Assembly: GCF_022809775.1 (NCBI RefSeq)
Contig: NZ_CP094380.1
Location: forward strand, 3,447,501-3,511,500
Origin: Pseudodesulfovibrio tunisiensis
GTDB taxonomy: Bacteria > Desulfobacterota > Desulfovibrionia > Desulfovibrionales > Desulfovibrionaceae
Direction: 5' to 3'
Length of the DNA: 64,000 bases
Shown here: piece after piece, positions 1 through 64,000 of the stretch
How positions within the stretch are numbered: position 1 is the stretch's first letter
Layout: each line of letters begins with the position of its first letter
Notes under the pieces: generated by a model
Told to the model about the DNA's origin: nothing
Databases searched by the model: none
What the model saw: the letters and a program-made list of their open reading frames with translations, nothing else
Program-made: the position numbers and the translations under genes

Positions 1-1
1 T

Positions 2-676
2 AAGGCGAATGAAACGCTTACCAAGTCCTATGAAGCTGCAACAGGTACCTATGATCATGTGTCCGGCATTTACGATGATATTATGCAAACCAAGGCTTTT
101 TTAAATGATTCTTATTATACCGTTGTGGATCAGTATCGTCATTACAAGGGGGTATATGACGATCTTCGAAGTCCGGGCAAGAAGGATTTTGAAACCATGA
201 AGGAACTTTTGGAAGGAGTGTTCGGTGATCCGCGTACGGCTACACCAGAGCAGGATAGGAGACGTGTCGAACGTGAATATCAGATTCGCCAACAGGCTTT
301 GAAAAAGGCGATTGAAGTTGGTGAAGAGACTTTGGCTACAATGCCGGATCGTGTGAAGAAGCTCAATTCACTTGCCGGGAAGATTGGCAAGACTTCGGGG
401 GTGAAAGAAGCACAGGCCCTGACGAACAGTATTCTTCTTGAGATATTGACTGTGCTTGAAGAGCAATTGGCGATCAGCTTGCGTTTTCAGCAAGCCATGT
501 CTTTGCAGGCATATTCCGGAATAACAGATGAATCGATTGCAAAGCGAGCAAAGCTATTGCGGAATGTGTTGCAGCGAAAAGATGTGCTTGGATATGAGTT
601 GAATAATCTTCACAAAATAGGTGTTACCGACATAACTGACATAAAGGAAGTGGTGGGAAAAGCAGCCATAAGGTAA
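2..676 (+). CDS. VirB5-like type IV secretion protein, 5' end outside the window
   Basis: The frame is open from the first bases of the window, so the true start lies upstream; a GTG at 59 is only an internal codon. The visible 224 or so residues are mostly helical and charged, with heptad-like stretches and no membrane segment. This fits the extracellular minor pilin family VirB5/TrbJ of P-type DNA transfer systems. The best support is context: it is followed, with a 4-base overlap region, by a small lipoprotein and then by a VirB6-like membrane protein, the usual virB5-(eex/virB7-like)-virB6 order. The family call rests on general features and order, not on a diagnostic motif. Confidence 0.6.
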   Translation, partial: KANETLTKSYEAATGTYDHVSGIYDDIMQTKAFLNDSYYTVVDQYRHYKGVYDDLRSPGKKDFETMKELLEGVFGDPRTATPEQDRRRVEREYQIRQQALKKAIEVGEETLATMPDRVKKLNSLAGKIGKTSGVKEAQALTNSILLEILTVLEEQLAISLRFQQAMSLQAYSGITDESIAKRAKLLRNVLQRKDVLGYELNNLHKIGVTDITDIKEVVGKAAIR

Positions 677-690
677 TGGGAGAACTATTT

Positions 691-921
691 ATGCGCACTT
701 TATTAGTGTTTTTATTGTTAGGAATGTTTGCTTGCTCTTCAAATAGTAATGAAAATTTCGTTAAGAGGTATAAAAAAAATCATAAAAAGAATTACAAGAA
801 GGTTTTCAAAGATGAAATAGATACGCTTAATAAAATTGGTATTGATCAAAACAAAGAGTTTGATTTTAGAGAGATAGTAGAGAAAACAAATCAGTACTGC
901 GTGAAGCAAAAGGAAAAATAG
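691..921 (+). CDS. Small lipoprotein between virB5 and virB6 (entry-exclusion or VirB7-like)
   Basis: This encodes a 76-residue protein starting MRTLLVFLLLGMFAC, a short hydrophobic signal ending in a lipobox-like Cys. The mature part is very Lys-rich and ends near a second Cys (NQYC). An in-frame ATG at 676 overlaps the previous stop, but the GGGAG at 678-682 fits the ATG at 691 better. Position and size match EexN-type entry-exclusion lipoproteins or VirB7-like lipoproteins, which sit between virB5 and virB6 in many conjugative operons. There is not enough sequence signature to choose between the two. Confidence 0.6.
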   Translation: MRTLLVFLLLGMFACSSNSNENFVKRYKKNHKKNYKKVFKDEIDTLNKIGIDQNKEFDFREIVEKTNQYCVKQKEK

Positions 922-923
922 AA

Positions 924-1982
924 ATGGAAGAGTATGGAATTTCAGCTCATATATTCACAAATTTGCTTGCGATGAATACGCAATACGTTTTTTCTGTGTA
1001 TGAATCGTTAATGACATCATTTGGAATTTTTTTCAGAGCATTGATTGTTTTGTACACTGTATATGTTGGTTATGTTTTCTATAAATCAGAAAGTCGGTTT
1101 AGCGTATGTGATATGATTTTATCATATTTAATAACTGCATCGGTGTATTCTGTTGTGTTTGAATGGAGTTGGTTTTATTCAGTTATTATAAAAACTACAC
1201 TGAATATGACTTTGGATACGGCATCTTTTTTCATTTCTGCTGCGACATCAAATGATGCGATGGGGAACTTTGGCAGCATACACGATGTATTTAAATCGTT
1301 GGACCAGACGCTCATTGACTTTTATACCGCTGTTCAAAATCTTTCGCCTAAAGGAAATATACTGACATATGCTTGGCGGTATGTCTGTTTTATTATAGCG
1401 ATGATTCCTTTGTTCATGGTTTTTCTCGCCATGTATGCAGCTTTTTTTGTGATATTCTGCATCGCCTTTTTTTCTATGTTCATATTTTATATGATCGGCG
1501 GGGTGTGTCTCCTTTTTGTTGGTTTTAAAGAAACGAGGCATATCTGCTTCACTTGGATCAGAGGACTGCTGAATTACATGCTTTTGGCGGTCTTTGCGGC
1601 CGTTGTTATGGGAATTTGTGGAAAGGGTATTCATGACGCTGTTTCCTTATTTGCAGCTCAGGCTGAAACTGCATCCGTTATAGTCTCGGACGCGTATATT
1701 AAGGTCTTTGTCTGGTGTACTTTTTGCCTTGCCATGATTCTCAAAACTCCTGATTTTGCAGCGCATTTAACTGGCACAATGGCTGGATCAACCTCTGGTG
1801 TGGCCGGAGCCCTTTCGGCTGGAACTTCTGCCCTTGGAGGCGGAATGCTTGCTGGAAGCAAATTGGCTGGAGGCTGGGCCGCAAGAAAAACGTGGGGCTT
1901 AACTCGCAAGGGTGCTGGTTTTGCCGGAAACATAGGAATGAATGCATTGGAAAAATTGAAAATTCAACGGCATGCCAAATAA
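924..1982 (+). CDS. VirB6/TrbL-family inner-membrane channel protein of a type IV secretion system
   Basis: This is a 352-residue polytopic protein. Hydrophobic segments lie roughly at residues 30-55, 65-90, 150-200 (two closely spaced) and 215-240, followed by a Gly/Ala/Ser-rich tail (about 285-330) and a basic end. That profile and length are typical of VirB6/TrbL proteins, which form part of the inner-membrane channel for DNA transfer. It starts two bases after the lipoprotein gene, so the three genes are one transcription unit. No further T4SS genes follow; a perfect palindrome comes 22 bases after the stop. AT-rich codon use is unlike the core genes after 9 kb. Confidence 0.75.
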   Translation: MEEYGISAHIFTNLLAMNTQYVFSVYESLMTSFGIFFRALIVLYTVYVGYVFYKSESRFSVCDMILSYLITASVYSVVFEWSWFYSVIIKTTLNMTLDTASFFISAATSNDAMGNFGSIHDVFKSLDQTLIDFYTAVQNLSPKGNILTYAWRYVCFIIAMIPLFMVFLAMYAAFFVIFCIAFFSMFIFYMIGGVCLLFVGFKETRHICFTWIRGLLNYMLLAVFAAVVMGICGKGIHDAVSLFAAQAETASVIVSDAYIKVFVWCTFCLAMILKTPDFAAHLTGTMAGSTSGVAGALSAGTSALGGGMLAGSKLAGGWAARKTWGLTRKGAGFAGNIGMNALEKLKIQRHAK

Positions 1983-2004
1983 CATGCTGTCGTTTACGTG
2001 CTTT

Positions 2005-2050
2005 TATTGGCAGAGCTCTGGTCGATATATCGACCAGAGCTCTGCCAATA
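2005..2050. repeat. Perfect 46-bp palindrome
   Basis: Two 23-base arms with no spacer are exact reverse complements; the left arm begins TATTGGCAGAGCTCTGGTCG and the centre is GATATATC. It starts 22 bases after the virB6 stop. As RNA it would form a very strong hairpin, but no T-run follows, so a simple intrinsic terminator is unlikely. Perfect zero-loop palindromes of this size are known as recombination, resolution or protein-binding sites, and they are normally unstable unless selected. Confidence 0.9.
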
Positions 2051-2344
2051 CTGAATGAAGGTCGATAAGTTGATCGTTGTGTATTGCTAAAGAATGTTCC
2101 ATGAACGCGGTAAAGCCATGCGTTGGTCGGAGATTCTTGCCTTGCCCCGCCTTTTGAGCACAGGCGCATCAGCATTCGTCTGGAGTCGCAGACAAGCGTA
2201 AGTCTATCTAGGCACAAAACAAAAAAACGTGACACGAAAAGCGACGATTCGAAAAGAAAAATGATATGATGCGCGAAGCTCGCTCCGGAAAAAAAAGTTG
2301 TTATTATATTAAAAGGTGTATTTATAGGCTATTGGGGACAAGTT
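2051..2344. other. Non-coding stretch between palindrome and hairpin array
   Basis: I see no credible gene here on either strand. Around 2230-2330 the sequence is A/T-rich (AAAAGAAAAATGATATGATG, then TTGTTATTATATTAAAAGG), which would suit a promoter region or a melting region next to the hairpin array. A reading frame opening at 2266 runs straight through the hairpins and has no ribosome site or recognisable product. Confidence 0.4.
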
Positions 2345-2651
2345 CCGAGGGCGTGTCAAGGCCCACGTCCTCGGCCAGGGTTTTCCACCCTGGACCCGAC
2401 CAAAGGGCAATACCCTTTGGAATCTCCTCGATGCTGACTGGCCAGCATACTGCCAAGTCAAGGCGTTGCCTTGACAATCCACCAGGGGCTGCTTGCGCAC
2501 CCCCTGGACCCCACTTAGGCCTCCACCTCTTTTAGGAGGGTTTCGGCAGATATGCGAAAGAGACGCGGAGCGTCTCCCTCGCAGCTCCCTTTAGGGCCGA
2601 ATTTACCACAGGCTTTTTCGGATTTCCCATAGGCCCGACCCGGGCCTATGG
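2345..2651. other. Array of consecutive hairpins (candidate structured RNA, oriT or single-strand origin)
   Basis: Successive inverted repeats almost touch each other: 2345-2355/2364-2374 (CCGAGGGCGTG, one G-T pair), 2375-2380/2388-2393 (CCAGGG), 2400-2407/2413-2420 (CCAAAGGG, perfect), 2431-2436/2443-2448 (ATGCTG), 2457-2464/2468-2475 (GTCAAGGC, perfect), 2482-2488/2501-2507 (CCAGGGG), 2520-2524/2535-2539 (CCTCC, weak), 2560-2566/2570-2576 (GAGACGC, perfect) and 2627-2637/2641-2651 (CCATAGGCCCG, perfect, 3-base loop). The arms are unrelated in sequence, so this is not a tandem repeat but a chain of stems. Such chains occur in transfer origins, single-strand initiation sites and large structured RNAs of mobile elements. 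Confidence 0.75.
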
Positions 2652-2676
2652 AAAATTCGCGCCTATGGAAAATTCG
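2644..2676 (+). repeat. 16-bp direct repeat, two copies 17 bp apart
   Basis: GCCTATGGAAAATTCG occurs at 2644-2659 and again at 2661-2676. The first copy shares its GCCTATGG with the right arm of the last hairpin (2641-2651). Inverted repeats combined with short direct repeats are common at relaxase or replication-initiator binding sites, so this may be the protein-binding part of the structured region. That function is inferred. Confidence 0.7.
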
Positions 2677-2701
2677 GAAGGTAAGGGGTGTATGATTACA
2701 T

Positions 2702-2724
2702 GGCCCCGCCTTGTGGGCGGGGCC
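2702..2724 (-). terminator. GC-rich hairpin just after the small minus-strand operon
   Basis: GGCCCCGCC (2702-2710) and GGCGGGGCC (2716-2724) form a perfect 9-bp stem with a 5-base loop, seven bases beyond the stop codon of the minus-strand gene at 2731. No T-run follows on the minus strand, so efficiency as an intrinsic terminator is doubtful. Confidence 0.55.
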
Positions 2725-2730
2725 TTCGGC

Positions 2731-2991
2731 TCATTGGCATTCGCCGTCGGGAACTGAAGCCAAACGCAGTTGAATTTCGGCAAGACGTTCAGCCACATCA
2801 CTAACGGACTCTTGAAAATTGCCCGCAGCGGCCTCTAAGATCATATCTTCAATCGCTTGAAACGCATCCAAGTATTCATGCATTTCCGCACCAAATTTAC
2901 CCTCACGGGCAAGCTGTCGCGTAAATTTTCGCAACTCATTGAGCTTTCGAATCATTCCCAAGACTTCAAAAGGATTTTGTCCGGTATTCAT
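2731..2991 (-). CDS. Small hypothetical protein, 86 aa
   Basis: A helical, acidic protein (starting MNTGQNPFEV) without Cys, membrane segments or a motif I recognise; residues about 10-80 could form two long helices. Its start overlaps the stop of the upstream small gene by four bases (ATGA type), which indicates translational coupling and supports both as real genes. It lies inside the integrated element between the hairpin array and the iterons. Plasmid accessory or replication-control roles are possible but nothing in the sequence shows this. Confidence 0.6.
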   Translation of the reverse strand: MNTGQNPFEVLGMIRKLNELRKFTRQLAREGKFGAEMHEYLDAFQAIEDMILEAAAGNFQESVSDVAERLAEIQLRLASVPDGECQ

Positions 2992-3170
2992 GCTTCTGTC
3001 CTCAATTTATCGATTGATTTCCGCGCTGCCTCCAAAAATTCTTGTCGCAAAGCTTGGAATTCGCGTCGATCTTCTTTGGTAACGTGCTGCCGCCGAGCCA
3101 ACCGTTTCATCAAGGTATCCCGCTTTCTTCTTAAAGTTTCCCAATCGGGTTGAGTTTCTTTTTCCGACAT
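2988..3170 (-). CDS. Small basic hypothetical protein, 60 aa
   Basis: Starts MSEKETQPDW, chosen because the minus strand shows AAGGAG about nine bases before this ATG; a longer frame extends upstream but has no ribosome site and crosses a strong hairpin. The product is rich in Arg, Lys and Glu and predicted as two helices, which could bind nucleic acid, but no family is recognised. The stop overlaps the next gene's start, so the two are translated together. The palindromic hairpin at 3211-3262 lies just upstream. Confidence 0.6.
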   Translation of the reverse strand: MSEKETQPDWETLRRKRDTLMKRLARRQHVTKEDRREFQALRQEFLEAARKSIDKLRTEA

Positions 3171-3210
3171 CGAGCTGTCTCCTTTTTCGAGTTTTCCCCC
3201 CAACCACATA

Positions 3211-3262
3211 AACCCCGGAAGAGGGGGGCCTTCACTTTTCGTGAGGCCCCCTTTCCGGGGTT
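3211..3262. terminator. Long imperfect hairpin upstream of the small operon, likely terminator
   Basis: AACCCCGGAA (3211-3220) pairs with TTCCGGGGTT (3253-3262), and GGGGGGCCTTCAC (3222-3234) with GTGAGGCCCCC (3241-3251), leaving the loop TTTTTC-like at 3235-3240. Nearly 24 bp of stem make it one of the strongest hairpins of the element. It separates the minus-strand small genes from the region to the right. It could stop transcription from either side. Confidence 0.55.
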
Positions 3263-3446
3263 CATGTCGGCCACAGCCGCCCGGCTTTTGGACTGGCACT
3301 CCCTTGCGGGCGGCAAGCGCATAGTGACAGCGTCAGAGGAGGCACGACGACGCGCTGGCGCGCGGTTGCAAGCCCATTGCAAGGGTGTGACAGGACGAAA
3401 ACCGGATCAGCGGCGTAGGTCCGGAGGAGATCATTTTCAAAATGCA

Positions 3447-3555
3447 GGGACACCACCCTTTTCAGGGGGGGGACACCTTCAAATTCAGAGGGGACACCTT
3501 CAATCTCAGGAGGGATACTTCCGAATTCGACAGGGACACTTTTGGGGCAAAAAGA
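3447..3555 (+). repeat. Array of five 21-bp iterons
   Basis: The core GGGACAC(C) or the variant GGGATAC starts at 3447, 3470, 3491, 3512 and 3533, giving spacings of 23, 21, 21 and 21 bp, that is, two helical turns. The second and third units share GGGACACCTTCAA followed by a TCAG; the fourth and fifth are more diverged. Directly repeated units of about 20-22 bp at constant phase are the hallmark of plasmid replication origins bound by an initiator protein. No initiator gene is visible within the window, so it would have to lie to the left or have been lost. Confidence 0.75.
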
Positions 3556-3986
3556 ACATGATGAGTTGTATTAATCAATTAAAACAAACTGTTGTGTTGT
3601 GAGTAGAGTGGCTTGTTGGCTGTGTGAGCGTTAATTCGTCGAAATTGGCTATTCTTTGAAAACAAAATTGAGTGTCTTTTTTTGAGTCTTTCCTTTTAGC
3701 GGGATACGGATTTTTTATTAAAATCCTGTTCAACCTTCAGTTGATCCCGCTCGGCAGCCGCCGAGAAGGGGGTATCCCCCCTCGATGCTGCGCATCTCAC
3801 CCGACTCCGCCTTCCCTAAAGGGGCCCGGCGGAACGCACCAAGTGCGATTCATTCACAGATGAGAAAGAAAAAGCCTGTGCCCCCGTCCGAATGGACGAG
3901 GAATTAAAGAACAAATTGGAAGAAATTCGACTTCGTCTAGACGCAAAGAGCGTTTCTGAAATCATGCCCAAGCTGCCAGCGACTAC
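3556..3986. other. AT-rich then GC-rich non-coding stretch between iterons and mobC remnant
   Basis: Positions 3556-3730 are AT-rich (TTAATCAATTAAAACAAAC, then TTTTTTATTAAAATCC), as expected for the melting region next to iterons. Positions 3750-3850 contain short GC inverted repeats such as GGGGG-TAT-CCCCC. No supported gene was found. Short frames at 3860 and 3892 look like disrupted N-terminal pieces of the following mobC-like gene. Confidence 0.5.
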
Positions 3987-4193
3987 GTGTCTTCAGACCG
4001 TCCTTTTCTGCGAAAAGAAACCTTGGAAGAATTCCAGCAAATGCGGCGTGAATTAGCCAAGATTGGCAACAACCTGAATCAGGTTGCATACCATCTGAAC
4101 GTCAATCATCCAGTCAGTACCGCGCAGATTCAATCACGCATGAAGAGCTTGCGCAAACATTTGCCCAGTTGGTTCATCTTTGTCGGCGTATAG
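3987..4193 (+). pseudogene. MobC-like mobilisation protein, probably frameshifted remnant
   Basis: The readable 68 residues contain RRELAKIGNNLNQVAYHLNV, close to the conserved LRRIGNNLNQIAR block of the MobC relaxosome family (PF05713), which helps the relaxase open oriT. The N-terminal part expected of MobC (an RLRL... ribbon plus helix) is found in other frames: a frame from 3892 encodes IRLRLDAK, and the current frame upstream of 3987 contains KERF, a stop, then NHAQAASDYVSS. This suggests one or two frameshifts or a stop. No relaxase gene follows. The element may therefore have lost, or moved, its mobilisation functions. Confidence 0.6.
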
Positions 4194-4206
4194 AGTGTGA
4201 ATTACG

Positions 4207-4326
4207 ATGAGCTTTGAAGATGAATTCAAAAAAACGAAGCGTTCAAAGGCTGGTTCCATCCGCCTTGGTCAGCGTGCTCTTCTTCTCAATAGCGGCGGGG
4301 CTCAAAAAGGAGGGCATGAAGGATGA
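4207..4326 (+). CDS. Very small ORF after the mobC remnant, 39 aa
   Basis: Starts 14 bases after the mobC-like stop and ends just before a terminator. The product (MSFEDEFKKTKRSKAGSIRL...) is short and basic and has no recognised family. It may be a decayed start of a longer mobilisation gene or a genuine small protein. The ribosome site is weak. The placement between mobC and the terminator is the only support. Confidence 0.35.
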   Translation: MSFEDEFKKTKRSKAGSIRLGQRALLLNSGGAQKGGHEG

Positions 4327-4331
4327 AAATG

Positions 4332-4359
4332 AAAAAGGCCGGATTTTTCCGGCCTTTTT
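4332..4359. terminator. Bidirectional intrinsic terminator
   Basis: AAAAAGGCCGG (4332-4342) and CCGGCCTTTTT (4349-4359) form an 11-bp stem with loop ATTTTT, with an A-run before and a T-run after. It lies between the plus-strand mobC region and the minus-strand gene ending at 4376, so it can serve both. Confidence 0.85.
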
Positions 4360-4375
4360 GCTCAGGAGCAAGTCT

Positions 4376-4612
4376 TTACCGCATCCATTGACGTTTGCGC
4401 TTTTGATCCAGTTTCCAACAGCGATTCCCGCAGTCGCTACGCGGGACATCGTTCCAAGCGCTGGGGAGAAGCTTGCCCCGGCGTTTCGGGCGAACCAAAT
4501 CCGGATAGGCCTCGGCTTGTCGCCGTTCTTGGGCCGTTTTAGGAAACTTGTAAAAATTGTGCCATTTCCGATTGCTGCCGCCAGTTCGAGGAATGGGGTC
4601 TCGACGAAACAT
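4376..4612 (-). CDS. Small basic hypothetical protein, 78 aa
   Basis: Starts MFRRDPIPRTGGSNR, preceded on the minus strand by GGGAGG nine bases upstream, a strong ribosome site. The protein is rich in Arg, Lys and Trp, with the C-terminal motif WNDVPRSDCGNRCWK. Such small basic proteins with a DxPR...RxWK ending are seen in plasmid and phage accessory regions of Desulfovibrio relatives, but I cannot name a function. It ends 17 bases before the bidirectional terminator. It is co-oriented with the phosphoesterase and nuclease genes and may share their transcript. Confidence 0.55.
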   Translation of the reverse strand: MFRRDPIPRTGGSNRKWHNFYKFPKTAQERRQAEAYPDLVRPKRRGKLLPSAWNDVPRSDCGNRCWKLDQKRKRQWMR

Positions 4613-4760
4613 TGCAAATAACCTCCCATTGATGAAATGGAAGGGTGTCGAGATTGAATAGCGAAAACATGGCTCTCCTTGCTAACGTAGTGGTTGAAAA
4701 ATATCCTACCCAGATTTTATGGCTCTTGGAAAGGGGAAACAAGGGCGGCGTATTGGCCGT

Positions 4761-5453
4761 CTAGGTCAGTTCTATCCACCACTTTTTCCCTGGTTGTGCT
4801 GAATCGAGACCTATCCAGTTGCATCCTTGATAAGTGCCACGTTGGAATTTGTGAAAATGGCCGAAATACCATTGCTGAGGCTTGTACCGAGCAAGCGCTT
4901 TGCTGAGAATTTCGGAAGAAGGGTCACTATCCCGATCCCACCAATCTGGCCATTCATTGAGCGGGACACCTTTTACAGCAAACTCAGTAGGCGCTGTGTG
5001 ACTGATGATGATGTCCACTTGTCCTTCATGAGCATCTGGAAAATTGTTCCAATCTTGCTCTGTCAATGTTTCAAGGTCTGGGAACCAGTCTTTTCCGGGT
5101 AACCGAATTTTGTTGTCCACCGAAAAGGCTCCGCCAGCAAACAAAATTTTGCGACCATCAGGAAGAGTGAGAGTTGAACCGCGCGGTTGGTACACAACAT
5201 TGGGCATATTTTCGGCTACAGGCAGGGTGCCGGTTTTTAGCCCCGTACGGATTGATCTGTGGTCCTCATGGTTGCCGTCGATCCAATGTATTTGGGTTTT
5301 TCCGGGAATCAGTTTCTTTGCAGGGTCATAAAATCTATGCCCAGGCCAAAAACCAAAATCTCCGCATTGGAGAATGATTTCCGGTTTTTTCTTTCTGATC
5401 AGTTCATTGAGCATCGCCCATGTAGCGTGAATATCTCCTACAACGAGAATCAC
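4761..5453 (-). CDS. Calcineurin-like metallophosphoesterase, 230 aa
   Basis: The five signature blocks of the family are present in order: GDIH (residues 6-9), GDFG (31-34), GNHED (60-64), a HT in SHTAPTEF near 150 and GHFH near 200. Together they form the di-metal site that hydrolyses phosphate mono- or diesters. The protein is cytoplasmic, with no signal or membrane segment, and has no extra domain. Members act on nucleotides, nucleic acids or phosphoproteins, so the substrate is unknown. It lies 40 bases after the nuclease-like gene on the same strand, and such enzymes recur among mobile-element cargo. Identification of the fold is firm; the role is not. Confidence 0.85.
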   Translation of the reverse strand: MILVVGDIHATWAMLNELIRKKKPEIILQCGDFGFWPGHRFYDPAKKLIPGKTQIHWIDGNHEDHRSIRTGLKTGTLPVAENMPNVVYQPRGSTLTLPDGRKILFAGGAFSVDNKIRLPGKDWFPDLETLTEQDWNNFPDAHEGQVDIIISHTAPTEFAVKGVPLNEWPDWWDRDSDPSSEILSKALARYKPQQWYFGHFHKFQRGTYQGCNWIGLDSAQPGKKWWIELT

Positions 5454-5493
5454 ATGAATTTCTCCAAAATTGTTCTATGTTGTGGGTGTTTGG

Positions 5494-6621
5494 TTAGAAA
5501 GAGTTTTTAAATGAACGAATAGCCTGCATATATGCCATGATGTCTTTGAATGTCAGCCCATCCCTTTGTAACTGTTCATTAAGATCATTATATAGTTTTG
5601 ATGCAATTCGATACAAATAGAAAAGGCATCTTTTCCGACTAGCGTTGAAAATTATGCCACTGGATGCAAGGGTGTTAATATCGCCTTGAAGCTCATCAGC
5701 TGTAACTTCTCCCCGCAGACGGTCATGAATTGAAAAAGTCGAAGGGATAACGTCGTCAATGTTCATTTTGACTGCTGATTGCCAATCATAACCGCAAGAG
5801 TAGACTTCCTTCAGATTTGTTTTAATCGTTTGATAGACTATATTGACTATATCCATTTGCGTGCTGCGGTATTGGCGAATCTCACAATTGTCCTCAGTAG
5901 GGTATTCGTGACCATTGCCAAAGCAAAAACGCAGTCGAATGTAATCTTGTGCTTCGTCTGGTTGTATGTCTGAGTAGATCACTCCTTCGTTTTTAAAGCC
6001 AGGAGGGCAGTCGGCATATCGCAAAGCTGCTTTTTGTTGCCGTGGAGGTGTCCATAATTGAAAGATGACCCCAGGCTCACCCAACATGTCGGCCCTAGAC
6101 ATTTCGTCATATTCGATCAGGTAGCTTGAAGAGTATTCCTTTTTTTCAATTCTTTCCAAGTCGAACATATACCATCGTTCGAAGCGTTTGACTGCGAGGC
6201 AGGCTCGGTCATACTTGAAAAAACTTTTAAATCGTATGCAGTTGTCGATGGAACGTTTCGGAACAACAAATCCCTTTAAATGGTTGTCCCACTTGTAGTT
6301 TTTAACTTCAACGCAGATTTTGCTGTCACCAAAATTCACAATGAAGTCCGGAGAAACAGGCTGAGAGTAATCGTTCCAGAGGATAGGTAATGCGGCTATT
6401 CGAATAACTGGATGTCCGTAAAAAGCCATTCTTCGCATAAACTCATACTCGCCAAGAGAACCAGCAGTCATGCGGTGGAAGTAGTTTTCTAGGTCTGCAA
6501 CTGATATTCGTTTGCCTGCGTCATTGCCCCGTTTTACCTCTTCAACCAAGTTGAGAATCAGTTGAAAAATATCCTCATATTCAGATGGATAGCGGGAATT
6601 CACAATGTCCTCCTTTAGCAT
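5494..6621 (-). CDS. PD-(D/E)XK-like nuclease-domain protein, 375 aa, candidate defence cargo
   Basis: Residues 55-110 show the restriction-endonuclease-like core: a helix with Glu (LGEYE, 57-60), then PDF (Asp 92) and VEVK (Glu 105, Lys 107), matching E...D...ExK. The fold is that of many restriction, Holliday-junction and defence nucleases. Residues 110-375 are not recognised; they are helical and probably recognise a substrate or partner. The gene is AT-rich and divergent from the DnaB-like ATPase gene, with a 224-base intergenic region. It may be a stand-alone restriction or abortive-infection nuclease. The nuclease call comes from motif spacing read by eye. Confidence 0.6.
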   Translation of the reverse strand: MLKEDIVNSRYPSEYEDIFQLILNLVEEVKRGNDAGKRISVADLENYFHRMTAGSLGEYEFMRRMAFYGHPVIRIAALPILWNDYSQPVSPDFIVNFGDSKICVEVKNYKWDNHLKGFVVPKRSIDNCIRFKSFFKYDRACLAVKRFERWYMFDLERIEKKEYSSSYLIEYDEMSRADMLGEPGVIFQLWTPPRQQKAALRYADCPPGFKNEGVIYSDIQPDEAQDYIRLRFCFGNGHEYPTEDNCEIRQYRSTQMDIVNIVYQTIKTNLKEVYSCGYDWQSAVKMNIDDVIPSTFSIHDRLRGEVTADELQGDINTLASSGIIFNASRKRCLFYLYRIASKLYNDLNEQLQRDGLTFKDIMAYMQAIRSFKNSF

Positions 6622-6845
6622 TAGAGGTCTCGTCTACCGCATGAAAGATATCTATTCAACCGGTTTTGAGCGGCTTTTGTGTATTGGGCTTGTCTAGCCT
6701 GAGGTTTACATTTTTTTGGGAATCGTTGGCCGGAATACTGTTGGAGCCTCAACTGTCGTCAGAGAAAATGTCAAGGTGTCAATATAGACTTGTTTTTTGC
6801 CGTTCGTTAGAATGAAAGAAAAATAGTAATGAAGTGGGAATTTTC

Positions 6846-7748
6846 ATGGCAAAGCATATTGATAAAACCAACAGTCTCTCCGAAAGCATGAACTACACAT
6901 TGCAAAAATGTATGGAATGCTATGAACAAAAAACAACTTGTTCTGGATTTGCAACGTATTATGAGGATTTGGATTGTTTTACTGCAGGACTCCAACCCTC
7001 TGATTTGACTGTTGTTGCTGGACGACCTTCTGTTGGGAAGACAAATTTTGCTTTGAATCTGGGTTTAAGAGTAGCTACTCGATCTAACGTGCCGAGCTTG
7101 TTTTTTAGCATTTCCCATAGTCTCGAACAAATTATGATGAGAATATTTTCTATTGAAGCAAAAATTCATTTTCATAATCTAAAGATGGGATATCTAGGTG
7201 ATGAAGATTGGATAAAGCTTTATAATGTCAATAATGAATTGAGCCATGTTCCTTTTTTTATTAACGATACACCTCGACTTACGGTGGAGAAAATTGTTAA
7301 AATAGTGCATGAATATGCTGAAAAAGAAAAGCTGGGATTAATCATTATTGATTATTTGCAGTTGCTTTGTCCGGCAACTCCACGCTTGCCGAGGGATCAA
7401 GAAATTGCGGATATGACAAGAGAACTTAAGATTCTTGCCAGAGAAACAGAAACGCATATTATTTTATTGTCTCAGTTAAACAGAAGGTGTGAGGATCGAC
7501 AAGATAAGCGTCCCTATCTTTTTGATTTGCGCGACTCCGGGGCTATTGAAGATGATGCCGATAATATTATGTTTATATATAGGGATGCACTCTATAATAA
7601 TTCTGATGATAATCCTTTGAAAAATAAAGCTGAAATAATCATGGCCAAACAACGTAGCGGTAGTGTTGGCAATTTTGATTTGTTTTTCCATTCAGACTAT
7701 GGACTGTTTGAAAACATGAATACCGTATCTGATACCGACAGGAAATGA
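6846..7748 (+). CDS. Stand-alone DnaB-type RecA-fold ATPase without helicase N-domain
   Basis: The 300 residues match only the C-terminal domain of replicative helicase DnaB: Walker A GRPSVGKT (59-66), Walker B LIIIDYLQLL (Asp 169), the SQLNRRCEDRQDKRP / DLRDSGAIEDDAD block (209-239) and the AKQRSG finger near 265-270. The N-terminal primase-binding domain is absent. In DnaB the strand after Walker A reads FSLEM and supplies the catalytic Glu; here it is FSISHS, so that Glu is missing. ATP binding is likely, efficient hydrolysis is not. The ATG at 6846 is preferred to a GTG at 6834. Neighbouring nuclease and integrase genes suggest element maintenance or defence. Confidence 0.75.
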   Translation: MAKHIDKTNSLSESMNYTLQKCMECYEQKTTCSGFATYYEDLDCFTAGLQPSDLTVVAGRPSVGKTNFALNLGLRVATRSNVPSLFFSISHSLEQIMMRIFSIEAKIHFHNLKMGYLGDEDWIKLYNVNNELSHVPFFINDTPRLTVEKIVKIVHEYAEKEKLGLIIIDYLQLLCPATPRLPRDQEIADMTRELKILARETETHIILLSQLNRRCEDRQDKRPYLFDLRDSGAIEDDADNIMFIYRDALYNNSDDNPLKNKAEIIMAKQRSGSVGNFDLFFHSDYGLFENMNTVSDTDRK

Positions 7749-7845
7749 ACTGTAGTCTTGTAAAATGAGGGAGTCGAGACACAGTCTGAGGCTTTATCCA
7801 TCTTCTATTCCTAGGCTTTTGGTAAGCAAGTCGTACAGCTAAGTG

Positions 7846-8841
7846 CTAGCGTTGCTTCCCTGCCAAGCGATCCGCAAGCCTCTCTGTCCTTAAATGCGTA
7901 TACCGCTTTAGCATTTGTAAATTTTTATGGCCCGTAATTTCGGCAATTTCCATTATGTCTAGGTCTGTGTTTTCGAAAAAACGGGATGTGGCTTCATGGC
8001 GAAGGTCGTGAAAGGTTAGATTGGGGATGCCGGCCGCTTCACGTGCTCTGCGCATGGCAATGGTAATGGCATTTTCGCTCATCCCGAATACTGAGCCTGA
8101 AAGTTGTCTTGGAATGCCTTTAAGGATGCAAATGGCGGCGGGAGAAAGTGGGACAGTCCTTTCCGATTTGTTTTTGGTGTCAGCGAGGTAGGCCGTGCGG
8201 CCTTTGAGGTCAATATTGTTCCATTCCAGGTTTGCAATTTCCGATCGACGCATGGCCGTCTCAAGAGCGAACTGAACCACTGGTCTAAATTTTATACTGC
8301 ATGCCTCAAGAAGGCGTTCTTCTTCAGATTGCGCAGGCTCTAGGCGGCGAGTTCGCCCCCCTTCCAACTTGGGTTTTCGAGTCCTTTTGACCGGGTTGGT
8401 GAGGCTTTCCATTCCCCAATCTGTCGCTGCGATTTCAAACAATCGGGAAAGAGTCGCCAAGTCTAGACGGATGGTGTTGCCCTTAACCCCTTCCTGCTCT
8501 CGTTCCCTGATAAAGTCGGCAATGTCTTTGGTGCGGATAGTGGCGAGATAATGTTTGGCAATGTCCCGTTTTTGGATGGCCTTTGCTCTTCTCGTTTCCG
8601 TTGCCACCATTTTTAGGTTCGGAATGTATTCCTGAATGAAGCGGTCGAGGGCCTCGTATAGAGTTGTGCTTTCGGCTTCCTTACGGGAGACAAAGACACC
8701 TCGGTCCATTTCGTTTTCAATGTCTCGCGCCCACTGCTCGGCATCCGTTTTTCGTTCAAACGTTTTGCTTTGCTGGGGATAGCCTTTTCGGCGGATTTTT
8801 ACTTGCCACTGATGTTTGCCGCGTTTCTGGATCGTCGCCAT
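7846..8841 (-). CDS. Tyrosine recombinase / phage-type integrase
   Basis: A 331-residue protein with an N-terminal AP2-like/SAM-like DNA-binding region (GKHQWQVKIRRKGYPQQSKTF at the start, core-binding domain about 65-150) and a C-terminal catalytic domain with the conserved residues: Arg in MRRSEI, HDLRHE, GHKN and the nucleophilic Tyr in RYTH. It catalyses site-specific integration and excision. Its start is about 110 bp from the 3' end of tRNA-Thr, the expected arrangement for a tRNA-targeting integrase. The gene appears intact. I see no excisionase next to it; the neighbouring gene is the DnaB-like ATPase, convergent with it. Confidence 0.93.
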   Translation of the reverse strand: MATIQKRGKHQWQVKIRRKGYPQQSKTFERKTDAEQWARDIENEMDRGVFVSRKEAESTTLYEALDRFIQEYIPNLKMVATETRRAKAIQKRDIAKHYLATIRTKDIADFIREREQEGVKGNTIRLDLATLSRLFEIAATDWGMESLTNPVKRTRKPKLEGGRTRRLEPAQSEEERLLEACSIKFRPVVQFALETAMRRSEIANLEWNNIDLKGRTAYLADTKNKSERTVPLSPAAICILKGIPRQLSGSVFGMSENAITIAMRRAREAAGIPNLTFHDLRHEATSRFFENTDLDIMEIAEITGHKNLQMLKRYTHLRTERLADRLAGKQR

Positions 8842-8911
8842 TTCATTCCTTCTATTCAGGCAGGTTTGAAATTACTGTCCCAGAAATGTCCCAAAAATAC
8901 AATATGGCAAC

Positions 8912-8944
8912 AAAAAAAAAGGGTCTAGCTTGAAGCTAAACCCT
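8912..8944 (-). terminator. Intrinsic terminator behind tRNA-Thr
   Basis: On the minus strand AAGGGTTTAGCTT and AAGCTAGACCC make an 11-bp stem (one mismatch) followed by nine T residues. It begins ten bases after the tRNA 3' end and so ends the tRNA transcript before the integrase gene. Confidence 0.85.
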
Positions 8945-8953
8945 TGATTTTCC

Positions 8954-9029
8954 TGGAGCCAGAGATGAGACTTGAACCCACGACCTGCTGATTACGAATC
9001 AGCTGCTCTACCAACTGAGCTACTCTGGC
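8954..9029 (-). tRNA. tRNA-Thr (anticodon CGU)
   Basis: On the minus strand a 76-base cloverleaf starts GCCAGAG and ends CTCTGGCTCCA, with a 7-bp acceptor stem and encoded CCA. The anticodon arm is GCTGA-TTCGTAA-TCAGC, giving CGU, which reads ACG threonine codons. The T arm contains GGTTCAAGT. It is the likely attachment site of the element to its left. Confidence 0.95.
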
Positions 9030-9194
9030 CGGATGAGGGAGTGACGTATAAACCATCGGGCGGGGAGTGGTCAAGGAAAAAGCGCGGGCAGGGTGTTGTC
9101 GTGGCTGGGATTATCATCGGCTGGTGGACTTTTTTGTGTCATTGTACGCTTTGGCAACTTTTCCTGAATTTCAAGCCGAAAGAGCGTGCACACG

Positions 9195-12100
9195 ATGATG
9201 GTACAGGGGTCCATAAGCAGAGCGAATTTCATCAGTATGCTCCTTTTGTCGTGGATTTCGATCCTCGTTCTGGGCGCGGCATGGGTATACAACGATTTCA
9301 GGGAATTCAACGCCGAGTCCGATCGCTTGCGCGCAAAGCATTTCACTGTCCGCAAGAATATTGTGAAGGAGCAGGCGGAGCGTGCCGCCTTGCTGGTTTC
9401 GGAAGCCCGGGCCGTTGGGTTGCGCAACTTGTGGCAATCGCTGGAATCCAGAGGCGACAGGGCCGTGAATCTGATTCGCGCCGTGAAGGCCGGTCTCAAA
9501 GAGCAGGTGCGGGCTGCCGATGTCTTCAGGATTGTTGCGAAAACGTTTGATGCTGCGGACAACAGGGAATTTCAGAGCAAGGTCCTGCCGTCGGAAGGCA
9601 TGCTTTTCCTTTTGGGACCGTTTCCCGGGGAAGTCGGTGAAAAGTCCCTCAAGGAACTGGTGAAGAGCATTCGGGAGGCATCCGCTGGCAAACGTCAGTA
9701 TTCATTGGAGATAGCAGAGAAAGGTCAGGTCTGCACCGTGCTGCTGGAAGTGATTCCCATGCCGGATTTGGGAATGACCGTTGTTTCCGGGGCCTGTCTG
9801 GAGTCGGCGGAAATGCGCATCAAGGAGAGCGTGCTTCGTCAGCTGGAGACGATCCGTTATGAGGGCGACGGGTACATTTTCGCTGGCTCATGGGACGGGC
9901 TTGCTGTTTTGGGACCGGCGCGCGGTACCAACGTGCTTGACGTGACGGATGTAAACGGCGTGCGCATCGTGCGCGAGCTGATTCAGGCGGCCAAGCGGGG
10001 CGGTGGCTATGTCCGTTACGTGCTGCCTCCCTTTCCCGGGGCGAGGAGTGGGGAAAAGGTCAGCTACGCCGTGCCTGTTCCGGACTGGAACTGGTATTTG
10101 GGTGCGGGCGTGTTCGTGGATGATGTCGATGCCCTGATTTCGCGCAACAGGGAGCGTTTGCGTTATGATGTTTTCATGCAGCTCGGCATGGTCGGAGGCG
10201 GGCTGCTGGTTCTCAGCCTGATTTCCCTTTTCATTTCCCTGCGGCTGGCCAGCCGGATGCGCGACAACATCAATGCCTTTGCCTCTGCCTGGGAAGATGC
10301 GTCCCTGCAGGGCGAAGAGATTGATCCCGCCTTTCTGAATTACAGTGAATTCCGGGAGCTGGCCCACGGGGCCAATCATGTGCTCAAGGCTTGTGGTGAA
10401 GCGCAGGACAGCGGCGCAAGGGCCGAGGAACGCTATGCCGCTCTCGTGGCCTGCATTCCGGGCATTGCGTTCCGCTGCATCCCGGACAGGGAATGGACCA
10501 TGATTCTCATGGGCGGGATGGTTCTGGATATTACGGGATATCCGGCCGAGGATTTTCTTACCCGCAGGCGCACGTATGAGTCGGTCATTCATCCCGATGA
10601 CCGGGAATGGGTGGTGCGCGACATCGAAGAGGCGCTGAAGACCAATCAGACGTATACCGTGGAATATCGGATCGTGCGGGCGGATGGTTCGACCCGGTGG
10701 CTGTTCGAGCGCGGGCAGGGCACGGCGGTCGAAGAGGAAGGCTATACCCGGCTCGACGGCGTGATTCTCGATGTGTCGGATCGCAAGCGGGCCGAGGACG
10801 AATACTATTCGTACCTGCATTTTCTCGAAACTCTGGAGCGGGTGGACCGGAATATCCGCAAGGCGGACGACCTCGAGGCCATGCTGTTCGAGACGTTGGA
10901 AACGGCCCGCAAGGCGTTGGGGGCGGATCGGGCATGGCTGCTGTTTCCCTGCGATCCGACGGCATCGACCTGGAGCGTGCCCATGGAGCGGAGCGCATCG
11001 GAATTCCCCGGAGCCATGCAGACCCGCGACCCGCTGCCCATGGTCCCGGAAGTGCAGGACGTTGTTCGAAGCTGTCTGGAGACTGACGGGCCCGTGATCT
11101 ATGATCCGGAAACCCGGCGTCCCTTGCCGGCCATGAGTGCGGAACAGTTTTCCATCAGGTCGCAGATCGTCATGGCCGTGTATCCTTCCGTGGGGGAGCC
11201 TTGGATGTTCGGCCTGCATCAATGCCGTTTCGAGCGGGTCTGGACCGCCGAGGACCAGCGGCTTTTCCGTCAGATAGCCCGACGCCTTGCGGACGGGCTG
11301 AGCACGCTGCTTTCCCTGCGTCAGCTTCGGGAGAGCGAAGAGCGGTTCCGCACCTTTTCCGAGCAGACGATTCTCGGGATCGGCGTGTTGCAGGAAGATC
11401 GGTTCACTTACGTGAACAAGGCATTCGCCGAGATATTCGAGGATACGCCGGAAAACATCATGGGATTGCCTCCAGGCGGATACCAACAGTTGGTGCATCC
11501 CGATGACCACGATTTCGTGACTCGTCAGGCCTTTCTCAAGCAGGAGGGAGAAAACGGCGCCATTCAGCATTACCAGTGGCGTGCCATGACTCGTCAGGGA
11601 ACGGTTCGGTGGGTGGAGATTCATTCGCGGACGGCGTGGATTGGCGGCAAGCCTGCCGACCTGATTTCCCTCATGGATATTTCCGAACGGAAAATTGCCG
11701 AGGCCAACCTGGAATCCGAAGTGGCGCGGCGTACTCAGGAACTGGCGGAAAAGGCCGAGGAGCTCGCCGATGCCAATGAACGGCTGCGTGATCTGGACGA
11801 CCTCAAGACTTCGGTTTTGACCACCGTGTCCCACTATCTGCGCACGCCCCTGACTTCCGTATTGGGATTCGCCAAGCTGGCTCGCAGGGATTTCGACAGA
11901 TATTTCGGAAAATTGGCAGGGGTGAAGGGCACGCTTTCACGCAAGGCTGATCGGATTTCCTCGAATCTGGAGGTCATTGAGAACGAGAGCGTTCGTCTGA
12001 ATCGGCTGGTGGATGATTTCGTGGACCTCTACAATATCGAAGCCGGTCGTATTGATTGGGACGAGCATGTCGTGTCGGTGCGAAGCCTGCTCGATCAGGC

Positions 12101-12533
12101 ACTGAAGGGCGTCATGTGGCGGTTCGAGGAAAAGCCGGAAGTCGCGATTTCTCTGGAGGTGGCGGAGGACATCCCTCTTGTGCGCGTGGATTCGGAAAGG
12201 CTGGTTCGCGCTCTGGAAAAGCTGCTGGACAATGCCGTGAAATACACGGAGGCCGGAACCGTTACCCTTCGGGCATCGGCGACTCCGCAGGGCCGCGTGC
12301 GCATCGAGGTCGAGGATACGGGCATGGGCATCCCTGAAGAGGTCATGAAGAACCTGTTTTCCAAGTTTCATCATGTGGAGCTCAAGGATACCATGACCGA
12401 GAGCGACAAGGGCACCGGGCTGGGCCTGTCCATAGCCCGTCATACCGTGGAGCATTTCGGTGGCAAACTGACCGTGGCCTCGATCAGGGGCAAGGGCAGC
12501 ACTTTTTTCGTGGAGTTGCCCCCGGCCTCCTGA
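9195..12533 (+). CDS. Large membrane sensor histidine kinase (Cache-PAS-GAF-PAS-HisKA-HATPase)
   Basis: About 1,112 residues. A first membrane helix (15-35) and a second near 330-350 bracket a periplasmic Cache-type sensor with a GDGYIFAGSW block and a W-Y-L-G-A-G ending. Cytoplasmic PAS (about 415-530), GAF-like (540-700) and PAS (710-830) domains follow, then a coiled coil, a HisKA domain with VSHYLRTPL and an ATPase domain with NAVKY, DTGMGI and GTGLGLSIA. The H-box reads SHYLRTP where SHELRTP is usual, so the Glu that helps catalysis is replaced by Tyr, an oddity worth noting. No response regulator adjoins. The start could be GTG 9186 or ATG 9195/9198. Confidence 0.9.
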   Translation: MMVQGSISRANFISMLLLSWISILVLGAAWVYNDFREFNAESDRLRAKHFTVRKNIVKEQAERAALLVSEARAVGLRNLWQSLESRGDRAVNLIRAVKAGLKEQVRAADVFRIVAKTFDAADNREFQSKVLPSEGMLFLLGPFPGEVGEKSLKELVKSIREASAGKRQYSLEIAEKGQVCTVLLEVIPMPDLGMTVVSGACLESAEMRIKESVLRQLETIRYEGDGYIFAGSWDGLAVLGPARGTNVLDVTDVNGVRIVRELIQAAKRGGGYVRYVLPPFPGARSGEKVSYAVPVPDWNWYLGAGVFVDDVDALISRNRERLRYDVFMQLGMVGGGLLVLSLISLFISLRLASRMRDNINAFASAWEDASLQGEEIDPAFLNYSEFRELAHGANHVLKACGEAQDSGARAEERYAALVACIPGIAFRCIPDREWTMILMGGMVLDITGYPAEDFLTRRRTYESVIHPDDREWVVRDIEEALKTNQTYTVEYRIVRADGSTRWLFERGQGTAVEEEGYTRLDGVILDVSDRKRAEDEYYSYLHFLETLERVDRNIRKADDLEAMLFETLETARKALGADRAWLLFPCDPTASTWSVPMERSASEFPGAMQTRDPLPMVPEVQDVVRSCLETDGPVIYDPETRRPLPAMSAEQFSIRSQIVMAVYPSVGEPWMFGLHQCRFERVWTAEDQRLFRQIARRLADGLSTLLSLRQLRESEERFRTFSEQTILGIGVLQEDRFTYVNKAFAEIFEDTPENIMGLPPGGYQQLVHPDDHDFVTRQAFLKQEGENGAIQHYQWRAMTRQGTVRWVEIHSRTAWIGGKPADLISLMDISERKIAEANLESEVARRTQELAEKAEELADANERLRDLDDLKTSVLTTVSHYLRTPLTSVLGFAKLARRDFDRYFGKLAGVKGTLSRKADRISSNLEVIENESVRLNRLVDDFVDLYNIEAGRIDWDEHVVSVRSLLDQALKGVMWRFEEKPEVAISLEVAEDIPLVRVDSERLVRALEKLLDNAVKYTEAGTVTLRASATPQGRVRIEVEDTGMGIPEEVMKNLFSKFHHVELKDTMTESDKGTGLGLSIARHTVEHFGGKLTVASIRGKGSTFFVELPPAS

Positions 12534-12539
12534 TTCCCG

Positions 12540-14540
12540 TCATTGCAGCGTCATCAGCAGGTTGCCCAGCTTGTCCACCTTGCATTCCGCATCGGGCGGC
12601 ACCACGATGGTGGAGCTGTATTCCGTGACGATGGCCGGGCCGGAAAAGCGGTTGCCGGACAACAGGGCCTTTCTGTCCATGATCGTGGCTTCCCGCCATT
12701 TTCCGCCCAGGAACGCGGGGCGCGTGCCCAGTTTCGCATTTGCGGGCGGAGTCGCTTCACCGTCCGGCAGTTGCGGCAGCTCCGGCCGGGAGAGTTCGCC
12801 CCGGGAGGCCAATCGGACGTTGACGACTTCCATTTCCCGTCCGGGATCGGCATAGCCGTACCGCTGCTCGTGGAGCCGTTCGAACGCCGTGTGGAAATCC
12901 GATTCGAACGGCACCAGCAGTTCATGGGATTGCCCCTTGTAGCGCATGTCCAGAAAACGCTCGTGGCGGACGGATTCGCGGGCCACGGATTCGGATGCGA
13001 GATCGTCCTCGCCCCTGAGCTCCATTTCCCTGAACACGGTTTTCGCATTCTGTGGGGAAAATTCCCGGGCCGGAAGCATGATCGTGCGCGAGTAGTCCTT
13101 GACCACGTCGGCCATGAGCATGCCCACGGCCGAAAGAATGCCGGGATTGGCCGGAATCAGGATTCGGGTCATGCCGAGCGAGCGGGCGAGTTCCGCGCAA
13201 TGCATGCCACCTGCTCCGCCGAACGGGAACAGGGTGAAGTCGCGTGGGTCGAATCCGCGTTCCACGGAAATGACGCGTACGGCGCGCTCCATGTTGGCGT
13301 TGGCAATGTCGAGGATGCCCGAGGCCAGTTTTTCCGGGGACATGTCCATGTCGAGGGCCATGCGTTCCAGCTCGGCGCGAGCTGCGTCTTCGGCCAGCGC
13401 CATGCCGCCGCCCAGAAAGAAGTCCGGGACAATGCGGCCCAGATAGAGGTTCGCGTCCGTGACCGTGACCCGGGTTCCGCCCCTGCCGTAGCAGATCGGT
13501 CCCGGAGCCGCGCCCGCGCTTTCCGGCCCCACGGTCATGGCGCCGCCACGATCCAGCCCCGCGATGGACCCGCCTCCCGCGCCCACGGTGTGGATGTCGA
13601 TCATGGGCACCTTGACCGGATATCCGGCAATGGCGGACTGGGTGGTCATGGGCAATCCGCGGTTCAGCAGGCATACGTCCGTGGAGGTCCCGCCCATGTC
13701 GAAGGTGATCAATCTGTCCATGCCGGCGGCGCGGCCGATTTCCAGTGCGCCCACGGCTCCGCCTGCCGGGCCGGAAAGGATGGTCCGCACGGATTCGTGC
13801 ATGGCGGTTTCCGCGGAAATGGACCCGCCGTTGGATTGCATCACGCGAAACGTGTTGCCCTGCACCCATCTGTTCAGATCGGTCAGGTATCGGGTCATGA
13901 TGGGCGAGACATAGGCGTTGACCACGGTGGTCGAGGTCCGTTCGTATTCCCGGAATTCGGCAAGGATTTCGTGGGACAGGGAAACCGGAATCCCTTTTTC
14001 CCGGAACAGCCTGCCCAGCAGGTTTTCGTGCTCGGGCCGGAGAAAGGAGAAGAGCAGGCAGACCGCCACGGATTGTGCGCCGGAATCGGCCACGGCCTGC
14101 ACGACCTTCTGCGCCTCGGCTTCGGTGAGATCGGATTCGATTTCGCCTGTCGAGGTGACACGACCTGGTGCACCGAAGCGCATTTCCCGGGGAATCACCT
14201 GTTCGGGTCTGCGATAGTGCAGGTCGTACAGGTCTTCCCGGTTCTGGCGGCCGATTTCGATTACGTCCTCGAAGCCCGCGTTCGTGACCAGCGCGGTCCT
14301 CACTCCCTTGCGTTCCAGAATGGCGTTCGTGGCCACGGTGGAGCCGTGTGCAATGGATGCGCCCACGCGTTCCAGCGAGTTGCCCACGCAGGTCTGCTGG
14401 GCAATGTGGCCCAGTCCTTGAATCACCGCTCTTGAAGGATTGTCCGGGGTGGACAGGGCCTTGTGCACTCGAACCCCGGATTTGTCCTTGTATATGAAGT
14501 CGGTAAAGGTGCCGCCGGTATCTACGCCGATGATGAGCAC
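12540..14540 (-). CDS. hyuA: Hydantoinase/oxoprolinase A-family ATPase (HyuA)
   Basis: A 666-residue protein beginning LIIGVDTGGTFTDF, the ASKHA-type phosphate-binding loop of N-methylhydantoinase A / 5-oxoprolinase. Further family blocks are ERKGVRTALVTNAGFEDV, SNGGSISAE, LSGPAGGAVGA, TFDMGGTSTDVCL and FPFGGAGGMH. These enzymes use ATP to open cyclic amides such as hydantoins or 5-oxoproline. The usual partner HyuB is not adjacent on either side, so it may be encoded elsewhere or the protein may act alone. The gene starts with GTG preceded by GGAGG. It converges with the kinase gene (six bases apart) and diverges from a gamma-glutamylcyclotransferase-like gene. Confidence 0.9.
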   Translation of the reverse strand: MLIIGVDTGGTFTDFIYKDKSGVRVHKALSTPDNPSRAVIQGLGHIAQQTCVGNSLERVGASIAHGSTVATNAILERKGVRTALVTNAGFEDVIEIGRQNREDLYDLHYRRPEQVIPREMRFGAPGRVTSTGEIESDLTEAEAQKVVQAVADSGAQSVAVCLLFSFLRPEHENLLGRLFREKGIPVSLSHEILAEFREYERTSTTVVNAYVSPIMTRYLTDLNRWVQGNTFRVMQSNGGSISAETAMHESVRTILSGPAGGAVGALEIGRAAGMDRLITFDMGGTSTDVCLLNRGLPMTTQSAIAGYPVKVPMIDIHTVGAGGGSIAGLDRGGAMTVGPESAGAAPGPICYGRGGTRVTVTDANLYLGRIVPDFFLGGGMALAEDAARAELERMALDMDMSPEKLASGILDIANANMERAVRVISVERGFDPRDFTLFPFGGAGGMHCAELARSLGMTRILIPANPGILSAVGMLMADVVKDYSRTIMLPAREFSPQNAKTVFREMELRGEDDLASESVARESVRHERFLDMRYKGQSHELLVPFESDFHTAFERLHEQRYGYADPGREMEVVNVRLASRGELSRPELPQLPDGEATPPANAKLGTRPAFLGGKWREATIMDRKALLSGNRFSGPAIVTEYSSTIVVPPDAECKVDKLGNLLMTLQ

Positions 14541-14644
14541 GTGAGCCTCCGCTGTTTCTTGTCTACGGATTTGTCAAAAAAAGACTGGCGTGTATGCGAA
14601 AATGTGAAAGCCCGAGAACTGCGAGAGAATACAGGAAACACAAG

Positions 14645-14995
14645 GTGTTCGTCTATGGAACACTCAAGCGTGGATTTCCCAGCCACAGATTTCTGCGCGA
14701 TGCGGATTTTGTCGGCTATGCCTGGACCCGGGACAGGTACGCCCTGTATCAGGACGAATATCCGGGCGTGTTCCCGGGCGAGCCCGTCAGTCGCATTCGC
14801 GGCGAGGTCTACGCCCTCGACGACGAAACCTTGCAGCGACTGGACCTGCTGGAGGCTCACCCGCATCTCTACCACCGGGAAAGGGCGGTCATGGAAATGG
14901 ATTCCGGGGTCCTGCTCACGGCCTGGATATATTTCTACCCGCATGCCTCGGGCAGGCTGTTCCCGGAGGGAGAATGGAATCCGCCGCTGACGTAG
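14645..14995 (+). CDS. Gamma-glutamylcyclotransferase / AIG2-like family protein
   Basis: About 116 residues with the family's N-terminal VYGTLKRG loop and a central LDLLEAHPHLYHR segment that carries the catalytic-type Glu. Family members release 5-oxoproline from gamma-glutamyl amines or peptides. A longer frame from ATG 14594 exists, but AGGA eight bases before GTG 14645 and the usual start of the family at the VFVYGTL strand favour the shorter form. The divergent neighbour is a 5-oxoprolinase/hydantoinase-type protein, so a joint role in 5-oxoproline or gamma-glutamyl metabolism is plausible, though only by context. It ends 25 bases before the convergent acyl-CoA synthetase gene. Confidence 0.8.
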   Translation: MFVYGTLKRGFPSHRFLRDADFVGYAWTRDRYALYQDEYPGVFPGEPVSRIRGEVYALDDETLQRLDLLEAHPHLYHRERAVMEMDSGVLLTAWIYFYPHASGRLFPEGEWNPPLT

Positions 14996-15020
14996 CAGGC
15001 GGCGGAGCGGTCGGTGTCCC

Positions 15021-17132
15021 TCAGTCCTTCAGATGCAGGGTCATGCGCACGTCCGCGACCACGGCCTTTTCATGGTTCACGAGCACCGGGTTGAATTCCG
15101 CCTCCCATATCTGGGGAAAGTCCCGGGCCAGTTCGGACATGGTCAGGATGATTTCCTCAAGGGCCGTGAAGTTCACGGGCGGTTCGCCCTTCATGCCCTT
15201 GAGCAGCATGTAGGACTTGATTTCGCGGACGATCTCGAAGGCGTCCTGCCGGGACATGGGCGCGAGCTTGAAGGCGATGTCCTTGAGAATCTCCACGTAC
15301 ACGCCGCCCAGACCGAACATGAGCAGCGGGCCGAACTGCTTGTCGCGCTTGAATCCGATGATGACTTCCTTCACGCCTGCCGGGGCCATCTTCTGGACCA
15401 GGCAGCCCGCGATGTACGCATCCGGGCGCATGCGCTGGGCTCTGGCCGTGATGTCCTGAAACGCCTCCCGCAGTTCGGCCTCGTCTCCGAGGTTCACGCG
15501 CACGCCGCCCACGTCGGACTTGTGGGAGATGTGCGGCGAGGCGATCTTGAGCACCACGGGATATCCGATGGATTCCGCCACCTGTGCGGCTTCGTCGCTG
15601 GATCGTGCCAGTTGCGTCTGCGGGGTGGGCAGGCCGTAGGCCTTGAGCACTTCCTGCGCTTCGAATTCCACGATTTCGGGTTCGTTGCGGCGTTCATGCT
15701 CGTGGATGACCTTGGCTGCCCGTTCCGGGTCGCGTTTGACCGAGGCATAGGACGGGGCCGGACGGGTCTTCCACAGGGAATAGTCGTACATGGTCTGGAT
15801 GGCTCGTACCGCGGGCTCGGGAAAGGCGTAGCAGGGAATGCCTGCCTCGCGGAGAATCCTTCGTGCGCCCGCCACCCGGGTCTTGCCCATGAAGCAGGCG
15901 AACACGGGTTTGCCGCATTTTTTCGCCATGCGCACCACGGCCTCGGCCGTTTCGTCGATCTGCACGCTGGCCGTGGGGGTGAGCAGGACCAGGAGTGCGT
16001 GGGTCATGGAGTCCTCGGCCACGATGTCCAGCGCCTGCCGATAGCGTTGCGCGTCCGCGTCGCCGATGATGTCCACGGGATTGTACACGGCCGCGTGGCT
16101 GGGCAGGAATTCCTGAAGTCGCTGGATGGTTCGGGGGGAAAGCGGGGCCACGTTCAGGCTGGATTTTTCCGCTGCGTCCGCGCACAGGATGCCCGGACCG
16201 CCGGAATTGGTGACAATGGTCAGATTCGGGCCCTTGGGCAGGGGCTGGGTCGAGAACGCCTGAGCCAGATTGAACAGGCTTTCCACGTCCCGGGCGCGGA
16301 TGATGCCGGTTTTTTCAAAGGCGGCGGAGTAGGCCTGATCCGACCCGGCAATGGCGCCGGTGTGGGAGGAGGCCGCTTTTGCCCCGGCTGCCGTGGTGCC
16401 GGACTTGATCATGATCACGGGCTTGTTGCGGCTGGTGATGGCCGCCTGTTTGAGAAATTCCTCCCCGTGCTCCACGTTCTCGATGTATCCGAGCACCACG
16501 CTGGTTTCCGGATCGCGGTCCAGATAGCGGAGCATGTCGGCATCGTCCATGACCGCCTTGTTGCCCAGGCTCACGAACTTGGAGAAGCCGATGTCCGTGC
16601 CCAGAGCCCAGTCCAGAATGGCCACGCAGAGTGCGCCGGACTGGGAAAAGAACGCAATGGACCCGGCGTTGGGCTGGCCCGCGGCAAACGAGGCATTGAC
16701 CCCGGCAGCCGTGTTGATCATGCCCAGACAGTTGGGGCCGAGCAGGGCCATGCCGTGCTTGCGGCACAGGTCGGCCATGGCCTGTTCCTGATCGTGGCCG
16801 TCCTTGCCCACTTCCTTGAACCCGGCAGTGATCACGATGGCGGACTTGGTCCCGTGTTCCGCCAGTTCCCGGAGCGTTTCCAGCACGAACTGACGCGGCA
16901 GGGCGATCACGGCGAGGTCGAGACCGCGCGGCAGGTCGGCAATGGAGGTCGCGGCTTCAAGGCCGAGAATGGTTCCGCCTCTGGGGTTCACGGGATGCAG
17001 GTCGCCCCGGAATCCGGCGTTGATCATGTTGGAAAGTATGGTGTGTCCCACCTTGCCCGGGGTTGCGGATGCGCCGACAACGGCCACGGACTCGGGGGTG
17101 AAGAATGCCTGAAGATTATCTGCGGTTCCCAA
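15021..17132 (-). CDS. ADP-forming acetyl/acyl-CoA synthetase, fused alpha-beta form
   Basis: The 703 residues show a CoA-binding Rossmann domain at the start (SVAVVGASATPGKVG), succinyl-CoA-ligase-like domains with GPNCLGMIN and the phospho-His region SHTGAIAGSDQAY, and a C-terminal ATP-grasp domain with GYPVVLKIASPHISHKSDVGGV. The enzyme interconverts acyl-CoA, ADP and phosphate with acid, ATP and CoA, as in fermentative ATP formation or fatty-acid/amino-acid degradation. Some relatives are protein acetyltransferases of the Pat type; no GNAT domain is visible here, so the metabolic role is preferred. A TTG start is chosen because AGGAG lies eight bases upstream. Confidence 0.88.
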   Translation of the reverse strand: MGTADNLQAFFTPESVAVVGASATPGKVGHTILSNMINAGFRGDLHPVNPRGGTILGLEAATSIADLPRGLDLAVIALPRQFVLETLRELAEHGTKSAIVITAGFKEVGKDGHDQEQAMADLCRKHGMALLGPNCLGMINTAAGVNASFAAGQPNAGSIAFFSQSGALCVAILDWALGTDIGFSKFVSLGNKAVMDDADMLRYLDRDPETSVVLGYIENVEHGEEFLKQAAITSRNKPVIMIKSGTTAAGAKAASSHTGAIAGSDQAYSAAFEKTGIIRARDVESLFNLAQAFSTQPLPKGPNLTIVTNSGGPGILCADAAEKSSLNVAPLSPRTIQRLQEFLPSHAAVYNPVDIIGDADAQRYRQALDIVAEDSMTHALLVLLTPTASVQIDETAEAVVRMAKKCGKPVFACFMGKTRVAGARRILREAGIPCYAFPEPAVRAIQTMYDYSLWKTRPAPSYASVKRDPERAAKVIHEHERRNEPEIVEFEAQEVLKAYGLPTPQTQLARSSDEAAQVAESIGYPVVLKIASPHISHKSDVGGVRVNLGDEAELREAFQDITARAQRMRPDAYIAGCLVQKMAPAGVKEVIIGFKRDKQFGPLLMFGLGGVYVEILKDIAFKLAPMSRQDAFEIVREIKSYMLLKGMKGEPPVNFTALEEIILTMSELARDFPQIWEAEFNPVLVNHEKAVVADVRMTLHLKD

Positions 17133-17228
17133 CGGGATGCTCCTGATGCGGTTGATTGCGGCAGTACGCGACGGCCTTGGTCAACCTACACTGAAACCGG
17201 GTCGCGAAACAAGGGCGCAAAACAGCGG

Positions 17229-19481
17229 TCAGCGATCGGTCCCGTCCTTTTCGGATGCGGGCTTTTCCACGGCCTTGGACGCGGCTGCGGATACGCTTGC
17301 GGCCTGTTCCGGGGTGAGTTCCGCGTTTTTCGGTATCTGCACGGCCACCCGAGGCCGTGCGAATTCGATGCCCTGCTCCCTGAAATGCTTGCGCAGCTTG
17401 GCCAGAACCAGCTTGCGCAGGGTGAACTGGCCGCCGGGTCTGGTCATGAACTTCACGCGCATGCGCATGCCGTGTTCCTCCATGGCCTTGACTCCCTGAC
17501 TCTTGATGTCGTCGAGCATCAGGGCGTCCAGCTCCGGAATGGCGCGGATTTCCCTGTTGATGGTCTTGACGATCTTCTTGACCTTCTGGATGTCCGTGTC
17601 GAACGGAACCAGAAAGTTGAGCTTCATCACGGCCCAGTCCCGGGTGTTGTTCCTGATCAGGTTCATGGAGCCGAAGGGGATGGTGTAGAGCATGCCCAGA
17701 TGGTGGCGCAGCTTGATGGAGCGGACCGAGATTTCCTCCACCGTGCCCATGGCTCCGCCCGTCTCGATGTAGTCGCCGACCCGGAATGCATCGTCCATGA
17801 GAAAGAAGATGCCGGAGATCACGTCCTTGACCAGGGTTTGCGCGCCGAAGCCGAGGGCGATGCCGAACACGCTCGCGCCCGCGATGAGTGGCCCGATGTC
17901 CACGCCCAGCGAGGACAGGATGATGAGCACCGTGACGACCAGGATGGCCGCGAAGATGAATTTGCGCAGCAGTTGCAGCAGGGTGGAGAAGCGGTCGCCG
18001 CCCGGCCCGCCGCCTTCGTGGCTGCCGCCCGGGTCCTGATCCGCGCTCTTGTCCCTGAGTCGACGTTCGATGCAGCGGCTGGCCGTGACCCAGAGGATGT
18101 AGGCCAGAACCAGCGTGATCAGGCAACTGAACGCGGCCCGCACCGTGGCGCGGCCGATCTCGATGTCCATGCCCCATGCCGCAAGCAGACCGAAGAAGGC
18201 TCCGGTCAGGATGATGAGTCGGAATCCGCTGCTCAGGAACGATTGAAAGCGGGTTGGTTCGAACATGGACGGCGCGGGTGTTTCGGCTTCTGCGGAATCC
18301 TCCCGATCGAGCGGCACGCCCGGTCCGGCAAGGTTGGCGGCAAAGGTCACGAGACGCTGGGTGCCCCAGTCCAGAAGCAGGCACAGGGGAATGAAGAGCA
18401 GGGTCATGACGCCGGGGAGCATGGCTCGCCCGCCGAACACGATGAGTGCGAACACCCAGAACAGCCAGAAGAACAGCACATAGGTCACGACCATTGCGTG
18501 CCACACGTCTGCGAACTGGTGCGGTAGCGTGCCGGGGCGCGTGGCGCTGCGGATGGCATTGGCCACGGGGTTTCTGTGCCACAGGGCCAGCAGGTAGAGC
18601 ATGGCTGCGATCGCGAATCCGAAACAGGCGGCTGCGAGCAGGAAAAGGGCTTCGCTGCCCTGTTCCATGCGGATCAGGGTGCAGGTGAACAATCCCAGGG
18701 CCGCAATCCGGTTCAGGTTCGTCCACCAGCGTTGGAGCAGGAGTGCGGCATGGTCCGAGAGCGGCAGGATGCGCAGGCCCGGCGCCTTGGGTGCCAGAAG
18801 GAATCGTCCGGCAAGTTTGGCGGTCTCCAGCAGGATGATGGCCAGAAGCCAGGCAAGGAGCACCGGGCGGCTTCCCGCTGCATCGCCGAAAAAGGCCAGA
18901 TATCCGGTCAGAACCACGGCCGAGCCGATCAGCAGCCCGAACAGGTCGATGGCGGCCCTGAGCAGGAGGCGTCCTGCGCGTTTGCGCCATGGCGCGTCTT
19001 CGGCCGTCTGCTCGATGCGACGGCGCAATCGCCGGGTCCTGTTGCGGAAGAGCCGCATGAATCCGGCCCAGAGAATCGTGAGCGCGGCAAGTCCTGCGGC
19101 CAGTTGTCCCGGTGTGAGCGTGCCGACCCCGGAAAGCATTGCCCTGAGCGTGCCGGGAAGTTCGGTCGGTGCCGATGCCGCTCCGGAAAAGAGCATGTCG
19201 AACCGGTCGCGGGTCAGGGAGGAGAGCGTCTGGAAATTCCGGACGATCGCGTCCAGCCCGTCCGGTTGCGTTGTCGCGGTTTGCGCAGCATCCCTTTTCA
19301 CTTCCTCGAGCAAGAGGCGTCGCACCTGTTCATCGCTCATTTGCGCGAGGATGCGTTCTGCTTCGGACGGGCTGGTGTTTGCCGGGAGCGTGTCCAGTCC
19401 CGTGGATGCGGCATGAGCGGGAAAGGGGAGGACGGAGAGACAGATGACGAGCGTCAGTATCGATGCGACCAGCCGTGGCAT
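17229..19481 (-). CDS. MscS-family mechanosensitive ion channel with extended N-terminus
   Basis: A 750-residue protein with a cleavable signal (about residues 1-25, ending AHAAS), a periplasmic stretch, then about ten membrane helices between 110 and 560. The MscS core is recognisable: a Gly/Ala-rich pore helix (GPLIAGASVFGIALGFGAQTLV, split here by type), the beta domain (DDAFRVGDYIETGG, GTVEEISVRS, R-x-N) and an alpha/beta C-terminal domain. It opens on membrane tension to release solutes during osmotic downshift. Length and extra helices resemble the MscK/YbdG-like larger members. It is co-oriented with the acyl-CoA synthetase gene 96 bases away. Confidence 0.9.
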   Translation of the reverse strand: MPRLVASILTLVICLSVLPFPAHAASTGLDTLPANTSPSEAERILAQMSDEQVRRLLLEEVKRDAAQTATTQPDGLDAIVRNFQTLSSLTRDRFDMLFSGAASAPTELPGTLRAMLSGVGTLTPGQLAAGLAALTILWAGFMRLFRNRTRRLRRRIEQTAEDAPWRKRAGRLLLRAAIDLFGLLIGSAVVLTGYLAFFGDAAGSRPVLLAWLLAIILLETAKLAGRFLLAPKAPGLRILPLSDHAALLLQRWWTNLNRIAALGLFTCTLIRMEQGSEALFLLAAACFGFAIAAMLYLLALWHRNPVANAIRSATRPGTLPHQFADVWHAMVVTYVLFFWLFWVFALIVFGGRAMLPGVMTLLFIPLCLLLDWGTQRLVTFAANLAGPGVPLDREDSAEAETPAPSMFEPTRFQSFLSSGFRLIILTGAFFGLLAAWGMDIEIGRATVRAAFSCLITLVLAYILWVTASRCIERRLRDKSADQDPGGSHEGGGPGGDRFSTLLQLLRKFIFAAILVVTVLIILSSLGVDIGPLIAGASVFGIALGFGAQTLVKDVISGIFFLMDDAFRVGDYIETGGAMGTVEEISVRSIKLRHHLGMLYTIPFGSMNLIRNNTRDWAVMKLNFLVPFDTDIQKVKKIVKTINREIRAIPELDALMLDDIKSQGVKAMEEHGMRMRVKFMTRPGGQFTLRKLVLAKLRKHFREQGIEFARPRVAVQIPKNAELTPEQAASVSAAASKAVEKPASEKDGTDR

Positions 19482-19556
19482 GCGTTTCTCCCGGGTTCGG
19501 ATGCTGTTTCGGGGTATTGTTACATGAGGAGCGAGTCCCGTGTCCAGCGCGACGGG

Positions 19557-20948
19557 TCAGGACGCGGAAGGGATGTCCAGAGGGTTGGGCTGCGGAAGGG
19601 TCACCACGAGCATGGTGCCTTCCTCCTCGGAGGTGGACATGGTGATGTCTCCACCCATGGTTCGGGCCATGAGACGGGCCGAGTAGGTGCCGAGGCCCGT
19701 GCCTCCGCTTTTTTCGGCCGTGGCGTACTTGTCGAAAAAGGCGGTGCGGACGGATTCCGGCACTGTACCGAAATTGTGAATCTTGAGCTGGAGTTCGGAT
19801 CTGGATTTGCGGATTCCCAGAGTTACCCGATTGTTTTCCGGGGAGGCCTCGATCGCGTTTTTCAGCAGGTTGCCGAGCATGGAATAGAGCAGGGGGTCTT
19901 CGGCCGGGAAATGGCATTGCCTGCCCGGTGCGGGCGGCCTTCCGTCCAGAGTGACGAGTATGCGCACCTGTTTGGAGTCGGCCAGTGAGGCAAGGTTGTT
20001 GGCGCATATCTGCGCGGTTCCCAGAATATCCACTTCCTTGGGGTTGTATTCGTAGATTCCGGTTTCCATGCGGTAGAGCTCCAGCCCCCGGCTGATCATT
20101 TCCAGGGCCGAGTTGGCAGCCTGACGCATGCTGGCGGCGATCTCGGACTGTTCCGCGTCCAGATGCGTGAAGTGCTGGATGTATTCCAGTCCGCTCAGGA
20201 TGCCCGCGATCGGGGTCTTGATGTCGTGCCGGGCAATGCGGTCCACCTCCTCCCTGAGTTCCTGCGCCTGCTCCTGTTCCACCAGATGCCGGGCCTGAAT
20301 GCGTATGAGCATGATCATGGCCAGAAGCAGGAACCCGCCGAGTGTGAACATGGCCAGCGAGGAACAAAACACCAGACCGCGGAGTCGGGTCATGCGCTTG
20401 GTTATGTCGAAATACATTTCGAACGCGCCCAGAAAACGGGCTCCGTTCATGTAGGGCACATAGGATTCCACGATATCGTGTTCAATGCGGTCTCCTTTCA
20501 GCGTGATGCTCTCCTGGGAGATCAGCTTGGAAAAGGGAGTGCCCGTGGACACGATCTCGCGAAAATACGGGGTGTTGTTGATCTGTCCCATTTCCCGGGG
20601 ATTGGTGGAATACAGGATTTCTCCGTCCGGGGCGTAGAAGCGGACCTTGGTCAGGCCGAAGGCGTATTCAAGTCTGTAGATTTCCGCGAAGAAGGTGTCG
20701 GTCATGCGGGATCTGGTCAGTTCGCTGTGCTTGAGGGAGGCGGGAGAAAGATGGCGGGCGAGCCGCATGGCGTCGGATTCGATGCCCTTGATGATCACGT
20801 CCTCGAACGCCGGATACACGAAGATCGCATTGGCAAGGGGCAGGGTCAGGGCGAGCAGCAGGGAGCCGAAGATCATGCCGAGCAGGATCTTGTTGTGGCA
20901 GGCCCGAAACGGGCATATTCTTTCCAACAGGCTCTTATCATTCGTCAT
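19557..20948 (-). CDS. Membrane sensor histidine kinase with periplasmic domain
   Basis: A 463-residue kinase: a membrane helix at about 20-40, a periplasmic sensor (45-180) with FYAPDGEILYSTNPREMG, a second helix near 190-210, a HisKA-type domain with ARHDIKTPI (phosphorylated His) and an ATPase domain with NLLKNAIEAS and GTGLGTYSARLMA. Its start has GGAGG upstream. It is transcribed divergently from the hmc operon, with 670 bases between the two starts, so it may share the control region of that operon. No response regulator lies beside it; Rrf1 downstream of hmc is a possible partner, which is only a guess. Confidence 0.88.
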   Translation of the reverse strand: MTNDKSLLERICPFRACHNKILLGMIFGSLLLALTLPLANAIFVYPAFEDVIIKGIESDAMRLARHLSPASLKHSELTRSRMTDTFFAEIYRLEYAFGLTKVRFYAPDGEILYSTNPREMGQINNTPYFREIVSTGTPFSKLISQESITLKGDRIEHDIVESYVPYMNGARFLGAFEMYFDITKRMTRLRGLVFCSSLAMFTLGGFLLLAMIMLIRIQARHLVEQEQAQELREEVDRIARHDIKTPIAGILSGLEYIQHFTHLDAEQSEIAASMRQAANSALEMISRGLELYRMETGIYEYNPKEVDILGTAQICANNLASLADSKQVRILVTLDGRPPAPGRQCHFPAEDPLLYSMLGNLLKNAIEASPENNRVTLGIRKSRSELQLKIHNFGTVPESVRTAFFDKYATAEKSGGTGLGTYSARLMARTMGGDITMSTSEEEGTMLVVTLPQPNPLDIPSAS

Positions 20949-21251
20949 GTGTGCCTCCGCCCGTAAAGTCGACGCAAATGGCGGTTTTATGAAACTGGCA
21001 GAACCCGCTGTGAACTGCGATATTATTTTTCCTTTTTTCAGGCAAAAGTCTTGCCCGGGACAGCTTGATTGTATACCTAGAAAGTCATGTTTAATGACTC
21101 CCTAGGGAGTATGAATCATTGTTTACTCCGGCTTTTCACGGTTTTCACTTTTCTGGCCTCCTGGCTGAAAATCGTGATTTGTCGATGAAATATCTACATA
21201 TTCCGATAATAATTTTTTTCACATAGTGCTTGACGCAGTGTGGAGAGTTCT

Positions 21252-21266
21252 ATACCAACTCGGTAT
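21252..21266. promoter_or_regulatory. Inverted repeat ATACC-N5-GGTAT, candidate Rrf2 operator
   Basis: ATACCAACTCGGTAT has perfect 5-base arms and overlaps the TATACC -10-like element of the putative hmc promoter, a position suited to repression. The same layout recurs at 21277-21291 and upstream of tmc at 31476-31490. Deletion of rrf2 in D. vulgaris is known to raise hmc expression, which fits, but the assignment to Rrf2 is inferred. Confidence 0.6.
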
Positions 21267-21276
21267 GAAATGATTC

Positions 21277-21291
21277 ATACTGCGATAGTAT
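21277..21291. promoter_or_regulatory. Inverted repeat ATACT-N5-AGTAT, second candidate Rrf2 operator
   Basis: ATACTGCGATAGTAT has perfect 5-base arms (six with the flanking C/G). Its centre is 25 bp from that of the first site, about two and a half helical turns. It lies just downstream of the promoter-like element. Confidence 0.6.
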
Positions 21292-21617
21292 GGATCGTGG
21301 GGGCTTGCGTTGAATTTCCGCGATCTGCGTGGATTCGACACCGGATTTCCGGACCGGGGCGCGACTTTCGGGGTAATGAGCCGCGCGTGTTTTTCCGGCC
21401 GGAATGGGGATGGCCGAGGAGCTATCAGACAAGCACATTTGGACCGAGGCATTGCGGAAGGTCCGGTCGAGCGTTCCGCCTGACGCGGGCGCTGTGGACG
21501 GGGTGCATCCGAGGATGTCTGACAAGGGATTGTTGCCGGGAGCCCTCGGCAACATGCCGAAACGCCCCCTGTGGAGCAGGGCGCACAGTTTTCCACTAAC
21601 CTATCAAGGAATGCGTT

Positions 21618-23180
21618 ATGGAGAGAGGAAGACGACTGCTGTTTTGGGCTGGAATCATGTTCGTGTTCGCTGCCGTGTCCATCGTCTGCCTTGAAGCGCA
21701 GGGCCTGGACGCGATGGCGAAAGCCGATGATCCCGCCCGCGCCGACATTGTCACCATCGACACGATGGCCGACTTCGGCAAACTGGAACTTCCGGCGGTG
21801 GCCTTCTACCACGACATGCACACGGATGCCCTTGCAAAGCAGGGCAAGGATTGCACCGCATGTCACAAGAAGGATGCCGAAGGAAAAATGTCCCTCAAGT
21901 ACGACCGCTTGAAGGATGAAAACGCTGCCAGCGTCAAGGAAATCTATCATTCCGGCTGCATCAGCTGCCACACGGAAATGGCTGATCTGAGCCAGAAGAC
22001 CGGTCCGGTGGACGGCCAGTGCCGTTCCTGCCATACGGTCAAGCCGCTTCAGAGCGACAGGCAGCCCGTGAAAATGGACCTGTCCCTGCACGCCCGCCAT
22101 GTCACGGCGACCGGCGGGGATGAAAAATGCGGCACCTGCCACCATCGCTATGACGAGGCTTCCAAGAAGCTGGTCTACGAGAAGGGCAAGGAACAGAACT
22201 GCCGCAACTGTCACGAGCAGATGCCGACAGAGGAAGTCAAGCTCTCCTTTGCTCAGGCTTCCCATGCTTCCTGCGTGCCCTGTCACCAGAAGTTCGCTGC
22301 CGAGAAAAGGGACTCCGGTCCGGTCAGGTGTGCAAGTTGCCATAGCGCCGAGGCCCAGACCGAAATCAGGCAGCTCAAGGACGTTCCCCGGCTCAAGCGC
22401 GGTCAGCCCGACGTTGCACTGCTCGTTGCCAGGGATACTCAAGGCAGACCCCGGGCCGATGTGGGCGCGGTCGCGTTCAATCACAAGGCGCATGAGACCT
22501 ACGCGCAGGACTGCCGTTCCTGCCATGTGGGCAAGGGCTCCATGGATGGCGACTTCTTCAAGCTGGCCGGCGACATGCACCTGCCTTCCAACACGCAGGG
22601 CTGCGTGGGCTGCCACAAGACCCGCCAGCAGGACCCGACCTGTGCGGGCTGCCATGCCCAGATGAAGCGGAATGCCGCTCCGGATACCGCGTCCTGCGCC
22701 AAGTGTCATGATGATTCCCTGAACAGCCTGTACCGCGACGGAAAGATGCCGGAAAGGAACGTGTCCGAGGCCAAGGCTGCGGAAGTGATTGCCGGTCGCG
22801 ATCTGACCGTTTCCACCATTTCGGTGAACGAGATTCCCGAGACCGTGGTCATCGACAGCCTCGTGGACAAGTATCAGGCCAGCCAGTTTCCGCATCGCAA
22901 GATCGTGCTTTCGCTCCTCAAGGGCATGAAGGACGACAAGCTGGCGGGCTACTTCCACGGGCAGGAAACCCTCATGTGTCAGGGGTGCCATCACAGGAGC
23001 CCGGCGTCCAGGACTCCGCCCGGATGCGGCAGCTGCCACGCCAAGCCCTTTGACCCGGCCACCCCGGATCGTCCCGGCCTCAAGGCCGCGTACCACGGCC
23101 AGTGCATGAGCTGCCACACCGCGATGAAGCTGGAAAAGCCCAGGAACACCGCGTGTGTCGAGTGCCACAAGAAGAAGTAA
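21618..23180 (+). CDS. hmcA: HmcA, high-molecular-weight multihaem cytochrome c (15 CXXCH)
   Basis: The 520 residues begin with a signal anchor (MERGRRLLFWAGIMFVFAAV) and contain 15 CXXCH haem sites, grouped 3-4-4-4: CTACH to CRSCH, CGTCH to CASCH, CRSCH to CAKCH, CQGCH to CVECH. This is the class III cytochrome c3-repeat plan of HmcA. The protein accepts electrons from periplasmic hydrogenases via c3 and passes them to the Hmc membrane complex. D. vulgaris HmcA is described with 16 haems; one fewer is visible here, apparently the isolated haem between the last two groups, since the stretch of about 90 residues there has no Cys. AAGGA precedes the start. Confidence 0.93.
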   Translation: MERGRRLLFWAGIMFVFAAVSIVCLEAQGLDAMAKADDPARADIVTIDTMADFGKLELPAVAFYHDMHTDALAKQGKDCTACHKKDAEGKMSLKYDRLKDENAASVKEIYHSGCISCHTEMADLSQKTGPVDGQCRSCHTVKPLQSDRQPVKMDLSLHARHVTATGGDEKCGTCHHRYDEASKKLVYEKGKEQNCRNCHEQMPTEEVKLSFAQASHASCVPCHQKFAAEKRDSGPVRCASCHSAEAQTEIRQLKDVPRLKRGQPDVALLVARDTQGRPRADVGAVAFNHKAHETYAQDCRSCHVGKGSMDGDFFKLAGDMHLPSNTQGCVGCHKTRQQDPTCAGCHAQMKRNAAPDTASCAKCHDDSLNSLYRDGKMPERNVSEAKAAEVIAGRDLTVSTISVNEIPETVVIDSLVDKYQASQFPHRKIVLSLLKGMKDDKLAGYFHGQETLMCQGCHHRSPASRTPPGCGSCHAKPFDPATPDRPGLKAAYHGQCMSCHTAMKLEKPRNTACVECHKKK

Positions 23181-23213
23181 TCCGAATCCGGTGAAAATAC
23201 TGAGGAGCAATCC

Positions 23214-24317
23214 ATGAACCGAAGAAAGTTTCTCGGCTTGATGGGAGCGGCGGGAGTCTCCGCCACGCTGGGAAAAAAGGCTGAAGCCGCCGGAAACGTG
23301 TCGTTCGACGGGTATCCGGGCAGCAAGGGCGTGCTGTTTGACGCCACCCGCTGCATCGGCTGCCGCAAGTGCGAGGTCGGGTGCAACGAGATCAACGGCC
23401 TGCCCGCGCCGGAAAAGCCGTTCGACGACCTGACCGTGCTCGATACCGAGCGCAGAACCGAAAACGAAGCCTATACCGTGGTCAACAAGTACGAGACCGG
23501 CAAGGGGTCCGTGTTCCGCAAGATTCAGTGCATGCACTGTCTGGAACCGGCCTGCGCTTCCGCGTGCTTCGTGTCCGCGTTCAGGAAACAGCCCTCGGGT
23601 GCCGTCAGCTATGACGAGTCCGTGTGCGTGGGCTGCCGCTACTGCATGGTTGCGTGTCCCTTCGAGGTGCCGACCTATTCCTACAACGACCCCATCACCC
23701 CCAAGGTGATCAAGTGCCACCTCTGCGAGCCGCACATCCAGTCCGGCAAGGTCGAGGTGCCCGGTTGCGTGGGCAAGTGTCCCAAGGAAGCGCTGGTCTA
23801 CGGCGAGCGCTCCGAGTTGATCAGGATTGCGCGCCGTCGCATCGAGGCGCATCCCGAACGCTACGTGGATCACATCTACGGCGAACGCGAGATGGGGGGC
23901 ACGAGCTGGCTCTACCTCTCGGGTGTGCCGTTCGGGGAACTGGGCATGCGCGAGGATCTGGGCACACATTCCGGCCCGGAACTGACCTCCGGCGCCCTGT
24001 CCGTGGTGCCCATGGTGCCCGCGCTGTGGCCCCTGCTTCTGGCCGGGGTGTACGGCATGACCAAACGTCAGCACAAGATTGCGGACAACGAGAAGGCCGA
24101 TGCCGTTGCCGAGGCGATCGCCACGACACAGGCAGAGGCTGATACCAAGCTCAAGGCTGCCATGCAACGCGCCCAGTCCGACAAGGAAGCCACTGTCAAG
24201 CGCGAGGTTGAAAAGGCCCGGCAGGAGGCGATCAGGGAGGCCGAAGAGGCCGCCAGAGCCGCTGCCGAGGGCGACGACAATGCCGACAATGGCGAAAAGG
24301 AAGAGGAGGGCGCGTAA
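23214..24317 (+). CDS. hmcB: HmcB, Tat-exported four-cluster iron-sulfur subunit
   Basis: A 367-residue protein with a twin-arginine signal (NRRKFLGLMG), then ferredoxin-type motifs: CIGCRKCEVGC, CMHCLEPACASAC, CVGCRYCMVACPF and CHLCEP...CVGKCP, enough for four [4Fe-4S] clusters. A membrane helix (LWPLLLAGVYGM) near residue 265-285 anchors it; the tail is a long charged Ala/Glu/Lys helix, likely coiled coil. It carries electrons between HmcA and the NrfD-like HmcC. The stop overlaps the hmcC start (TAATG), so translation is coupled. Confidence 0.92.
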   Translation: MNRRKFLGLMGAAGVSATLGKKAEAAGNVSFDGYPGSKGVLFDATRCIGCRKCEVGCNEINGLPAPEKPFDDLTVLDTERRTENEAYTVVNKYETGKGSVFRKIQCMHCLEPACASACFVSAFRKQPSGAVSYDESVCVGCRYCMVACPFEVPTYSYNDPITPKVIKCHLCEPHIQSGKVEVPGCVGKCPKEALVYGERSELIRIARRRIEAHPERYVDHIYGEREMGGTSWLYLSGVPFGELGMREDLGTHSGPELTSGALSVVPMVPALWPLLLAGVYGMTKRQHKIADNEKADAVAEAIATTQAEADTKLKAAMQRAQSDKEATVKREVEKARQEAIREAEEAARAAAEGDDNADNGEKEEEGA

Positions 24318-25486
24318 TGTCTACCGAAGCCGTGTCCAATAAATCCGTCTTTACTCCGTTCAACGTGATCACCGGCGCCATCATCGCGATGGGCCTGATC
24401 CTGACGGTCATGAGGTTCTACAACGGTCTCGGCACCGTCACCAATCTCGACAACAACAATCCGTGGGGCATCTGGATCGGGTTCGACCTGCTGGTCGGCG
24501 TGGTTCTGGCCGCGGGCGGCTACACCACGTCGTCCGCCGTGCTCCTGTTCGGCATGAAGAAGCATCGCGCCGCGGTGCGCCCGGCCCTGCTGACCGCATT
24601 TCTGGGCTACTTCTTCGTGGTCGTGGCCCTGACCTACGACCTTGGCCGTCCATGGCGGCTGCCGTATCCCTTCGTGGTGCAGAGCGGCACCACCTCCATG
24701 CTCTTCGAGGTGGGCCTGTGCGTGGCCCTGTACCTGACGGTCCTGTTTCTGGAGTTCAGCCCGGCCGCGCTCGAGTGGCTCGGCTTCAAGCGGCTCCGCA
24801 ACTGGATCCACAAGGGCACCATCGCCCTGACCGTGTTCGGCGTGGTCCTGTCCACCCTGCATCAGTCCTCGCTGGGCGCGCTGTATCTCATCGCCCCGAG
24901 CAAGCTGCATCCCCTGTGGTACTCGACCTATCTGCCCACGTTCTTCTTCATCTCGTCCATTGCCGCTGGTCTGTCCATGGTCATGTTCGAGGGGTGGATT
25001 TCCCACAAGGCGTTCCATGATCACATGAGCGAGGAATACCTCGGCCAGCACGACGATCTGTACTACGGCTTTGCCAAGGGCGCGAGCTGGGTGCTGCTGG
25101 GCTACTTCTTCGCCAAGGTCATCGGCATTGCCGTGGATGACGAGTGGCATCTTCTGGCCACGGGCTGGGGCCAGTGGTTCCTGATCGAACTGCTGGGCTT
25201 CGTGCTCATGCCGTGCCTGCTCTACGCCATCGGTGCGCGCGAGAAGAACCTGAAGCTCATCAGGTGGACCGCGCTGCTGACCGTGGCGGGCATCATCCTG
25301 AACCGTCTGAACGTGTCGCTCATCGCCTTCAACTATCACCTGCCTGCCGACCAGCGGTACTTTCCGAGCTGGCAGGAATTCGGGATCACCATCTTCGTGT
25401 GCACCCTGATCGTGGTCACCTTCCGGTTCATCGTGACCAGAATGCCCATCTTCCACGATCATCCCGATTACAAGGACCACCACTAG
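24317..25486 (+). CDS. hmcC: HmcC, NrfD/PsrC-type integral membrane subunit
   Basis: A 389-residue polytopic protein with about ten membrane helices spread evenly from residue 12 to 380, typical of the NrfD/PsrC family that binds quinone or conducts electrons/protons next to a four-cluster Fe-S subunit. It sits between hmcB and the tiny hmcD, which fixes its identity within the Hmc complex. GVVLAAGGYTTSSAV and the DLGRPWRLPYP turn are family-like stretches. No cofactor-binding Cys or haem motif is visible. Confidence 0.9.
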   Translation: MSTEAVSNKSVFTPFNVITGAIIAMGLILTVMRFYNGLGTVTNLDNNNPWGIWIGFDLLVGVVLAAGGYTTSSAVLLFGMKKHRAAVRPALLTAFLGYFFVVVALTYDLGRPWRLPYPFVVQSGTTSMLFEVGLCVALYLTVLFLEFSPAALEWLGFKRLRNWIHKGTIALTVFGVVLSTLHQSSLGALYLIAPSKLHPLWYSTYLPTFFFISSIAAGLSMVMFEGWISHKAFHDHMSEEYLGQHDDLYYGFAKGASWVLLGYFFAKVIGIAVDDEWHLLATGWGQWFLIELLGFVLMPCLLYAIGAREKNLKLIRWTALLTVAGIILNRLNVSLIAFNYHLPADQRYFPSWQEFGITIFVCTLIVVTFRFIVTRMPIFHDHPDYKDHH

Positions 25487-25503
25487 GCCCTGAGGAGGAA
25501 ACA

Positions 25504-25635
25504 ATGGAACAGGCATTCTACACGCTTCAGGATTTCATGCTCTACACCAAGGGGTGGGCCTATGTGCTCATGGGCGTTTCCCTCGTGGTGTTCGTGGCCT
25601 ACTGGAAGTTCCTGTTCAGCAGGGACAAGGACTAA
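25504..25635 (+). CDS. hmcD: HmcD, 43-residue single-helix membrane subunit
   Basis: MEQAFYTLQDFMLYTKGWAY opens a protein with one membrane helix (VLMGVSLVVFVAYWKFLF) and a charged end. Its ribosome site GGAGG lies seven bases upstream. HmcD of Desulfovibrio is likewise very small and located between hmcC and hmcE; its role is probably structural. It would be missed by length cut-offs, but the spacing in the operon (17 and 31 bases to neighbours) supports it. Confidence 0.85.
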   Translation: MEQAFYTLQDFMLYTKGWAYVLMGVSLVVFVAYWKFLFSRDKD

Positions 25636-25666
25636 CCGGCGCACTGCCCGGTAAGGAGATACCGAG

Positions 25667-26344
25667 ATGTACGAACTGTTGACTGGTCCGATGCTCTGGC
25701 TGGCGTTCACGGTGAGCGTGGTCGGCCTTGCGCTTCGAATCGTTATGTATATCAGAGGGCTGGACTGGAAACTCGACCGCGTGGCCTACCGTCCCCACAT
25801 GGGAGCGGGGCTCAAGGGCGCGTTCCGCTCCATTCTCGCCTTCATCGTGCCGTTCGCCAACCGCAGCTGGCGCACCAAGCCCGGGTTCACGATCATGTTC
25901 TTCGCGTTCCATATCGGGCTGCTGGGTGTGCCGCTCTTTCTGGAAGGCCATGCCGTGATCCTCAAGGAGCGCTTCGGCATTGGCTGGCCCGCCATGTCCA
26001 TGGCCGCGGCCGACCTGCTGACCATCGTGACGCTGGTGGCCGCCGGGTTCATGTGTCTGCGCCGTCTGGTGCTGCCCGAGGTCAGGATCGTGACCGACAT
26101 CAGGGACTGGGCCGTGATGATCATTTCCATTGCCCCGTTCGTCACCGGGTATGTCGCGGTGCACCAGTACGGCGATTACGGCTTCTGGCTGAATGCCCAC
26201 ATCATCACCGGCCTGATCTGGATCGCGGCGCTGCCGTTCACCAAGCTGTTTCACGTGGTCGGGTTCTTCCTGTCCCGCGCCCAGCTCGGCATGGACTTCG
26301 GCATCAAGCGCGGCGGCATGAACTACGAAGGCTTCCACTGGTAG
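25667..26344 (+). CDS. hmcE: HmcE, membrane cytochrome-like subunit
   Basis: 225 residues with five or six membrane helices (about 5-25, 60-80 weak, 82-105, 118-140, 150-175, 180-200). It belongs to the HmcE/TmcC/DsrM group, distantly like the NarI gamma subunit that carries haem b. Conserved His residues occur within helices (for example in FHIGLLG, VAVHQYG and AHIITGL) and could ligate haem. It pairs with HmcF, the cytoplasmic HdrD-like subunit encoded next. It is clearly homologous to the TmcC protein at 33083: both contain the PFVTG...HQ stretch. Confidence 0.88.
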   Translation: MYELLTGPMLWLAFTVSVVGLALRIVMYIRGLDWKLDRVAYRPHMGAGLKGAFRSILAFIVPFANRSWRTKPGFTIMFFAFHIGLLGVPLFLEGHAVILKERFGIGWPAMSMAAADLLTIVTLVAAGFMCLRRLVLPEVRIVTDIRDWAVMIISIAPFVTGYVAVHQYGDYGFWLNAHIITGLIWIAALPFTKLFHVVGFFLSRAQLGMDFGIKRGGMNYEGFHW

Positions 26345-26375
26345 GAAGGGTCGGATTTAATCAAGGAGTGGCATC

Positions 26376-27767
26376 ATGCCTGAAGGAAAGCTTTGCAATA
26401 GAAAACCGATCAATACCGAGGAGTACCTGCAGGAGGTCCTCTCCGACACCGGCGGCAAGCAGTATTACGCCGAGATGGAGGAACTGGACGTTGACGTGCC
26501 CAAGCTGCAGGCTGCCCTGAAGAATACCCTCAAGTCCAGAACGAAGACATGGCTGGACATGTGCGCCCACTGCGGGCTCTGCGCCGACGCGTGCTTTCTG
26601 TACGAAGTCAACGGCAAGGACCCCAGGCAGGTGCCCGCGTACAAGATACAGTCCACGCTGGGCGAGATCGTGAAGCGCAATGGCGAGGTGGACAACGAGT
26701 TCATGCGTCATTGCATGGATGTGGCCTGGTCCCAGTGCACCTGCTGCAACCGCTGCGGCCACTACTGCCCGCACGGCATCGACATGGGCGTCATGTTCAG
26801 CTACCTGCGCGGCCTGCTCTTTTCGCAGGGATTCGTGCCGTGGGAGCTGAAGATCGGCTCCGGCATGCATCGCGTGTACAAGGCCCAGATGAACGTCACC
26901 ACCGAAGACTGGGTCGAGACCTGCGAATGGATGGCGGACGAGTACAGCGACGACTGGCCCGGGCTGGAAATCCCGGTGGACAAGGTCGGCGCTGACATCA
27001 TGTACACCTGCAATGCGCGCGAGCCCAAGCATTATCCCGAGGACATTGCGGAAGCCGCGATCCTGTTCCATCTGGCGGGCGAGAACTGGACCGTTCCCAG
27101 CGAGGGCTGGGAGCAGACCAGCCTGACCATGTTTGCCGGTGACTGGGAAGGCTGCACCATGCAGGTCAACAACGTGTACGCGGCCATCGAGCGCCTCAAG
27201 CCCAAGCGGGTTTTCGGCACCGAATGCGGCCATGCGCACCGCGCCTCCGCCATTGAAGGCCCCTACTGGGCGGGCCGTCCCGACGGCCAGCCGCCTGCGC
27301 CGTTTCGCCATTACGTGGAATGGGTGGCCGAGGCCCTGCGCGAAGGCAAGATCAAGATCGATCCGGCCAAACGCATCAAGCGGCCCGTCACGCTGCAGGA
27401 TTCCTGCAACTACGTGCGCAACTGGGGCCTTGGCTCCATTACCCGCGAGATCATCAGCTATCTGGTGGAACCGGGATACTTCATCGACATGGCACCCAAC
27501 CGTGAGCACAATTACTGCTGCGGCGGCGGTGGCGGATTCAACGGCGTGGGCAAGTACCGCCCGCAGCGCAACGTGGCCCTGCGCAAGAAGCGCGACCAGA
27601 TTCTGGCCACGGGCGCGGAACTGGTCATTGCCCCGTGCCACAACTGCTGGGACGCCATCCGCGACCTCGAGGAAGAGTACCACATCGGCATCGAGTGGAG
27701 TTTCCTCAAGCCACTGCTGATCGAGATGGCCATTGTGCCCGACCACCTCAAGCCAAGGGACGAATAG
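26376..27767 (+). CDS. hmcF: HmcF, HdrD-like cytoplasmic iron-sulfur protein with CCG domains
   Basis: 463 residues without signal peptide. Two [4Fe-4S] motifs occur at the start, [11 protein letters not shown] (about 63-73) and [12 protein letters not shown] (near 125), then a CCG-type domain with [21 protein letters not shown] and CHNCWD. CCG domains in HdrB/HdrD bind non-cubane [4Fe-4S] clusters that cleave disulfides. HmcF is thus the cytoplasmic electron exit or entry point of the Hmc complex. The homologous protein TmcB is encoded at 33767. It ends the hmc structural genes, with 64 bases to the next gene. Confidence 0.92.
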
Positions 27768-27831
27768 GGCGCAAGCCCCTGTCCCGCGGCCGAGGACGGT
27801 TGATTTGCTTCACGAACAGACGAGGTGACCT

Positions 27832-28737
27832 ATGTTTAAGAAAATCCTGTTTGCGACCACGATTTCGCCTTCCAGCGATGCAGCGGCGCGCGTGGCCTTC
27901 GATCTGGCCGAGCGCTACGAGTCCGAGCTGTGGGCATTGCATATCGTGGGCGTGCCCACCCGGGCCTTCAGCCATCTCATCACCGATTCCAAGACCGGCG
28001 AGGAAGTGACCCTTGACGAGGACTACGTGAGTTGCGTCAGGGACGAGATGAAGGAGTACTACGCGAACCAGCTCAAGTCCTGCCCGGACTGCGTGCTGGA
28101 CGCGGCCTCCGGGGTTCCCTACCGGGAAATCCTGCGCAAGGCCCGCGAGGAAGACGTTGACCTGATCGTGATGGGCGGCGCCGTGACCGAGGACGACAAG
28201 GGCGCTTTCCGGCACAAGATCTATGCAGGCAGCACCCTGCACGCAGTGGCCAAACGCGCCCAGTGCCCGGTGCTGGTGGTTGGCCGTCCGGCTGCGTCCT
28301 TCTGGGGCGGATTCTCCAGGATCGTATTCGCCACGGACTTTTCCAAGGCCAGCGAACACGCCTTTCAGTTCGCGCGCACGGCTGCGGAAAGGTATGACGC
28401 CGAACTCAGCGTGTTCAGCGTCATGGACCTTTCCGGCATCCACGCCGGACACAATCTGTCCCAGGACCGGATCGAGGACGAACTCATGGAGATTCGTCGC
28501 AAGATGCGTCGGGACTATTCCGCGCAGCTCAAGGGCGTGGAGTGCGATTTCGAGGCATGGGAAGGCATTCCCTACGTGGAAATCGTCAAGTACGCCCGCG
28601 AACGTGGCGCCGATCTCGTGGTCATGGCCCTGCAGGCCACCGAAGACGAGGCCGGTGTCATCGGGTCAACGCTGGAGCAGGTGGTCATGCGTGCCAACTG
28701 CCCGGTGATCTGCGTCAATCGCGCCGCCAAGGCGTAA
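27832..28737 (+). CDS. Tandem universal stress protein
   Basis: 301 residues made of two UspA domains (1-150 and 155-300). The N-terminal half begins MFKKILFATTISPSSDAAA and ends with STLHAVAKRAQCPVLVV; the second starts SRIVFATDFSKAS and ends STLEQVVMRANCPVICV. The G-x(2)-G-x(9)-GS ATP loop is present only partly (MGGAVTEDD... and no clear G), so nucleotide binding is uncertain. Its place between hmcF and rrf1, in the same direction, suggests co-expression with the redox complex. A similar Usp is not part of the classical D. vulgaris hmc operon as I know it. Confidence 0.88.
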   Translation: MFKKILFATTISPSSDAAARVAFDLAERYESELWALHIVGVPTRAFSHLITDSKTGEEVTLDEDYVSCVRDEMKEYYANQLKSCPDCVLDAASGVPYREILRKAREEDVDLIVMGGAVTEDDKGAFRHKIYAGSTLHAVAKRAQCPVLVVGRPAASFWGGFSRIVFATDFSKASEHAFQFARTAAERYDAELSVFSVMDLSGIHAGHNLSQDRIEDELMEIRRKMRRDYSAQLKGVECDFEAWEGIPYVEIVKYARERGADLVVMALQATEDEAGVIGSTLEQVVMRANCPVICVNRAAKA

Positions 28738-28837
28738 CGGACAAGGGAACATGTCCGCGCGCCCGGCAATGGCCATGTCGGGCCGAGAGGAAGGCCGGAC
28801 GCGCGGATTCCGGAAATACAACCATTAGGGGGCAATC

Positions 28838-29194
28838 ATGGCAAAGAAGATCATGATCGTTGATGACGATCCCAACATCGTCTCGTATCTGACCGATCTG
28901 TTCACCGACAACGGCTACCGGACCTGCACGGCCGCGGACGGCACCGATGCCCTGACCGTGGTTCAGGAAGAGCAGCCCGACCTCATCACCCTTGACCTGG
29001 AAATGCCCAGGGAATGGGGGCCCCGCTTCTATCGGAAACTGACCCAGAACGACGAGTTCAAGAAGATTCCCGTCATCGTCATCAGCGGTCTGGAAGGCAA
29101 CAAGTACGCCATTCAGAAGGCTGTCGCCAGCCTGACCAAGCCGTTTGACCGTGACGAGCTTCTTTCCATCGTCAAGGACGTTCTCGGCGAATAG
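28838..29194 (+). CDS. rrf1: Rrf1, single-domain response regulator
   Basis: 118 residues forming only a receiver domain: MIVDDDPN (acidic pocket), DLITLDLEMP (phosphorylated Asp in LDLEM), SGL and a KPF Lys turn. There is no output domain. In D. vulgaris rrf1 lies directly downstream of hmcF and encodes a regulator of this kind, which supports the name. GGGGG precedes the start. The next gene encodes a kinase with its own receiver domain, so this protein could be its partner or act as a phosphate sink. Confidence 0.85.
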   Translation: MAKKIMIVDDDPNIVSYLTDLFTDNGYRTCTAADGTDALTVVQEEQPDLITLDLEMPREWGPRFYRKLTQNDEFKKIPVIVISGLEGNKYAIQKAVASLTKPFDRDELLSIVKDVLGE

Positions 29195-29220
29195 CTCCGG
29201 CTGTCGCCATGCTGTGATTT

Positions 29221-29264
29221 CCGGCCCGGAACCGCGCTGTTCCGTGGCGTCTGTTCCGGGCCGG
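29221..29264 (+). other. Perfect 12-bp hairpin between rrf1 and the kinase gene
   Basis: CCGGCCCGGAAC (29221-29232) and GTTCCGGGCCGG (29253-29264) enclose a 20-base loop. No T-run follows. It lies 26 bases after the rrf1 stop and 20 before the next start. It may protect the upstream mRNA, or reduce read-through, or be part of a REP-like element. Confidence 0.65.
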
Positions 29265-29284
29265 CAAAATTTCCATAGAGTGCC

Positions 29285-30832
29285 ATGCTGCTGCTGAACC
29301 ACAAATATCTGGGATACTCCGTGCTTCTGGCCGATGCCGAGGAAGGCGTGCTCCTCGCGTTCGAGGGGCATCTTGCTGCGGCAGGCTATACCGTGCTCAA
29401 GGCTTCGTCCGACAGGGAGGCACTGGCCCTGTTTCAGGAGGAAAGGCCGTCCATCGTCGTGCTGGACCTGAACATCGGGGACATGAACGGCGCGGACCTG
29501 CTCCGGCAGATGAAGCGCGACCGGCCAGATACGCAGGTCATCGTGCTGGCGGATTACGAGGAAATCGAACTTGCCGTGGAATGTCTGGATTGCGGCGCGT
29601 CCGACTACATCATCAAGCCCGTGGTCCGCACTGCTCTGGACGTGTGCCTCGACCGGGCGCACGAGCGCATCGCCATTCGCCAGAATATCCGCAAGTACAG
29701 CGAGAATCTGGAACTGATGCACACCACGCAGCTCACCCTGCAACAGCTTTTCGACGAAGTGCCGTGCTACATTTCCGTGCAGAGTCCGGACAAGCGGATC
29801 CTCCGCGCCAATCGGCGTTTCAAGGAGGATTTCGGGGATTACATCGGCGGGTATTGCTACCAGATATACAAGCATCGGACCGCGCCATGCCCGAACTGTC
29901 CTGTGGAAGCCACCTTTCGCACCGGAAAATCCTACCAGACCGAGGAAATCGTCACCACGTGGAACGGCACGCGATACAACGTGCTTACGTGGACCGCGCC
30001 CATCCGCGACGCGTCCGGCGACATCAAGCAGGTGCTGGAAATCGCCACGGACATCACCCAGATTCGCGAATTGCAGGATCATCTCACCAATCTCGGTCTG
30101 ATGATCGGCTCCGTGTCCCATGGCGTGAAGGGCATGCTCACCGCACTGGACGGGGGCATGTACAAGCTGGAAAACGGGGTGCGGCGCGGAGACAACGCCA
30201 GGATCGAGGAAGGAACGAATTTGATCAAGGAAATGGTCAACCGCATCCGCAACACCGTGCTCGACATCCTGTACTACGCCAAGGAGCGCGAACTGAACTG
30301 GGAATCCGTGAATGTGGTGGATTTTGCCCATGAAGTGGCCAACACCGTGGAGCCCAAGGCCAAGAATTCCGGCATCACCCTGATTCGCGAGATCGACGAG
30401 GCTCTTGGCGATTTCGAGATCGATCCGTCCGTGGTGTCGTCCGCGCTGGTCAACATCCTCGAGAACGCCGTGGATGCGTGTGCCGGGGATGACACCAAGG
30501 AAGAGCACTGGATCACCTACTCCGTGATGCGCAGGAACGGGGATATCGTGTTCCGCGTCTGCGACAACGGCATGGGCATGGACCGGGCCACGCGTGAAAA
30601 GATGTTCTCCCTGTTCTTTTCCTCCAAGGGCAGCAAGGGAACCGGACTCGGCCTGTACATCGCCAACGAGGTCATCGACCAGCACGGCGGCAACATCAAG
30701 GTCGAGTCCCGGGAAGGCGAGGGTACCTGCTTCATCATCACGCTGCCCAAGTCGTGCCCATGGAAGCCGGGCGAGGGCAAACCCGTGAGCAATGTGCGGC
30801 TGCTGGAAAATCCGATTCCCGCCGACAAGTAG
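29285..30832 (+). CDS. Cytoplasmic hybrid histidine kinase (receiver-PAS-HisKA-HATPase)
   Basis: 515 residues with an unusual order: an N-terminal receiver domain (Asp in VVLDLNIG near 60, KPV turn at 115), a PAS domain (155-270) holding the Cys pair motif CPNCPVEATF, then a kinase core with VSHGVKGML (His), NILENAVDAC, DNGMGM and GTGLGLYIANEVIDQHGG. No membrane helix is present, so it senses a cytoplasmic signal, possibly redox through the PAS Cys residues (inference). It sits between rrf1 and rrf2, suggesting that hmc/tmc control involves phosphorelay in addition to Rrf2. Confidence 0.88.
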   Translation: MLLLNHKYLGYSVLLADAEEGVLLAFEGHLAAAGYTVLKASSDREALALFQEERPSIVVLDLNIGDMNGADLLRQMKRDRPDTQVIVLADYEEIELAVECLDCGASDYIIKPVVRTALDVCLDRAHERIAIRQNIRKYSENLELMHTTQLTLQQLFDEVPCYISVQSPDKRILRANRRFKEDFGDYIGGYCYQIYKHRTAPCPNCPVEATFRTGKSYQTEEIVTTWNGTRYNVLTWTAPIRDASGDIKQVLEIATDITQIRELQDHLTNLGLMIGSVSHGVKGMLTALDGGMYKLENGVRRGDNARIEEGTNLIKEMVNRIRNTVLDILYYAKERELNWESVNVVDFAHEVANTVEPKAKNSGITLIREIDEALGDFEIDPSVVSSALVNILENAVDACAGDDTKEEHWITYSVMRRNGDIVFRVCDNGMGMDRATREKMFSLFFSSKGSKGTGLGLYIANEVIDQHGGNIKVESREGEGTCFIITLPKSCPWKPGEGKPVSNVRLLENPIPADK

Positions 30833-30868
30833 CCTCTGCGATTTCTGCCTGGGAACAGTGAAGGGGTC

Positions 30869-31273
30869 ATGCGGATAACCACCAGAAGCCGGTATGCCAC
30901 GCGCATGGTGATCGACATCGCCCTGCACTGCGATGAGGGGCCCGTGCAGATCGGCGACATTGCCCGGCGTCAGAACATTTCCGTCAAGTATCTGGAAAAG
31001 CTGATTCGGGAACTGCGCAAGGCCGGGCTCATCAGGAGCAGGCGCGGTCCTCAGGGCGGCCACATGCTGGCCCGGCCCGCTTCGGAAATCACGGTGGGCG
31101 ACATTGTCAGGGTACTGGAGTGTCCCCCGGATTCCGACGGATGCGATTGCGCGGAAAAGGTCTGTGGCACCTGCTCCCGCGCCGGAGAGTGCATTACTCG
31201 GGGCATATGGATCGAAACCGCGCGGGGCATGTATGAAAAACTCGATTCCTACGTGATCGGGAATCTGGTCTGA
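30869..31273 (+). CDS. rrf2: Rrf2-family transcription regulator
   Basis: 134 residues: an N-terminal winged helix (TRSRYATRMVIDIALH, ISVKYLEKLIRELRKAGLI, RGPQGGHML) typical of Rrf2/IscR/NsrR, and a C-terminal Cys cluster with CPPDSDGCDCAEKVCGTC and C in RAGEC, more than the three Cys that bind an Fe-S cluster in IscR. It is the namesake of the family: rrf2 lies behind hmc in D. vulgaris and represses it. Its last genes position and the following terminator mark the end of the hmc-rrf unit. Candidate operators are at 21252, 21277 and 31476. Confidence 0.92.
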   Translation: MRITTRSRYATRMVIDIALHCDEGPVQIGDIARRQNISVKYLEKLIRELRKAGLIRSRRGPQGGHMLARPASEITVGDIVRVLECPPDSDGCDCAEKVCGTCSRAGECITRGIWIETARGMYEKLDSYVIGNLV

Positions 31274-31345
31274 TTTTCGGCGAATCCCGAGCATGTTGGT
31301 CCTGCGATAATTCTACTTCGGGAGACAAGAAAATCTTCCTGATGG

Positions 31346-31384
31346 CGCGAAGCCTCCGGATGTCCGGAGCTTCGCGTCTTTTTT
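31346..31384 (+). terminator. Intrinsic terminator after rrf2
   Basis: CGCGAAGCCTCCGGA and TCCGGAGCTTCGCG form a stem of about 14 bp with one unpaired base and a two-to-three-base loop, followed by TCTTTTTT. It closes the hmc-usp-rrf transcription unit. Confidence 0.9.
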
Positions 31385-31475
31385 GTGTTCATGAAAAGAC
31401 ATATCCATCTGAATTGTTTATCTTTATGTTTGTTCTTTTCCGTACGAAACGCGTGAATGCCGGACGAGTGATTTT

Positions 31476-31490
31476 ATACCTATGTAGTAT
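31476..31490. promoter_or_regulatory. Inverted repeat ATACC-N5-AGTAT upstream of tmc, candidate Rrf2 operator
   Basis: ATACCTATGTAGTAT has arms that pair at four of five positions and is again preceded by T, giving TATACC as in the hmc control region. It lies between the rrf2 terminator and a second terminator, 326 bases before tmcD. Confidence 0.55.
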
Positions 31491-31617
31491 GCAAATAGAA
31501 AAGGCAGCACTTTTGCCATGTTGGATGCAATATGTGGTCTTGATAGTGGACCTCGGTAGTCAGAAATAGGTAAAAAGGTTGGCGGACACTGCATTGCAGG
31601 GCAGTGTCCGCCTTTTT
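31491..31617 (+). ncRNA. Possible short transcript or attenuated leader upstream of tmcD
   Basis: The stretch from the candidate operator/promoter at 31476 to a strong terminator (31581-31617) is about 125 bases and has no credible gene. Such an operator-to-terminator unit fits a small RNA or an attenuated leader of the tmc operon. The -10/-35 assignment is weak and no conserved RNA family is recognised. Confidence 0.35.
31581..31617 (+). terminator. Strong intrinsic terminator upstream of tmcD
   Basis: GGCGGACACTGC (31581-31592) and GCAGTGTCCGCC (31601-31612) form a perfect 12-bp stem with an 8-base loop, then five T. It is 200 bases upstream of tmcD and well beyond the rrf2 terminator, so it belongs to a separate transcript. 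Confidence 0.9.
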
Positions 31618-31815
31618 CGACAATATATACTGGCGAGGTAGAGTTTGATTCCGAAAATCAAAATTTCTTTGCATAAACTTTAAAATGGTGTATCCAATCG
31701 ATAAAGTTCCTAATCGGAGTGTTTTGGTATGCAATATATAACCGCAAACCAAGGCGCATTGCCAAAGGAAATGCATGCAGGTCGGTTACCGAGGTGACCG
31801 GATAGGAGGAGGCCT

Positions 31816-33069
31816 ATGCACGATACCAGTGGTTGGAATTGGCAGCCCGGAAAACAGGACGTATTCAATACGGCCAAATGTTCCGAGGGTGTCCAGTGGA
31901 TTGAAGAATGGCACGCGAGCCCGGATGGCGAGAAATGTGTCTGTGTCGTCAACAAGGGCGACTACGAATTCGGGTTTTGCACCAATGGCGAAATCGGGGA
32001 GGAATCTTTCGAAAAGATCATCTGCCCCGAGTATACGCCCGACGGAAAGCTGGTCGCCTGCGTGTCCGCGGACATGGAGTGGACCGTTGCCGTTGATGGT
32101 GAAGCCTGGGGCGAGACCTACGGATTCGTCTGGGGAATTCTCTCGGCGGGCGGAAACGTGGCTGCCGCCGTGCAGCAGGACATGCGGTACGGCATGTCCG
32201 TGAACGGGCAGGCGTGGGATCCCCTGTTCGACAACGCCAACAATTTCAGCATGAGCGCGGACGGTGCCCACTGTGCCGCAGTGGTGCAGACCAGGCCTTT
32301 GGCTCAGGCCGACATTCATACGTTTCAGGCTGGCATTTTCAGCGTTGCCATTGACGGCAAGGCCTGGGACGGCGGCTACGTGAACTGCTGGACCCCGGTT
32401 TTCAGCGCCGACGGTTCCAATGTGGCCTGCCAGGTGCGCCGCAATCTCTACGATTACACCATCGTGGTGGACGGCAAGCCCTGGGGACAGAATTTCCAGT
32501 GCGTGTGGGAGCCCGCCTTCAACCCGTCCACCGGCGCCTGCGTGGCCCCGGTTCGCGTTGCAGGACAGTGGGGCATGGCCCAGGACGGCAATATCCTCTG
32601 GGACCCGCGTTACGCCCAGCTCTGGCATGAGCAGTTCAGCGCGGACGGCGCGAATCTCTACGCCGTGGCTGCCGTCGGATTCGGCAAGTTCACGGTGGTC
32701 AAGAACAACGGCGCATGGAACGCCACGTTCCCGGTCGTCTACGATCTGACCGTCAGCCCGGACGGCAATCACGCCGGTGCCATCTGCAAGACCGAGGATG
32801 GCCGCTACACCCACATGGTGGACGGCAATGTCTGGGGCGGCGCCTATGACATGGTCTGGCCCGTGGTCTTCAGCGCGGACGGGACCAAGGCTGCCGCGCG
32901 TGTGGAAAGGAACGGCCGTCAGACCATCGCGATCAACGGCAAGCCGTATTCCGAGGATTTCGACCAGGCGTTTGCTCCGGTCTTCAGCGCGGACGGTTCC
33001 AAGGTGCTGATCAAGGGCATCTCCGGTGGCGTCTACTACCGCATCGTGGCCGAAACGGCTTCCATTTAG
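31816..33069 (+). CDS. tmcD: TmcD, Trp-rich repeat (beta-propeller-like) subunit of the Tmc complex
   Basis: 417 residues built of about eight repeats of 45-50 residues. Each contains an (I/V)DGxxW turn such as VDGEAWG, VNGQAWD, IDGKAWD, VDGKPWG, VDGNVWG and INGKPYS, followed by FSADGS-type strands. This resembles WD40/PD40-like propellers. No signal peptide or membrane segment is visible, so it is probably cytoplasmic. TmcD in Desulfovibrio is described as a tryptophan-rich protein of this size associated with the TmcABC membrane complex. GGAGGAGG lies before the start. Its exact role is unknown. Confidence 0.82.
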   Translation: MHDTSGWNWQPGKQDVFNTAKCSEGVQWIEEWHASPDGEKCVCVVNKGDYEFGFCTNGEIGEESFEKIICPEYTPDGKLVACVSADMEWTVAVDGEAWGETYGFVWGILSAGGNVAAAVQQDMRYGMSVNGQAWDPLFDNANNFSMSADGAHCAAVVQTRPLAQADIHTFQAGIFSVAIDGKAWDGGYVNCWTPVFSADGSNVACQVRRNLYDYTIVVDGKPWGQNFQCVWEPAFNPSTGACVAPVRVAGQWGMAQDGNILWDPRYAQLWHEQFSADGANLYAVAAVGFGKFTVVKNNGAWNATFPVVYDLTVSPDGNHAGAICKTEDGRYTHMVDGNVWGGAYDMVWPVVFSADGTKAAARVERNGRQTIAINGKPYSEDFDQAFAPVFSADGSKVLIKGISGGVYYRIVAETASI

Positions 33070-33082
33070 GCAGGGGGGCAAC

Positions 33083-33745
33083 ATGTATCACAGCATTTAT
33101 GAGTTCGTTATCGGGCCCCTGGCCTGGATCGGCTGGACCGTGTTCGTGGTCGGCTCCATCTGGAAGCTGGCTTCCATGTGGGCACTGGCCAAGAAAAAGG
33201 ACGGCAGTTCCATCGCCTACACCAGGTTCGGGTATGGCGCACGTTCCATCATTCAGTGGCTCATCCCCTTCGGGACCACCGGTTGGAAGTCGAACCCGGC
33301 CGTGACCGTGGCCACGTTCATCTTCCACATCTGTCTGGTGCTGGTTCCCATTTTCCTGTCCGCCCATGTGGTGCTCTGGGATCAGTTCTTCGGCGTTTCC
33401 TGGGGCACTCTGCCTGACACCGTGGCCGATTACATGACCGTGGCCGTGATTCTGGCCGCCGCGTTCTTTGCCTATCGCAGGATCGCGGTCAAGGAAGTGG
33501 CCTTTCTGACCACGTACAAGGACTGGATGGCGCTCGGCATCGCCGTGAGCCCGTTCGTCACCGGATTTCTGGCATACCACCAGATTTTCAACTATCAGGT
33601 CATGATCGTCCTGCACATCCTCTGCGGCCTGGCATGGCTGGCGTTCATTCCGTTCTCCCGGCTGAGCCACATGCTGATTTCCTGGTACTCCCGCGCCTAC
33701 ATCGGCTCCGAGTTCCAAGGCGTTCGCCACTGCAAGGACTGGTAA
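33083..33745 (+). CDS. tmcC: TmcC, integral membrane cytochrome b-like subunit
   Basis: 220 residues starting MYHSIYEFVIG, with AGGGGGG upstream; an in-frame start at 33026 lies inside tmcD and is rejected. About five membrane helices are visible. The sequence parallels HmcE (PFVTGFLAYHQIF, HILCGLAWLAFIPFSRLSHM), including His residues suited to haem b. It would connect periplasmic TmcA with cytoplasmic TmcB. Confidence 0.88.
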   Translation: MYHSIYEFVIGPLAWIGWTVFVVGSIWKLASMWALAKKKDGSSIAYTRFGYGARSIIQWLIPFGTTGWKSNPAVTVATFIFHICLVLVPIFLSAHVVLWDQFFGVSWGTLPDTVADYMTVAVILAAAFFAYRRIAVKEVAFLTTYKDWMALGIAVSPFVTGFLAYHQIFNYQVMIVLHILCGLAWLAFIPFSRLSHMLISWYSRAYIGSEFQGVRHCKDW

Positions 33746-33766
33746 GGGCTGAAGGAGGATATACGA

Positions 33767-35107
33767 ATGAAATACGAGGCTTTCGACAGGAAAATCGAGG
33801 ACGTCGGGCTGCAGGACGGCATAGCCAAACTCACGCCCGAGAAAATCGAGAAAACAATAAATGAAGTGCTTCAGGGCGAAACCGGCGCCAAGCTCAAGGC
33901 CTACCACGAAACCTGCGTGCGTTGCGGCCTCTGCGCCCAGGCCTGCCACTTCTACGTGTCCCACGACGGTGATCCGTCCTATTCCCCGGCAGGCAAGGTC
34001 GCCCAGACCATGTCCGTCATTCTGGACAAGAAGGGCAAGGTCAGCGCCGAATTCATCTACAAGGCCGCCCAGATCGCCTATACCGAGTGCAACCTGTGCC
34101 GCCGCTGCGTGCATTACTGCCCGCTGGGCATCGACACCGGCTACATCATGAGCACGGTGCGCCGCATCTGCCACAAGCTTGGCGTGACTCCGCAGTACCT
34201 TCAGGATACCGCTCATTCCCATTCCGCGACCATGAACCAGATGTGGGTCAAGGAAGACGAATGGACCGACGCCCTGCTCTGGCAGGAAGAGGAAGCCCGC
34301 GACGAATTCCCGAACATGCGCATCCCGCTGGACAAGAACGGCGCGGACATCATGTATTCGGTCATCGCGCCGGAACCCAAGTTCCGGACCCACCTCATCT
34401 ATCAGGCCACGGCCATCCTGCATGAGGCGGACATCGACTTCACCATGCCGACCACGACCGGTTGGGACAACTCGGACATGGCCATGTACTCCGGCGACTT
34501 CGAGATCATGGGCCGTCTGAAGCGCGACCATTTCGAATGCGCTCAGGGTCTCAAGGTCAAGAAGATCGTCATGGGCGAGTGCGGCCATGCGTTCCGTTCC
34601 GTCTACGACATGGGCAACCGCTGGAATGCCTGGAAGGATTACCCGGTCGAGGTCGTCCATTCCATCGAGTTCTTTGCCGAGCTGCTCCGGTCCGGCAAGA
34701 TCAAGATGAAGGAAAAATATCCCGAACCCGTCACCATCCATGATCCGTGCAACGTGATTCGTGGCCGCGGCCTCATGGAAGAGTTGCGCTATGTGGTGGG
34801 CGAGATCTGCGAAACCGTTGTCGAGATGACTCCCAACCGCGAATACAACTACTGTTGTTGTGCCGGCGGCGGCGTCATCAACTGCGGACCGCCGTTCAAG
34901 AACGTGCGCGTCAACGGCAACAAGGCCAAGGCCGATCAGCTTCGGGCAGTCAAGGAACAGGGCGTGACCACGGTCATCTCCCCCTGCCACAACTGCCACG
35001 GCGGACTTGAAGACATCATCCACAGCTACGAGCTGGGATTGGAACTCAAGTTTCTGGGCGATATCATCTATGCGAACATGGTTAAGAACAAGGCCATCGA
35101 GGAATAG
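33767..35107 (+). CDS. tmcB: TmcB, HdrD-like cytoplasmic iron-sulfur subunit
   Basis: 446 residues with [4Fe-4S] motifs CVRCGLCAQACHF (about 46-58) and CNLCRRCVHYCP (near 108), and a CCG-type domain with CNVIRGRG, NYCCCAGGG and CHNCHG. It is the paralogue of HmcF. It lacks signal and membrane segments, so it acts on the cytoplasmic face, where the Hdr-like site may reduce a disulfide or another carrier. The order in the operon is tmcD-tmcC-tmcB-tmcA. Confidence 0.9.
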   Translation: MKYEAFDRKIEDVGLQDGIAKLTPEKIEKTINEVLQGETGAKLKAYHETCVRCGLCAQACHFYVSHDGDPSYSPAGKVAQTMSVILDKKGKVSAEFIYKAAQIAYTECNLCRRCVHYCPLGIDTGYIMSTVRRICHKLGVTPQYLQDTAHSHSATMNQMWVKEDEWTDALLWQEEEARDEFPNMRIPLDKNGADIMYSVIAPEPKFRTHLIYQATAILHEADIDFTMPTTTGWDNSDMAMYSGDFEIMGRLKRDHFECAQGLKVKKIVMGECGHAFRSVYDMGNRWNAWKDYPVEVVHSIEFFAELLRSGKIKMKEKYPEPVTIHDPCNVIRGRGLMEELRYVVGEICETVVEMTPNREYNYCCCAGGGVINCGPPFKNVRVNGNKAKADQLRAVKEQGVTTVISPCHNCHGGLEDIIHSYELGLELKFLGDIIYANMVKNKAIEE

Positions 35108-35116
35108 GGAGGCAAC

Positions 35117-35491
35117 ATGACCAGAAAGACGATCATCTCCATGCTGGCGGTGGCCCTGGTGTGCATCTTCTTCCTCCCCGCCTTTTCGCAGGAGGATATC
35201 AAACAGCTTGCGGACCCGGCTTTTGAACAGCCCCAGCGGCCCGCAGTGCCGTTCATGCACGACGAACACAATGAAAAGGCCGGTCTTGACGGCTGCCTGC
35301 CCTGCCACCATGAAGGCAAGGAAAACGGTGAGCTGGTCGAAGGCGATCCCGTGCCTTGCGCGGAATGCCATTCTGTCGAGGGCGACGGCGACGTCCTGCC
35401 CCTGATGCTGGCCTATCACAAGCAGTGCGGCGATTGTCATGCTGCCGAGAAAAAGGGACCGCTGGCCTGTGGCGAGTGCCACCAGCGGTAA
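35117..35491 (+). CDS. tmcA: TmcA, type II tetrahaem cytochrome c3
   Basis: 124 residues with a cleavable signal (ending PAFSQ) and four haem sites, CLPCH, CAECH, CGDCH and CGECH. Short size, acidic character and HDEHN/YHK axial His residues match type II cytochrome c3 (TmcA), which takes electrons from hydrogenase via type I c3. It ends the tmc operon, nine bases after tmcB. Confidence 0.92.
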   Translation: MTRKTIISMLAVALVCIFFLPAFSQEDIKQLADPAFEQPQRPAVPFMHDEHNEKAGLDGCLPCHHEGKENGELVEGDPVPCAECHSVEGDGDVLPLMLAYHKQCGDCHAAEKKGPLACGECHQR

Positions 35492-35566
35492 CGGGCTTCA
35501 CTCCAGCCCATAAAAAAGAGCAGGCCGTCGGACCGCCCTTCGACGGCTTTCGCTGACCATCACTCG

Positions 35567-35605
35567 ACTCCCGGTTCCGGTTCGCTGGAATCGGGAGTTC
35601 TTTTT
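35567..35605 (+). terminator. Intrinsic terminator after tmcA
   Basis: ACTCCCGGTTCC (35567-35578) and GGAATCGGGAGT (35587-35598) form a 12-bp stem with one mismatch, followed by TCTTTTT. Confidence 0.85.
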
Positions 35606-35875
35606 GGGGGAAGGAATGCCTCCGACTATCAGCGGAAGCTGATTCGGCCTGTCCGGGGCCTCACCCTTCGGGCGTGGCAAATCCAGCGTCCGAATCCGCA
35701 GTTCTGCGGATTTGTCGATGTCCTTTGCTTCCCGCCGTCCACAAGGGCAAGCGAGCCTGTCCATCTGTCTTGGCGATGTCGTTGGTCGTGGGTGCGCCGA
35801 ATTTGTCTCATCGAGAAACAGGATTCAGGGAAAATTGGACAAACAAGGAAATCGTTTTTCTCTTTCGGACCACCC
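35606..35875. other. Non-coding stretch between tmc terminator and structured repeat
   Basis: About 270 bases with no supported gene. Short frames on both strands (for example from 35674 and 35712) have no ribosome sites or recognisable products. Positions 35838-35870 are T-rich. Confidence 0.4.
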
Positions 35876-36012
35876 GTTTCAAGAATTTGAAGAGGCCGGA
35901 TGCATGTCCCGGCAGGGCATGCATCCGGCCTCTTCAAATTCTTGAAACATATGGGAATCCAAGGGGCCTTGCTCCTTGGCAGGTCTGGGCAGCGCCCAGC
36001 CTCCCGGGAGGG
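35876..36012 (+). repeat. Structured repeat element, copy 1
   Basis: It opens with a perfect 31-bp inverted repeat (35876-35906 and 35918-35948; arms start GTTTCAAGAATTTGAAGAGG), loop TCCCGGCAGGG. A tail follows (35950-36012) with CCTTGCTCCTTGG, the small hairpin CTGGGC-AGC-GCCCAG and CCCGGGAGGG. A second copy lies at 40532-40666: the tail is nearly identical and the long stem has a different sequence but the same length and an 11-base loop. Loop-proximal CCC/GGG here is CTC/GAG there, and T-A of the tail hairpin becomes C-G, so pairing is preserved. Confidence 0.8.
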
Positions 36013-36177
36013 CCGTCGGAGACATTTCCCTGTTTTTTTCAGGAAGAGAAAGTCTGTGTGTTCGGTACCGGGTTGCCAGTGGTTTCATTGACAGTTCTGT
36101 AACAGGGTTGTAACAACACCCGGTCACGGTGTAAACGGTCGCACAAAACCGTCCATTACCTAAAAGAGAGGGTATAC

Positions 36178-37197
36178 ATGAAATTCAAGTGCAAGTCCTT
36201 GTTGGTACTGGCTTTTATGGTGGCGTTCGCCTCCTCGGCCTTTGCTGGCACTCTGGAAGACGTCAAGAAGAAGGGATACATCACTCTTGGCGTGAGCGAA
36301 GGCGTGGTTGGGTTTTCCGCTCCGGATTCCGATGGCAAATGGGTTGGCTTCGACGTCGACATGGGCCGTGCGGTTGCCGCTGCGGTTCTGGGCGATTCCA
36401 ATGCTCTGAAGTTCGTTCCGCTGGCTTCCAAGCAGAAGATCGTGGCCGTTTCCTCCGGTCAGGTCGATCTGGCTCCCCGCACCACCACCTGGACCCTGAA
36501 GCGCGACGCCAAGCAGGGCGTGGATTTCACCGTGGTAATGTTCTACGATGGTCAGGGTTTCATGGTCCGCAAGGATTTGGGACTCACTTCCGCCAAGGAA
36601 CTGGACGGCGCTTCTGTTTCCGTGACCTCCGGCACCTCCAACGAGCTGAACGTGGCCGATTTTGCCCGTGCCAACGGCATCAAGCTGGAGACCGTTGTCT
36701 TCGACAGCAAGAAGGAAGCGTTTCAGGCGTACCTTGCCGGACGCGTGGATGCCTTCACCACGGATGCAAGCCAGCTTGCCGCCATGCGCGCCATGGCTCC
36801 GAACGCCAGTGAGCATGTGATCCTTCCCGAACGCATTTCCAAGGAACCGCTGGCTCCGTATGTCCGCCATGGCGACAATCAGTGGAAGGACCTGGTCACC
36901 TGGGTCATGTACGGCCTGATCGAGGCCGAGGAAAAGGGCATCACTCAGGCCAACGTGCTTGAGATGAAGACCAAATCCGATGACCCCATGGTCAAGCGCA
37001 TGCTTGGCGTGACCGGCGATACCGGTTCGTTCCTGAATCTGGACAACGACTGGCTGGTCCGGGCCATTCAGGCCGTGGGCAACTATGGCGAGATGTACAA
37101 TCGCTACTTCGGTCCTGACACCCAGCTGAATCTTCCCCGCGAACGCAACGAATTGTGGACCCGTGGCGGCCTGCTGTACGCCATGCCCATCCGCTAG
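36178..37197 (+). CDS. aapJ: Amino-acid ABC transporter, periplasmic binding protein (AapJ/BztA type)
   Basis: 339 residues with a signal peptide (ending SAFAG) and the family-3 solute-binding fold: LGVSEGVVGFS, GFDVDMGRAVAAAVLG, FVPLASKQKIVAVSSGQVDL and the hinge stretch SVTSGTSNE. The length and the C-terminal extension ending RGGLLYAMPIR are specific to the AapJ/BztA group for general L-amino acids (Glu, Gln, Asp, Asn). It leads an operon with two long permeases and one ATPase. The leader at 36100-36175 is AT-rich and contains the short inverted repeat ACGGT...ACCGT. Confidence 0.9.
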   Translation: MKFKCKSLLVLAFMVAFASSAFAGTLEDVKKKGYITLGVSEGVVGFSAPDSDGKWVGFDVDMGRAVAAAVLGDSNALKFVPLASKQKIVAVSSGQVDLAPRTTTWTLKRDAKQGVDFTVVMFYDGQGFMVRKDLGLTSAKELDGASVSVTSGTSNELNVADFARANGIKLETVVFDSKKEAFQAYLAGRVDAFTTDASQLAAMRAMAPNASEHVILPERISKEPLAPYVRHGDNQWKDLVTWVMYGLIEAEEKGITQANVLEMKTKSDDPMVKRMLGVTGDTGSFLNLDNDWLVRAIQAVGNYGEMYNRYFGPDTQLNLPRERNELWTRGGLLYAMPIR

Positions 37198-37277
37198 TTC
37201 GCCAGACCCGAATACGACCCGGCCGGGCCGCCATTGTGCGGCTCGGCCGATTCGCTTTTCCTGAAACAGGCAGTACT

Positions 37278-38432
37278 ATGTCCCCAGATTCAGCTTTCAA
37301 GGACCGCATACCCATGCTGCTGGTGCAGACCGCAGTGGTGGGCATTCTCATATATTTCGCCCTGACCCTGTTCCACAACACCCAGGCCAATCTGGAGGCG
37401 AGGAACATTGCGTCGGGCTACGGCTTCATGTCCGTGGAGGGCGGCCTGCCCATCAACGACACCCTGTTGCCGTACAAACCGAGCGACTCCTACGGATACG
37501 CCTTTTTCATGGGTGTACTGAACACCCTGTACGTGGCCGTGATCAGCATCGTCCTGTCCACGATCCTCGGCGTTATCGTGGGCTGTGCGCGGGTGTCCAC
37601 CAACTGGCTCGTGTCCAGACTGGCGGCCGTGTATGTCGAGGTGCTCAGAAACATTCCGCTCCTTCTCACGCTTTTCTTCTGCTACTCCGTGGTGCTGGCT
37701 TCCCTGCCACATCCTCGCAAAAGTCTGGAGCCGATTTCCGGCGTGTTCCTGAACAACCGGGGGCTTTTTCTGCCGAGACCGGAATTTCAGGACGGATTTC
37801 TGTGGGTGGCGCTTGCCGCGGTCGTGGCGCTGATTGCGTCCTTTGTGCTGATTCGCCGGGCGCGTCGTCTGCGGGAGGAAACCGGCAAGGGGTTTCATGC
37901 CGGATGGATCGCCCTCGGCCTGTGCGTGGTGTTGCCGGGCATTGCCTGGCTCGTGACACCCGAAGCCGTGACCTTTGATTTTGCCAAGCTCAAGGGATTC
38001 AATTTCAAGGGCGGCATGGTGCTTCGGCCCGAATTTACCGCGCTGCTCACTGGTCTTGTTCTGTACACGGCAGCGTTCATTGCGGAAAACGTGCGCAGCG
38101 GCATTCAGTCCGTGAGCCGGGGACAGCTCGAGGCGGCCAAGGCGCTTGGGCTCAAGCCGGGGCTGACCATGCGTCGGGTGGTGCTGCCTCAGGCCCTGCG
38201 AGTCTGTGTACCCGCCACGACCAACGACTATGCCAGTCTGGTCAAGAACAGCTCGCTGGCCGTGGCCATCGGCTATCCGGACATGGTGTCCATCGGCGGC
38301 ACCATCATCGGCCAGAATGATCAGGCCGTGGAGATCATCGGCCTGTGGATGGCGGTGTACCTGTCCATCAATCTGTGCATTTCCCTGTTCATGAACTGGT
38401 TCAACGCCCGAGTGCAGTTGGTGGAGCGGTAG
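37278..38432 (+). CDS. aapQ: Amino-acid ABC transporter permease 1 (AapQ/BztB type)
   Basis: 384 residues from ATG 37278 (the frame stays open upstream into aapJ, but no ribosome site supports it). About eight membrane helices; the conserved permease loop appears as AAKALGLKPGLTMRRVVLPQALRV, the EAA motif that contacts the ATPase. An insertion of about 120 residues between the first core helices is typical of AapQ compared with short HisQ/GlnP-type permeases. The protein forms a heterodimer with the next gene's product. Confidence 0.88.
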   Translation: MSPDSAFKDRIPMLLVQTAVVGILIYFALTLFHNTQANLEARNIASGYGFMSVEGGLPINDTLLPYKPSDSYGYAFFMGVLNTLYVAVISIVLSTILGVIVGCARVSTNWLVSRLAAVYVEVLRNIPLLLTLFFCYSVVLASLPHPRKSLEPISGVFLNNRGLFLPRPEFQDGFLWVALAAVVALIASFVLIRRARRLREETGKGFHAGWIALGLCVVLPGIAWLVTPEAVTFDFAKLKGFNFKGGMVLRPEFTALLTGLVLYTAAFIAENVRSGIQSVSRGQLEAAKALGLKPGLTMRRVVLPQALRVCVPATTNDYASLVKNSSLAVAIGYPDMVSIGGTIIGQNDQAVEIIGLWMAVYLSINLCISLFMNWFNARVQLVER

Positions 38433-38433
38433 C

Positions 38434-39546
38434 ATGGAAACGACAAACGCGATGAATGAACCCAAGGTTTTCAGTCCTTTGCCCCAGCTTCCTCCGCCGC
38501 CCAGTTCCATCGGTGTTGCGGGGTGGCTCAAGGCCAATCTGTTCAACGGCTGGTTCAATTCCATTCTGACGCTTTGCAGCGTGGGACTGCTGCTCAAGGT
38601 TGTCCCGCCTCTGGTTTCCTGGGCGTTGCTGGATGCCTGCTGGATCGGGGAACCGGGCCAGTGCGATCAGACCGGGGGCGCATGCTGGGCCTTTGTGTTC
38701 CACAAGATGCGGCTGCTGCTTACCGGCACCTATCCGTCGGAATTCGTGTGGCGGCCTTCGATTGCCGGGATTCTGTTCGTGCTCATGGCTGCGGCCACGG
38801 TTTCGGGCAAGGTCAAGGCGCGGTATCTGGTTCCGGGCTGGGGGCTGCTCACGGTCCTGTCCTTCTGGCTCATCGGCGGAGGCGCGGGATTGGCGCATGT
38901 GGATCAGTCCATGTGGGGCGGTCTCATGCTCAGCCTCGGGCTGGCTGCCATCGGCATTCTGATTTCCGTGCCGCTCGGCATCCTGCTGGCTCTGGGCCGG
39001 CAAAGCTCCCTCGGCATGATCCGGCCGCTGTGCATCGCCATCATCGAACCCATCCGGGGCGTTCCCCTGATCACCATCCTGTTCATGGCCTCGGTCATGA
39101 TGCCTTTGTTTCTGCCCCCGGGAATGCAGGTGAACAATCTGCTGCGCGTTCAGGTGGGCATCATTCTGTTTTCCTCGGCCTACATGGCCGAAGTGGTGCG
39201 CGGCGGACTTCAGGCCGTTCCCAAGGGACAGCTTGACGCGGCCAAGGCACTTGGTCTGTCCTACTGGAAGCTGACCCTGCTCGTGGTGCTGCCTCAGGCT
39301 CTGCGGCATGTGCTTCCCGCGCTCATCGGCCGCTGCATTGCTCTGTTCAAGGATACGTCTCTGGTCATCATCGTGGGCCTGCTGGATTTTCTCGGCATTG
39401 CCAAGGCCGCGGCGCAGGATCAGGATTGGCTCGGCTGCGACGCCGAAGCCTACGTGTTCTGCGCCTTTGTCTACTGGTGCATCTGTTTCGGCATGAGCCG
39501 TTACGGGCGGTCCCTGGAAAAACGCGGTCCCAAGACCAACAAGTAA
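38434..39546 (+). CDS. aapM: Amino-acid ABC transporter permease 2 (AapM/BztC type)
   Basis: 370 residues starting one base after aapQ's stop. A Pro-rich N-terminus is followed by about eight membrane helices and the EAA loop AAKALGLSYWKLTLLVVLPQALRHV. It pairs with AapQ in the membrane. Homology between the two EAA loops is obvious. No unusual feature is visible. Confidence 0.88.
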   Translation: METTNAMNEPKVFSPLPQLPPPPSSIGVAGWLKANLFNGWFNSILTLCSVGLLLKVVPPLVSWALLDACWIGEPGQCDQTGGACWAFVFHKMRLLLTGTYPSEFVWRPSIAGILFVLMAAATVSGKVKARYLVPGWGLLTVLSFWLIGGGAGLAHVDQSMWGGLMLSLGLAAIGILISVPLGILLALGRQSSLGMIRPLCIAIIEPIRGVPLITILFMASVMMPLFLPPGMQVNNLLRVQVGIILFSSAYMAEVVRGGLQAVPKGQLDAAKALGLSYWKLTLLVVLPQALRHVLPALIGRCIALFKDTSLVIIVGLLDFLGIAKAAAQDQDWLGCDAEAYVFCAFVYWCICFGMSRYGRSLEKRGPKTNK

Positions 39547-39558
39547 GAGGTGGCGAAC

Positions 39559-40305
39559 ATGCCTTCCCGTGAAATCGTCATAGACGTGAAAGACCTCAAC
39601 AAGTGGTACGGTTCGTTCCACGTTCTCAAGAATATCAATCTTCAGGTCCACCGGGGCGAGCGCATCGTGGTATGCGGCCCGTCCGGGTCGGGCAAGTCCA
39701 CGCTCATCCGGTGCATGAACCGGCTGGAAACCCACCAGCAGGGGCGGATCGTGGTCAACGGCATCGAATTGACCGGCAATCTCAAGGGGCTGGAGAAAAT
39801 CCGGCGCGAGGTGGGCATGGTGTTTCAGAGTTTCAACCTGTTCCCGCACATGTCCGTGCTGGACAACCTGACTCTTGCTCCGGTCTGGGTGCGGCACATG
39901 CCGCGCAAGGAGGCCGTGGAGCAGGCCATGCATTATCTCAGCCGCGTTCGCATTGCGGAACAGGCGGACAAGTTTCCGGGACAGCTTTCCGGCGGTCAGC
40001 AGCAGCGCGTGGCCATTGCCCGTGCCCTGTGCATGAATCCCTCGGTGCTTCTGTTTGATGAACCCACATCCGCACTTGATCCGGAAATGATCAAGGAAGT
40101 GCTCGACGTCATGATCGAACTGGCGGAAGAGGACATGACCATGGTCTGCGTTACCCACGAAATGGGCTTTGCCCGCACCGTGGCCGATCGCGTCATCTTC
40201 ATGGACGGCGGAGAAATCGTCGAGGAAAATACCCCCGAGGAATTCTTCAACAATCCCCAATTCGATCGCACGCGCCTCTTTTTGAGCCAGATTCTCCAAC
40301 ATTAG
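39559..40305 (+). CDS. aapP: Amino-acid ABC transporter ATPase (AapP/GlnQ type)
   Basis: 248 residues starting [10 protein letters not shown], with AGAGG upstream; a GTG nine bases earlier is possible. Walker [11 protein letters not shown]-loop in [11 protein letters not shown], signature [15 protein letters not shown], Walker [13 protein letters not shown] and switch His in CVTHEMGFA are all intact. It drives amino-acid import through AapQM. It ends the operon just before a set of hairpins. Confidence 0.93.
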
Positions 40306-40326
40306 AAGAAGATATGCCTTCGGCGA

Positions 40327-40439
40327 CTCAAGAACCTTTTCAAGAAAAGGTTCTTGAGAATCTCCCAAAGTTTGCTGGTTCTACGCCGCCTGTACGGGAT
40401 GAGGAAACTTGTCCGATCAGCACGGCGGCGTAGGGAGAT
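40327..40439 (+). other. Hairpin cluster behind the aap operon
   Basis: CTCAAGAACCTTTTC (40327-40341) and GAAAAGGTTCTTGAG (40344-40358) form a perfect inverted repeat separated by two bases, 22 bases after the aapP stop; no T-run follows. Then come nested stems ATCTCCC (40360-40366)/GGGAGAT (40433-40439) around CTACGCCGCC (40381-40390)/GGCGGCGTAG (40424-40433), which share one base. The first hairpin may end the aap transcript; the nested pair looks like a folded RNA. Confidence 0.65.
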
Positions 40440-40531
40440 GCGGAAGAACCTGACTTGTCCTGTCGAAAAACCGAGCTTCGTGGAAATGAGGAGAAAGAAA
40501 GCGAAAAGTTTTTTCCTGATATCCTTCCCGT

Positions 40532-40666
40532 CTTGAGAATCGGAAAAGGCCCGAGGAATGTCTCGCCAGAGCATTCATCGGGCCTTTTCCGATTCTCGAG
40601 ACAGAATGGGGATCCAGGGGGCCTTGCTCCTTGGCGGGTCCGGGCAGCGCCCGCCCCCCGGGAGGG
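40532..40666 (+). repeat. Structured repeat element, copy 2
   Basis: Arms of 29 bases (40532-40560 starting CTTGAGAATCGGAAAAGGCC, and 40572-40600) pair with one G-T and one mismatch around the 11-base loop TCTCGCCAGAG. The tail (40606-40666) repeats copy 1 with few changes, including CCTTGCTCCTTGG and CGGGC-AGC-GCCCG. Both copies have the same orientation and enclose exactly the aapJQMP operon. It ends 14 bases before the stop codon of the minus-strand phosphatase gene. Confidence 0.8.
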
Positions 40667-40679
40667 TCACCGAAGGCCT

Positions 40680-41744
40680 TCAGTTGTCCATCATGAACCG
40701 GAAAATGGCTTCCATGAACTTGCCGGACACCACATCGGGCAGGGCGAATTTCGGCAGGTTGTCGCCGGGCAGGGTGCCGACGTAGGCGAAATAGATTTCC
40801 TGAGACAGCCGGGTCAGTCCCGGTGCCAGATTCGAATCCCAGAGTTCGGAGCGCTGTCCGGCCTCCATGTCGTAGGAGCGGCATTGCAGGGGCCGCTGCG
40901 CAAAAAGCAGGCACGTGCCTTCCTCAAGCAGCGGACAGACCGCCCCGGCCTGCGACAGGCAGTACTCGGTGCTTTCGCCTTCCGGCCCGAAATCCCGCGC
41001 GGTTTGGCGTTCCTTTCGCGCGGTTTCCACGGCGCGTTCGATCACGTCCAGCCGTTGCTGGCTGGTCAGATGCATGTTTATGCTGTGGCTGAGATGCACG
41101 GCCTCGGCCAGCGTGAGCTTGATGGGCGTGGAGCAGCACCGGTCGTGATCCCTGCCGCACCGCTGGCCCGATTCGGAGGGGAACATGTCCTCCAGCGTCT
41201 GCACCAGCCCTTCGTAGTCGTTGAGAAACGGGGAGAGGTCCACAAGCCGCTTGAATTCGAGACAGGGCTCGCGCACGGTGAGCTTGCCGCTGGATTTGCC
41301 GTATTTGCGGATGGTGCGCCACTGGTTGAAGTTGGCGGGCTTGGACTTGAGTTTTCGCAGGGTCTTGTAGGCCAGCATGTGCCCGAGTCCCCGGCGGAGC
41401 AGGTAGGCGTTGAGCACGGTTCCGGTGCGGCCGATGCCGTGTCGGCAGTGGATGAGCACTTTCTTGCCCAGATAGATGGCCTCGTCCAGCCATGCCAGGG
41501 TCTTTTCCAGCTCCTGAAGGCCGGGCGCCTCCTCGTCCTGAAGCGGAAGGTAGCGGACTTCGAATCCCGCGCCGTGCTCGATGTCGTGCAGATCGCAGAA
41601 TTCGCCGCACAGGTTGAGGATGGCGTCAATGCCCTGATCGCGGATCGCGTCGAGCTGGGCGTGGCTCATGGGGGCCTGCCCAACGGCGAGCTGATCCGTG
41701 ACCCAGGTCAGGACGTAGACGGGCTTATGCCTGGGAATCTTCAT
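40680..41744 (-). CDS. Dual-specificity phosphatase fused to a Cys-rich YkgJ-like domain
   Basis: 354 residues. The first 170 form a dual-specificity / tyrosine phosphatase with the P-loop HCRHGIGRTG (Cys 100, Arg 106) and a general-acid Asp near 70 (LQDEEAPG). The second part (from about 190) has Cys residues in RCGRDHDRCCSTP, EYCLSQ, CPLLEEGTC and CRSYD, the pattern of YkgJ-family putative metal-binding proteins. The fusion is unusual. The gene is the last of a five-gene minus-strand operon and overlaps the preceding gene by 20 bases, so it is probably co-translated with it. The target, protein or nucleotide, is unknown. Confidence 0.8.
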   Translation of the reverse strand: MKIPRHKPVYVLTWVTDQLAVGQAPMSHAQLDAIRDQGIDAILNLCGEFCDLHDIEHGAGFEVRYLPLQDEEAPGLQELEKTLAWLDEAIYLGKKVLIHCRHGIGRTGTVLNAYLLRRGLGHMLAYKTLRKLKSKPANFNQWRTIRKYGKSSGKLTVREPCLEFKRLVDLSPFLNDYEGLVQTLEDMFPSESGQRCGRDHDRCCSTPIKLTLAEAVHLSHSINMHLTSQQRLDVIERAVETARKERQTARDFGPEGESTEYCLSQAGAVCPLLEEGTCLLFAQRPLQCRSYDMEAGQRSELWDSNLAPGLTRLSQEIYFAYVGTLPGDNLPKFALPDVVSGKFMEAIFRFMMDN

Positions 41745-44193
41745 GGTTTTCCGCCTGCCGGAAGAAGTTGTCCACGGCCTTGTCCACGTCTTCCCCGGAA
41801 TTGAGGCTCATGTCCATGAGTCGGGTCACGGCCATGAGATAGCCGAGACGGGCCAGCCGCTTGCGCGTGTCGTTTTCATCCATGCGCGCGCATTTGGCGT
41901 CCAGCAGGTCGCCCTTTGCGGAAACCTCGAAACCGTAGCGTTCCAGAATTCGGGTTATGAAGGCGAGCCGGAGCACCCGGTTGTCCATGGCTGCACCGCC
42001 CCCCTTGAACCGGAAGGAAATGTAGTTGGCCCCGGGATCGTTGCCGCACACCGTATCCACCACCGAAAAGTGGTAGCCGAACCGGACCATGAGGTGCAGA
42101 TAGTCGTCGGAGATGAGTGCATAGCTGGCCAGCAGCTTGGAATCGAAGCGGAATATGCCGCCGCTCATCCTGTCGAATTCCTCCCAGTCCATGTGCGTGA
42201 GCCGGTTGGACCAGGGGACGCGCGGGTCGGCCAGCCCGTACCACAATGCCCACATGGGGCGGCTGCGGATGTCGTCAGCCGAGACTTCCCTGGAGTTGAC
42301 TCCTGCTCCCTCGAACAGGCCGTCGCCCAGATCAAGCACGTACATGACGATGGGCAGGCTGGTGGTGAGACGTTTTGCCCCGCCCATGCCGCGTCCGGTC
42401 TTGTCCACCAGAGTGAACATCTCGCCGACCGCCTTTTCATGGCAGAACCGCACCACGTCATGCAGGGAGCGGCAACCCACGGGCGAAAAATTGCGCGCAG
42501 CCGGATCGGTCAGATTCAGTTTCACGGTCAGGGGAATGATGGGCTTGTACTGGGCAAGGGAGTGCTCGGGCGCGGCCTTGCGCTGCATGGCCCGGGTCAG
42601 GACCTCCTCCACGCATCCCTCGTAGACCGAGCCGGTAGCACCGTCCACGGTCACGAGTTGGCCTTCGGGCAGGGACTCCATGGGGTAGTCGCCGATGAGT
42701 ACGGGAATGCCTGCCTCCCGGGCCACCGAGGCAAAATGGCTGGCCCGGCTGCCCGTGTGCGCGATCACTGCGTTCAGGCTGCCCACGAAACCGGCCAATG
42801 CAGGCTTGAGCATGGGCGTGACCACGACCGCGCCATCCGGGATGTTGGCAAAATCCGCGCCAGTGGCGGCATGGTATATCTCGCCGCATCCCGCGCCGCC
42901 GGATGCGCGTTCCATTTGCTGCGCCAACGGTTTGGCGAGAATGCAGTGGTCGGACTGTCCGGCCTCTTCACGTTCGGATTGCAGGGGCCGGGTTTGGAGA
43001 ATGAATATCTTGCCCGTGGAATCTATGGCCCATTCCACGTCCTGAGGACCGTCGAGACGCTTTTCCAGGTGCATGGCGATGCGGCCCAGTTTGCGCAGGT
43101 CATCCGGATCGGGCATGCCCTGCTGGTCCGGATCGCATCCTTCGATGGGCTCTGGCTGCTTGTCACGGGTCAGGGTCGCCTTGATCGGGCGGGCGCTGCC
43201 GTCGACAAGGGAGTTGCCCAGACCGCGTACCGCATAGACGCCCATGGTGCGTCCCTGTTCGCCCTTGCAGTCCGGGTCGTCCGTATAGATGACTCCGGCA
43301 TGTTCGGCCTCGACCATGGGCAGGATGAGCACGGCCATGGCCGTATCCGAGTCGGTCAGGCCGTGGGTGATGCGGTAGGATACGGCTCTCGGGCAGTACT
43401 TGCCCGCCAGCACGCGCTTGTAGGCTTCCACCGCATCGTTGGGGTGCACGTCGAGTTCGCTGGCGTACTGGCCGGCAAAGGAAATGTCGCCGTCTTCGGA
43501 AAGCGCGCTGCTGCGTACTGCGATCAGGTCGTCCTCGCCGATGATTTCGGACACGCCCAGCCGGATGCCTCGGGCGATTTCCTCGGGAACCTCGCCTTCC
43601 AGAATCAGTTCCTGCATTTCCAGAGTGAGCTGGGCCAGAAGATTGCGATCGCCGACCACCATGCGGCGGAGCCGTTTTTCCATGTCCGGGCCGAGCCCGT
43701 TGCTCTCGATGAAATAATGGAACGCATTGGCCGTGACCACGAATCCCGGGGGAACCGGCGCGTTGGCATCGCGCAGGGCGCGGGCCAGATTGGAGGCCTT
43801 GCCTCCGGCAAGCCGACGCGCGTCCGCAGCCTCGGCAAGGGACAGGATGAAGGGCGGCCCGGCCTCGGGCTGGTCCAGTTCCAGAGCCATGCGCACGTAG
43901 AAATCGATCTTGCGGTAATATTCGGGCAGGTCCATGTACTGGCCCGGATTCATCTCCACAAGCTGCCCGGCCATGTTGCCGACGGCAGCGGAGAGGCGTG
44001 AACAGAGCCATGCCGCGCGTGTGCGGTCCGCAAGCACGTCGCCGTAGAACAGCTCTTCCAGATCCGCTATCAGTTGCAGGGCGATGTTGTCCTGGGCGAG
44101 CAGGGTCTTGAACGCCTCGTACTTGCGTCGGAGCAGGGTGCCCGGGGCGAATATCTGATAGGTCCAGTGCTTGAAGAGCTGTTTCGCGTCCAT
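41725..44193 (-). CDS. PEP-synthase-like phosphotransferase with non-standard C-terminus
   Basis: 822 residues. An N-terminal region of about 100 residues is followed by a PEP/pyruvate-dikinase ATP-binding domain (GGKASNLARAL, RSSALSEDGDISFAGQYAS, FILQTRPLQSE) and the mobile phospho-His domain with HTGSRASHFASVARE near 480. In true PEP synthases a TIM barrel for pyruvate follows; here residues 550-822 lack its motifs and match nothing I know. The protein therefore probably phosphorylates something other than pyruvate, as rifampicin phosphotransferases do. It lies between a response regulator and a phosphatase, which suggests a signalling phosphotransfer role (inference). Confidence 0.75.
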   Translation of the reverse strand: MDAKQLFKHWTYQIFAPGTLLRRKYEAFKTLLAQDNIALQLIADLEELFYGDVLADRTRAAWLCSRLSAAVGNMAGQLVEMNPGQYMDLPEYYRKIDFYVRMALELDQPEAGPPFILSLAEAADARRLAGGKASNLARALRDANAPVPPGFVVTANAFHYFIESNGLGPDMEKRLRRMVVGDRNLLAQLTLEMQELILEGEVPEEIARGIRLGVSEIIGEDDLIAVRSSALSEDGDISFAGQYASELDVHPNDAVEAYKRVLAGKYCPRAVSYRITHGLTDSDTAMAVLILPMVEAEHAGVIYTDDPDCKGEQGRTMGVYAVRGLGNSLVDGSARPIKATLTRDKQPEPIEGCDPDQQGMPDPDDLRKLGRIAMHLEKRLDGPQDVEWAIDSTGKIFILQTRPLQSEREEAGQSDHCILAKPLAQQMERASGGAGCGEIYHAATGADFANIPDGAVVVTPMLKPALAGFVGSLNAVIAHTGSRASHFASVAREAGIPVLIGDYPMESLPEGQLVTVDGATGSVYEGCVEEVLTRAMQRKAAPEHSLAQYKPIIPLTVKLNLTDPAARNFSPVGCRSLHDVVRFCHEKAVGEMFTLVDKTGRGMGGAKRLTTSLPIVMYVLDLGDGLFEGAGVNSREVSADDIRSRPMWALWYGLADPRVPWSNRLTHMDWEEFDRMSGGIFRFDSKLLASYALISDDYLHLMVRFGYHFSVVDTVCGNDPGANYISFRFKGGGAAMDNRVLRLAFITRILERYGFEVSAKGDLLDAKCARMDENDTRKRLARLGYLMAVTRLMDMSLNSGEDVDKAVDNFFRQAENHEDSQA

Positions 44194-44199
44194 GGTTTC

Positions 44200-44559
44200 C
44201 TACCTTGCCAGAACGTCTTCGACCTTGGTTTCCAGCTCGTCCTTGTCAATGGGCTTGACGCAGTATTCGTCGGCGCCCAGACGCAGGGAATCACGCGCGG
44301 TCTCCAGAGTGGGATAGCCGGTCAGCATGATGGCCCGGACTGTGGGATTGGCTTTCTTGATTTCCTCCAGCACTTCCACGCCGGTCATCTTCTTGAGCTT
44401 GATGTCCAGAATGGCCAGATCGACCTCATGTTCGGCAACGTGGCGAATCGCGTCTTCCTCTTCGGTAAAGGCGTCCACGTTGTGCCCTTTGCGCTCCAGA
44501 ATGCGTTTGACCAGTATGCCTGCGTCCATGACGTCGTCGAGAACGAGTATTTTTGCCAT
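44200..44559 (-). CDS. Single-domain response regulator
   Basis: 119 residues forming a receiver domain only: ILVLDDV, LAILDIKLKKMTG (phosphorylated Asp), MLTGYP and a KPID Lys turn. It starts three bases after the kinase gene's stop, so the two form a cognate pair. There is no DNA-binding output, so it probably acts by protein contact, perhaps on the PEP-synthase-like protein encoded six bases further on. Confidence 0.9.
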   Translation of the reverse strand: MAKILVLDDVMDAGILVKRILERKGHNVDAFTEEEDAIRHVAEHEVDLAILDIKLKKMTGVEVLEEIKKANPTVRAIMLTGYPTLETARDSLRLGADEYCVKPIDKDELETKVEDVLAR

Positions 44560-44562
44560 AAG

Positions 44563-46635
44563 TTAATTCTCCTCGGTAGGTTGCGAGGCTACGCGCTTGT
44601 ACGTGCCCAGGTCCAGGGGAAGGTGGACTTCGAACAGGGTTCCCGGTCCGCGTTCGGGCGCACCCGGACGTTCCGGAAAACGGAAGTCCGTGGGAACCGG
44701 ACTCGCGGCGGTGATTTCGCCGCCATGGTCCTCGATGATGCCGAAGGACACGGACAGGCCGAGTCCGGTGCCGACGCCAACGGGCTTGGTGCTGAAGAAC
44801 GGGTCGAATATCTTGCGCAGCGTGTCTTCGGCAATGCCGGAACCGCTGTCCGCCACCATGATGGACACCTTGCCGTTGGGCGTGTCCAGTTCGGTGCGGA
44901 CCACGATGGTTCCGCCGTCCTCGGGCATGGCGTCCCGGGCGTTGTTGAGCAGATTGATCCAGACCTGCTTCAGCTTTTCCGGGTCGCCGTAGATGATGGG
45001 GAACCGATCATCCAGTTCGGTAAGAATTTCCGTGCGGTCCAGACTGAAGGTATGGGCCACGAGCCGAACCGCCTCCATGACCGAATTGTTGAAGCACATT
45101 TCGCGTTTCTGCGATGCTGCGGAACGCGAGAAGCCCAGCAGGTCGGCCACGATCTTGCGGCAGACCTTGGCCTGACTTTCCACGGTCCGGAGGTCCTGAT
45201 GAATCTGGCTTTCCGGGTCCAGATCCTCCTGAAGGAGCTGGACATAGCCCAGTATGATGCCGAGCGGGGTGTTGATTTCATGCGCCACGCCACCGGCGAG
45301 CTGACCAAGGGCTTCCATCTTCTGGGCCTGAATGAGCTGCGCTTCGTACTGCTTGATGTCGGAAATGTCGCGGTCCGTGCGCAGCAGCCCCACGATGTGG
45401 TTCTTGTCGTCCTGGATCGGGATGCAGACCACGTGGAACCAGCGTTCCTTGTCACCTTCCATGATCTGAATCTGCTTGTCGATGCGCGTGCCCGATTCCA
45501 GGATGTCGCGCGCGTCCAGATGGCGTTCCTCGGCCACTTTTTCCGGGAACAGGTCGAAGTCGGTCTTGCCTTCGATTCCCGCAAGACTCAGGCCCACGGA
45601 TTCGGCAAAGCTGCGGTTCGCGCCCTGATACCGCATCCGGGTGTCCATGAGAGATACCCGGTCCGGGGTGCCGTCCAGCAGGGTGCGCATGAGTCGCTGC
45701 TGGTCGCGGAGGTTGGTTTCCGCGTCCCGAAGTTCGTCGATGTGCGTCTTCAGGGTCAGGGACATGACATCGAAGGTTTCGGCCAGATCCTGCAATTCGT
45801 CACCGGCGTTTTCCCGGTACACGGCGCAGGCGCGGCAGGAATCCAGACCGCAGGGAAACGCTGCGGGCGGGCATTCCGGACACATGGTGCCCGCAATGTA
45901 CCAGCAGCGGCGGCGGGTTTCGCCGTATGCCGGACAGTCCTTGAGTTCGCAACGGCGCATTTCCCAGCAGTTCACGCCGGACGGGGAGCCCATGTCCGGG
46001 TCCAGATTCCCCTTGAGCATTTCCTCGGCATGGCGCCGCAGATCGCCGAGTCTGCGCGTGACGCGCCGGGCGAACAGGGTGGCCAGCGCAGTTGCCAGAA
46101 ACAGGCCGCCGCCGAACAGAATGGCCAGCGCCGTGACCAGTTCCCGGACAGAGGCGTTGATGCGCGTCTTGGAAAGCCCGACGCGTACCGTGCCGAGCCG
46201 TTTGCCCGTGACCGACACCGGGGCTGCGAAATCATAGATGCGCAGCTTCTTGTCCGCCAGAAGCTGGATGTGGACGTGCACACCGTCCCTGACCGAATTG
46301 GCCTTGATCAGGTCGATCGGGAATCCCTTGTGATAACTGTGGGCCAGAACATGGCCTTCCGAGTCCTGTACAAAGGCGTAGACCACGTCGCCCACGAGCA
46401 CCTGCTCGTCCACCATGTCCTTGAGGCGGAGAAAGTCTCCGGCAAGCAGGGGCTCAACGGCTCGGGTGGACAGACTTTCGGCTCGGGCCGAGCCGCGCTT
46501 CTTGCTTTCCTCGACCAGCGCCTTGGCCGTCATCCTGCCCACCAGAGGCAGCAGCACCAGCGCCATGGCCACCACGATGGCCGTGATGCCCAGATTGAGC
46601 TTGGTGCGGAATTTGAGTCGTGCAAGCGGACGCAT
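44563..46635 (-). CDS. Membrane sensor histidine kinase with Cys-rich insert
   Basis: 690 residues: helix 1 (about 13-35), periplasmic sensor, helix 2 (170-190), HAMP-like linker, a Cys-rich module (CWEMRRCELKDCPAYG...CWYIAGTMCPECPP...CRACAVY, about 220-275), coiled coil, PAS (290-410), kinase core with AGGVAHEINTPLGI, NLLNNARDAMP, DSGSGI and GTGLGLSVSFGI. The Cys module recurs in deltaproteobacterial kinases and may bind metal or sense redox. The upstream gene for a periplasmic binding protein, three bases away, may supply the ligand signal. Confidence 0.88.
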   Translation of the reverse strand: MRPLARLKFRTKLNLGITAIVVAMALVLLPLVGRMTAKALVEESKKRGSARAESLSTRAVEPLLAGDFLRLKDMVDEQVLVGDVVYAFVQDSEGHVLAHSYHKGFPIDLIKANSVRDGVHVHIQLLADKKLRIYDFAAPVSVTGKRLGTVRVGLSKTRINASVRELVTALAILFGGGLFLATALATLFARRVTRRLGDLRRHAEEMLKGNLDPDMGSPSGVNCWEMRRCELKDCPAYGETRRRCWYIAGTMCPECPPAAFPCGLDSCRACAVYRENAGDELQDLAETFDVMSLTLKTHIDELRDAETNLRDQQRLMRTLLDGTPDRVSLMDTRMRYQGANRSFAESVGLSLAGIEGKTDFDLFPEKVAEERHLDARDILESGTRIDKQIQIMEGDKERWFHVVCIPIQDDKNHIVGLLRTDRDISDIKQYEAQLIQAQKMEALGQLAGGVAHEINTPLGIILGYVQLLQEDLDPESQIHQDLRTVESQAKVCRKIVADLLGFSRSAASQKREMCFNNSVMEAVRLVAHTFSLDRTEILTELDDRFPIIYGDPEKLKQVWINLLNNARDAMPEDGGTIVVRTELDTPNGKVSIMVADSGSGIAEDTLRKIFDPFFSTKPVGVGTGLGLSVSFGIIEDHGGEITAASPVPTDFRFPERPGAPERGPGTLFEVHLPLDLGTYKRVASQPTEEN

Positions 46636-46637
46636 GA

Positions 46638-47582
46638 CTATTTCAACCCCAGTTTGCCGGCCAGTTCCCTGACCGGGTCGTAATCCTGGTCAATGGCCGG
46701 GATGATGCCGCGGAATCCGGCTGTCTTCAGGATTTCCGCCTGAGACTGGTCCACCGGGGTCAGTCTGAACATGGCCTCGGCAATGCGGTGGACCACTGTC
46801 GGGTCCAGCCCCTTGCGCGCCGCGTACACCCATCCCGGATAGGGACGGGTTTCGGCCAGCACGCGCAGGTCGTCCAGATTGATTCTGCCGCGCACCACGT
46901 CCAGGGTGCCCTTGCGGATCGTGCCGATGTCGTAGGCCCCGGCGTATACGGCGAGCACGACCTTTTCCTGCTTGCCGCCCGGGCCGGGCGCGAATGCGAC
47001 CTCGGAAAAGTCGTCGCGTCGGATGTCGTGATCATAGAAAAGGCCCAGCGGGAACAGATACCCTCCGGCCGATCCCGGGTCCACCGCAATCCATCGCTTG
47101 CCCCGGCACTGGTCTATGTTCCTCACCGTGGGGTTGTCCTTGCGGCAGATGATCTGTCCGCGAAAATCCGGTTTGCCCGAGGGCTCCACCACCCGGGCGA
47201 ACGCCTTGGCTCCGGCCTGTGCCAGCTTGATGTAGATGAACGGGTTGGAATAGGATATGTCGATTTCCCCGCGTTCCACCATCTTGATGTGTTCGTCGAA
47301 GGTGTCCGGGAATATCTGCTTCAGGGGCAGGCCGGTTTCCTGACGAAGATATTCGAGCAGCCTGCGGTGGCGCTGGAACGAGACCGTGTGTGCGTATTGG
47401 GGCAGGTAGGCATAGGTGATGGCATCGCCGGACCGTGCTGCCGTGATGGTTTCGCGTTTGGACAGGTCCACCTCGACCGTGGGTTCGCTGTCCGTGCATC
47501 CCGCGAGGAAGGCGAGCAGCAGGACGGCGGCCACCAGTGGCGCCGCAAGTTTCGTATGGAGTTTCGAGAGGTTTCCGGTCAT
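46638..47582 (-). CDS. PhnD-like periplasmic binding lipoprotein
   Basis: 314 residues with a lipoprotein signal ending LLAFLAGC and the phosphate/phosphonate-binding fold PhnD: YAYLPQY, LLEYLRQETGLPLK, DISYSNPFIYIKLAQ, GKRWIAVDPGSAGGYLFP. No permease or ATPase gene accompanies it, so it more likely serves as the sensor input of the neighbouring kinase than as a transporter part. This arrangement (orphan PhnD-like protein plus membrane kinase) occurs in other signal systems. First gene of the five-gene operon; its start is preceded by a 138-base divergent promoter region. Confidence 0.85.
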   Translation of the reverse strand: MTGNLSKLHTKLAAPLVAAVLLLAFLAGCTDSEPTVEVDLSKRETITAARSGDAITYAYLPQYAHTVSFQRHRRLLEYLRQETGLPLKQIFPDTFDEHIKMVERGEIDISYSNPFIYIKLAQAGAKAFARVVEPSGKPDFRGQIICRKDNPTVRNIDQCRGKRWIAVDPGSAGGYLFPLGLFYDHDIRRDDFSEVAFAPGPGGKQEKVVLAVYAGAYDIGTIRKGTLDVVRGRINLDDLRVLAETRPYPGWVYAARKGLDPTVVHRIAEAMFRLTPVDQSQAEILKTAGFRGIIPAIDQDYDPVRELAGKLGLK

Positions 47583-47720
47583 TGTCGATCTGCCTGCTGC
47601 TGACGGTTTCCTGCGAGTCTTGGTGGAACAGTATACGGCCCGGAGCCGATGAAATCAAACGACTTGGCAATCCCGGTGTTTGGCCGTAATGAATACGCAA
47701 CACGAACGGAGCGAAAAAAT

Positions 47721-48239
47721 ATGTCTGACAGTTTCAAAGTCCCGATGAAACCTTGGGTATTGACCTTGTTTCTTCTCTTTGTGGCCGTGACTGCCGGTCT
47801 GGTTGTCTGGAGTTTCCGCTCCGGATTCCTCTGGACTGCCATATGCCTCATAGCCGTGGCCGCCCCCCTGTCCCTGCTCTACTGGTACATGCTGTACGTG
47901 AATCCGCATCGCACGAGCATTGCCGTGGCCGAGGAAGGCTTGCTGCTGGCGGCTCCGCCCTTTGCCAGCGCCGTGATCCCCTGGGCCTCGGTAAGCCGCG
48001 TGTTCCGGGCCAGCCTTCATGATCCCGAACTGGCCGTGAAAAAGAGCGTGCGTCTCATGAATTTCGCTGGATATCGTTCCGGCATCGTGCTGCTGGAATC
48101 CGGCCCCGAGGCCGTGATCGTGGCCAATGGTCCCGAGGTGCTCGGCATTCAGACCGAGGATCGCTACTACCTGCTCGGCCCCAGCGATCTGGACGGGCTG
48201 GTTCAGGCCGTGGAATCCAGAAAACCCGCCGACGTGTAG
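47721..48239 (+). CDS. Membrane-anchored PH-like domain protein
   Basis: 172 residues from ATG 47721 (GGAGCG upstream). Two membrane helices (about 13-32 and 36-58) are followed by a beta-rich domain of 110 residues with AEEGLLLAAPPFASAVIPWASVSRVFR and YYLLGPSDLDGLVQAVE. This resembles bacterial PH domains (bPH_5 type) in membrane proteins of unknown role. It is divergent from the PhnD-kinase operon and has its own terminator. Confidence 0.65.
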   Translation: MSDSFKVPMKPWVLTLFLLFVAVTAGLVVWSFRSGFLWTAICLIAVAAPLSLLYWYMLYVNPHRTSIAVAEEGLLLAAPPFASAVIPWASVSRVFRASLHDPELAVKKSVRLMNFAGYRSGIVLLESGPEAVIVANGPEVLGIQTEDRYYLLGPSDLDGLVQAVESRKPADV

Positions 48240-48262
48240 TTTCGGCAAACGCTGCTTTCCCG

Positions 48263-48296
48263 AGCGCTGTCCGGTTTGTCCGGGCAGCGCTTTTTT
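48263..48296 (+). terminator. Intrinsic terminator of the PH-like gene
   Basis: AGCGCTGTCCGG (48263-48274) and CCGGGCAGCGCT (48280-48291) form a 12-bp stem with one wobble pair, followed by a run of six T. Confidence 0.88.
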
Positions 48297-48395
48297 CATG
48301 GGCATGGCACGGAGTCGTGGCGCAGTGTGTTTTGCCCACGGCTCTGCGTCGGGCTCGGCAAGGGACGGTTCCCACGCATGGGACTGAAACGCGAA

Positions 48396-48432
48396 ACCGC
48401 CCGGCACAGGGATGTTTCGTGTGCCGGGCGGT
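48396..48432 (-). terminator. Hairpin terminator behind the minus-strand membrane protein gene
   Basis: ACCGCCCGGCACA (48396-48408) and TGTGCCGGGCGGT (48420-48432) form a perfect 13-bp stem with an 11-base loop and short T stretches on both strands. It lies 28 bases after the stop of the gene at 48460. Confidence 0.75.
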
Positions 48433-48459
48433 TTTCGCATGGTTGGGAAAAATGTCGGA

Positions 48460-49083
48460 TCATTCACCGGAGGCCGATTGGCCTGCCAGACGCTGCCGTT
48501 CATCGACAAGGTCCTGAAAGCTCATCAGCTCTTCCGGAGACTCGTTTTCCTTGATCTTGCGCTGAATGGTGCGGAACACGGGCAGAAACCGCTTGGACTT
48601 GGCGAACGCGATTCTGACCAGAATGTATACGGGGATGAACAGGAATGCAGGTCCCACACTGCCGAGCCAGGGCATGATGAAATCCACTTTGCCGAAACGG
48701 TAGGAAAGCCAGCCGATGGCAAAGGGCACAATCCACAGGGACGAGGCGAACAGCGCAAGATGCGCGAAGAAATTCTTGCCGAACGCTTCGTTGGCAATGG
48801 AGTTGCAGGCTTTGTACGCGGCCTTGTTCTTCACGGCCAGAGCCTTGATGGAGAGATTGTGATTCTGCACCATCTCCCTGTCGATGCCCGAGAAGTGCTT
48901 CTTGTTCAGGAAATAGACTCCGGCCATGCACAGTTCGCCGATCATCGTGGCGGCCAGGGCGACCCAGACAAGGCCGAGCGTGAAACCGATGTACGGATTC
49001 TCGGGAATGCGGAAGACCCAGATGAGAAACGGGTCGAGAAAATCGTAGATTTGCGTGCCGGTAATATTCATGTCGTTTTCCAT
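48460..49083 (-). CDS. Small integral membrane protein paired with TauE permease
   Basis: 207 residues with about four membrane helices (35-65, 105-135, 140-165 and near the middle) and a charged C-terminus (KSKRFLPVFRTIQRKIKENE). I cannot name the family. It lies 42 bases downstream of the TauE/SafE permease gene, separated by a GC hairpin, and is likely its accessory subunit or co-regulated partner. An alternative start is ATG 49071 (MNITGT). No metal or haem motif is visible. Confidence 0.7.
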   Translation of the reverse strand: MENDMNITGTQIYDFLDPFLIWVFRIPENPYIGFTLGLVWVALAATMIGELCMAGVYFLNKKHFSGIDREMVQNHNLSIKALAVKNKAAYKACNSIANEAFGKNFFAHLALFASSLWIVPFAIGWLSYRFGKVDFIMPWLGSVGPAFLFIPVYILVRIAFAKSKRFLPVFRTIQRKIKENESPEELMSFQDLVDERQRLAGQSASGE

Positions 49084-49084
49084 G

Positions 49085-49110
49085 CCGGGGCCGTCCGAAG
49101 ACGGCCCCGG
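49085..49110 (-). other. Intercistronic hairpin
   Basis: CCGGGGCCGTC (49085-49095) and GACGGCCCCGG (49100-49110) form a perfect 11-bp stem with loop CGAA, a stable tetraloop, between the permease and the small membrane protein gene. It probably stabilises or differentially sets expression of the two parts of the mRNA. Confidence 0.7.
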
Positions 49111-49125
49111 AAAGGTATGTACGGT

Positions 49126-50253
49126 TTACGGCCAGATGCTGATGCCGAAGAAGCCCTTGAGAGTGTAGCGCATGCCGACGTAGGCCGCCAGCACGATGAA
49201 GATGCGCTTCAGCCAGATGTCCGGGATGTACTTGGAGGTGCGGGGACCAACCATGGAACCGATCACGATGCCGATGAGCTCGGCGCCGATCAGGGACCAC
49301 TGGACCGGGGTTTCCTTGAGCAGCATGTAGGAGGCGATGGAGTTGCACATGCCCACGAACACGGCCATGGCGGAGGTGCCTGCCACCAGATACATGGGCA
49401 GACCGGCCACGGAGGTCAGGAAGGGCACGAGCAGGAAGCCGCCGCCAACACCCAGAAAGGAGGCCAGCGCTGCGATGATGAAACCGCCGACGACCGGGAT
49501 CAGGGGATTGAAGGAGAATTCCACGCCGAAGAAGGTGAATTCGCAGCGGGTCGGGGTGAAGGACTTCACCTTGACGCCCATCTCGGCCATGTCGATCTGC
49601 GCGCCGTCATGCTGCTTCTTCACGGCGTCCTCGAACGCCTTTGCAGCGGCCTTGGCTTCCTTCTTCTTGCCCTGCGCGGCCGGGGTGGTCTCGTAGAACA
49701 GGTAGCAGCCCAGGAACAGGACGAACAGGCCGAAGTAGCCGAGGTAGGCCTTCAGGCTGATCTTGCCGGCGGTGAGCCAGGGAACCAGCCAGGAACCGGC
49801 AACCGAACCGATGGCCAGGGCGATGCCCAGCGGAGCCACGAGACGGCCGGCCTTCCAGTAGTTGAAGGTGGACAGGGCAGCGGAGCAGCCGACCAGCCAC
49901 TGGTTGGACACGCGGATGGAGTCGGTCACGACCTTGTTCAGCTTGATCTTGCCGAAACCCTTGGCGTAGTCGCCGAGGCCGTAGATGGTGATGTGGCCGA
50001 CACCGGCCATGATGCCGCCGAATGCGCCGACAGTGGAGAAGATCCAGCCAACCCAGATCGCCCAGACAAGGCCGAGGATCACGTTGAGCTGCGGAGCGCC
50101 TTCAATGCCCAGATAGCCGGGCTCGCCCGAGAGCTTGCCCAGATCCTTGGCCTCGGCGATGGCGTCGGACAGCCGGTCGGCCATGGCCGGCTCGGCCCAG
50201 ACGGCCACAGCCAGTACGGCGAGGAGAAGAAGAATTCTTTTGGAACGTAACAC
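49126..50253 (-). CDS. TauE/SafE-family anion permease with periplasmic N-terminus
   Basis: 375 residues: signal peptide (ending EPAMADR), then eight or so membrane helices. Two related blocks, FGGIMAGVGHITIYGLG and FLGVGGGFLLVPFLTS, are typical of TauE/SafE exporters of sulfonates, sulfite or sulfoacetate. A cytoplasmic loop of about 60 charged residues (160-215) is unusual. In a sulfate reducer next to Mo/Fe-S oxidoreductase subunits, sulfite or thiosulfate export/import is a reasonable guess. Confidence 0.85.
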   Translation of the reverse strand: MLRSKRILLLLAVLAVAVWAEPAMADRLSDAIAEAKDLGKLSGEPGYLGIEGAPQLNVILGLVWAIWVGWIFSTVGAFGGIMAGVGHITIYGLGDYAKGFGKIKLNKVVTDSIRVSNQWLVGCSAALSTFNYWKAGRLVAPLGIALAIGSVAGSWLVPWLTAGKISLKAYLGYFGLFVLFLGCYLFYETTPAAQGKKKEAKAAAKAFEDAVKKQHDGAQIDMAEMGVKVKSFTPTRCEFTFFGVEFSFNPLIPVVGGFIIAALASFLGVGGGFLLVPFLTSVAGLPMYLVAGTSAMAVFVGMCNSIASYMLLKETPVQWSLIGAELIGIVIGSMVGPRTSKYIPDIWLKRIFIVLAAYVGMRYTLKGFFGISIWP

Positions 50254-50323
50254 CGTTGCCTCCTACTTTGTTTTTGGTTGAAACATACACCCCCCGGGAA
50301 TGGGTACCCGGTAGAACACGTGA

Positions 50324-50776
50324 TTACTTGCCGCGCACGAAAGTGAGTGCCTTGGCCGTGCACCCCGTGACGCATGCCGGTTCCAGCCCGGCGTCAACGC
50401 GGTCCACGCAAAAATCGCATTTCATGATCCTGTTGGTCGCCTGATTGTAGACCGGCACGCTCCAGGGGCAGGCCTCCACGCAGGCCTGACAGCCGTCGCA
50501 CTTGTCGGCGTCAAGCAGGACCAGGCCGTCCTTTTCCCGGACATACAGCGCGCCCGTGGGACATGCCGGGACACACAGAGGCTTCTTGCAGTGTCTACAG
50601 TTCACGTACTTGAGTTTGGCGGTGGGCTTGCCATCCTCGTCGGGGATCGGGCCTTCCTTTTCCATGCGGTTCAGGGAGAGCCCCCGGGGAATGCCGTTCT
50701 TCACCTTGCAGTGAACAAGGCAGGCGTCACAGGCTATGCAGCGATTCTTGTCAAATTTGATGCGGTAGATGGCCAT
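50324..50776 (-). CDS. Ferredoxin-type electron-transfer subunit (DmsB/PhsB-like)
   Basis: 150 residues with four Cys groups: CIACDACLVHC, CRHCKKPLCVPACP, CDGCQACVEACP and CDFCVDR...CVTGC, enough for up to four [4Fe-4S] clusters, as in the B subunits of molybdopterin oxidoreductases. No signal peptide. It is divergent from a molybdopterin oxidoreductase gene (336 bases apart), its likely partner. It is co-oriented with the TauE permease gene 70 bases downstream. Confidence 0.88.
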   Translation of the reverse strand: MAIYRIKFDKNRCIACDACLVHCKVKNGIPRGLSLNRMEKEGPIPDEDGKPTAKLKYVNCRHCKKPLCVPACPTGALYVREKDGLVLLDADKCDGCQACVEACPWSVPVYNQATNRIMKCDFCVDRVDAGLEPACVTGCTAKALTFVRGK

Positions 50777-51112
50777 GTCATACCTCTGAAGCTATGGGCG
50801 CGCGCCCGGTTTTGCTCATGGTTGTTTGTATACACGACTGAGTGTGGCAAAACATGATAATCGTCAAAGGGTTTCCTTCTTGCACTATTTTTCACAAACA
50901 AGAGACAAAAAAGCAAGAGGTTGTCCTTGATTTGACACCTCTTTTTGTGAAAAATATAACAAGCGGCTGTAGTATTGCCGATTGGATATGCGGACTGATA
51001 CCTGCAGCATACGGTAAAAATCATGTTTGTGTGCGCAGATATCTGACAATACAGTTGCAAAGAGTGCCGAACTCGGCGTCAGGTTTGGGAAAATCCGTTC
51101 AGGAGGCAGATC
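50777..51112. promoter_or_regulatory. Divergent control region with 12-bp inverted repeat
   Basis: 336 AT-rich bases between the ferredoxin and Mo-enzyme genes. ATTTTTCACAAA (50887-50898) and its exact complement TTTGTGAAAAAT (50944-50955) are 45 bases apart. Each half contains TCACAA/TTGTGA, the kind of half-site used by CRP/FNR-type regulators such as HcpR. The arrangement could also be a stem-loop of the Mo-enzyme leader. No gene is supported here. Confidence 0.5.
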
Positions 51113-53203
51113 ATGGGTAAGAAAAAGGTGTACAGCATATGCGGCATGTGTTCGGTCCGCTGCCCCATTGAGGTGGAAGTGGAGAACGGCAAGGCCGTAT
51201 ACATTCAGGGAAATTCCCATGCCGGGGGGATTGAGGGATCGTTGTGCCCCCGCGGAGCTGCGGGAACGGCCCTGACCTATGACGAGGAGCGTCCCCAGTA
51301 CCCCATGATCCGGGAAGGGGAGCGTGGCGAAGGCAAATGGCGTCGCGTTTCCTGGGACGAGGCCCTTGATTACGTGGCGGGAAAGCTCACCGCGATTCAG
51401 GAGAAGTACGGCAAGGAGTCCGTGCTGTTCTCGGATCGCGGCGGACCGTTCCGCGATTTCCATCGCGCGTTTCTGCGTGGCATTGGCACGCCCAACTACA
51501 ACAATCATGATTCTGCCTGTGCGCGCAACGTTCAGAACGCGGCACTTTCCGTGTTCGGATTCGGCCGCAAGGGCGTTTCCTATGATTTGAAGAACGCCAA
51601 GCACGTGGTTGTGCAACAGCGGAACATTTTCGAGGCCGTGAACGTGGCTGAGGTCAACAACCTCATGAACGCTCGGGAAAAAGGGTGCAAGCTGACGGTC
51701 ATCGACGTGCGCGCCAATGTGACCGCCACCAAGGCAGACAACTTTTTCATGATCCGGCCCGGCACGGATTACGGTTTCAACCTTGCCGTGATTAATGCCC
51801 TGATTTTCGGGGATTTGTACGACAAGGAATACGTGGCCAAGTGGTTCAAGGATTTTGATGCGCTCAAGGAATTTGCGGCGCAGTACACCCCGGAATGGGC
51901 CGAGGAGGAAACCGGGATTTCCGCGGACGCAATTCGTGATTTCGCGGCCCAGCTGGCCGAGGCAGCGCCGTCCGTGCTCTGGCATCCGGGCTGGATGACC
52001 GCACGCTATTCCGATTCCTTCTATATGTCCCGTACCGCCTACATCATCAATGCGCTACTCGGTTCCATCGGCGCGCAGGGCGGCCTGCCCTTCATGAACA
52101 AGCCCGGCGACGTCGATCGCAAGGGGCTCAACAGCTTCATGAATCTGTATCCCAAGCCCGAGGCAAAGCGTGTCGACGGCGTGGGCTGGATGGAAGGCCG
52201 CACCCACTTCGACGCAGGGCCGGGACTGGTGCATCTGGCCTATGACGCGATCGTTTCCGGCGAACCCTATCCCATCAAGGCGTACATCGCCCATCGTCAC
52301 GACCCGCTCATGGCCTACCCGGATGTGGATGATGTTCGCGCCATGTGGGACAATCTGGACCTGCTTGTGTCCGTGACCTTTACCTGGTCCGACACGGCCT
52401 GGAATGCGGACGTGGTTCTGCCCATGTCGCCGTATCTGGAGCGCGAGTCCATCATCATGACCAAGAACGGCCCCAAGCCCGCTTTCCAGATTCGCAGGCG
52501 TGCGGTTCAGCCCGTGTACGACACCAAGGCCCAGTGGGAAATCTATGCTGGTCTGGCAAAGCGCATGGGGCTCAAGGAACTTGCCTTCGAGTCCGCCGAG
52601 GACGTCTGGAATTTCCAGCTCGAAGGCACCGGAGTCTCTCTGGCCGACTTCGACGCGACCGGTCTCGTGCCTCTGGCCGACGCGCCGCTGGTCAAGCCCG
52701 TGAAGGAAGGTTCCTTCAAGACACCGTCCGGCAAGATCGAAATGATCAATGAAAAGCTGGAAAAGGACGGCTGTCTCTCCCTCAAGCCATACACCTCGCC
52801 CGAACGCCCGCCTGAAGGTCGTTTTCGCATCACTTTCGGGCGGTGCGTTCTGCACACCCAGGGCCATACCTTGAACAACGCGCTTCTCAATGAGCGCATG
52901 AGTGAGAACGTGCTCTGGATCAATACGGAACGCGCCCGCGAATTGGGCATTGCCGATGGTGACGCGGTGACCATTTCCTCCAACGGTCATTCCGGCACCA
53001 TCAGGGCTTTTGTCACGGACTTCATCCACCCCGAGGCCGTGTTCATGCTTCACGGATTCGGCCATACCCTGCCCGTGGAATCCCGAGCCAGGGGCAAGGG
53101 CGTTGCCGACAACCAGCTCATGCCCAAGGGCATCCGCAAGTACGACAAGTGCGGCGGTGCCGTGGCCATGCAGGAACATTTCGTTTCCGTTGCCAAGGCG
53201 TAA
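51113..53203 (+). CDS. Molybdopterin oxidoreductase, thiosulfate/polysulfide-reductase-like catalytic subunit
   Basis: 696 residues with an N-terminal [4Fe-4S] motif (Cys 10, 13, 17 and 45, CGMCSVRC...LCPRG), the molybdopterin-binding domains and a probable Mo-ligating Cys 136 (HDSACARN). Cys at that place and the overall length match the PhsA/PsrA/SrrA branch of the DMSO-reductase family. There is no twin-arginine signal, so the enzyme appears cytoplasmic, unlike PhsA/PsrA, and no NrfD-like membrane gene is nearby. The ferredoxin subunit is divergent. Substrate cannot be told from sequence. Ribosome site AGGAGG-like (CAGGAGGC) precedes the start. Confidence 0.85.
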   Translation: MGKKKVYSICGMCSVRCPIEVEVENGKAVYIQGNSHAGGIEGSLCPRGAAGTALTYDEERPQYPMIREGERGEGKWRRVSWDEALDYVAGKLTAIQEKYGKESVLFSDRGGPFRDFHRAFLRGIGTPNYNNHDSACARNVQNAALSVFGFGRKGVSYDLKNAKHVVVQQRNIFEAVNVAEVNNLMNAREKGCKLTVIDVRANVTATKADNFFMIRPGTDYGFNLAVINALIFGDLYDKEYVAKWFKDFDALKEFAAQYTPEWAEEETGISADAIRDFAAQLAEAAPSVLWHPGWMTARYSDSFYMSRTAYIINALLGSIGAQGGLPFMNKPGDVDRKGLNSFMNLYPKPEAKRVDGVGWMEGRTHFDAGPGLVHLAYDAIVSGEPYPIKAYIAHRHDPLMAYPDVDDVRAMWDNLDLLVSVTFTWSDTAWNADVVLPMSPYLERESIIMTKNGPKPAFQIRRRAVQPVYDTKAQWEIYAGLAKRMGLKELAFESAEDVWNFQLEGTGVSLADFDATGLVPLADAPLVKPVKEGSFKTPSGKIEMINEKLEKDGCLSLKPYTSPERPPEGRFRITFGRCVLHTQGHTLNNALLNERMSENVLWINTERARELGIADGDAVTISSNGHSGTIRAFVTDFIHPEAVFMLHGFGHTLPVESRARGKGVADNQLMPKGIRKYDKCGGAVAMQEHFVSVAKA

Positions 53204-53227
53204 GAGCGACTGTTCCGTAAACGCAAA

Positions 53228-53260
53228 GGGCCGCCCCGCAAGGGGCGGCCCTTTTTTTTT
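53228..53260 (+). terminator. Intrinsic terminator of the Mo-enzyme gene
   Basis: GGGCCGCCCC and GGGGCGGCCC form a 10-bp stem with loop GCAA, followed by nine T. Confidence 0.95.
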
Positions 53261-53433
53261 GCGTGCGAACAGGCCGCATCATGCACGGCTTTTTCCGCTT
53301 CTGCATGTTGCCAAACTTGCTGTCGAATTGATATATCTTCATCTATGCATGCGGTGGGCCAAAATTCTGCATAAAAGTTGGCTTTTTTCAAGGCCCCTCT
53401 TTTTCGTAAAAATTTCGGCGGATTCCAGCAAGA
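53261..53433 (+). promoter_or_regulatory. AT-rich leader upstream of the CRISPR array
   Basis: In the orientation of E. coli-type I-E repeats (GTGTTCCCC at the 5' side, GATGAACCG at the 3' side) this is the leader side. The last 100 bases (53330-53433) are AT-rich with CATAAAAGTTGGCTTTTTTC and TTTTTCGTAAAAATTTC. No gene is present. Confidence 0.6.
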
Positions 53434-54256
53434 GTGTTCCCCACACGTGTGGGGATGAACCGCACCAGAACTCCTGATGTGTCATGAGTCCGGTGGTGTT
53501 CCCCACACGTGTGGGGATGAACCGGCGGCAGGCGGGGCAAACGGGTTCGTGGACATGTGTTCCCCACACGTGTGGGGATGAACCGGCGCAGCGACCCTGA
53601 CCAAGTGGACCCAGCAGGTGTTCCCCACACGTGTGGGGATGAACCGAACTGCCACTGCCCCCCGATCTTGACTCCGCCGTGTTCCCCACACGTGTGGGGA
53701 TGAACCGTTGTTTCCCCGCCTGAGCCGAAGTCTGGAACCGTGTTCCCCACACGTGTGGGGATGAACCGAGCTCGGATCATTGCGGCCCGGGCCGCGTCCC
53801 GTGTTCCCCACACGTGTGGGGATGAACCGCTGGCCGACCAGCCCAGCCGCGCGCCACGGCAGTGTTCCCCACACGTGTGGGGATGAACCAGTGCCAAATC
53901 CCATAGCCCCCTGCCAACATCAGTGTTCCCCACACGTGTGGGGATGAACCGCCGGTTACCTTGCCATAAATGCGGGACTTCTTGTGTTCCCCACACGTGT
54001 GGGGATGAACCGGCCACTTCCACCCGTTCCAGCCGCAATATGTTGTGTTCCCCACACGTGTGGGGATGAACCGACACGGAGCGTAGAAACTCCAACAGGC
54101 GGACAGTGTTCCCCACACGTGTGGGGATGAACCGCACTGGCTGAAATTCGAACCGGAAAGATTTTGGTGTTCCCCACACGTGTGGGGATGAACCGCAGGC
54201 AATAATGAAGACTGATAAAATTCGACTGTGTTCCCCACACGTGTGGGGATGAACCG
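53434..54256 (+). CRISPR. CRISPR array, type I-E-like, 14 repeats and 13 spacers
   Basis: Repeats of 29 bp start at 53434, 53496, 53557, 53618, 53679, 53740, 53801, 53862, 53923, 53984, 54045, 54106, 54167 and 54228. The first spacer is 33 bp, the others 32. The repeat begins GTGTTCCCCACACGTGTG and ends GGGGATGAACCG, so its core CCCCACACGTGTGGGG is a perfect 16-bp palindrome, where E. coli repeats have an interrupted one. Only the repeat at 53862 deviates (final G to A). Sizes and ends match subtype I-E. No cas genes lie within about 50 kb to the left or 10 kb to the right in this window. Confidence 0.98.
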
Positions 54257-54320
54257 GAGTTCAGCGATTTTATGGGGCGTATGGCGATTGATTGTTGGAT
54301 TTTAGTGTGACAAGTTCCCT

Positions 54321-54574
54321 CGGCCCAACCAACCTTCCACCGTTTCCCTTTGATCAAGGCTTCCGTCCCAGTGGCGGACGCACGGCAGAACAGCCTTGAT
54401 CAAGTAGGAAACGCGCACGGCCGGGGCGGTCCCAAAAGGCGGCTTTTAGTTCCTTTTATCCGCCTTGATATAAAAGGAACTCGCCCGAGAAGGGCGAAAT
54501 CTTCCCTTATCAAGTTGGTGCGCAGTCTACGGCGAATTGCTTCGCCCGGCACGGCAGGCCAAGCTCGTACAGCC
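54321..54574 (+). repeat. 254-bp direct repeat, copy 1 (hairpin-rich)
   Basis: It is repeated without any insertion or deletion 559 bases downstream (54880-55133) with roughly ten base differences. Internal stems: GATCAAGGCT (54352-54361)/AGCCTTGATC (54392-54401), AGTTCCTTTTAT (54448-54459)/ATAAAAGGAACT (54470-54481), TCGCCC/GGGCGA and GGCGAA/TTCGCC. No gene is supported within it. It begins 64 bases after the last CRISPR repeat. Confidence 0.9.
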
Positions 54575-54728
54575 CCACCTCTTCAAGGCGCGTAACCGCG
54601 CCGCCTTCGCCGTGCCATCCTGCAAGGTGAGGATTTCGCCCTTCCCGGGCGAGTTCATTTTTTTGTTGGGGCAAAAAAATAAACGAAAAAAAAGCCCCTT
54701 TGCACTGTGCTCCCGACTCCCTCGGGCA

Positions 54729-54815
54729 GGAACCAGTAGCGCCCTCCCGCCGGGCGATTGCGACGTTTCCTCCGGAAACCGCATCGCCACGGCTTCGGTC
54801 GCTTCGACTGGTTCC
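54729..54815 (+). other. Nested hairpin between the two direct repeats, candidate RNA
   Basis: GGAACCAGT (54729-54737) pairs with ACTGGTTCC (54807-54815); inside, GGCGATTGCG pairs with CGCATCGCC (one bulge), and the tip is GTTTCC-TCC-GGAAAC. An 87-base cruciform with three coaxial stems results. Just upstream, CCCGA-CTCC-TCGGG forms another small stem, and a run AAAAAAATAAACGAAAAAAAA precedes it. No gene is supported. Confidence 0.6.
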
Positions 54816-54879
54816 AAGCCCTTGCGAGCCGAAATCCGGTCTGGGTAAGGAACACTGTTCCGGGCGTGATGAGTCCCCC

Positions 54880-55133
54880 CGGCCCAACCAACCTTCCACC
54901 GTTTCCCTTTGATCAAGGCTTCCGTCCCAGTGGCGGACGCACAGTAGACCAGCCTTGATCAAGTAGGAAACGCGCACGGCCGGGGCGGTCCCAAAAGGCG
55001 GCTTTTAGTTCCTTTTATTCGCCTTGATATAAAAGGAACTCGCCCGAGAAGGGCGAAATCTTCCCTTATCAAGTTGGTGCGCAGTCTACGGCGAATTGCT
55101 TCGCCCGGCACGGCTCGCCAAGCTTGTGCAGCC
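54880..55133 (+). repeat. 254-bp direct repeat, copy 2
   Basis: Near-identical to 54321-54574; the listed stems are all preserved, because the differences fall in loops or between stems (for example CACGGCAGAAC versus CACAGTAGACC in the first loop, and TTTATCC versus TTTATTC). It ends six bases before the hslU terminator. Confidence 0.9.
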
Positions 55134-55138
55134 TCAAC

Positions 55139-55174
55139 AAAAAAGCCCTTTCCCGCAAGGGAAAGGGCTTTTTT
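55139..55174. terminator. Strong bidirectional terminator next to hslU
   Basis: AAAAAAGCCCTTTCCC (55139-55154) and GGGAAAGGGCTTTTTT (55159-55174) form a perfect 16-bp repeat with loop GCAA; A-run and T-run allow termination on both strands. On the minus strand it lies 22 bases after the hslU stop. Confidence 0.93.
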
Positions 55175-55196
55175 GATATCTTGTGATTCGAGGAAT

Positions 55197-56561
55197 CTAC
55201 AGAATGTATCTGGAAAGGTCGCGGTCTTCCGTGACCTCTTCCAGCTGATTTCTCACGTAATCCTTGTCGATCATCACGGACTGGCCGGATTTGTCCGGCG
55301 CGTCGAAGGACAGCTCGGCAAGGAGCTTTTCCATGAGGGTGTAGAGTCGGCGTGCGCCGATGTTCTCGGATTCCTCGTTGATGCGTTCGGCATATTCGGC
55401 CACGGTTTCCAAGGCTTCCTTGGAAAAATCGATGTCCATGCCTTCGGTCTTGAGCAGGGCCTTGTACTGGACCGTGAGCGCGTTTTTCGGCTCGGTCAGG
55501 ATGCGGTAGAACTCCTCCTTGTGCAGGGGGGCGAGTTCCTCGCGCAGGGGAAAACGGCCCTGAAGTTCCGGGATCAGGTCCGAGGGTTTGGCAAAGTGGA
55601 ACGCACCCGCGCCGATGAACAGGATGTGGTCCGTGTTGACCATGCCGTACTTGGTGTTCACAACGCAGCCTTCCACAACCGGGAGCATGTCGCGCTGCAC
55701 ACCTTCGCGGGACACGTCCGTTCCGCCGCCATGCTCGTGGCGGGTGGCGATCTTGTCCAGTTCGTCCACGAACAGGATGCCGGTCTGCTCCACGCGCTCG
55801 CGTGCCAGTTCCACAACCGTGTCCATGTCGATCAGCTTGTCCGCTTCTTCCTCGATGAGCTGTTCGTAGGCTTCGCGGATTTTGACCTTGCGGGTCTTGC
55901 GTTTGCCCGGAAACATGCGGGAGAACATGTCCTGCATGTTGTGGCCCATTTCCTCCATGCCCGGGATGGACATGATCTCCACCTGCGCACCGGACTGGAC
56001 CGTGACTTCCATCTCGATCTCGCGTTCGTCGAGCTGGCCCGCGCGGAACATCTTGCGGAACTTTTCGCGCGTGGAATCGTCCTTGGGCTTTTCCGGGGCT
56101 GGCTCGTATTCACTGCCATTGGCATAGGCCGGAGTCTGGGACTTGGGCGCGGGAAGCAGCAAATCCAGAATGCGTTCCTCGGCGTTCTTTTCCGCCTTGA
56201 TGCGCACCTTCTGGGTTTCCTCCTTCTTGACCATGCTCACGCCGACCTCCATGAGATCGCGGATCATGGATTCCACGTCGCGACCCACATAGCCGACTTC
56301 CGTGAATTTGGTGGCTTCAACCTTGAAGAACGGGCATCCGGAAAGCCGGGCCAGCCTGCGGGCGATTTCGGTCTTGCCCACGCCGGTGGGGCCCATGAGA
56401 ATGATGTTCTTGGGCGCGATTTCGTCGCGAAGCTCGGGATCGAGCTGCTGTCTGCGCCACCGGTTGCGCATGGCGATGGCGACCATGCGTTTGGCTTCGT
56501 GCTGGCCAATGATGTACCTGTCGAGTTCGGAAACGATTTCCCTTGGGGTCAGATTGCTCAT
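55197..56561 (-). CDS. hslU: HslU, ATPase subunit of the HslUV protease
   Basis: 454 residues starting [20 protein letters not shown]. Walker A GPTGVGKT, the pore-loop region GYVGRD, a long intermediate domain (110-240), Walker [12 protein letters not shown] and the C-terminal end SRYIL, which docks into HslV, are all present. It unfolds substrates for HslV. It lies 33 bases after hslV on the same strand, the usual hslVU order. Confidence 0.97.
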
Positions 56562-56594
56562 TATCTGTTCTCGTTCTGCGTTTGGGGAGCCGGA

Positions 56595-57134
56595 CTATTT
56601 GTCCTGGGTCTCCACCACGATGTTGTTGTTGGTGTACACGCACAATTCGCTGGCAATTTCCATGGATTTTTCCACGATTTCGCTGGCGGGCATGTCGGTG
56701 TGACGGCGGAGGGCACGGGCTGCGGAAAGGGCGTAGGCCCCGCCCGAACCAATGGCGGCCAGACCGTCGTCAGGCTCGATCACGTCGCCGGTGCCGGAAA
56801 TGATCAGGATGTGTTCGCCGTCCGCGGCAAGGAGCATGGCTTCGAGCTTGCGCAGATATTTGTCCGTGCGCCAATCCTTGGCCAGTTCGACCGCTGCGCG
56901 CAGCAGGTTGCCGGAATAGGTCTCCAGCTTGCTTTCGAACCGTTCGGAAAGGGTGAATGCGTCGGCAGTGGCCCCGGCAAAGCCGACAACGACCTTGTCC
57001 TTGTAGATGCGGCGCACCTTGCGCGCAGTGTGCTTCATGGCAATGGTCTGGCCAAGCGTGACCTGACCGTCGCCTGCCATGGCGGTTCCCTTTTCGTCCT
57101 TGACCGCGAGAATGGTCGTGCCTCTAAGTTCCAT
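56595..57134 (-). CDS. hslV: HslV, peptidase subunit of the HslUV protease
   Basis: 179 residues. The catalytic N-terminal Thr is in RGTTILAV, with [10 protein letters not shown] and [22 protein letters not shown] as further family blocks. Four to five residues (MELRG) precede the TT pair, so more than the initiator Met must be removed, or the start is misplaced; no other in-frame start fits. The gene starts directly after the stop of the macrodomain gene. Confidence 0.95.
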
Positions 57135-57701
57135 CTATTGTTCTCCTGTGTGTGGCCCGAGCAGGATGCGGGCCGAGTTCAACCATGTTTCCAGTGCGCG
57201 CGAATCATGCAGGACCATGCGCGCTTCGTGCACCAGCCCACGCTCCAGACCGTGCCGAAGTTCGGTCAGGGCGATGCGTGACGCCTGTTCGACCGGATAG
57301 CCATACACCCCGCAGGAAATAGCGGGAAAGGCGATGGCGTCGATGTTGCTGGCGTGGGCCAGTTCAAGGGAATTGCGGTATGCATCCGCAAGACGTTGCG
57401 GTTCGTTCTGCGTATTGCCACGCCAGATCGGTCCGACCGTGTGGATGATGTGTTCGGCCTTGAGATTGAAGCCCGAGGTGATCACGGCCTTGCCCGGGGC
57501 AAGGCTGCCAATGTGCGTGATGATGGCCTGACAGGCGGCCTGAAGCTGTTCGAGTCCGGCAGCGGTGTGAATGGCTCCGTCAACGCCGCCGCCTCCGGCA
57601 AGCCGGGAATTGGCCGCGTTCACGATGGCCTGAATGTCCAGAGTGGTGATGTCGCCCTGCTGGATGGCGAGAGCGGCGCTGCCGATGGTCCAGATGTGCA
57701 T
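57135..57701 (-). CDS. Macrodomain protein, O-acetyl-ADP-ribose deacetylase type
   Basis: 188 residues of a single macrodomain: GDITTLDIQAIVNAANSRLAGGGGVDGAIH (split here between 17 and 46) contains the NAAN and GGGVDGAI loops that bind ADP-ribose, and FPAISCGVYGYP the second binding loop. Members remove ADP-ribose from proteins or deacetylate O-acetyl-ADP-ribose. Stop and hslV start abut, which places it in one operon with hslVU; a link between ADP-ribose signalling and proteolysis is possible but only contextual. Confidence 0.92.
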   Translation of the reverse strand: MHIWTIGSAALAIQQGDITTLDIQAIVNAANSRLAGGGGVDGAIHTAAGLEQLQAACQAIITHIGSLAPGKAVITSGFNLKAEHIIHTVGPIWRGNTQNEPQRLADAYRNSLELAHASNIDAIAFPAISCGVYGYPVEQASRIALTELRHGLERGLVHEARMVLHDSRALETWLNSARILLGPHTGEQ

Positions 57702-57771
57702 ACTGATTCAGATAGATAATGTCTTGAATCGGGATGGCAAGGGCGGGCCGGGATTTTTGCGGGGGAAGGGA

Positions 57772-57804
57772 CGAGCGCCGCCCGGATTGATCGGACGGCG
57801 CTCG
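57772..57804 (-). terminator. Hairpin after the choloylglycine-hydrolase-family gene
   Basis: CGAGCGCCG (57772-57780) and CGGCGCTCG (57796-57804) form a 9-bp stem that can extend inward. No T-run follows, so termination strength is doubtful. It lies 17 bases after the stop codon. Confidence 0.5.
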
Positions 57805-57821
57805 CGGGGTCGGGAAAGAGA

Positions 57822-58832
57822 CTATTTGCTGAAGCTGGCGGAGATGTCGCCGGACAATCCCTGAATGGGCAGGAACAGGCGGTGTTCCTTGTTGCCTTCA
57901 GCAAGGGGCAGCTTGTCCAGCTCCACGGTGCAGATTTCCGGGTTGCGCAGGGTGCGGAAACAAACCTTGCGCGCCTTGATGTCCGTGACCACGGTCCAGT
58001 AGGTGCAGCCGTGCGGAAACATGGGCGGCACGGCAATGGTCTGGATCATGGCAAACCCGTCGTGCACGGCTTCCAGATCGGATTTCGGCTCGGGCAGGTG
58101 TTTGCGATAGAACGCGCCGCGCACGAACCTGTCGATGGACTCCTGATGACCGGGAATGGCCCTGGTGCCGCCGAAATCCTCGTATTCGCCAAGGGCCTTC
58201 ACGGCATCCGCGTAGATGGTGTTGGTCAGGACCGGGATCTCCGGCTCGCGGGTAATGCGCAGTCTGCCGTCCACATACTCGGCCATGGCGCTGTTGCCCT
58301 GTGCGTCGTGCATGTACACGTGCAGCATCATCTTCAGTCCCTGAGCCGGGAATGAGGTCAGGCGGTAGGCCGGGTTTTCCATGTCGGCCACGGCCTCGTC
58401 CACGGTGGCGAAGTTGTCCACCAGATACTGGATGAGAGAGCCAACGCACAGAGTGGTGCCGCCCTTGCCTGCCGGGTACACGGATTCGGGCAGGTAGTAG
58501 GTGCCCACCTTGAAGCCCGCTTCGTTGATGCCGTCCACGCCGGTTTCGATGGCTCCGGCATCGTTTTTCAGAATGGTGGAGAATGTCAGGCTGCCGTACT
58601 TGGCGGTCCAGCTCAGAGGCGTTTCATCGGGCAGGGCATAGTTGGAACAATGCTCAACACCGCGCGGCGAGGACAGAACAACGCCACTGTCCACCATGAA
58701 GTCGAAAGTCCGCGAGGACACGTTGTTCGCCTTCAGGTAAATTTCCGAACACGCTGTCGCCGTCCCGGCCACGAGCAGACCTGCGACCAGTGCCAATGCG
58801 GCCATCACAATGAAATTATTCTTCATCTTCAT
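57822..58832 (-). CDS. Secreted linear amide C-N hydrolase (choloylglycine hydrolase family)
   Basis: 336 residues. A signal peptide ends ATA, and the next residue is Cys 28 (CSEIYLKA), the N-terminal nucleophile of the Ntn fold of penicillin V acylases and bile-salt hydrolases. Arg in SSRTFDFMVD, GINEAGFKVG and Asn/Arg residues near NTIYADA and GHQESIDRF fit the active site. Cleavage of the signal would itself expose the catalytic Cys, so the enzyme is active in the periplasm. Substrates could be acyl-homoserine lactones or other N-acyl amides. The GAGG site at AGGAGC precedes the start. No partner gene is adjacent. Confidence 0.9.
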   Translation of the reverse strand: MKMKNNFIVMAALALVAGLLVAGTATACSEIYLKANNVSSRTFDFMVDSGVVLSSPRGVEHCSNYALPDETPLSWTAKYGSLTFSTILKNDAGAIETGVDGINEAGFKVGTYYLPESVYPAGKGGTTLCVGSLIQYLVDNFATVDEAVADMENPAYRLTSFPAQGLKMMLHVYMHDAQGNSAMAEYVDGRLRITREPEIPVLTNTIYADAVKALGEYEDFGGTRAIPGHQESIDRFVRGAFYRKHLPEPKSDLEAVHDGFAMIQTIAVPPMFPHGCTYWTVVTDIKARKVCFRTLRNPEICTVELDKLPLAEGNKEHRLFLPIQGLSGDISASFSK

Positions 58833-59016
58833 GATTTGCTCCTGTGTGTTGTTTGCATGAAGTCCGATTGGGTATCAACAGGATTTTCCATGGTCAATAG
58901 AAATATTCATTTGTGTATGAATGATTTTGAGGAGCAAGTAATATGGTAATCCCCCCGAAAATTAATGGTCCTCAAAAAGTAGAATTTTCTCGTAAGACCA
59001 ACGCAGGAGATTTTAC

Positions 59017-59283
59017 ATGAAGAAATCCCGTTATTCCGACAGTCAGATTTTGGGCATATTGAAGCAGGCCGAGGGAGGCATCCCCGTGGCCCAGCTTTGT
59101 CGTGAGCATGGCATGAGCAGCGCGACCTTTTACAAATGGCGTTCCAAATTCGGCGGTATGGACGCCTCGCTGATGGCACGCATGAAAGAGCTGGAGAAGG
59201 AAAACCGACTCCTCAAACGCATGTATGCCGAAGAGAAGATGAAGGCCGAAGTCGTTGCCGAGGCACTCGCAAAAAACTGGTAA
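59017..59283 (+). CDS. IS3-family OrfA (helix-turn-helix)
   Basis: 88 residues starting [17 protein letters not shown] with a helix-turn-helix ([19 protein letters not shown]) and a Leu-zipper-like tail ([16 protein letters not shown]). It binds the IS ends. It ends AKNW-stop at the frameshift site. Confidence 0.95.
59271..59277 (+). promoter_or_regulatory. Slippery site A-AAA-AAC for -1 frameshift of orfA into orfB
   Basis: The heptamer is in the correct phase (GCA AAA AAC) four codons before the orfA stop. A -1 slip continues as [15 protein letters not shown] into OrfB, giving the fused transposase. Confidence 0.85.
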
Positions 59284-59303
59284 GGCCGTCTCGTCGACGC
59301 GAG

Positions 59304-60104
59304 ATGGCCAAAACAGCCGTGACGACAAGTCGTTTGAATATCCGGCAGGCTTGCGAAGCCTTCGTTATCAGCCAGACATGCTACCGGTATGAACCAAAAT
59401 TGTCGGCTGAAAACGAGTGCATCGCCGACTGGCTACAGAGGTTGACACACAACCAACGCAATTGGGGTTTTGGTCTGTGTTTTTTGTACCTGCGCAATGT
59501 CAAAGGCTTTGGATGGAACCATAAGCGGGTATACCGAATCTATTGTGAGTTGGAGCTCAACATGCGGATCAAGCCCAAAAAACGCATCGTACGCGAAAAA
59601 CCTGAGCCGCTTGCCCAGCCCGAAACTATCAACCAAGTGTGGTCAATGGACTTCATGCATGATCAGTTGAAGGATGGTCGCAGCTATCGTCTGTTCAATG
59701 TGATCGATGATTTCAATCGTGAAGGACTGGGGATCGAAGTGGATTTCTCTCTGCCAGCGGAACGCGTGATACGATCCTTGGAACAAATCATGGAATGGCG
59801 TGGCAAGCCTCAAACCATTCGTTGTGACAACGGTCCTGAGTATATCAGCCATCGGCTTCAGACTTGGCTAGAACACAAGGGAATCCGAATTGAGTACATC
59901 CAGCCCGGAAAGCCGCAACAAAACGCGTTTGTGGAACGTTTTAACCGGACGGTACGATACGACTGGCTGTGCCAATATTTGTTTGAAAGTATAGAGGAGG
60001 TCCAGGATTATGCCACCAAGTGGCTCTGGACCTACAACAACGAACGACCACATTTCGCTCTTGGGGGATATCCCCCAAGAGCGAGACTGGCCAAGGTGGC
60101 ATAG
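59304..60104 (+). CDS. IS3-family OrfB transposase (DDE integrase core)
   Basis: About 266 residues from ATG 59304, normally made as an OrfAB fusion. The catalytic triad is intact: Asp in WSMDFMHD, Asp in RCDNGPEY and Glu in [10 protein letters not shown], followed by YNNERPH. The N-terminal HTH_21-like stretch ([14 protein letters not shown]) is present. The element is likely active or only recently silenced, since no stop or frameshift other than the programmed one is visible. Confidence 0.95.
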
Positions 60105-60241
60105 GCTCTACTTTTCAGGCCCCTTAGAAAGGGGAGGATTGCCATATCAAGCCAGAATTGTTCTCTGAAGAGAAAAGTTGGGATGCTCATTGAGTAAATG
60201 TCCCTTTCTTTTACCCAAAAGCGAGGGACCATTGGGGAGGC

Positions 60242-61813
60242 CTATTGGCTGGAGAAGTCCGCTAAAATTTTGGGTTTTGGGAAGAAAAGCAGAGATTTTT
60301 TCTTGTTTTCCTTTGCAATTGCAAGAATACAAAAGGAAAACAATTTGAACAATGTTGTTTTTTTTACGGCGTTTTTATGAACGATTTTTTCCCATAAAAA
60401 GGGGATTCCTTTTTTATGTGTTCTGATGGTCATGTTTATTTGCGCCATATATATGTCGTTGGGGGGAAAAAAAGAAGAAAAATCTATAAAGCTTGGGTCG
60501 TTTCGCGTTTTCTTATGCGCAGATGCGACACAGGAGGCAATTTTTTCTTGGAAATGGTTTGGAGAGCAGTACCTTTTCACCCTGAACAGTAATTCATCCT
60601 TGAGTTTTTCTCTTTCCTGGGGGGAGGCCAGAAGAAAAAGACTTTTTTCCACCAAGCTTGAAGTATCTTCACAAATGGCAGAGCTTCCTTCGAGGTAGGG
60701 CAGATAGCCAAGAGGGGTCTTGAGCACAAGGCAGGGAAGTCGTCCTATGCTGATTGCATCAGTGGTCGACAGCCAAGAGTTCATTGGAAAGGAGTCAATA
60801 TAGAGATCCGAAATTTTCAAATGGGTATGTGTGTCTTTGTGGCATAATACTCCCATTAGGCGAATTCTGTCAGGAAATTTTCGGAGTATTGCTGCCCAAT
60901 ACTGATTTTGGGGATTTATACCGATGCCGATGAATTTCACTTGGCTATCAGCCGAGAGTATCTGTTGGAGCGTGTCCGTAAAGGAGAGGTCCTTGATAGG
61001 ATCAAATTTGTAGTTGCTGGCCATTGAAACCATGATTTTGTCATGGGCGTCGAATCCCAACGACCGGCGAAGTCGTTTGATATCTTGCGGGGGGGAAGCA
61101 ATTTCCGCCACCGGCATGTTTATCAGTGTTGAATTTTTGATTCCCCGTTTTTTGTAGGAAATTTCCTGTTGCCCTTTTTCTATGTCAAGAATCCAGTCAA
61201 CGATATTTTTCCCGATCCAGAATCTATGTCCGGCATGGTTGAAGCATATTACTGTTCTGGTAAATTCCGGAACGGAAAAGGCCATGAGAGGAATGGGGTC
61301 ATACGGATGATGATGCAGAATCACTGTCTCGTAGGAGAGTGCCACGTCGCGTAGCTCATTGGCTTTGCTTTCAATAGAACCTTGCTGCAAAAGATGAAGA
61401 TTTCCGTTTTTTTCGATGGTGAATTTTTTCAATAGATCGGGAATTTGATCAACATCGTTTTGCTTTGTCAGTACAACGGAATGAGTTTGGTCAGGGCTGG
61501 CTGAATTGATCCATCTTTCCACTATTCGAGTGTGTCCCCCGTGGAGCAGTGTCTCTGTCATTACGTGTAGAAACGACTTGTTGCGTCCCGTTCGTGTCTT
61601 ATAATCTGGCGGCAGAGATTTTGTTTTTCGAGCGAGGTCCATGAAAAAGTTTTCCACTTCCGAGCTGAAGTAGACTCCTGCCGTATCCGTCATGGCAAAG
61701 GAAATCAGTTCGGCAGCCCCCTCGCTCGAGGGAGCTATTGTAAACTGATTTTCCATTTCCTTGAATTTATTTCTGTTGGCTGACAGAAATTGAAGTGGAG
61801 AGAGGTTTGACAT
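60242..61813 (-). CDS. Glycosyltransferase-like protein of unknown substrate, 523 aa
   Basis: A soluble protein with two Rossmann-like halves. Features reminiscent of GT-B enzymes are GGHTRIVERWI near 92, VILHHHPYDPIPLMAF near 165, KIMVSMASNYKFDPIKDLSF near 255 and LYIDSFPMNSWLSTTDAISIGRLPCLVL near 340, where the last resembles the nucleotide-sugar loop (D-x-F-P-x-N-S/G) of OGT-like enzymes. The C-terminal 60 residues are very Lys/Phe-rich. AT content is well above that of the flanking hydrolase and ClC genes, and an IS3 element is next to it, so it was probably acquired. No sugar-biosynthesis genes adjoin. Confidence 0.55.
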   Translation of the reverse strand: MSNLSPLQFLSANRNKFKEMENQFTIAPSSEGAAELISFAMTDTAGVYFSSEVENFFMDLARKTKSLPPDYKTRTGRNKSFLHVMTETLLHGGHTRIVERWINSASPDQTHSVVLTKQNDVDQIPDLLKKFTIEKNGNLHLLQQGSIESKANELRDVALSYETVILHHHPYDPIPLMAFSVPEFTRTVICFNHAGHRFWIGKNIVDWILDIEKGQQEISYKKRGIKNSTLINMPVAEIASPPQDIKRLRRSLGFDAHDKIMVSMASNYKFDPIKDLSFTDTLQQILSADSQVKFIGIGINPQNQYWAAILRKFPDRIRLMGVLCHKDTHTHLKISDLYIDSFPMNSWLSTTDAISIGRLPCLVLKTPLGYLPYLEGSSAICEDTSSLVEKSLFLLASPQEREKLKDELLFRVKRYCSPNHFQEKIASCVASAHKKTRNDPSFIDFSSFFPPNDIYMAQINMTIRTHKKGIPFLWEKIVHKNAVKKTTLFKLFSFCILAIAKENKKKSLLFFPKPKILADFSSQ

Positions 61814-61866
61814 GCCTAACTCTTGATTTGCAATTTTCGGCGTCCAAATGGAATTAGCAACGCCTT

Positions 61867-63729
61867 TTATTCCACCTTCGCGCCCCCGGCTTCGGCTTCC
61901 TCGATTTCGCCTTTCACTTCCATGATGGCTTCGGCGTAGGCCTGAAACACGTCGTCGCGATTGATCAGGCCGATGATGTCGTTGGTGTCGTCCGGGGCGA
62001 CCACGGGCACCTGACCGTAGTCCGTGTTCACGAAGCGGAGCAGGGCCTGATACAGGTCGTAGTCCGGGCGAACATAGACCGGACGGGTCATGAGATCGCG
62101 CACGACCACCAGGTCGAACAGGCCTTCCTCGAACATCCAGTTGCGGGCGTTATGGATCGAAACCATGCCGGAATACTCGCCCTCGGCATTCTTGACCGGA
62201 AAATAGAGCTGGCTGGAGTTGGCGATGTAGTCGGTCAGCTCCTTGAGGGTCGTGGATTCCTTGAGCACCGTAACTTCGCCGGGATTGTAGAAGTCCTTGA
62301 CGTGCATCTGTTCGAGGATGTTGATGGTCGCGTCCTCGGCATGGGCCGGGGATTCGAACTTGTTTTCCTTCTGGTGTTCGTAGAGGGAAAAGCCGCGTCC
62401 CAGCACGATGCACAGGGCAGATGCCAGCATGAGCGGAGCGAGTAGGCCATAGCCCTGCGTCAGTTCCGTGACCATGATCAGCGGCCCGATGGGCGCGTTT
62501 GCCACGCAGGCGAAAAAGGCGGCCATGCCGACCAGAATGTAGGCGCCGGGCTGGGTCACCACGTCCGGAAATAGCTGGTGCCCGACCTTGCCCACAAGAC
62601 CGCCGGACATGCCACCCACGAAAAGGGCGGGGGCAAACATGCCGCCGGACATGCCTGAACCGATGGTCACGGAAGTTGCCAGTGTCTTGGCAATGATGAT
62701 GTAGACCATGGCCATGGTGGGGAGCTGGCCCAGAATGGCGAGCTCAAGCCAGCCGTAGCCGCCGGACAGGATGCCGCCATCGGAAATGTACGGGTAGACC
62801 ACGCCGAGAATGCCCATGCTCAGGCCGCCCAGACCCGTGGCCCACATCAGGCCGATCCTGTCCTTGAGCTGAAAGAAGATGCGGTACTTGATGAAATAGA
62901 AGGTCTTCACGTACATCCAGCCGGCCGCCGCGCACACGAAGGCGAGCAGTATGTAGAAGGGCAGCTCCCTCGGATCGTGGAACGAAAACCGGGGAATGCC
63001 GAAGATCGGTTCCGAGCCGTAGAAGAACGTGAATATGGTGTAGGCCACCACCGAACTCATGACCGAGGGCAGAATGGCCTCGGCTTCGAAGTCCTCGCGG
63101 TAGATGACCTCGATGGCCGTGAGTGCGCCGCCCAGGGGGGCGCGGAAGATCGCGCCGAGTCCCCCGGCTGCGCCCGAGAGCAGGAGCAGCCGCCGTTCCT
63201 TGGCGGACAGGGAAAGTTTCTGGGCCAGCCACGATCCCACGCCCGCGCCCATCTGGGTGATGGGGCCTTCGCGGCCTGCGCTGCCACCCGAGGCAATGGT
63301 CAGGATCGAGGTGAATCCCTTGATGATCGGCACGATGGGCTTGAGAAATCCGCCCTTGTTGTGAAAGTTGTCGATGGTGGCGTCCGTGCCATCCGTGCCG
63401 CCGTGAATGGCACCGGGAATGAAGCGGCTGACCAGCCAGCCCGTGAGCAGGCCGGTCGCCGTGGTGAATGCCGGAATGACCCAGGGCCGGTATGCGCCGG
63501 GCGTGCCGTGAAAGATGCCTTCGCCCGCCGGTTCCGGGGAAACAATGCCGGCAAGCTGATGCTGGATCAGGAACTTGCCCAGCTCGACCGCGCCGAAGAA
63601 CAGCACTGCGACCAGACCGGACATGATGCCGGTGATCACCCCCATGATCAGCCATCGGAACGAGGTGACGGTCCGGTAGGATTTGACGAACGCCCGCCAG
63701 CGGCTGAAAAGGTAGGCCAGGGGATTCAT
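61867..63729 (-). CDS. ClC-family chloride channel/antiporter with two CBS domains
   Basis: 620 residues: about eleven membrane helices (residues 25-450) with the ClC motifs GGSAGREGPI (the gating-type Glu is present) and GMSGGMFAPALFVGG, then two CBS domains (about 480-535 and 555-610) that bind adenine nucleotides. The Glu in GREGP suggests H+/Cl- exchange or gated anion flow. The first motif (usually GSGIP) is replaced by HGGTDGTD, so anion selectivity may differ. It lies two bases after the ribF stop and may be co-transcribed with it. Confidence 0.92.
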   Translation of the reverse strand: MNPLAYLFSRWRAFVKSYRTVTSFRWLIMGVITGIMSGLVAVLFFGAVELGKFLIQHQLAGIVSPEPAGEGIFHGTPGAYRPWVIPAFTTATGLLTGWLVSRFIPGAIHGGTDGTDATIDNFHNKGGFLKPIVPIIKGFTSILTIASGGSAGREGPITQMGAGVGSWLAQKLSLSAKERRLLLLSGAAGGLGAIFRAPLGGALTAIEVIYREDFEAEAILPSVMSSVVAYTIFTFFYGSEPIFGIPRFSFHDPRELPFYILLAFVCAAAGWMYVKTFYFIKYRIFFQLKDRIGLMWATGLGGLSMGILGVVYPYISDGGILSGGYGWLELAILGQLPTMAMVYIIIAKTLATSVTIGSGMSGGMFAPALFVGGMSGGLVGKVGHQLFPDVVTQPGAYILVGMAAFFACVANAPIGPLIMVTELTQGYGLLAPLMLASALCIVLGRGFSLYEHQKENKFESPAHAEDATINILEQMHVKDFYNPGEVTVLKESTTLKELTDYIANSSQLYFPVKNAEGEYSGMVSIHNARNWMFEEGLFDLVVVRDLMTRPVYVRPDYDLYQALLRFVNTDYGQVPVVAPDDTNDIIGLINRDDVFQAYAEAIMEVKGEIEEAEAGGAKVE

Positions 63730-63731
63730 GG

Positions 63732-64000
63732 TCAGGATGCCTTTTGCGCGACCGCGGGTTTGGTGAGCCGGATTTCCGCCTCGGGCTGGGACAGGATTTT
63801 CCTGCCGAGCTCGGTGTCCACCTTGATGCGGGCCTTGAGCTCGTCAATGCCGGAAAACTTGCGTTCATCGCGGATGCGCTGGACAAAATGGACGCGGATG
63901 TCCTTGCCGTATATATCGCCGGAAAAGTCGATGATATGTGCTTCCACGGACAGGGCTTCGTTGCCGAACGTGGGGTTCTTGCCGATATTGGCCACGCCCA
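63732..64000 (-). CDS. ribF: RibF riboflavin kinase domain, C-terminal part only
   Basis: The last 89 residues of a protein that continues beyond the window. GVANIGKNPTFG and EAHIIDFSGDIYGKDIRVHFVQRIRDERKF are the hallmark of the riboflavin kinase domain of bifunctional RibF (FMN and FAD synthesis). The FAD-synthetase half lies outside. The final 15 residues are an extra Lys/Ala-rich tail. Confidence 0.92.
   Translation of the reverse strand, partial: GVANIGKNPTFGNEALSVEAHIIDFSGDIYGKDIRVHFVQRIRDERKFSGIDELKARIKVDTELGRKILSQPEAEIRLTKPAVAQKAS

What the first reader, a model, noticed from the sequence alone, without database searches (positions are those of the whole stretch)
35876..40666. Covarying structured repeat pair bracketing the aap operon
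Two elements of about 135 bases in the same orientation enclose exactly aapJQMP. Their long stems differ in sequence but keep length (31 and 29 bp) and an 11-base loop; loop-proximal CCC/GGG changes to CTC/GAG, and a T-A pair in the tail hairpin changes to C-G. The tail is otherwise highly conserved. Compensatory change points to selection on folding, so this may be a new RNA or hairpin-mobilised repeat family. The direct-repeat bracket could also mobilise the operon.
Basis: seen in the sequence. Interest (0 to 1): 0.8.

Follow-up and report, generated by a model that had tools for sequence, protein, structure and literature searches.

The report
Gene-end repeat with locus-specific long hairpins
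The two structured repeats around an amino-acid transport operon belong to a non-coding DNA element that recurs dozens of times in this bacterium, mostly where two genes end facing each other; copies join a conserved tail to a long, almost perfect hairpin whose letters change while its pairing is kept.

Summary
The 135-base unit is the right part of a modular element of about 360 bases: end motif, stem-loop, middle stem, long hairpin H1, conserved tail. Pooled searches give 71 positions in this genome, not all read. The same plan with other H1 sequences was read in four congeners (22 matches) and, more loosely, at eight loci of six other genera. H1 is intact in 47 of 57 tail-anchored copies; 28 of 34 pairs change on both sides, 98.4% of cells pair, 0 of 500 shuffles match. 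In one congener arms are 37% identical between copies but self-complementary at 28.7 of 30 positions, against 11.2 across copies. 36 of 57 lie between convergent genes. Close pairs are no commoner than random, and nine aapP relatives lack the tail downstream, so operon mobilisation is not supported. Covariation alone does not prove RNA selection: two copies have an inverted cap, as template switching would give. Best reading: a dispersed, non-autonomous gene-end hairpin block. Function and mobility are inferred, not shown.

The parts
35566..35599 (+). ordinary intrinsic terminator behind the preceding cytochrome gene, just before copy 1 (not part of the element)
   Evidence: 15 pairs followed by CTTTTTGGGG
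35618..36023 (+). copy 1, whole unit (406 bases); left part divergent, with an insert of about 77 bases (35642-35718, by eye)
35876..35948 (+). copy 1 long hairpin H1 (31 pairs, 11-base cap)
35959..35979 (+). copy 1 tail hairpin H2
35985..35999 (+). copy 1 tail hairpin H3
36012..36023 (+). copy 1 right end motif (GCCGTCGGAGAC)
40316..40677 (+). copy 2, whole unit (362 bases), filling the gap between the aapP stop and the stop of the convergent phosphatase gene
40316..40327 (+). copy 2 left end motif GCCTTCGGCGAC
40327..40358 (+). copy 2 stem-loop Ha
   Evidence: I6
40381..40433 (+). copy 2 middle stem CTACGCCGCC..GGCGGCGTAG
   Evidence: kept in the 28 aligned full-length copies with a few changed cells
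40530..40602 (+). copy 2 long hairpin H1
40614..40634 (+). copy 2 tail hairpin H2
40640..40653 (+). copy 2 tail hairpin H3
40669..40677 (+). copy 2 right end (ACCGAAGGC), next to the stop of the convergent gene that ends at 40680

Best explanation
It is a dispersed, non-coding, non-autonomous repeat of the Desulfovibrionaceae that settles at gene 3' ends, above all between convergent genes, and most likely works there as a two-way hairpin block. Transcripts from either gene would run into a series of hairpins and then a stem of about 30 pairs that reads much the same from both sides; this would stop 3'-to-5' exonucleases and keep the two convergent transcripts apart. Shown: copy number, anatomy, location, pairing kept while sequence changes. 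Inferred: transcription, the block itself, how copies spread. The arms of H1 are probably kept equal by two forces together: loss of copies that no longer pair, and copying of one arm from the other by template switching.
For: 36 of 57 copies lie between convergent genes, against 6 of 40 neighbouring pairs in the window (my count from the list, a small sample; p 2e-16); 13 of 22 matches read in four congeners also do, 6 more having one unknown side and 3 not. In 30 of 57 copies the right-hand gene runs towards the element and its called stop lies within 7 bases of the nominal element end; in examples elsewhere the border follows a terminator T-run. Pairing kept through near-complete sequence change. 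A Ham1-family gene carries the element in the same orientation in the own genome and 6 congeners, with an unrelated H1; the convergent gene pair of L049 carries a version with a much shorter hairpin in G016.
Against: No RNA data. H1 is no ordinary terminator: 0 of 47 intact copies have 5 or more T in 8 bases after the stem, on either strand. G-U exceeds A-C only weakly (31 against 11 cells but 12 against 9 column pairs in own copies; 17 against 9 in congeners, p 0.17), so there is no clear sign of selection on one RNA strand. 10 of 57 copies lack an intact H1. 12 copies lie between genes both running left to right, 7 between genes both running right to left, 1 between divergent genes. For two genes (L004, L060) another species has the element in the opposite orientation, and for L055 at the other end of the gene. 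The two ends do not covary with each other.
Confidence: 0.45

Rival explanations
1. A purely selfish hairpin element, moved in trans by an unknown enzyme; it survives mainly between convergent genes because insertions elsewhere break promoters or genes, and its arms stay equal by template switching alone.
For: 56 tail matches here and 0-12 in 35 congeners by the same pattern; 20 listed own matches of 328 bases or more at 82-94% identity to L033 (which scored 21 of 97 candidates); inverted caps in L012 and L060; truncated copies (L005, L007, L016, L157, L161).
Against: No target duplication: flanks of 38 copies show inverted AAT/ATT, not direct repeats (by eye). No Y1 transposase in the own genome; other enzymes not searched. 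H1 is intact in 47 of 57. Contact with stop codons is tighter than mere avoidance of genes would give. A clean empty site was not shown.
Confidence: 0.3
2. A DNA-level site: a cruciform-forming sequence that binds gyrase or a nucleoid protein and absorbs supercoils between convergent genes.
For: Long near-perfect inverted repeat; convergent location; weak strand preference of imperfect pairs.
Against: The conserved tail and the other short hairpins are not needed for a cruciform; nothing here tests binding.
Confidence: 0.15
3. A trans-acting structured RNA with its own transcript.
For: Covariation and a shared multi-stem fold.
Against: No Rfam family at its gathering score in the window apart from a tRNA; the only bacterial likeness of the tail is RF02937 at 28.3 bits against 58.6; H1 sequence differs between copies; a simple scan found no promoter-like site in 35400-41000, but it found none for aapJ either, so it says little.
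Confidence: 0.06
4. A bracket that mobilises or regulates the aap operon.
For: Two copies in the same orientation 4.7 kb apart.
Against: Close pairs as frequent as at random; no tail with a long hairpin downstream of aapP in 9 relatives.
Confidence: 0.01

Closest known systems
REP / BIME elements with RAYT transposases
   Same: dispersed extragenic palindromes, modular, with complementary changes in stems (PMC2817692, passages)
   Different: REPs are 20-40 bases (PMC3733652, abstract in the listing); H1 alone is 73; no Y1 transposase in this genome
Stem-loop containing sequence families of bacterial genomes (PMC2267715, passages; PMC1590033, listing)
   Same: repeated stem-loop sequences in bacterial genomes
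   Different: the word Desulfovibrio does not occur in the main text of PMC2267715; here the stem sequence is free and the tail defines the family
MITEs
   Same: non-coding, inverted end motifs, many copies
   Different: no target duplication seen; ends do not covary; no parent element known (none searched except Y1 transposases)
Bidirectional intrinsic terminators between convergent genes (PMC1852404, passages)
   Same: hairpin between convergent gene ends
   Different: no T-run after H1 in 47 of 47; ordinary terminators are found beside some copies
3' UTR stem-loops of selectively processed and stabilised operons in Clostridium (PMC8219983, abstract in listings)
   Same: stem-loops at gene ends that can protect mRNA
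   Different: the abstract does not describe a dispersed repeat with a conserved tail
Rfam RF02937 Clostridiales-2
   Same: partial likeness of the tail of L159, 28.3 bits
   Different: far below the gathering score of 58.6

Membership tests
REP/RAYT | Y1 (REP-associated tyrosine) transposase in the genome | tested here: not met
   PF01797: 0 in the own genome and 0 in G009 (20 model matches); present in 17 of 36 genomes of the genus
REP/RAYT | palindrome of 20-40 bases | tested here: not met
   H1 is 73 bases, unit about 360
REP/RAYT | GTAG-type head next to the palindrome | not tested
   no search made
MITE | terminal inverted repeats | tested here: inconclusive
   GCCTTCGGCGACC / GGTCGCCGAAGGC present, but the partners do not covary (C-A in 6 of 28, A-C in 5 of 28 at two positions)
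MITE | target-site duplication | tested here: not met
   flanks of 38 copies printed and read by eye; inverted AAT/ATT only
MITE | empty sites in relatives | tested here: inconclusive
   aapP relatives lack it downstream but have another neighbour gene
Intrinsic terminator | hairpin followed by a T-run | tested here: not met
   0 of 47 on either strand; no site at H1 in the window
Structured RNA | covarying conserved fold | tested here: met
   but a DNA process can give the same
Structured RNA | it is transcribed | not testable with these tools
   no RNA data held
Any Rfam 15 family | score at the gathering threshold | tested here: not met
   only a tRNA at 8957-9029 in the window; sub-threshold matches only in four loci and one element

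The most novel reading that the evidence does not exclude
A family-wide class of gene-end element in which a conserved tail carries a hypervariable, locus-specific long hairpin that is renewed while staying paired: sequence is free, symmetry is what is inherited, through a template-switching cycle under selection for a two-way 3' barrier between convergent genes.
Probability: 0.2. Interest if true: 0.8.

Novelty: new variant of a known kind. Interest (0 to 1): 0.6.

Why it matters
If the block reading holds, it shows one way in which convergent genes in these sulfate reducers keep their transcripts apart with a hairpin that is not an ordinary terminator. The many copies with different stems are natural replicates for asking whether long DNA palindromes keep their symmetry by selection or by template switching, a confounder for claims of RNA structure made from covariation.

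Tried and rejected
Operon mobilisation: not supported. REP/RAYT: rejected. Arms copied from neighbouring sequence: the longest word shared between an arm and the rest of its locus was at most 13 bases in 69 hairpins (mean 8.7 against 6.8 for letter-shuffled arms, words under 8 counted as 0); slightly above shuffled, but no arm is a copy of its neighbourhood; the rest of each genome was not searched. Long-range pairing of the two ends: not borne out by covariation. The pattern was badly designed (0 in the own genome) and serves only as a passing note. The model alignment mixes sense and antisense matches to the palindrome and was not used. Weak matches of model R1 may be any long hairpin, so the counts are upper bounds. 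Paper searches listed no described family of this kind in Desulfovibrio; only open-licence papers are held and only listings or passages were seen.

Limits and dropped rows: one search kept 57 tail sites; L018 + (C1:3398718) was dropped by the tail filter and L041 (C1:1430778) did not match the tail motif; both are in the list of 71. Six of the 71 (C1:631237, 1310395, 1515863, 2140300, 2964951, 3524979) are model matches of 121-149 bits that I did not read. The whole-genome DNA searches scored only part of their candidates (40 of 82, 40 of 73, 40 of 115, 21 of 97). One search used 37 of the 47 intact copies; one search used 28 (intact H1, length 345-368) of the 38 copies. Genes were called with a simple codon-usage script trained on the window, so contexts are approximate. 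In one search the contexts printed for L107 and L124 are wrong, because these loci are cut off by contig ends (1788 and 1784 bases); L107 was re-read.
Full report
Check. The genome G000 is one contig of 3,609,901 bases; the window is C1:3447501-3511500. Its genus-mate G017 has a contig of 27,494 bases, the length of one contig of the MAG 'Desulfovibrionaceae bacterium isolate MIC098Bin4', the only record found to hold the exact tail pattern in genome contigs (6 stretches; the own genome may be left out there). The family name is inferred from that.

Copies. The tail pattern occurs 56 times in the own genome at up to 2 mismatches, 0 for the reversed pattern. I read 57 tail-anchored copies. The end motif GCCTYCGGCGRC occurs 111 times against 2 for the reversed pattern. 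A search with the left part led to more composites with another H2 (L156 twice, L158, L159, L160, L162) and to three places with the left part only (L157, L161, L163). Pooling tail, left-part and model matches gives 71 positions (list); six of them I did not read.

Anatomy. In many copies the element continues left of H1 for about 210 bases: the end motif just after the stop codon or terminator of the left gene, a stem-loop with several sequence versions, a CTACGCCGCC/GGCGGCGTAG stem, and a purine-rich stretch with a T-run. In 28 aligned full-length copies the consensus fold is -154 kcal/mol, covariation term included. The two end motifs are inverted to each other but do not covary (C-A in 6 and A-C in 5 of 28 at two positions), so they are better seen as separate small hairpins. 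Some copies (L008, L030, L046, L062 and, in part, L001 and L063) carry an extra module in the first stem-loop.

Covariation. Over 41 distinct H1 sequences 98.4% of 1394 cells pair; 28 of 34 pairs have a change on both sides; 0 of 500 shuffles reach any of the five measures; slid partners pair at 30-51%. These counts come from related copies, so cells are not independent. H2 hardly varies in the aligned copies but differs, still paired, in other subfamilies and species. Ten of 57 copies lack an intact H1.

Other genomes. Among 36 genomes of the genus the tail pattern occurs in 8, own included. Model R1 matches 34 at E 1e-4 or better, with 10 or more matches in G006, G009, G017, G018, G036, G041, G042 and G043 besides the own genome (weak matches may be any hairpin). 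Twenty-two matches in G036, G009, G018 and G015 were read: each has a long hairpin (21-30 of 30 inner pairs Watson-Crick) and a tail. In G009 (11 copies) arms are on average 37% identical between copies (one pair up to 83%) and tails 78%; in G036 (6) 30% and 69%; in G018 (4) 57% (up to 97%) and 83%. Self-complementarity is 28.7, 25.7 and 27.5 of 30 against 11.2, 8.9 and 16.0 across copies. In the family, 19 of 129 genomes match R1 at 1e-8, in 10 of 44 genera, own genus included (stricter filters). The eight loci printed, from six other genera, show a long hairpin with tail-like hairpins, clearest in L196, L197 and L205.

Place. Contexts of the 57: convergent 36, both left to right 12, both right to left 7, divergent 1, one side unknown 1. 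Copy 2 fills the gap between aapP and a gene with a dual-specificity phosphatase domain. Copy 1 follows an intrinsic terminator behind a class III cytochrome gene and precedes aapJ.

Same loci in other species. The 24 fetched tail loci of congeners fall into 16 groups. One group (6 species) is the own L025 locus behind a Ham1-family gene: same orientation, different H1. Three more groups share a gene with an own copy: for L004 (G017) and L060 (G013, which seems to lack a long H1) the element is in the opposite orientation, for L055 (G017) it lies at the 3' side of the gene where the own copy lies at its 5' side. A further group (L096, L116) shares a gene with L020 that is not next to the element there. 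The convergent pair of L049 carries a version with a much shorter hairpin in G016, same orientation. So some places are kept and others turn over; I did not show a clean empty site.

Mechanism. The covariation can come from selection on a fold or from template switching, which homogenises arms and inverts spacers (PMC8604942, passages). L060 has its inner stem and cap inverted and L012 its cap, which favours some template switching. The G-U against A-C test is weak. H1 is not followed by a T-run (0 of 47). Near-complete turnover of arms with pairing kept, in many copies and several genera, makes a freely decaying repeat unlikely. I therefore favour a dispersed element that acts as a two-way 3' block, at 0.45, over a purely selfish one at 0.3.

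Aap. Nine congeners have an aapP relative at 82-85% identity. In the 600 bases downstream none has the tail with a long hairpin: two loose matches to the tail pattern (L132, L133) stand without one, and the 28-pair hairpin of L127 is flanked by A and T runs like a two-way terminator. L127-L129 carry a left module after aapP; L130 and L135 have end motifs. None has the convergent phosphatase gene in the fetched stretch. The aapJ side was not examined. Seven of 70 neighbouring gaps are 5 kb or less, against 6.7 (whole genome) or 8.8 (occupied part) at random. The bracket is best read as chance.

Noticed in passing
G000:C1:121000-1283000: Only 2 of 71 copies lie in this third of the genome (binomial p 6e-10; the stretch was chosen after seeing the positions); no cause found.
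   Followed up: partly
L060:1999-2155 (-) and L012:1424-1579 (+): The hairpin cap (with the inner stem in L060) is inverted relative to the other copies, as expected of template switching or recombination between the arms.
   Followed up: partly
window 35642-35718; also L008, L030, L046, L062, L063: An extra module (GATTCGGCC..TTTGTCG) sits in the first stem-loop of some copies and looks like a nested repeat.
   Followed up: no
L067, L070 (G011, G007): The left module occurs several times in close succession in two congeners.
   Followed up: no
G126 (another genus of the family): 14 matches of GCCTCCGGCGGCCGGGGRAAC, perhaps a related end module.
   Followed up: no
L122, L071 (G017): A second long hairpin (GTCCCGAAGG..CCTTCGGGAC) lies in the same intergenic regions.
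   Followed up: no
L127 (G047), about 215 bases behind aapP: A 28-pair palindrome with A and T runs, apparently a two-way terminator, where the own genome has copy 2.
   Followed up: partly
L159, tail 2260-2342: Weak likeness of the tail to Rfam Clostridiales-2 (28.3 bits, gathering 58.6).
   Followed up: partly
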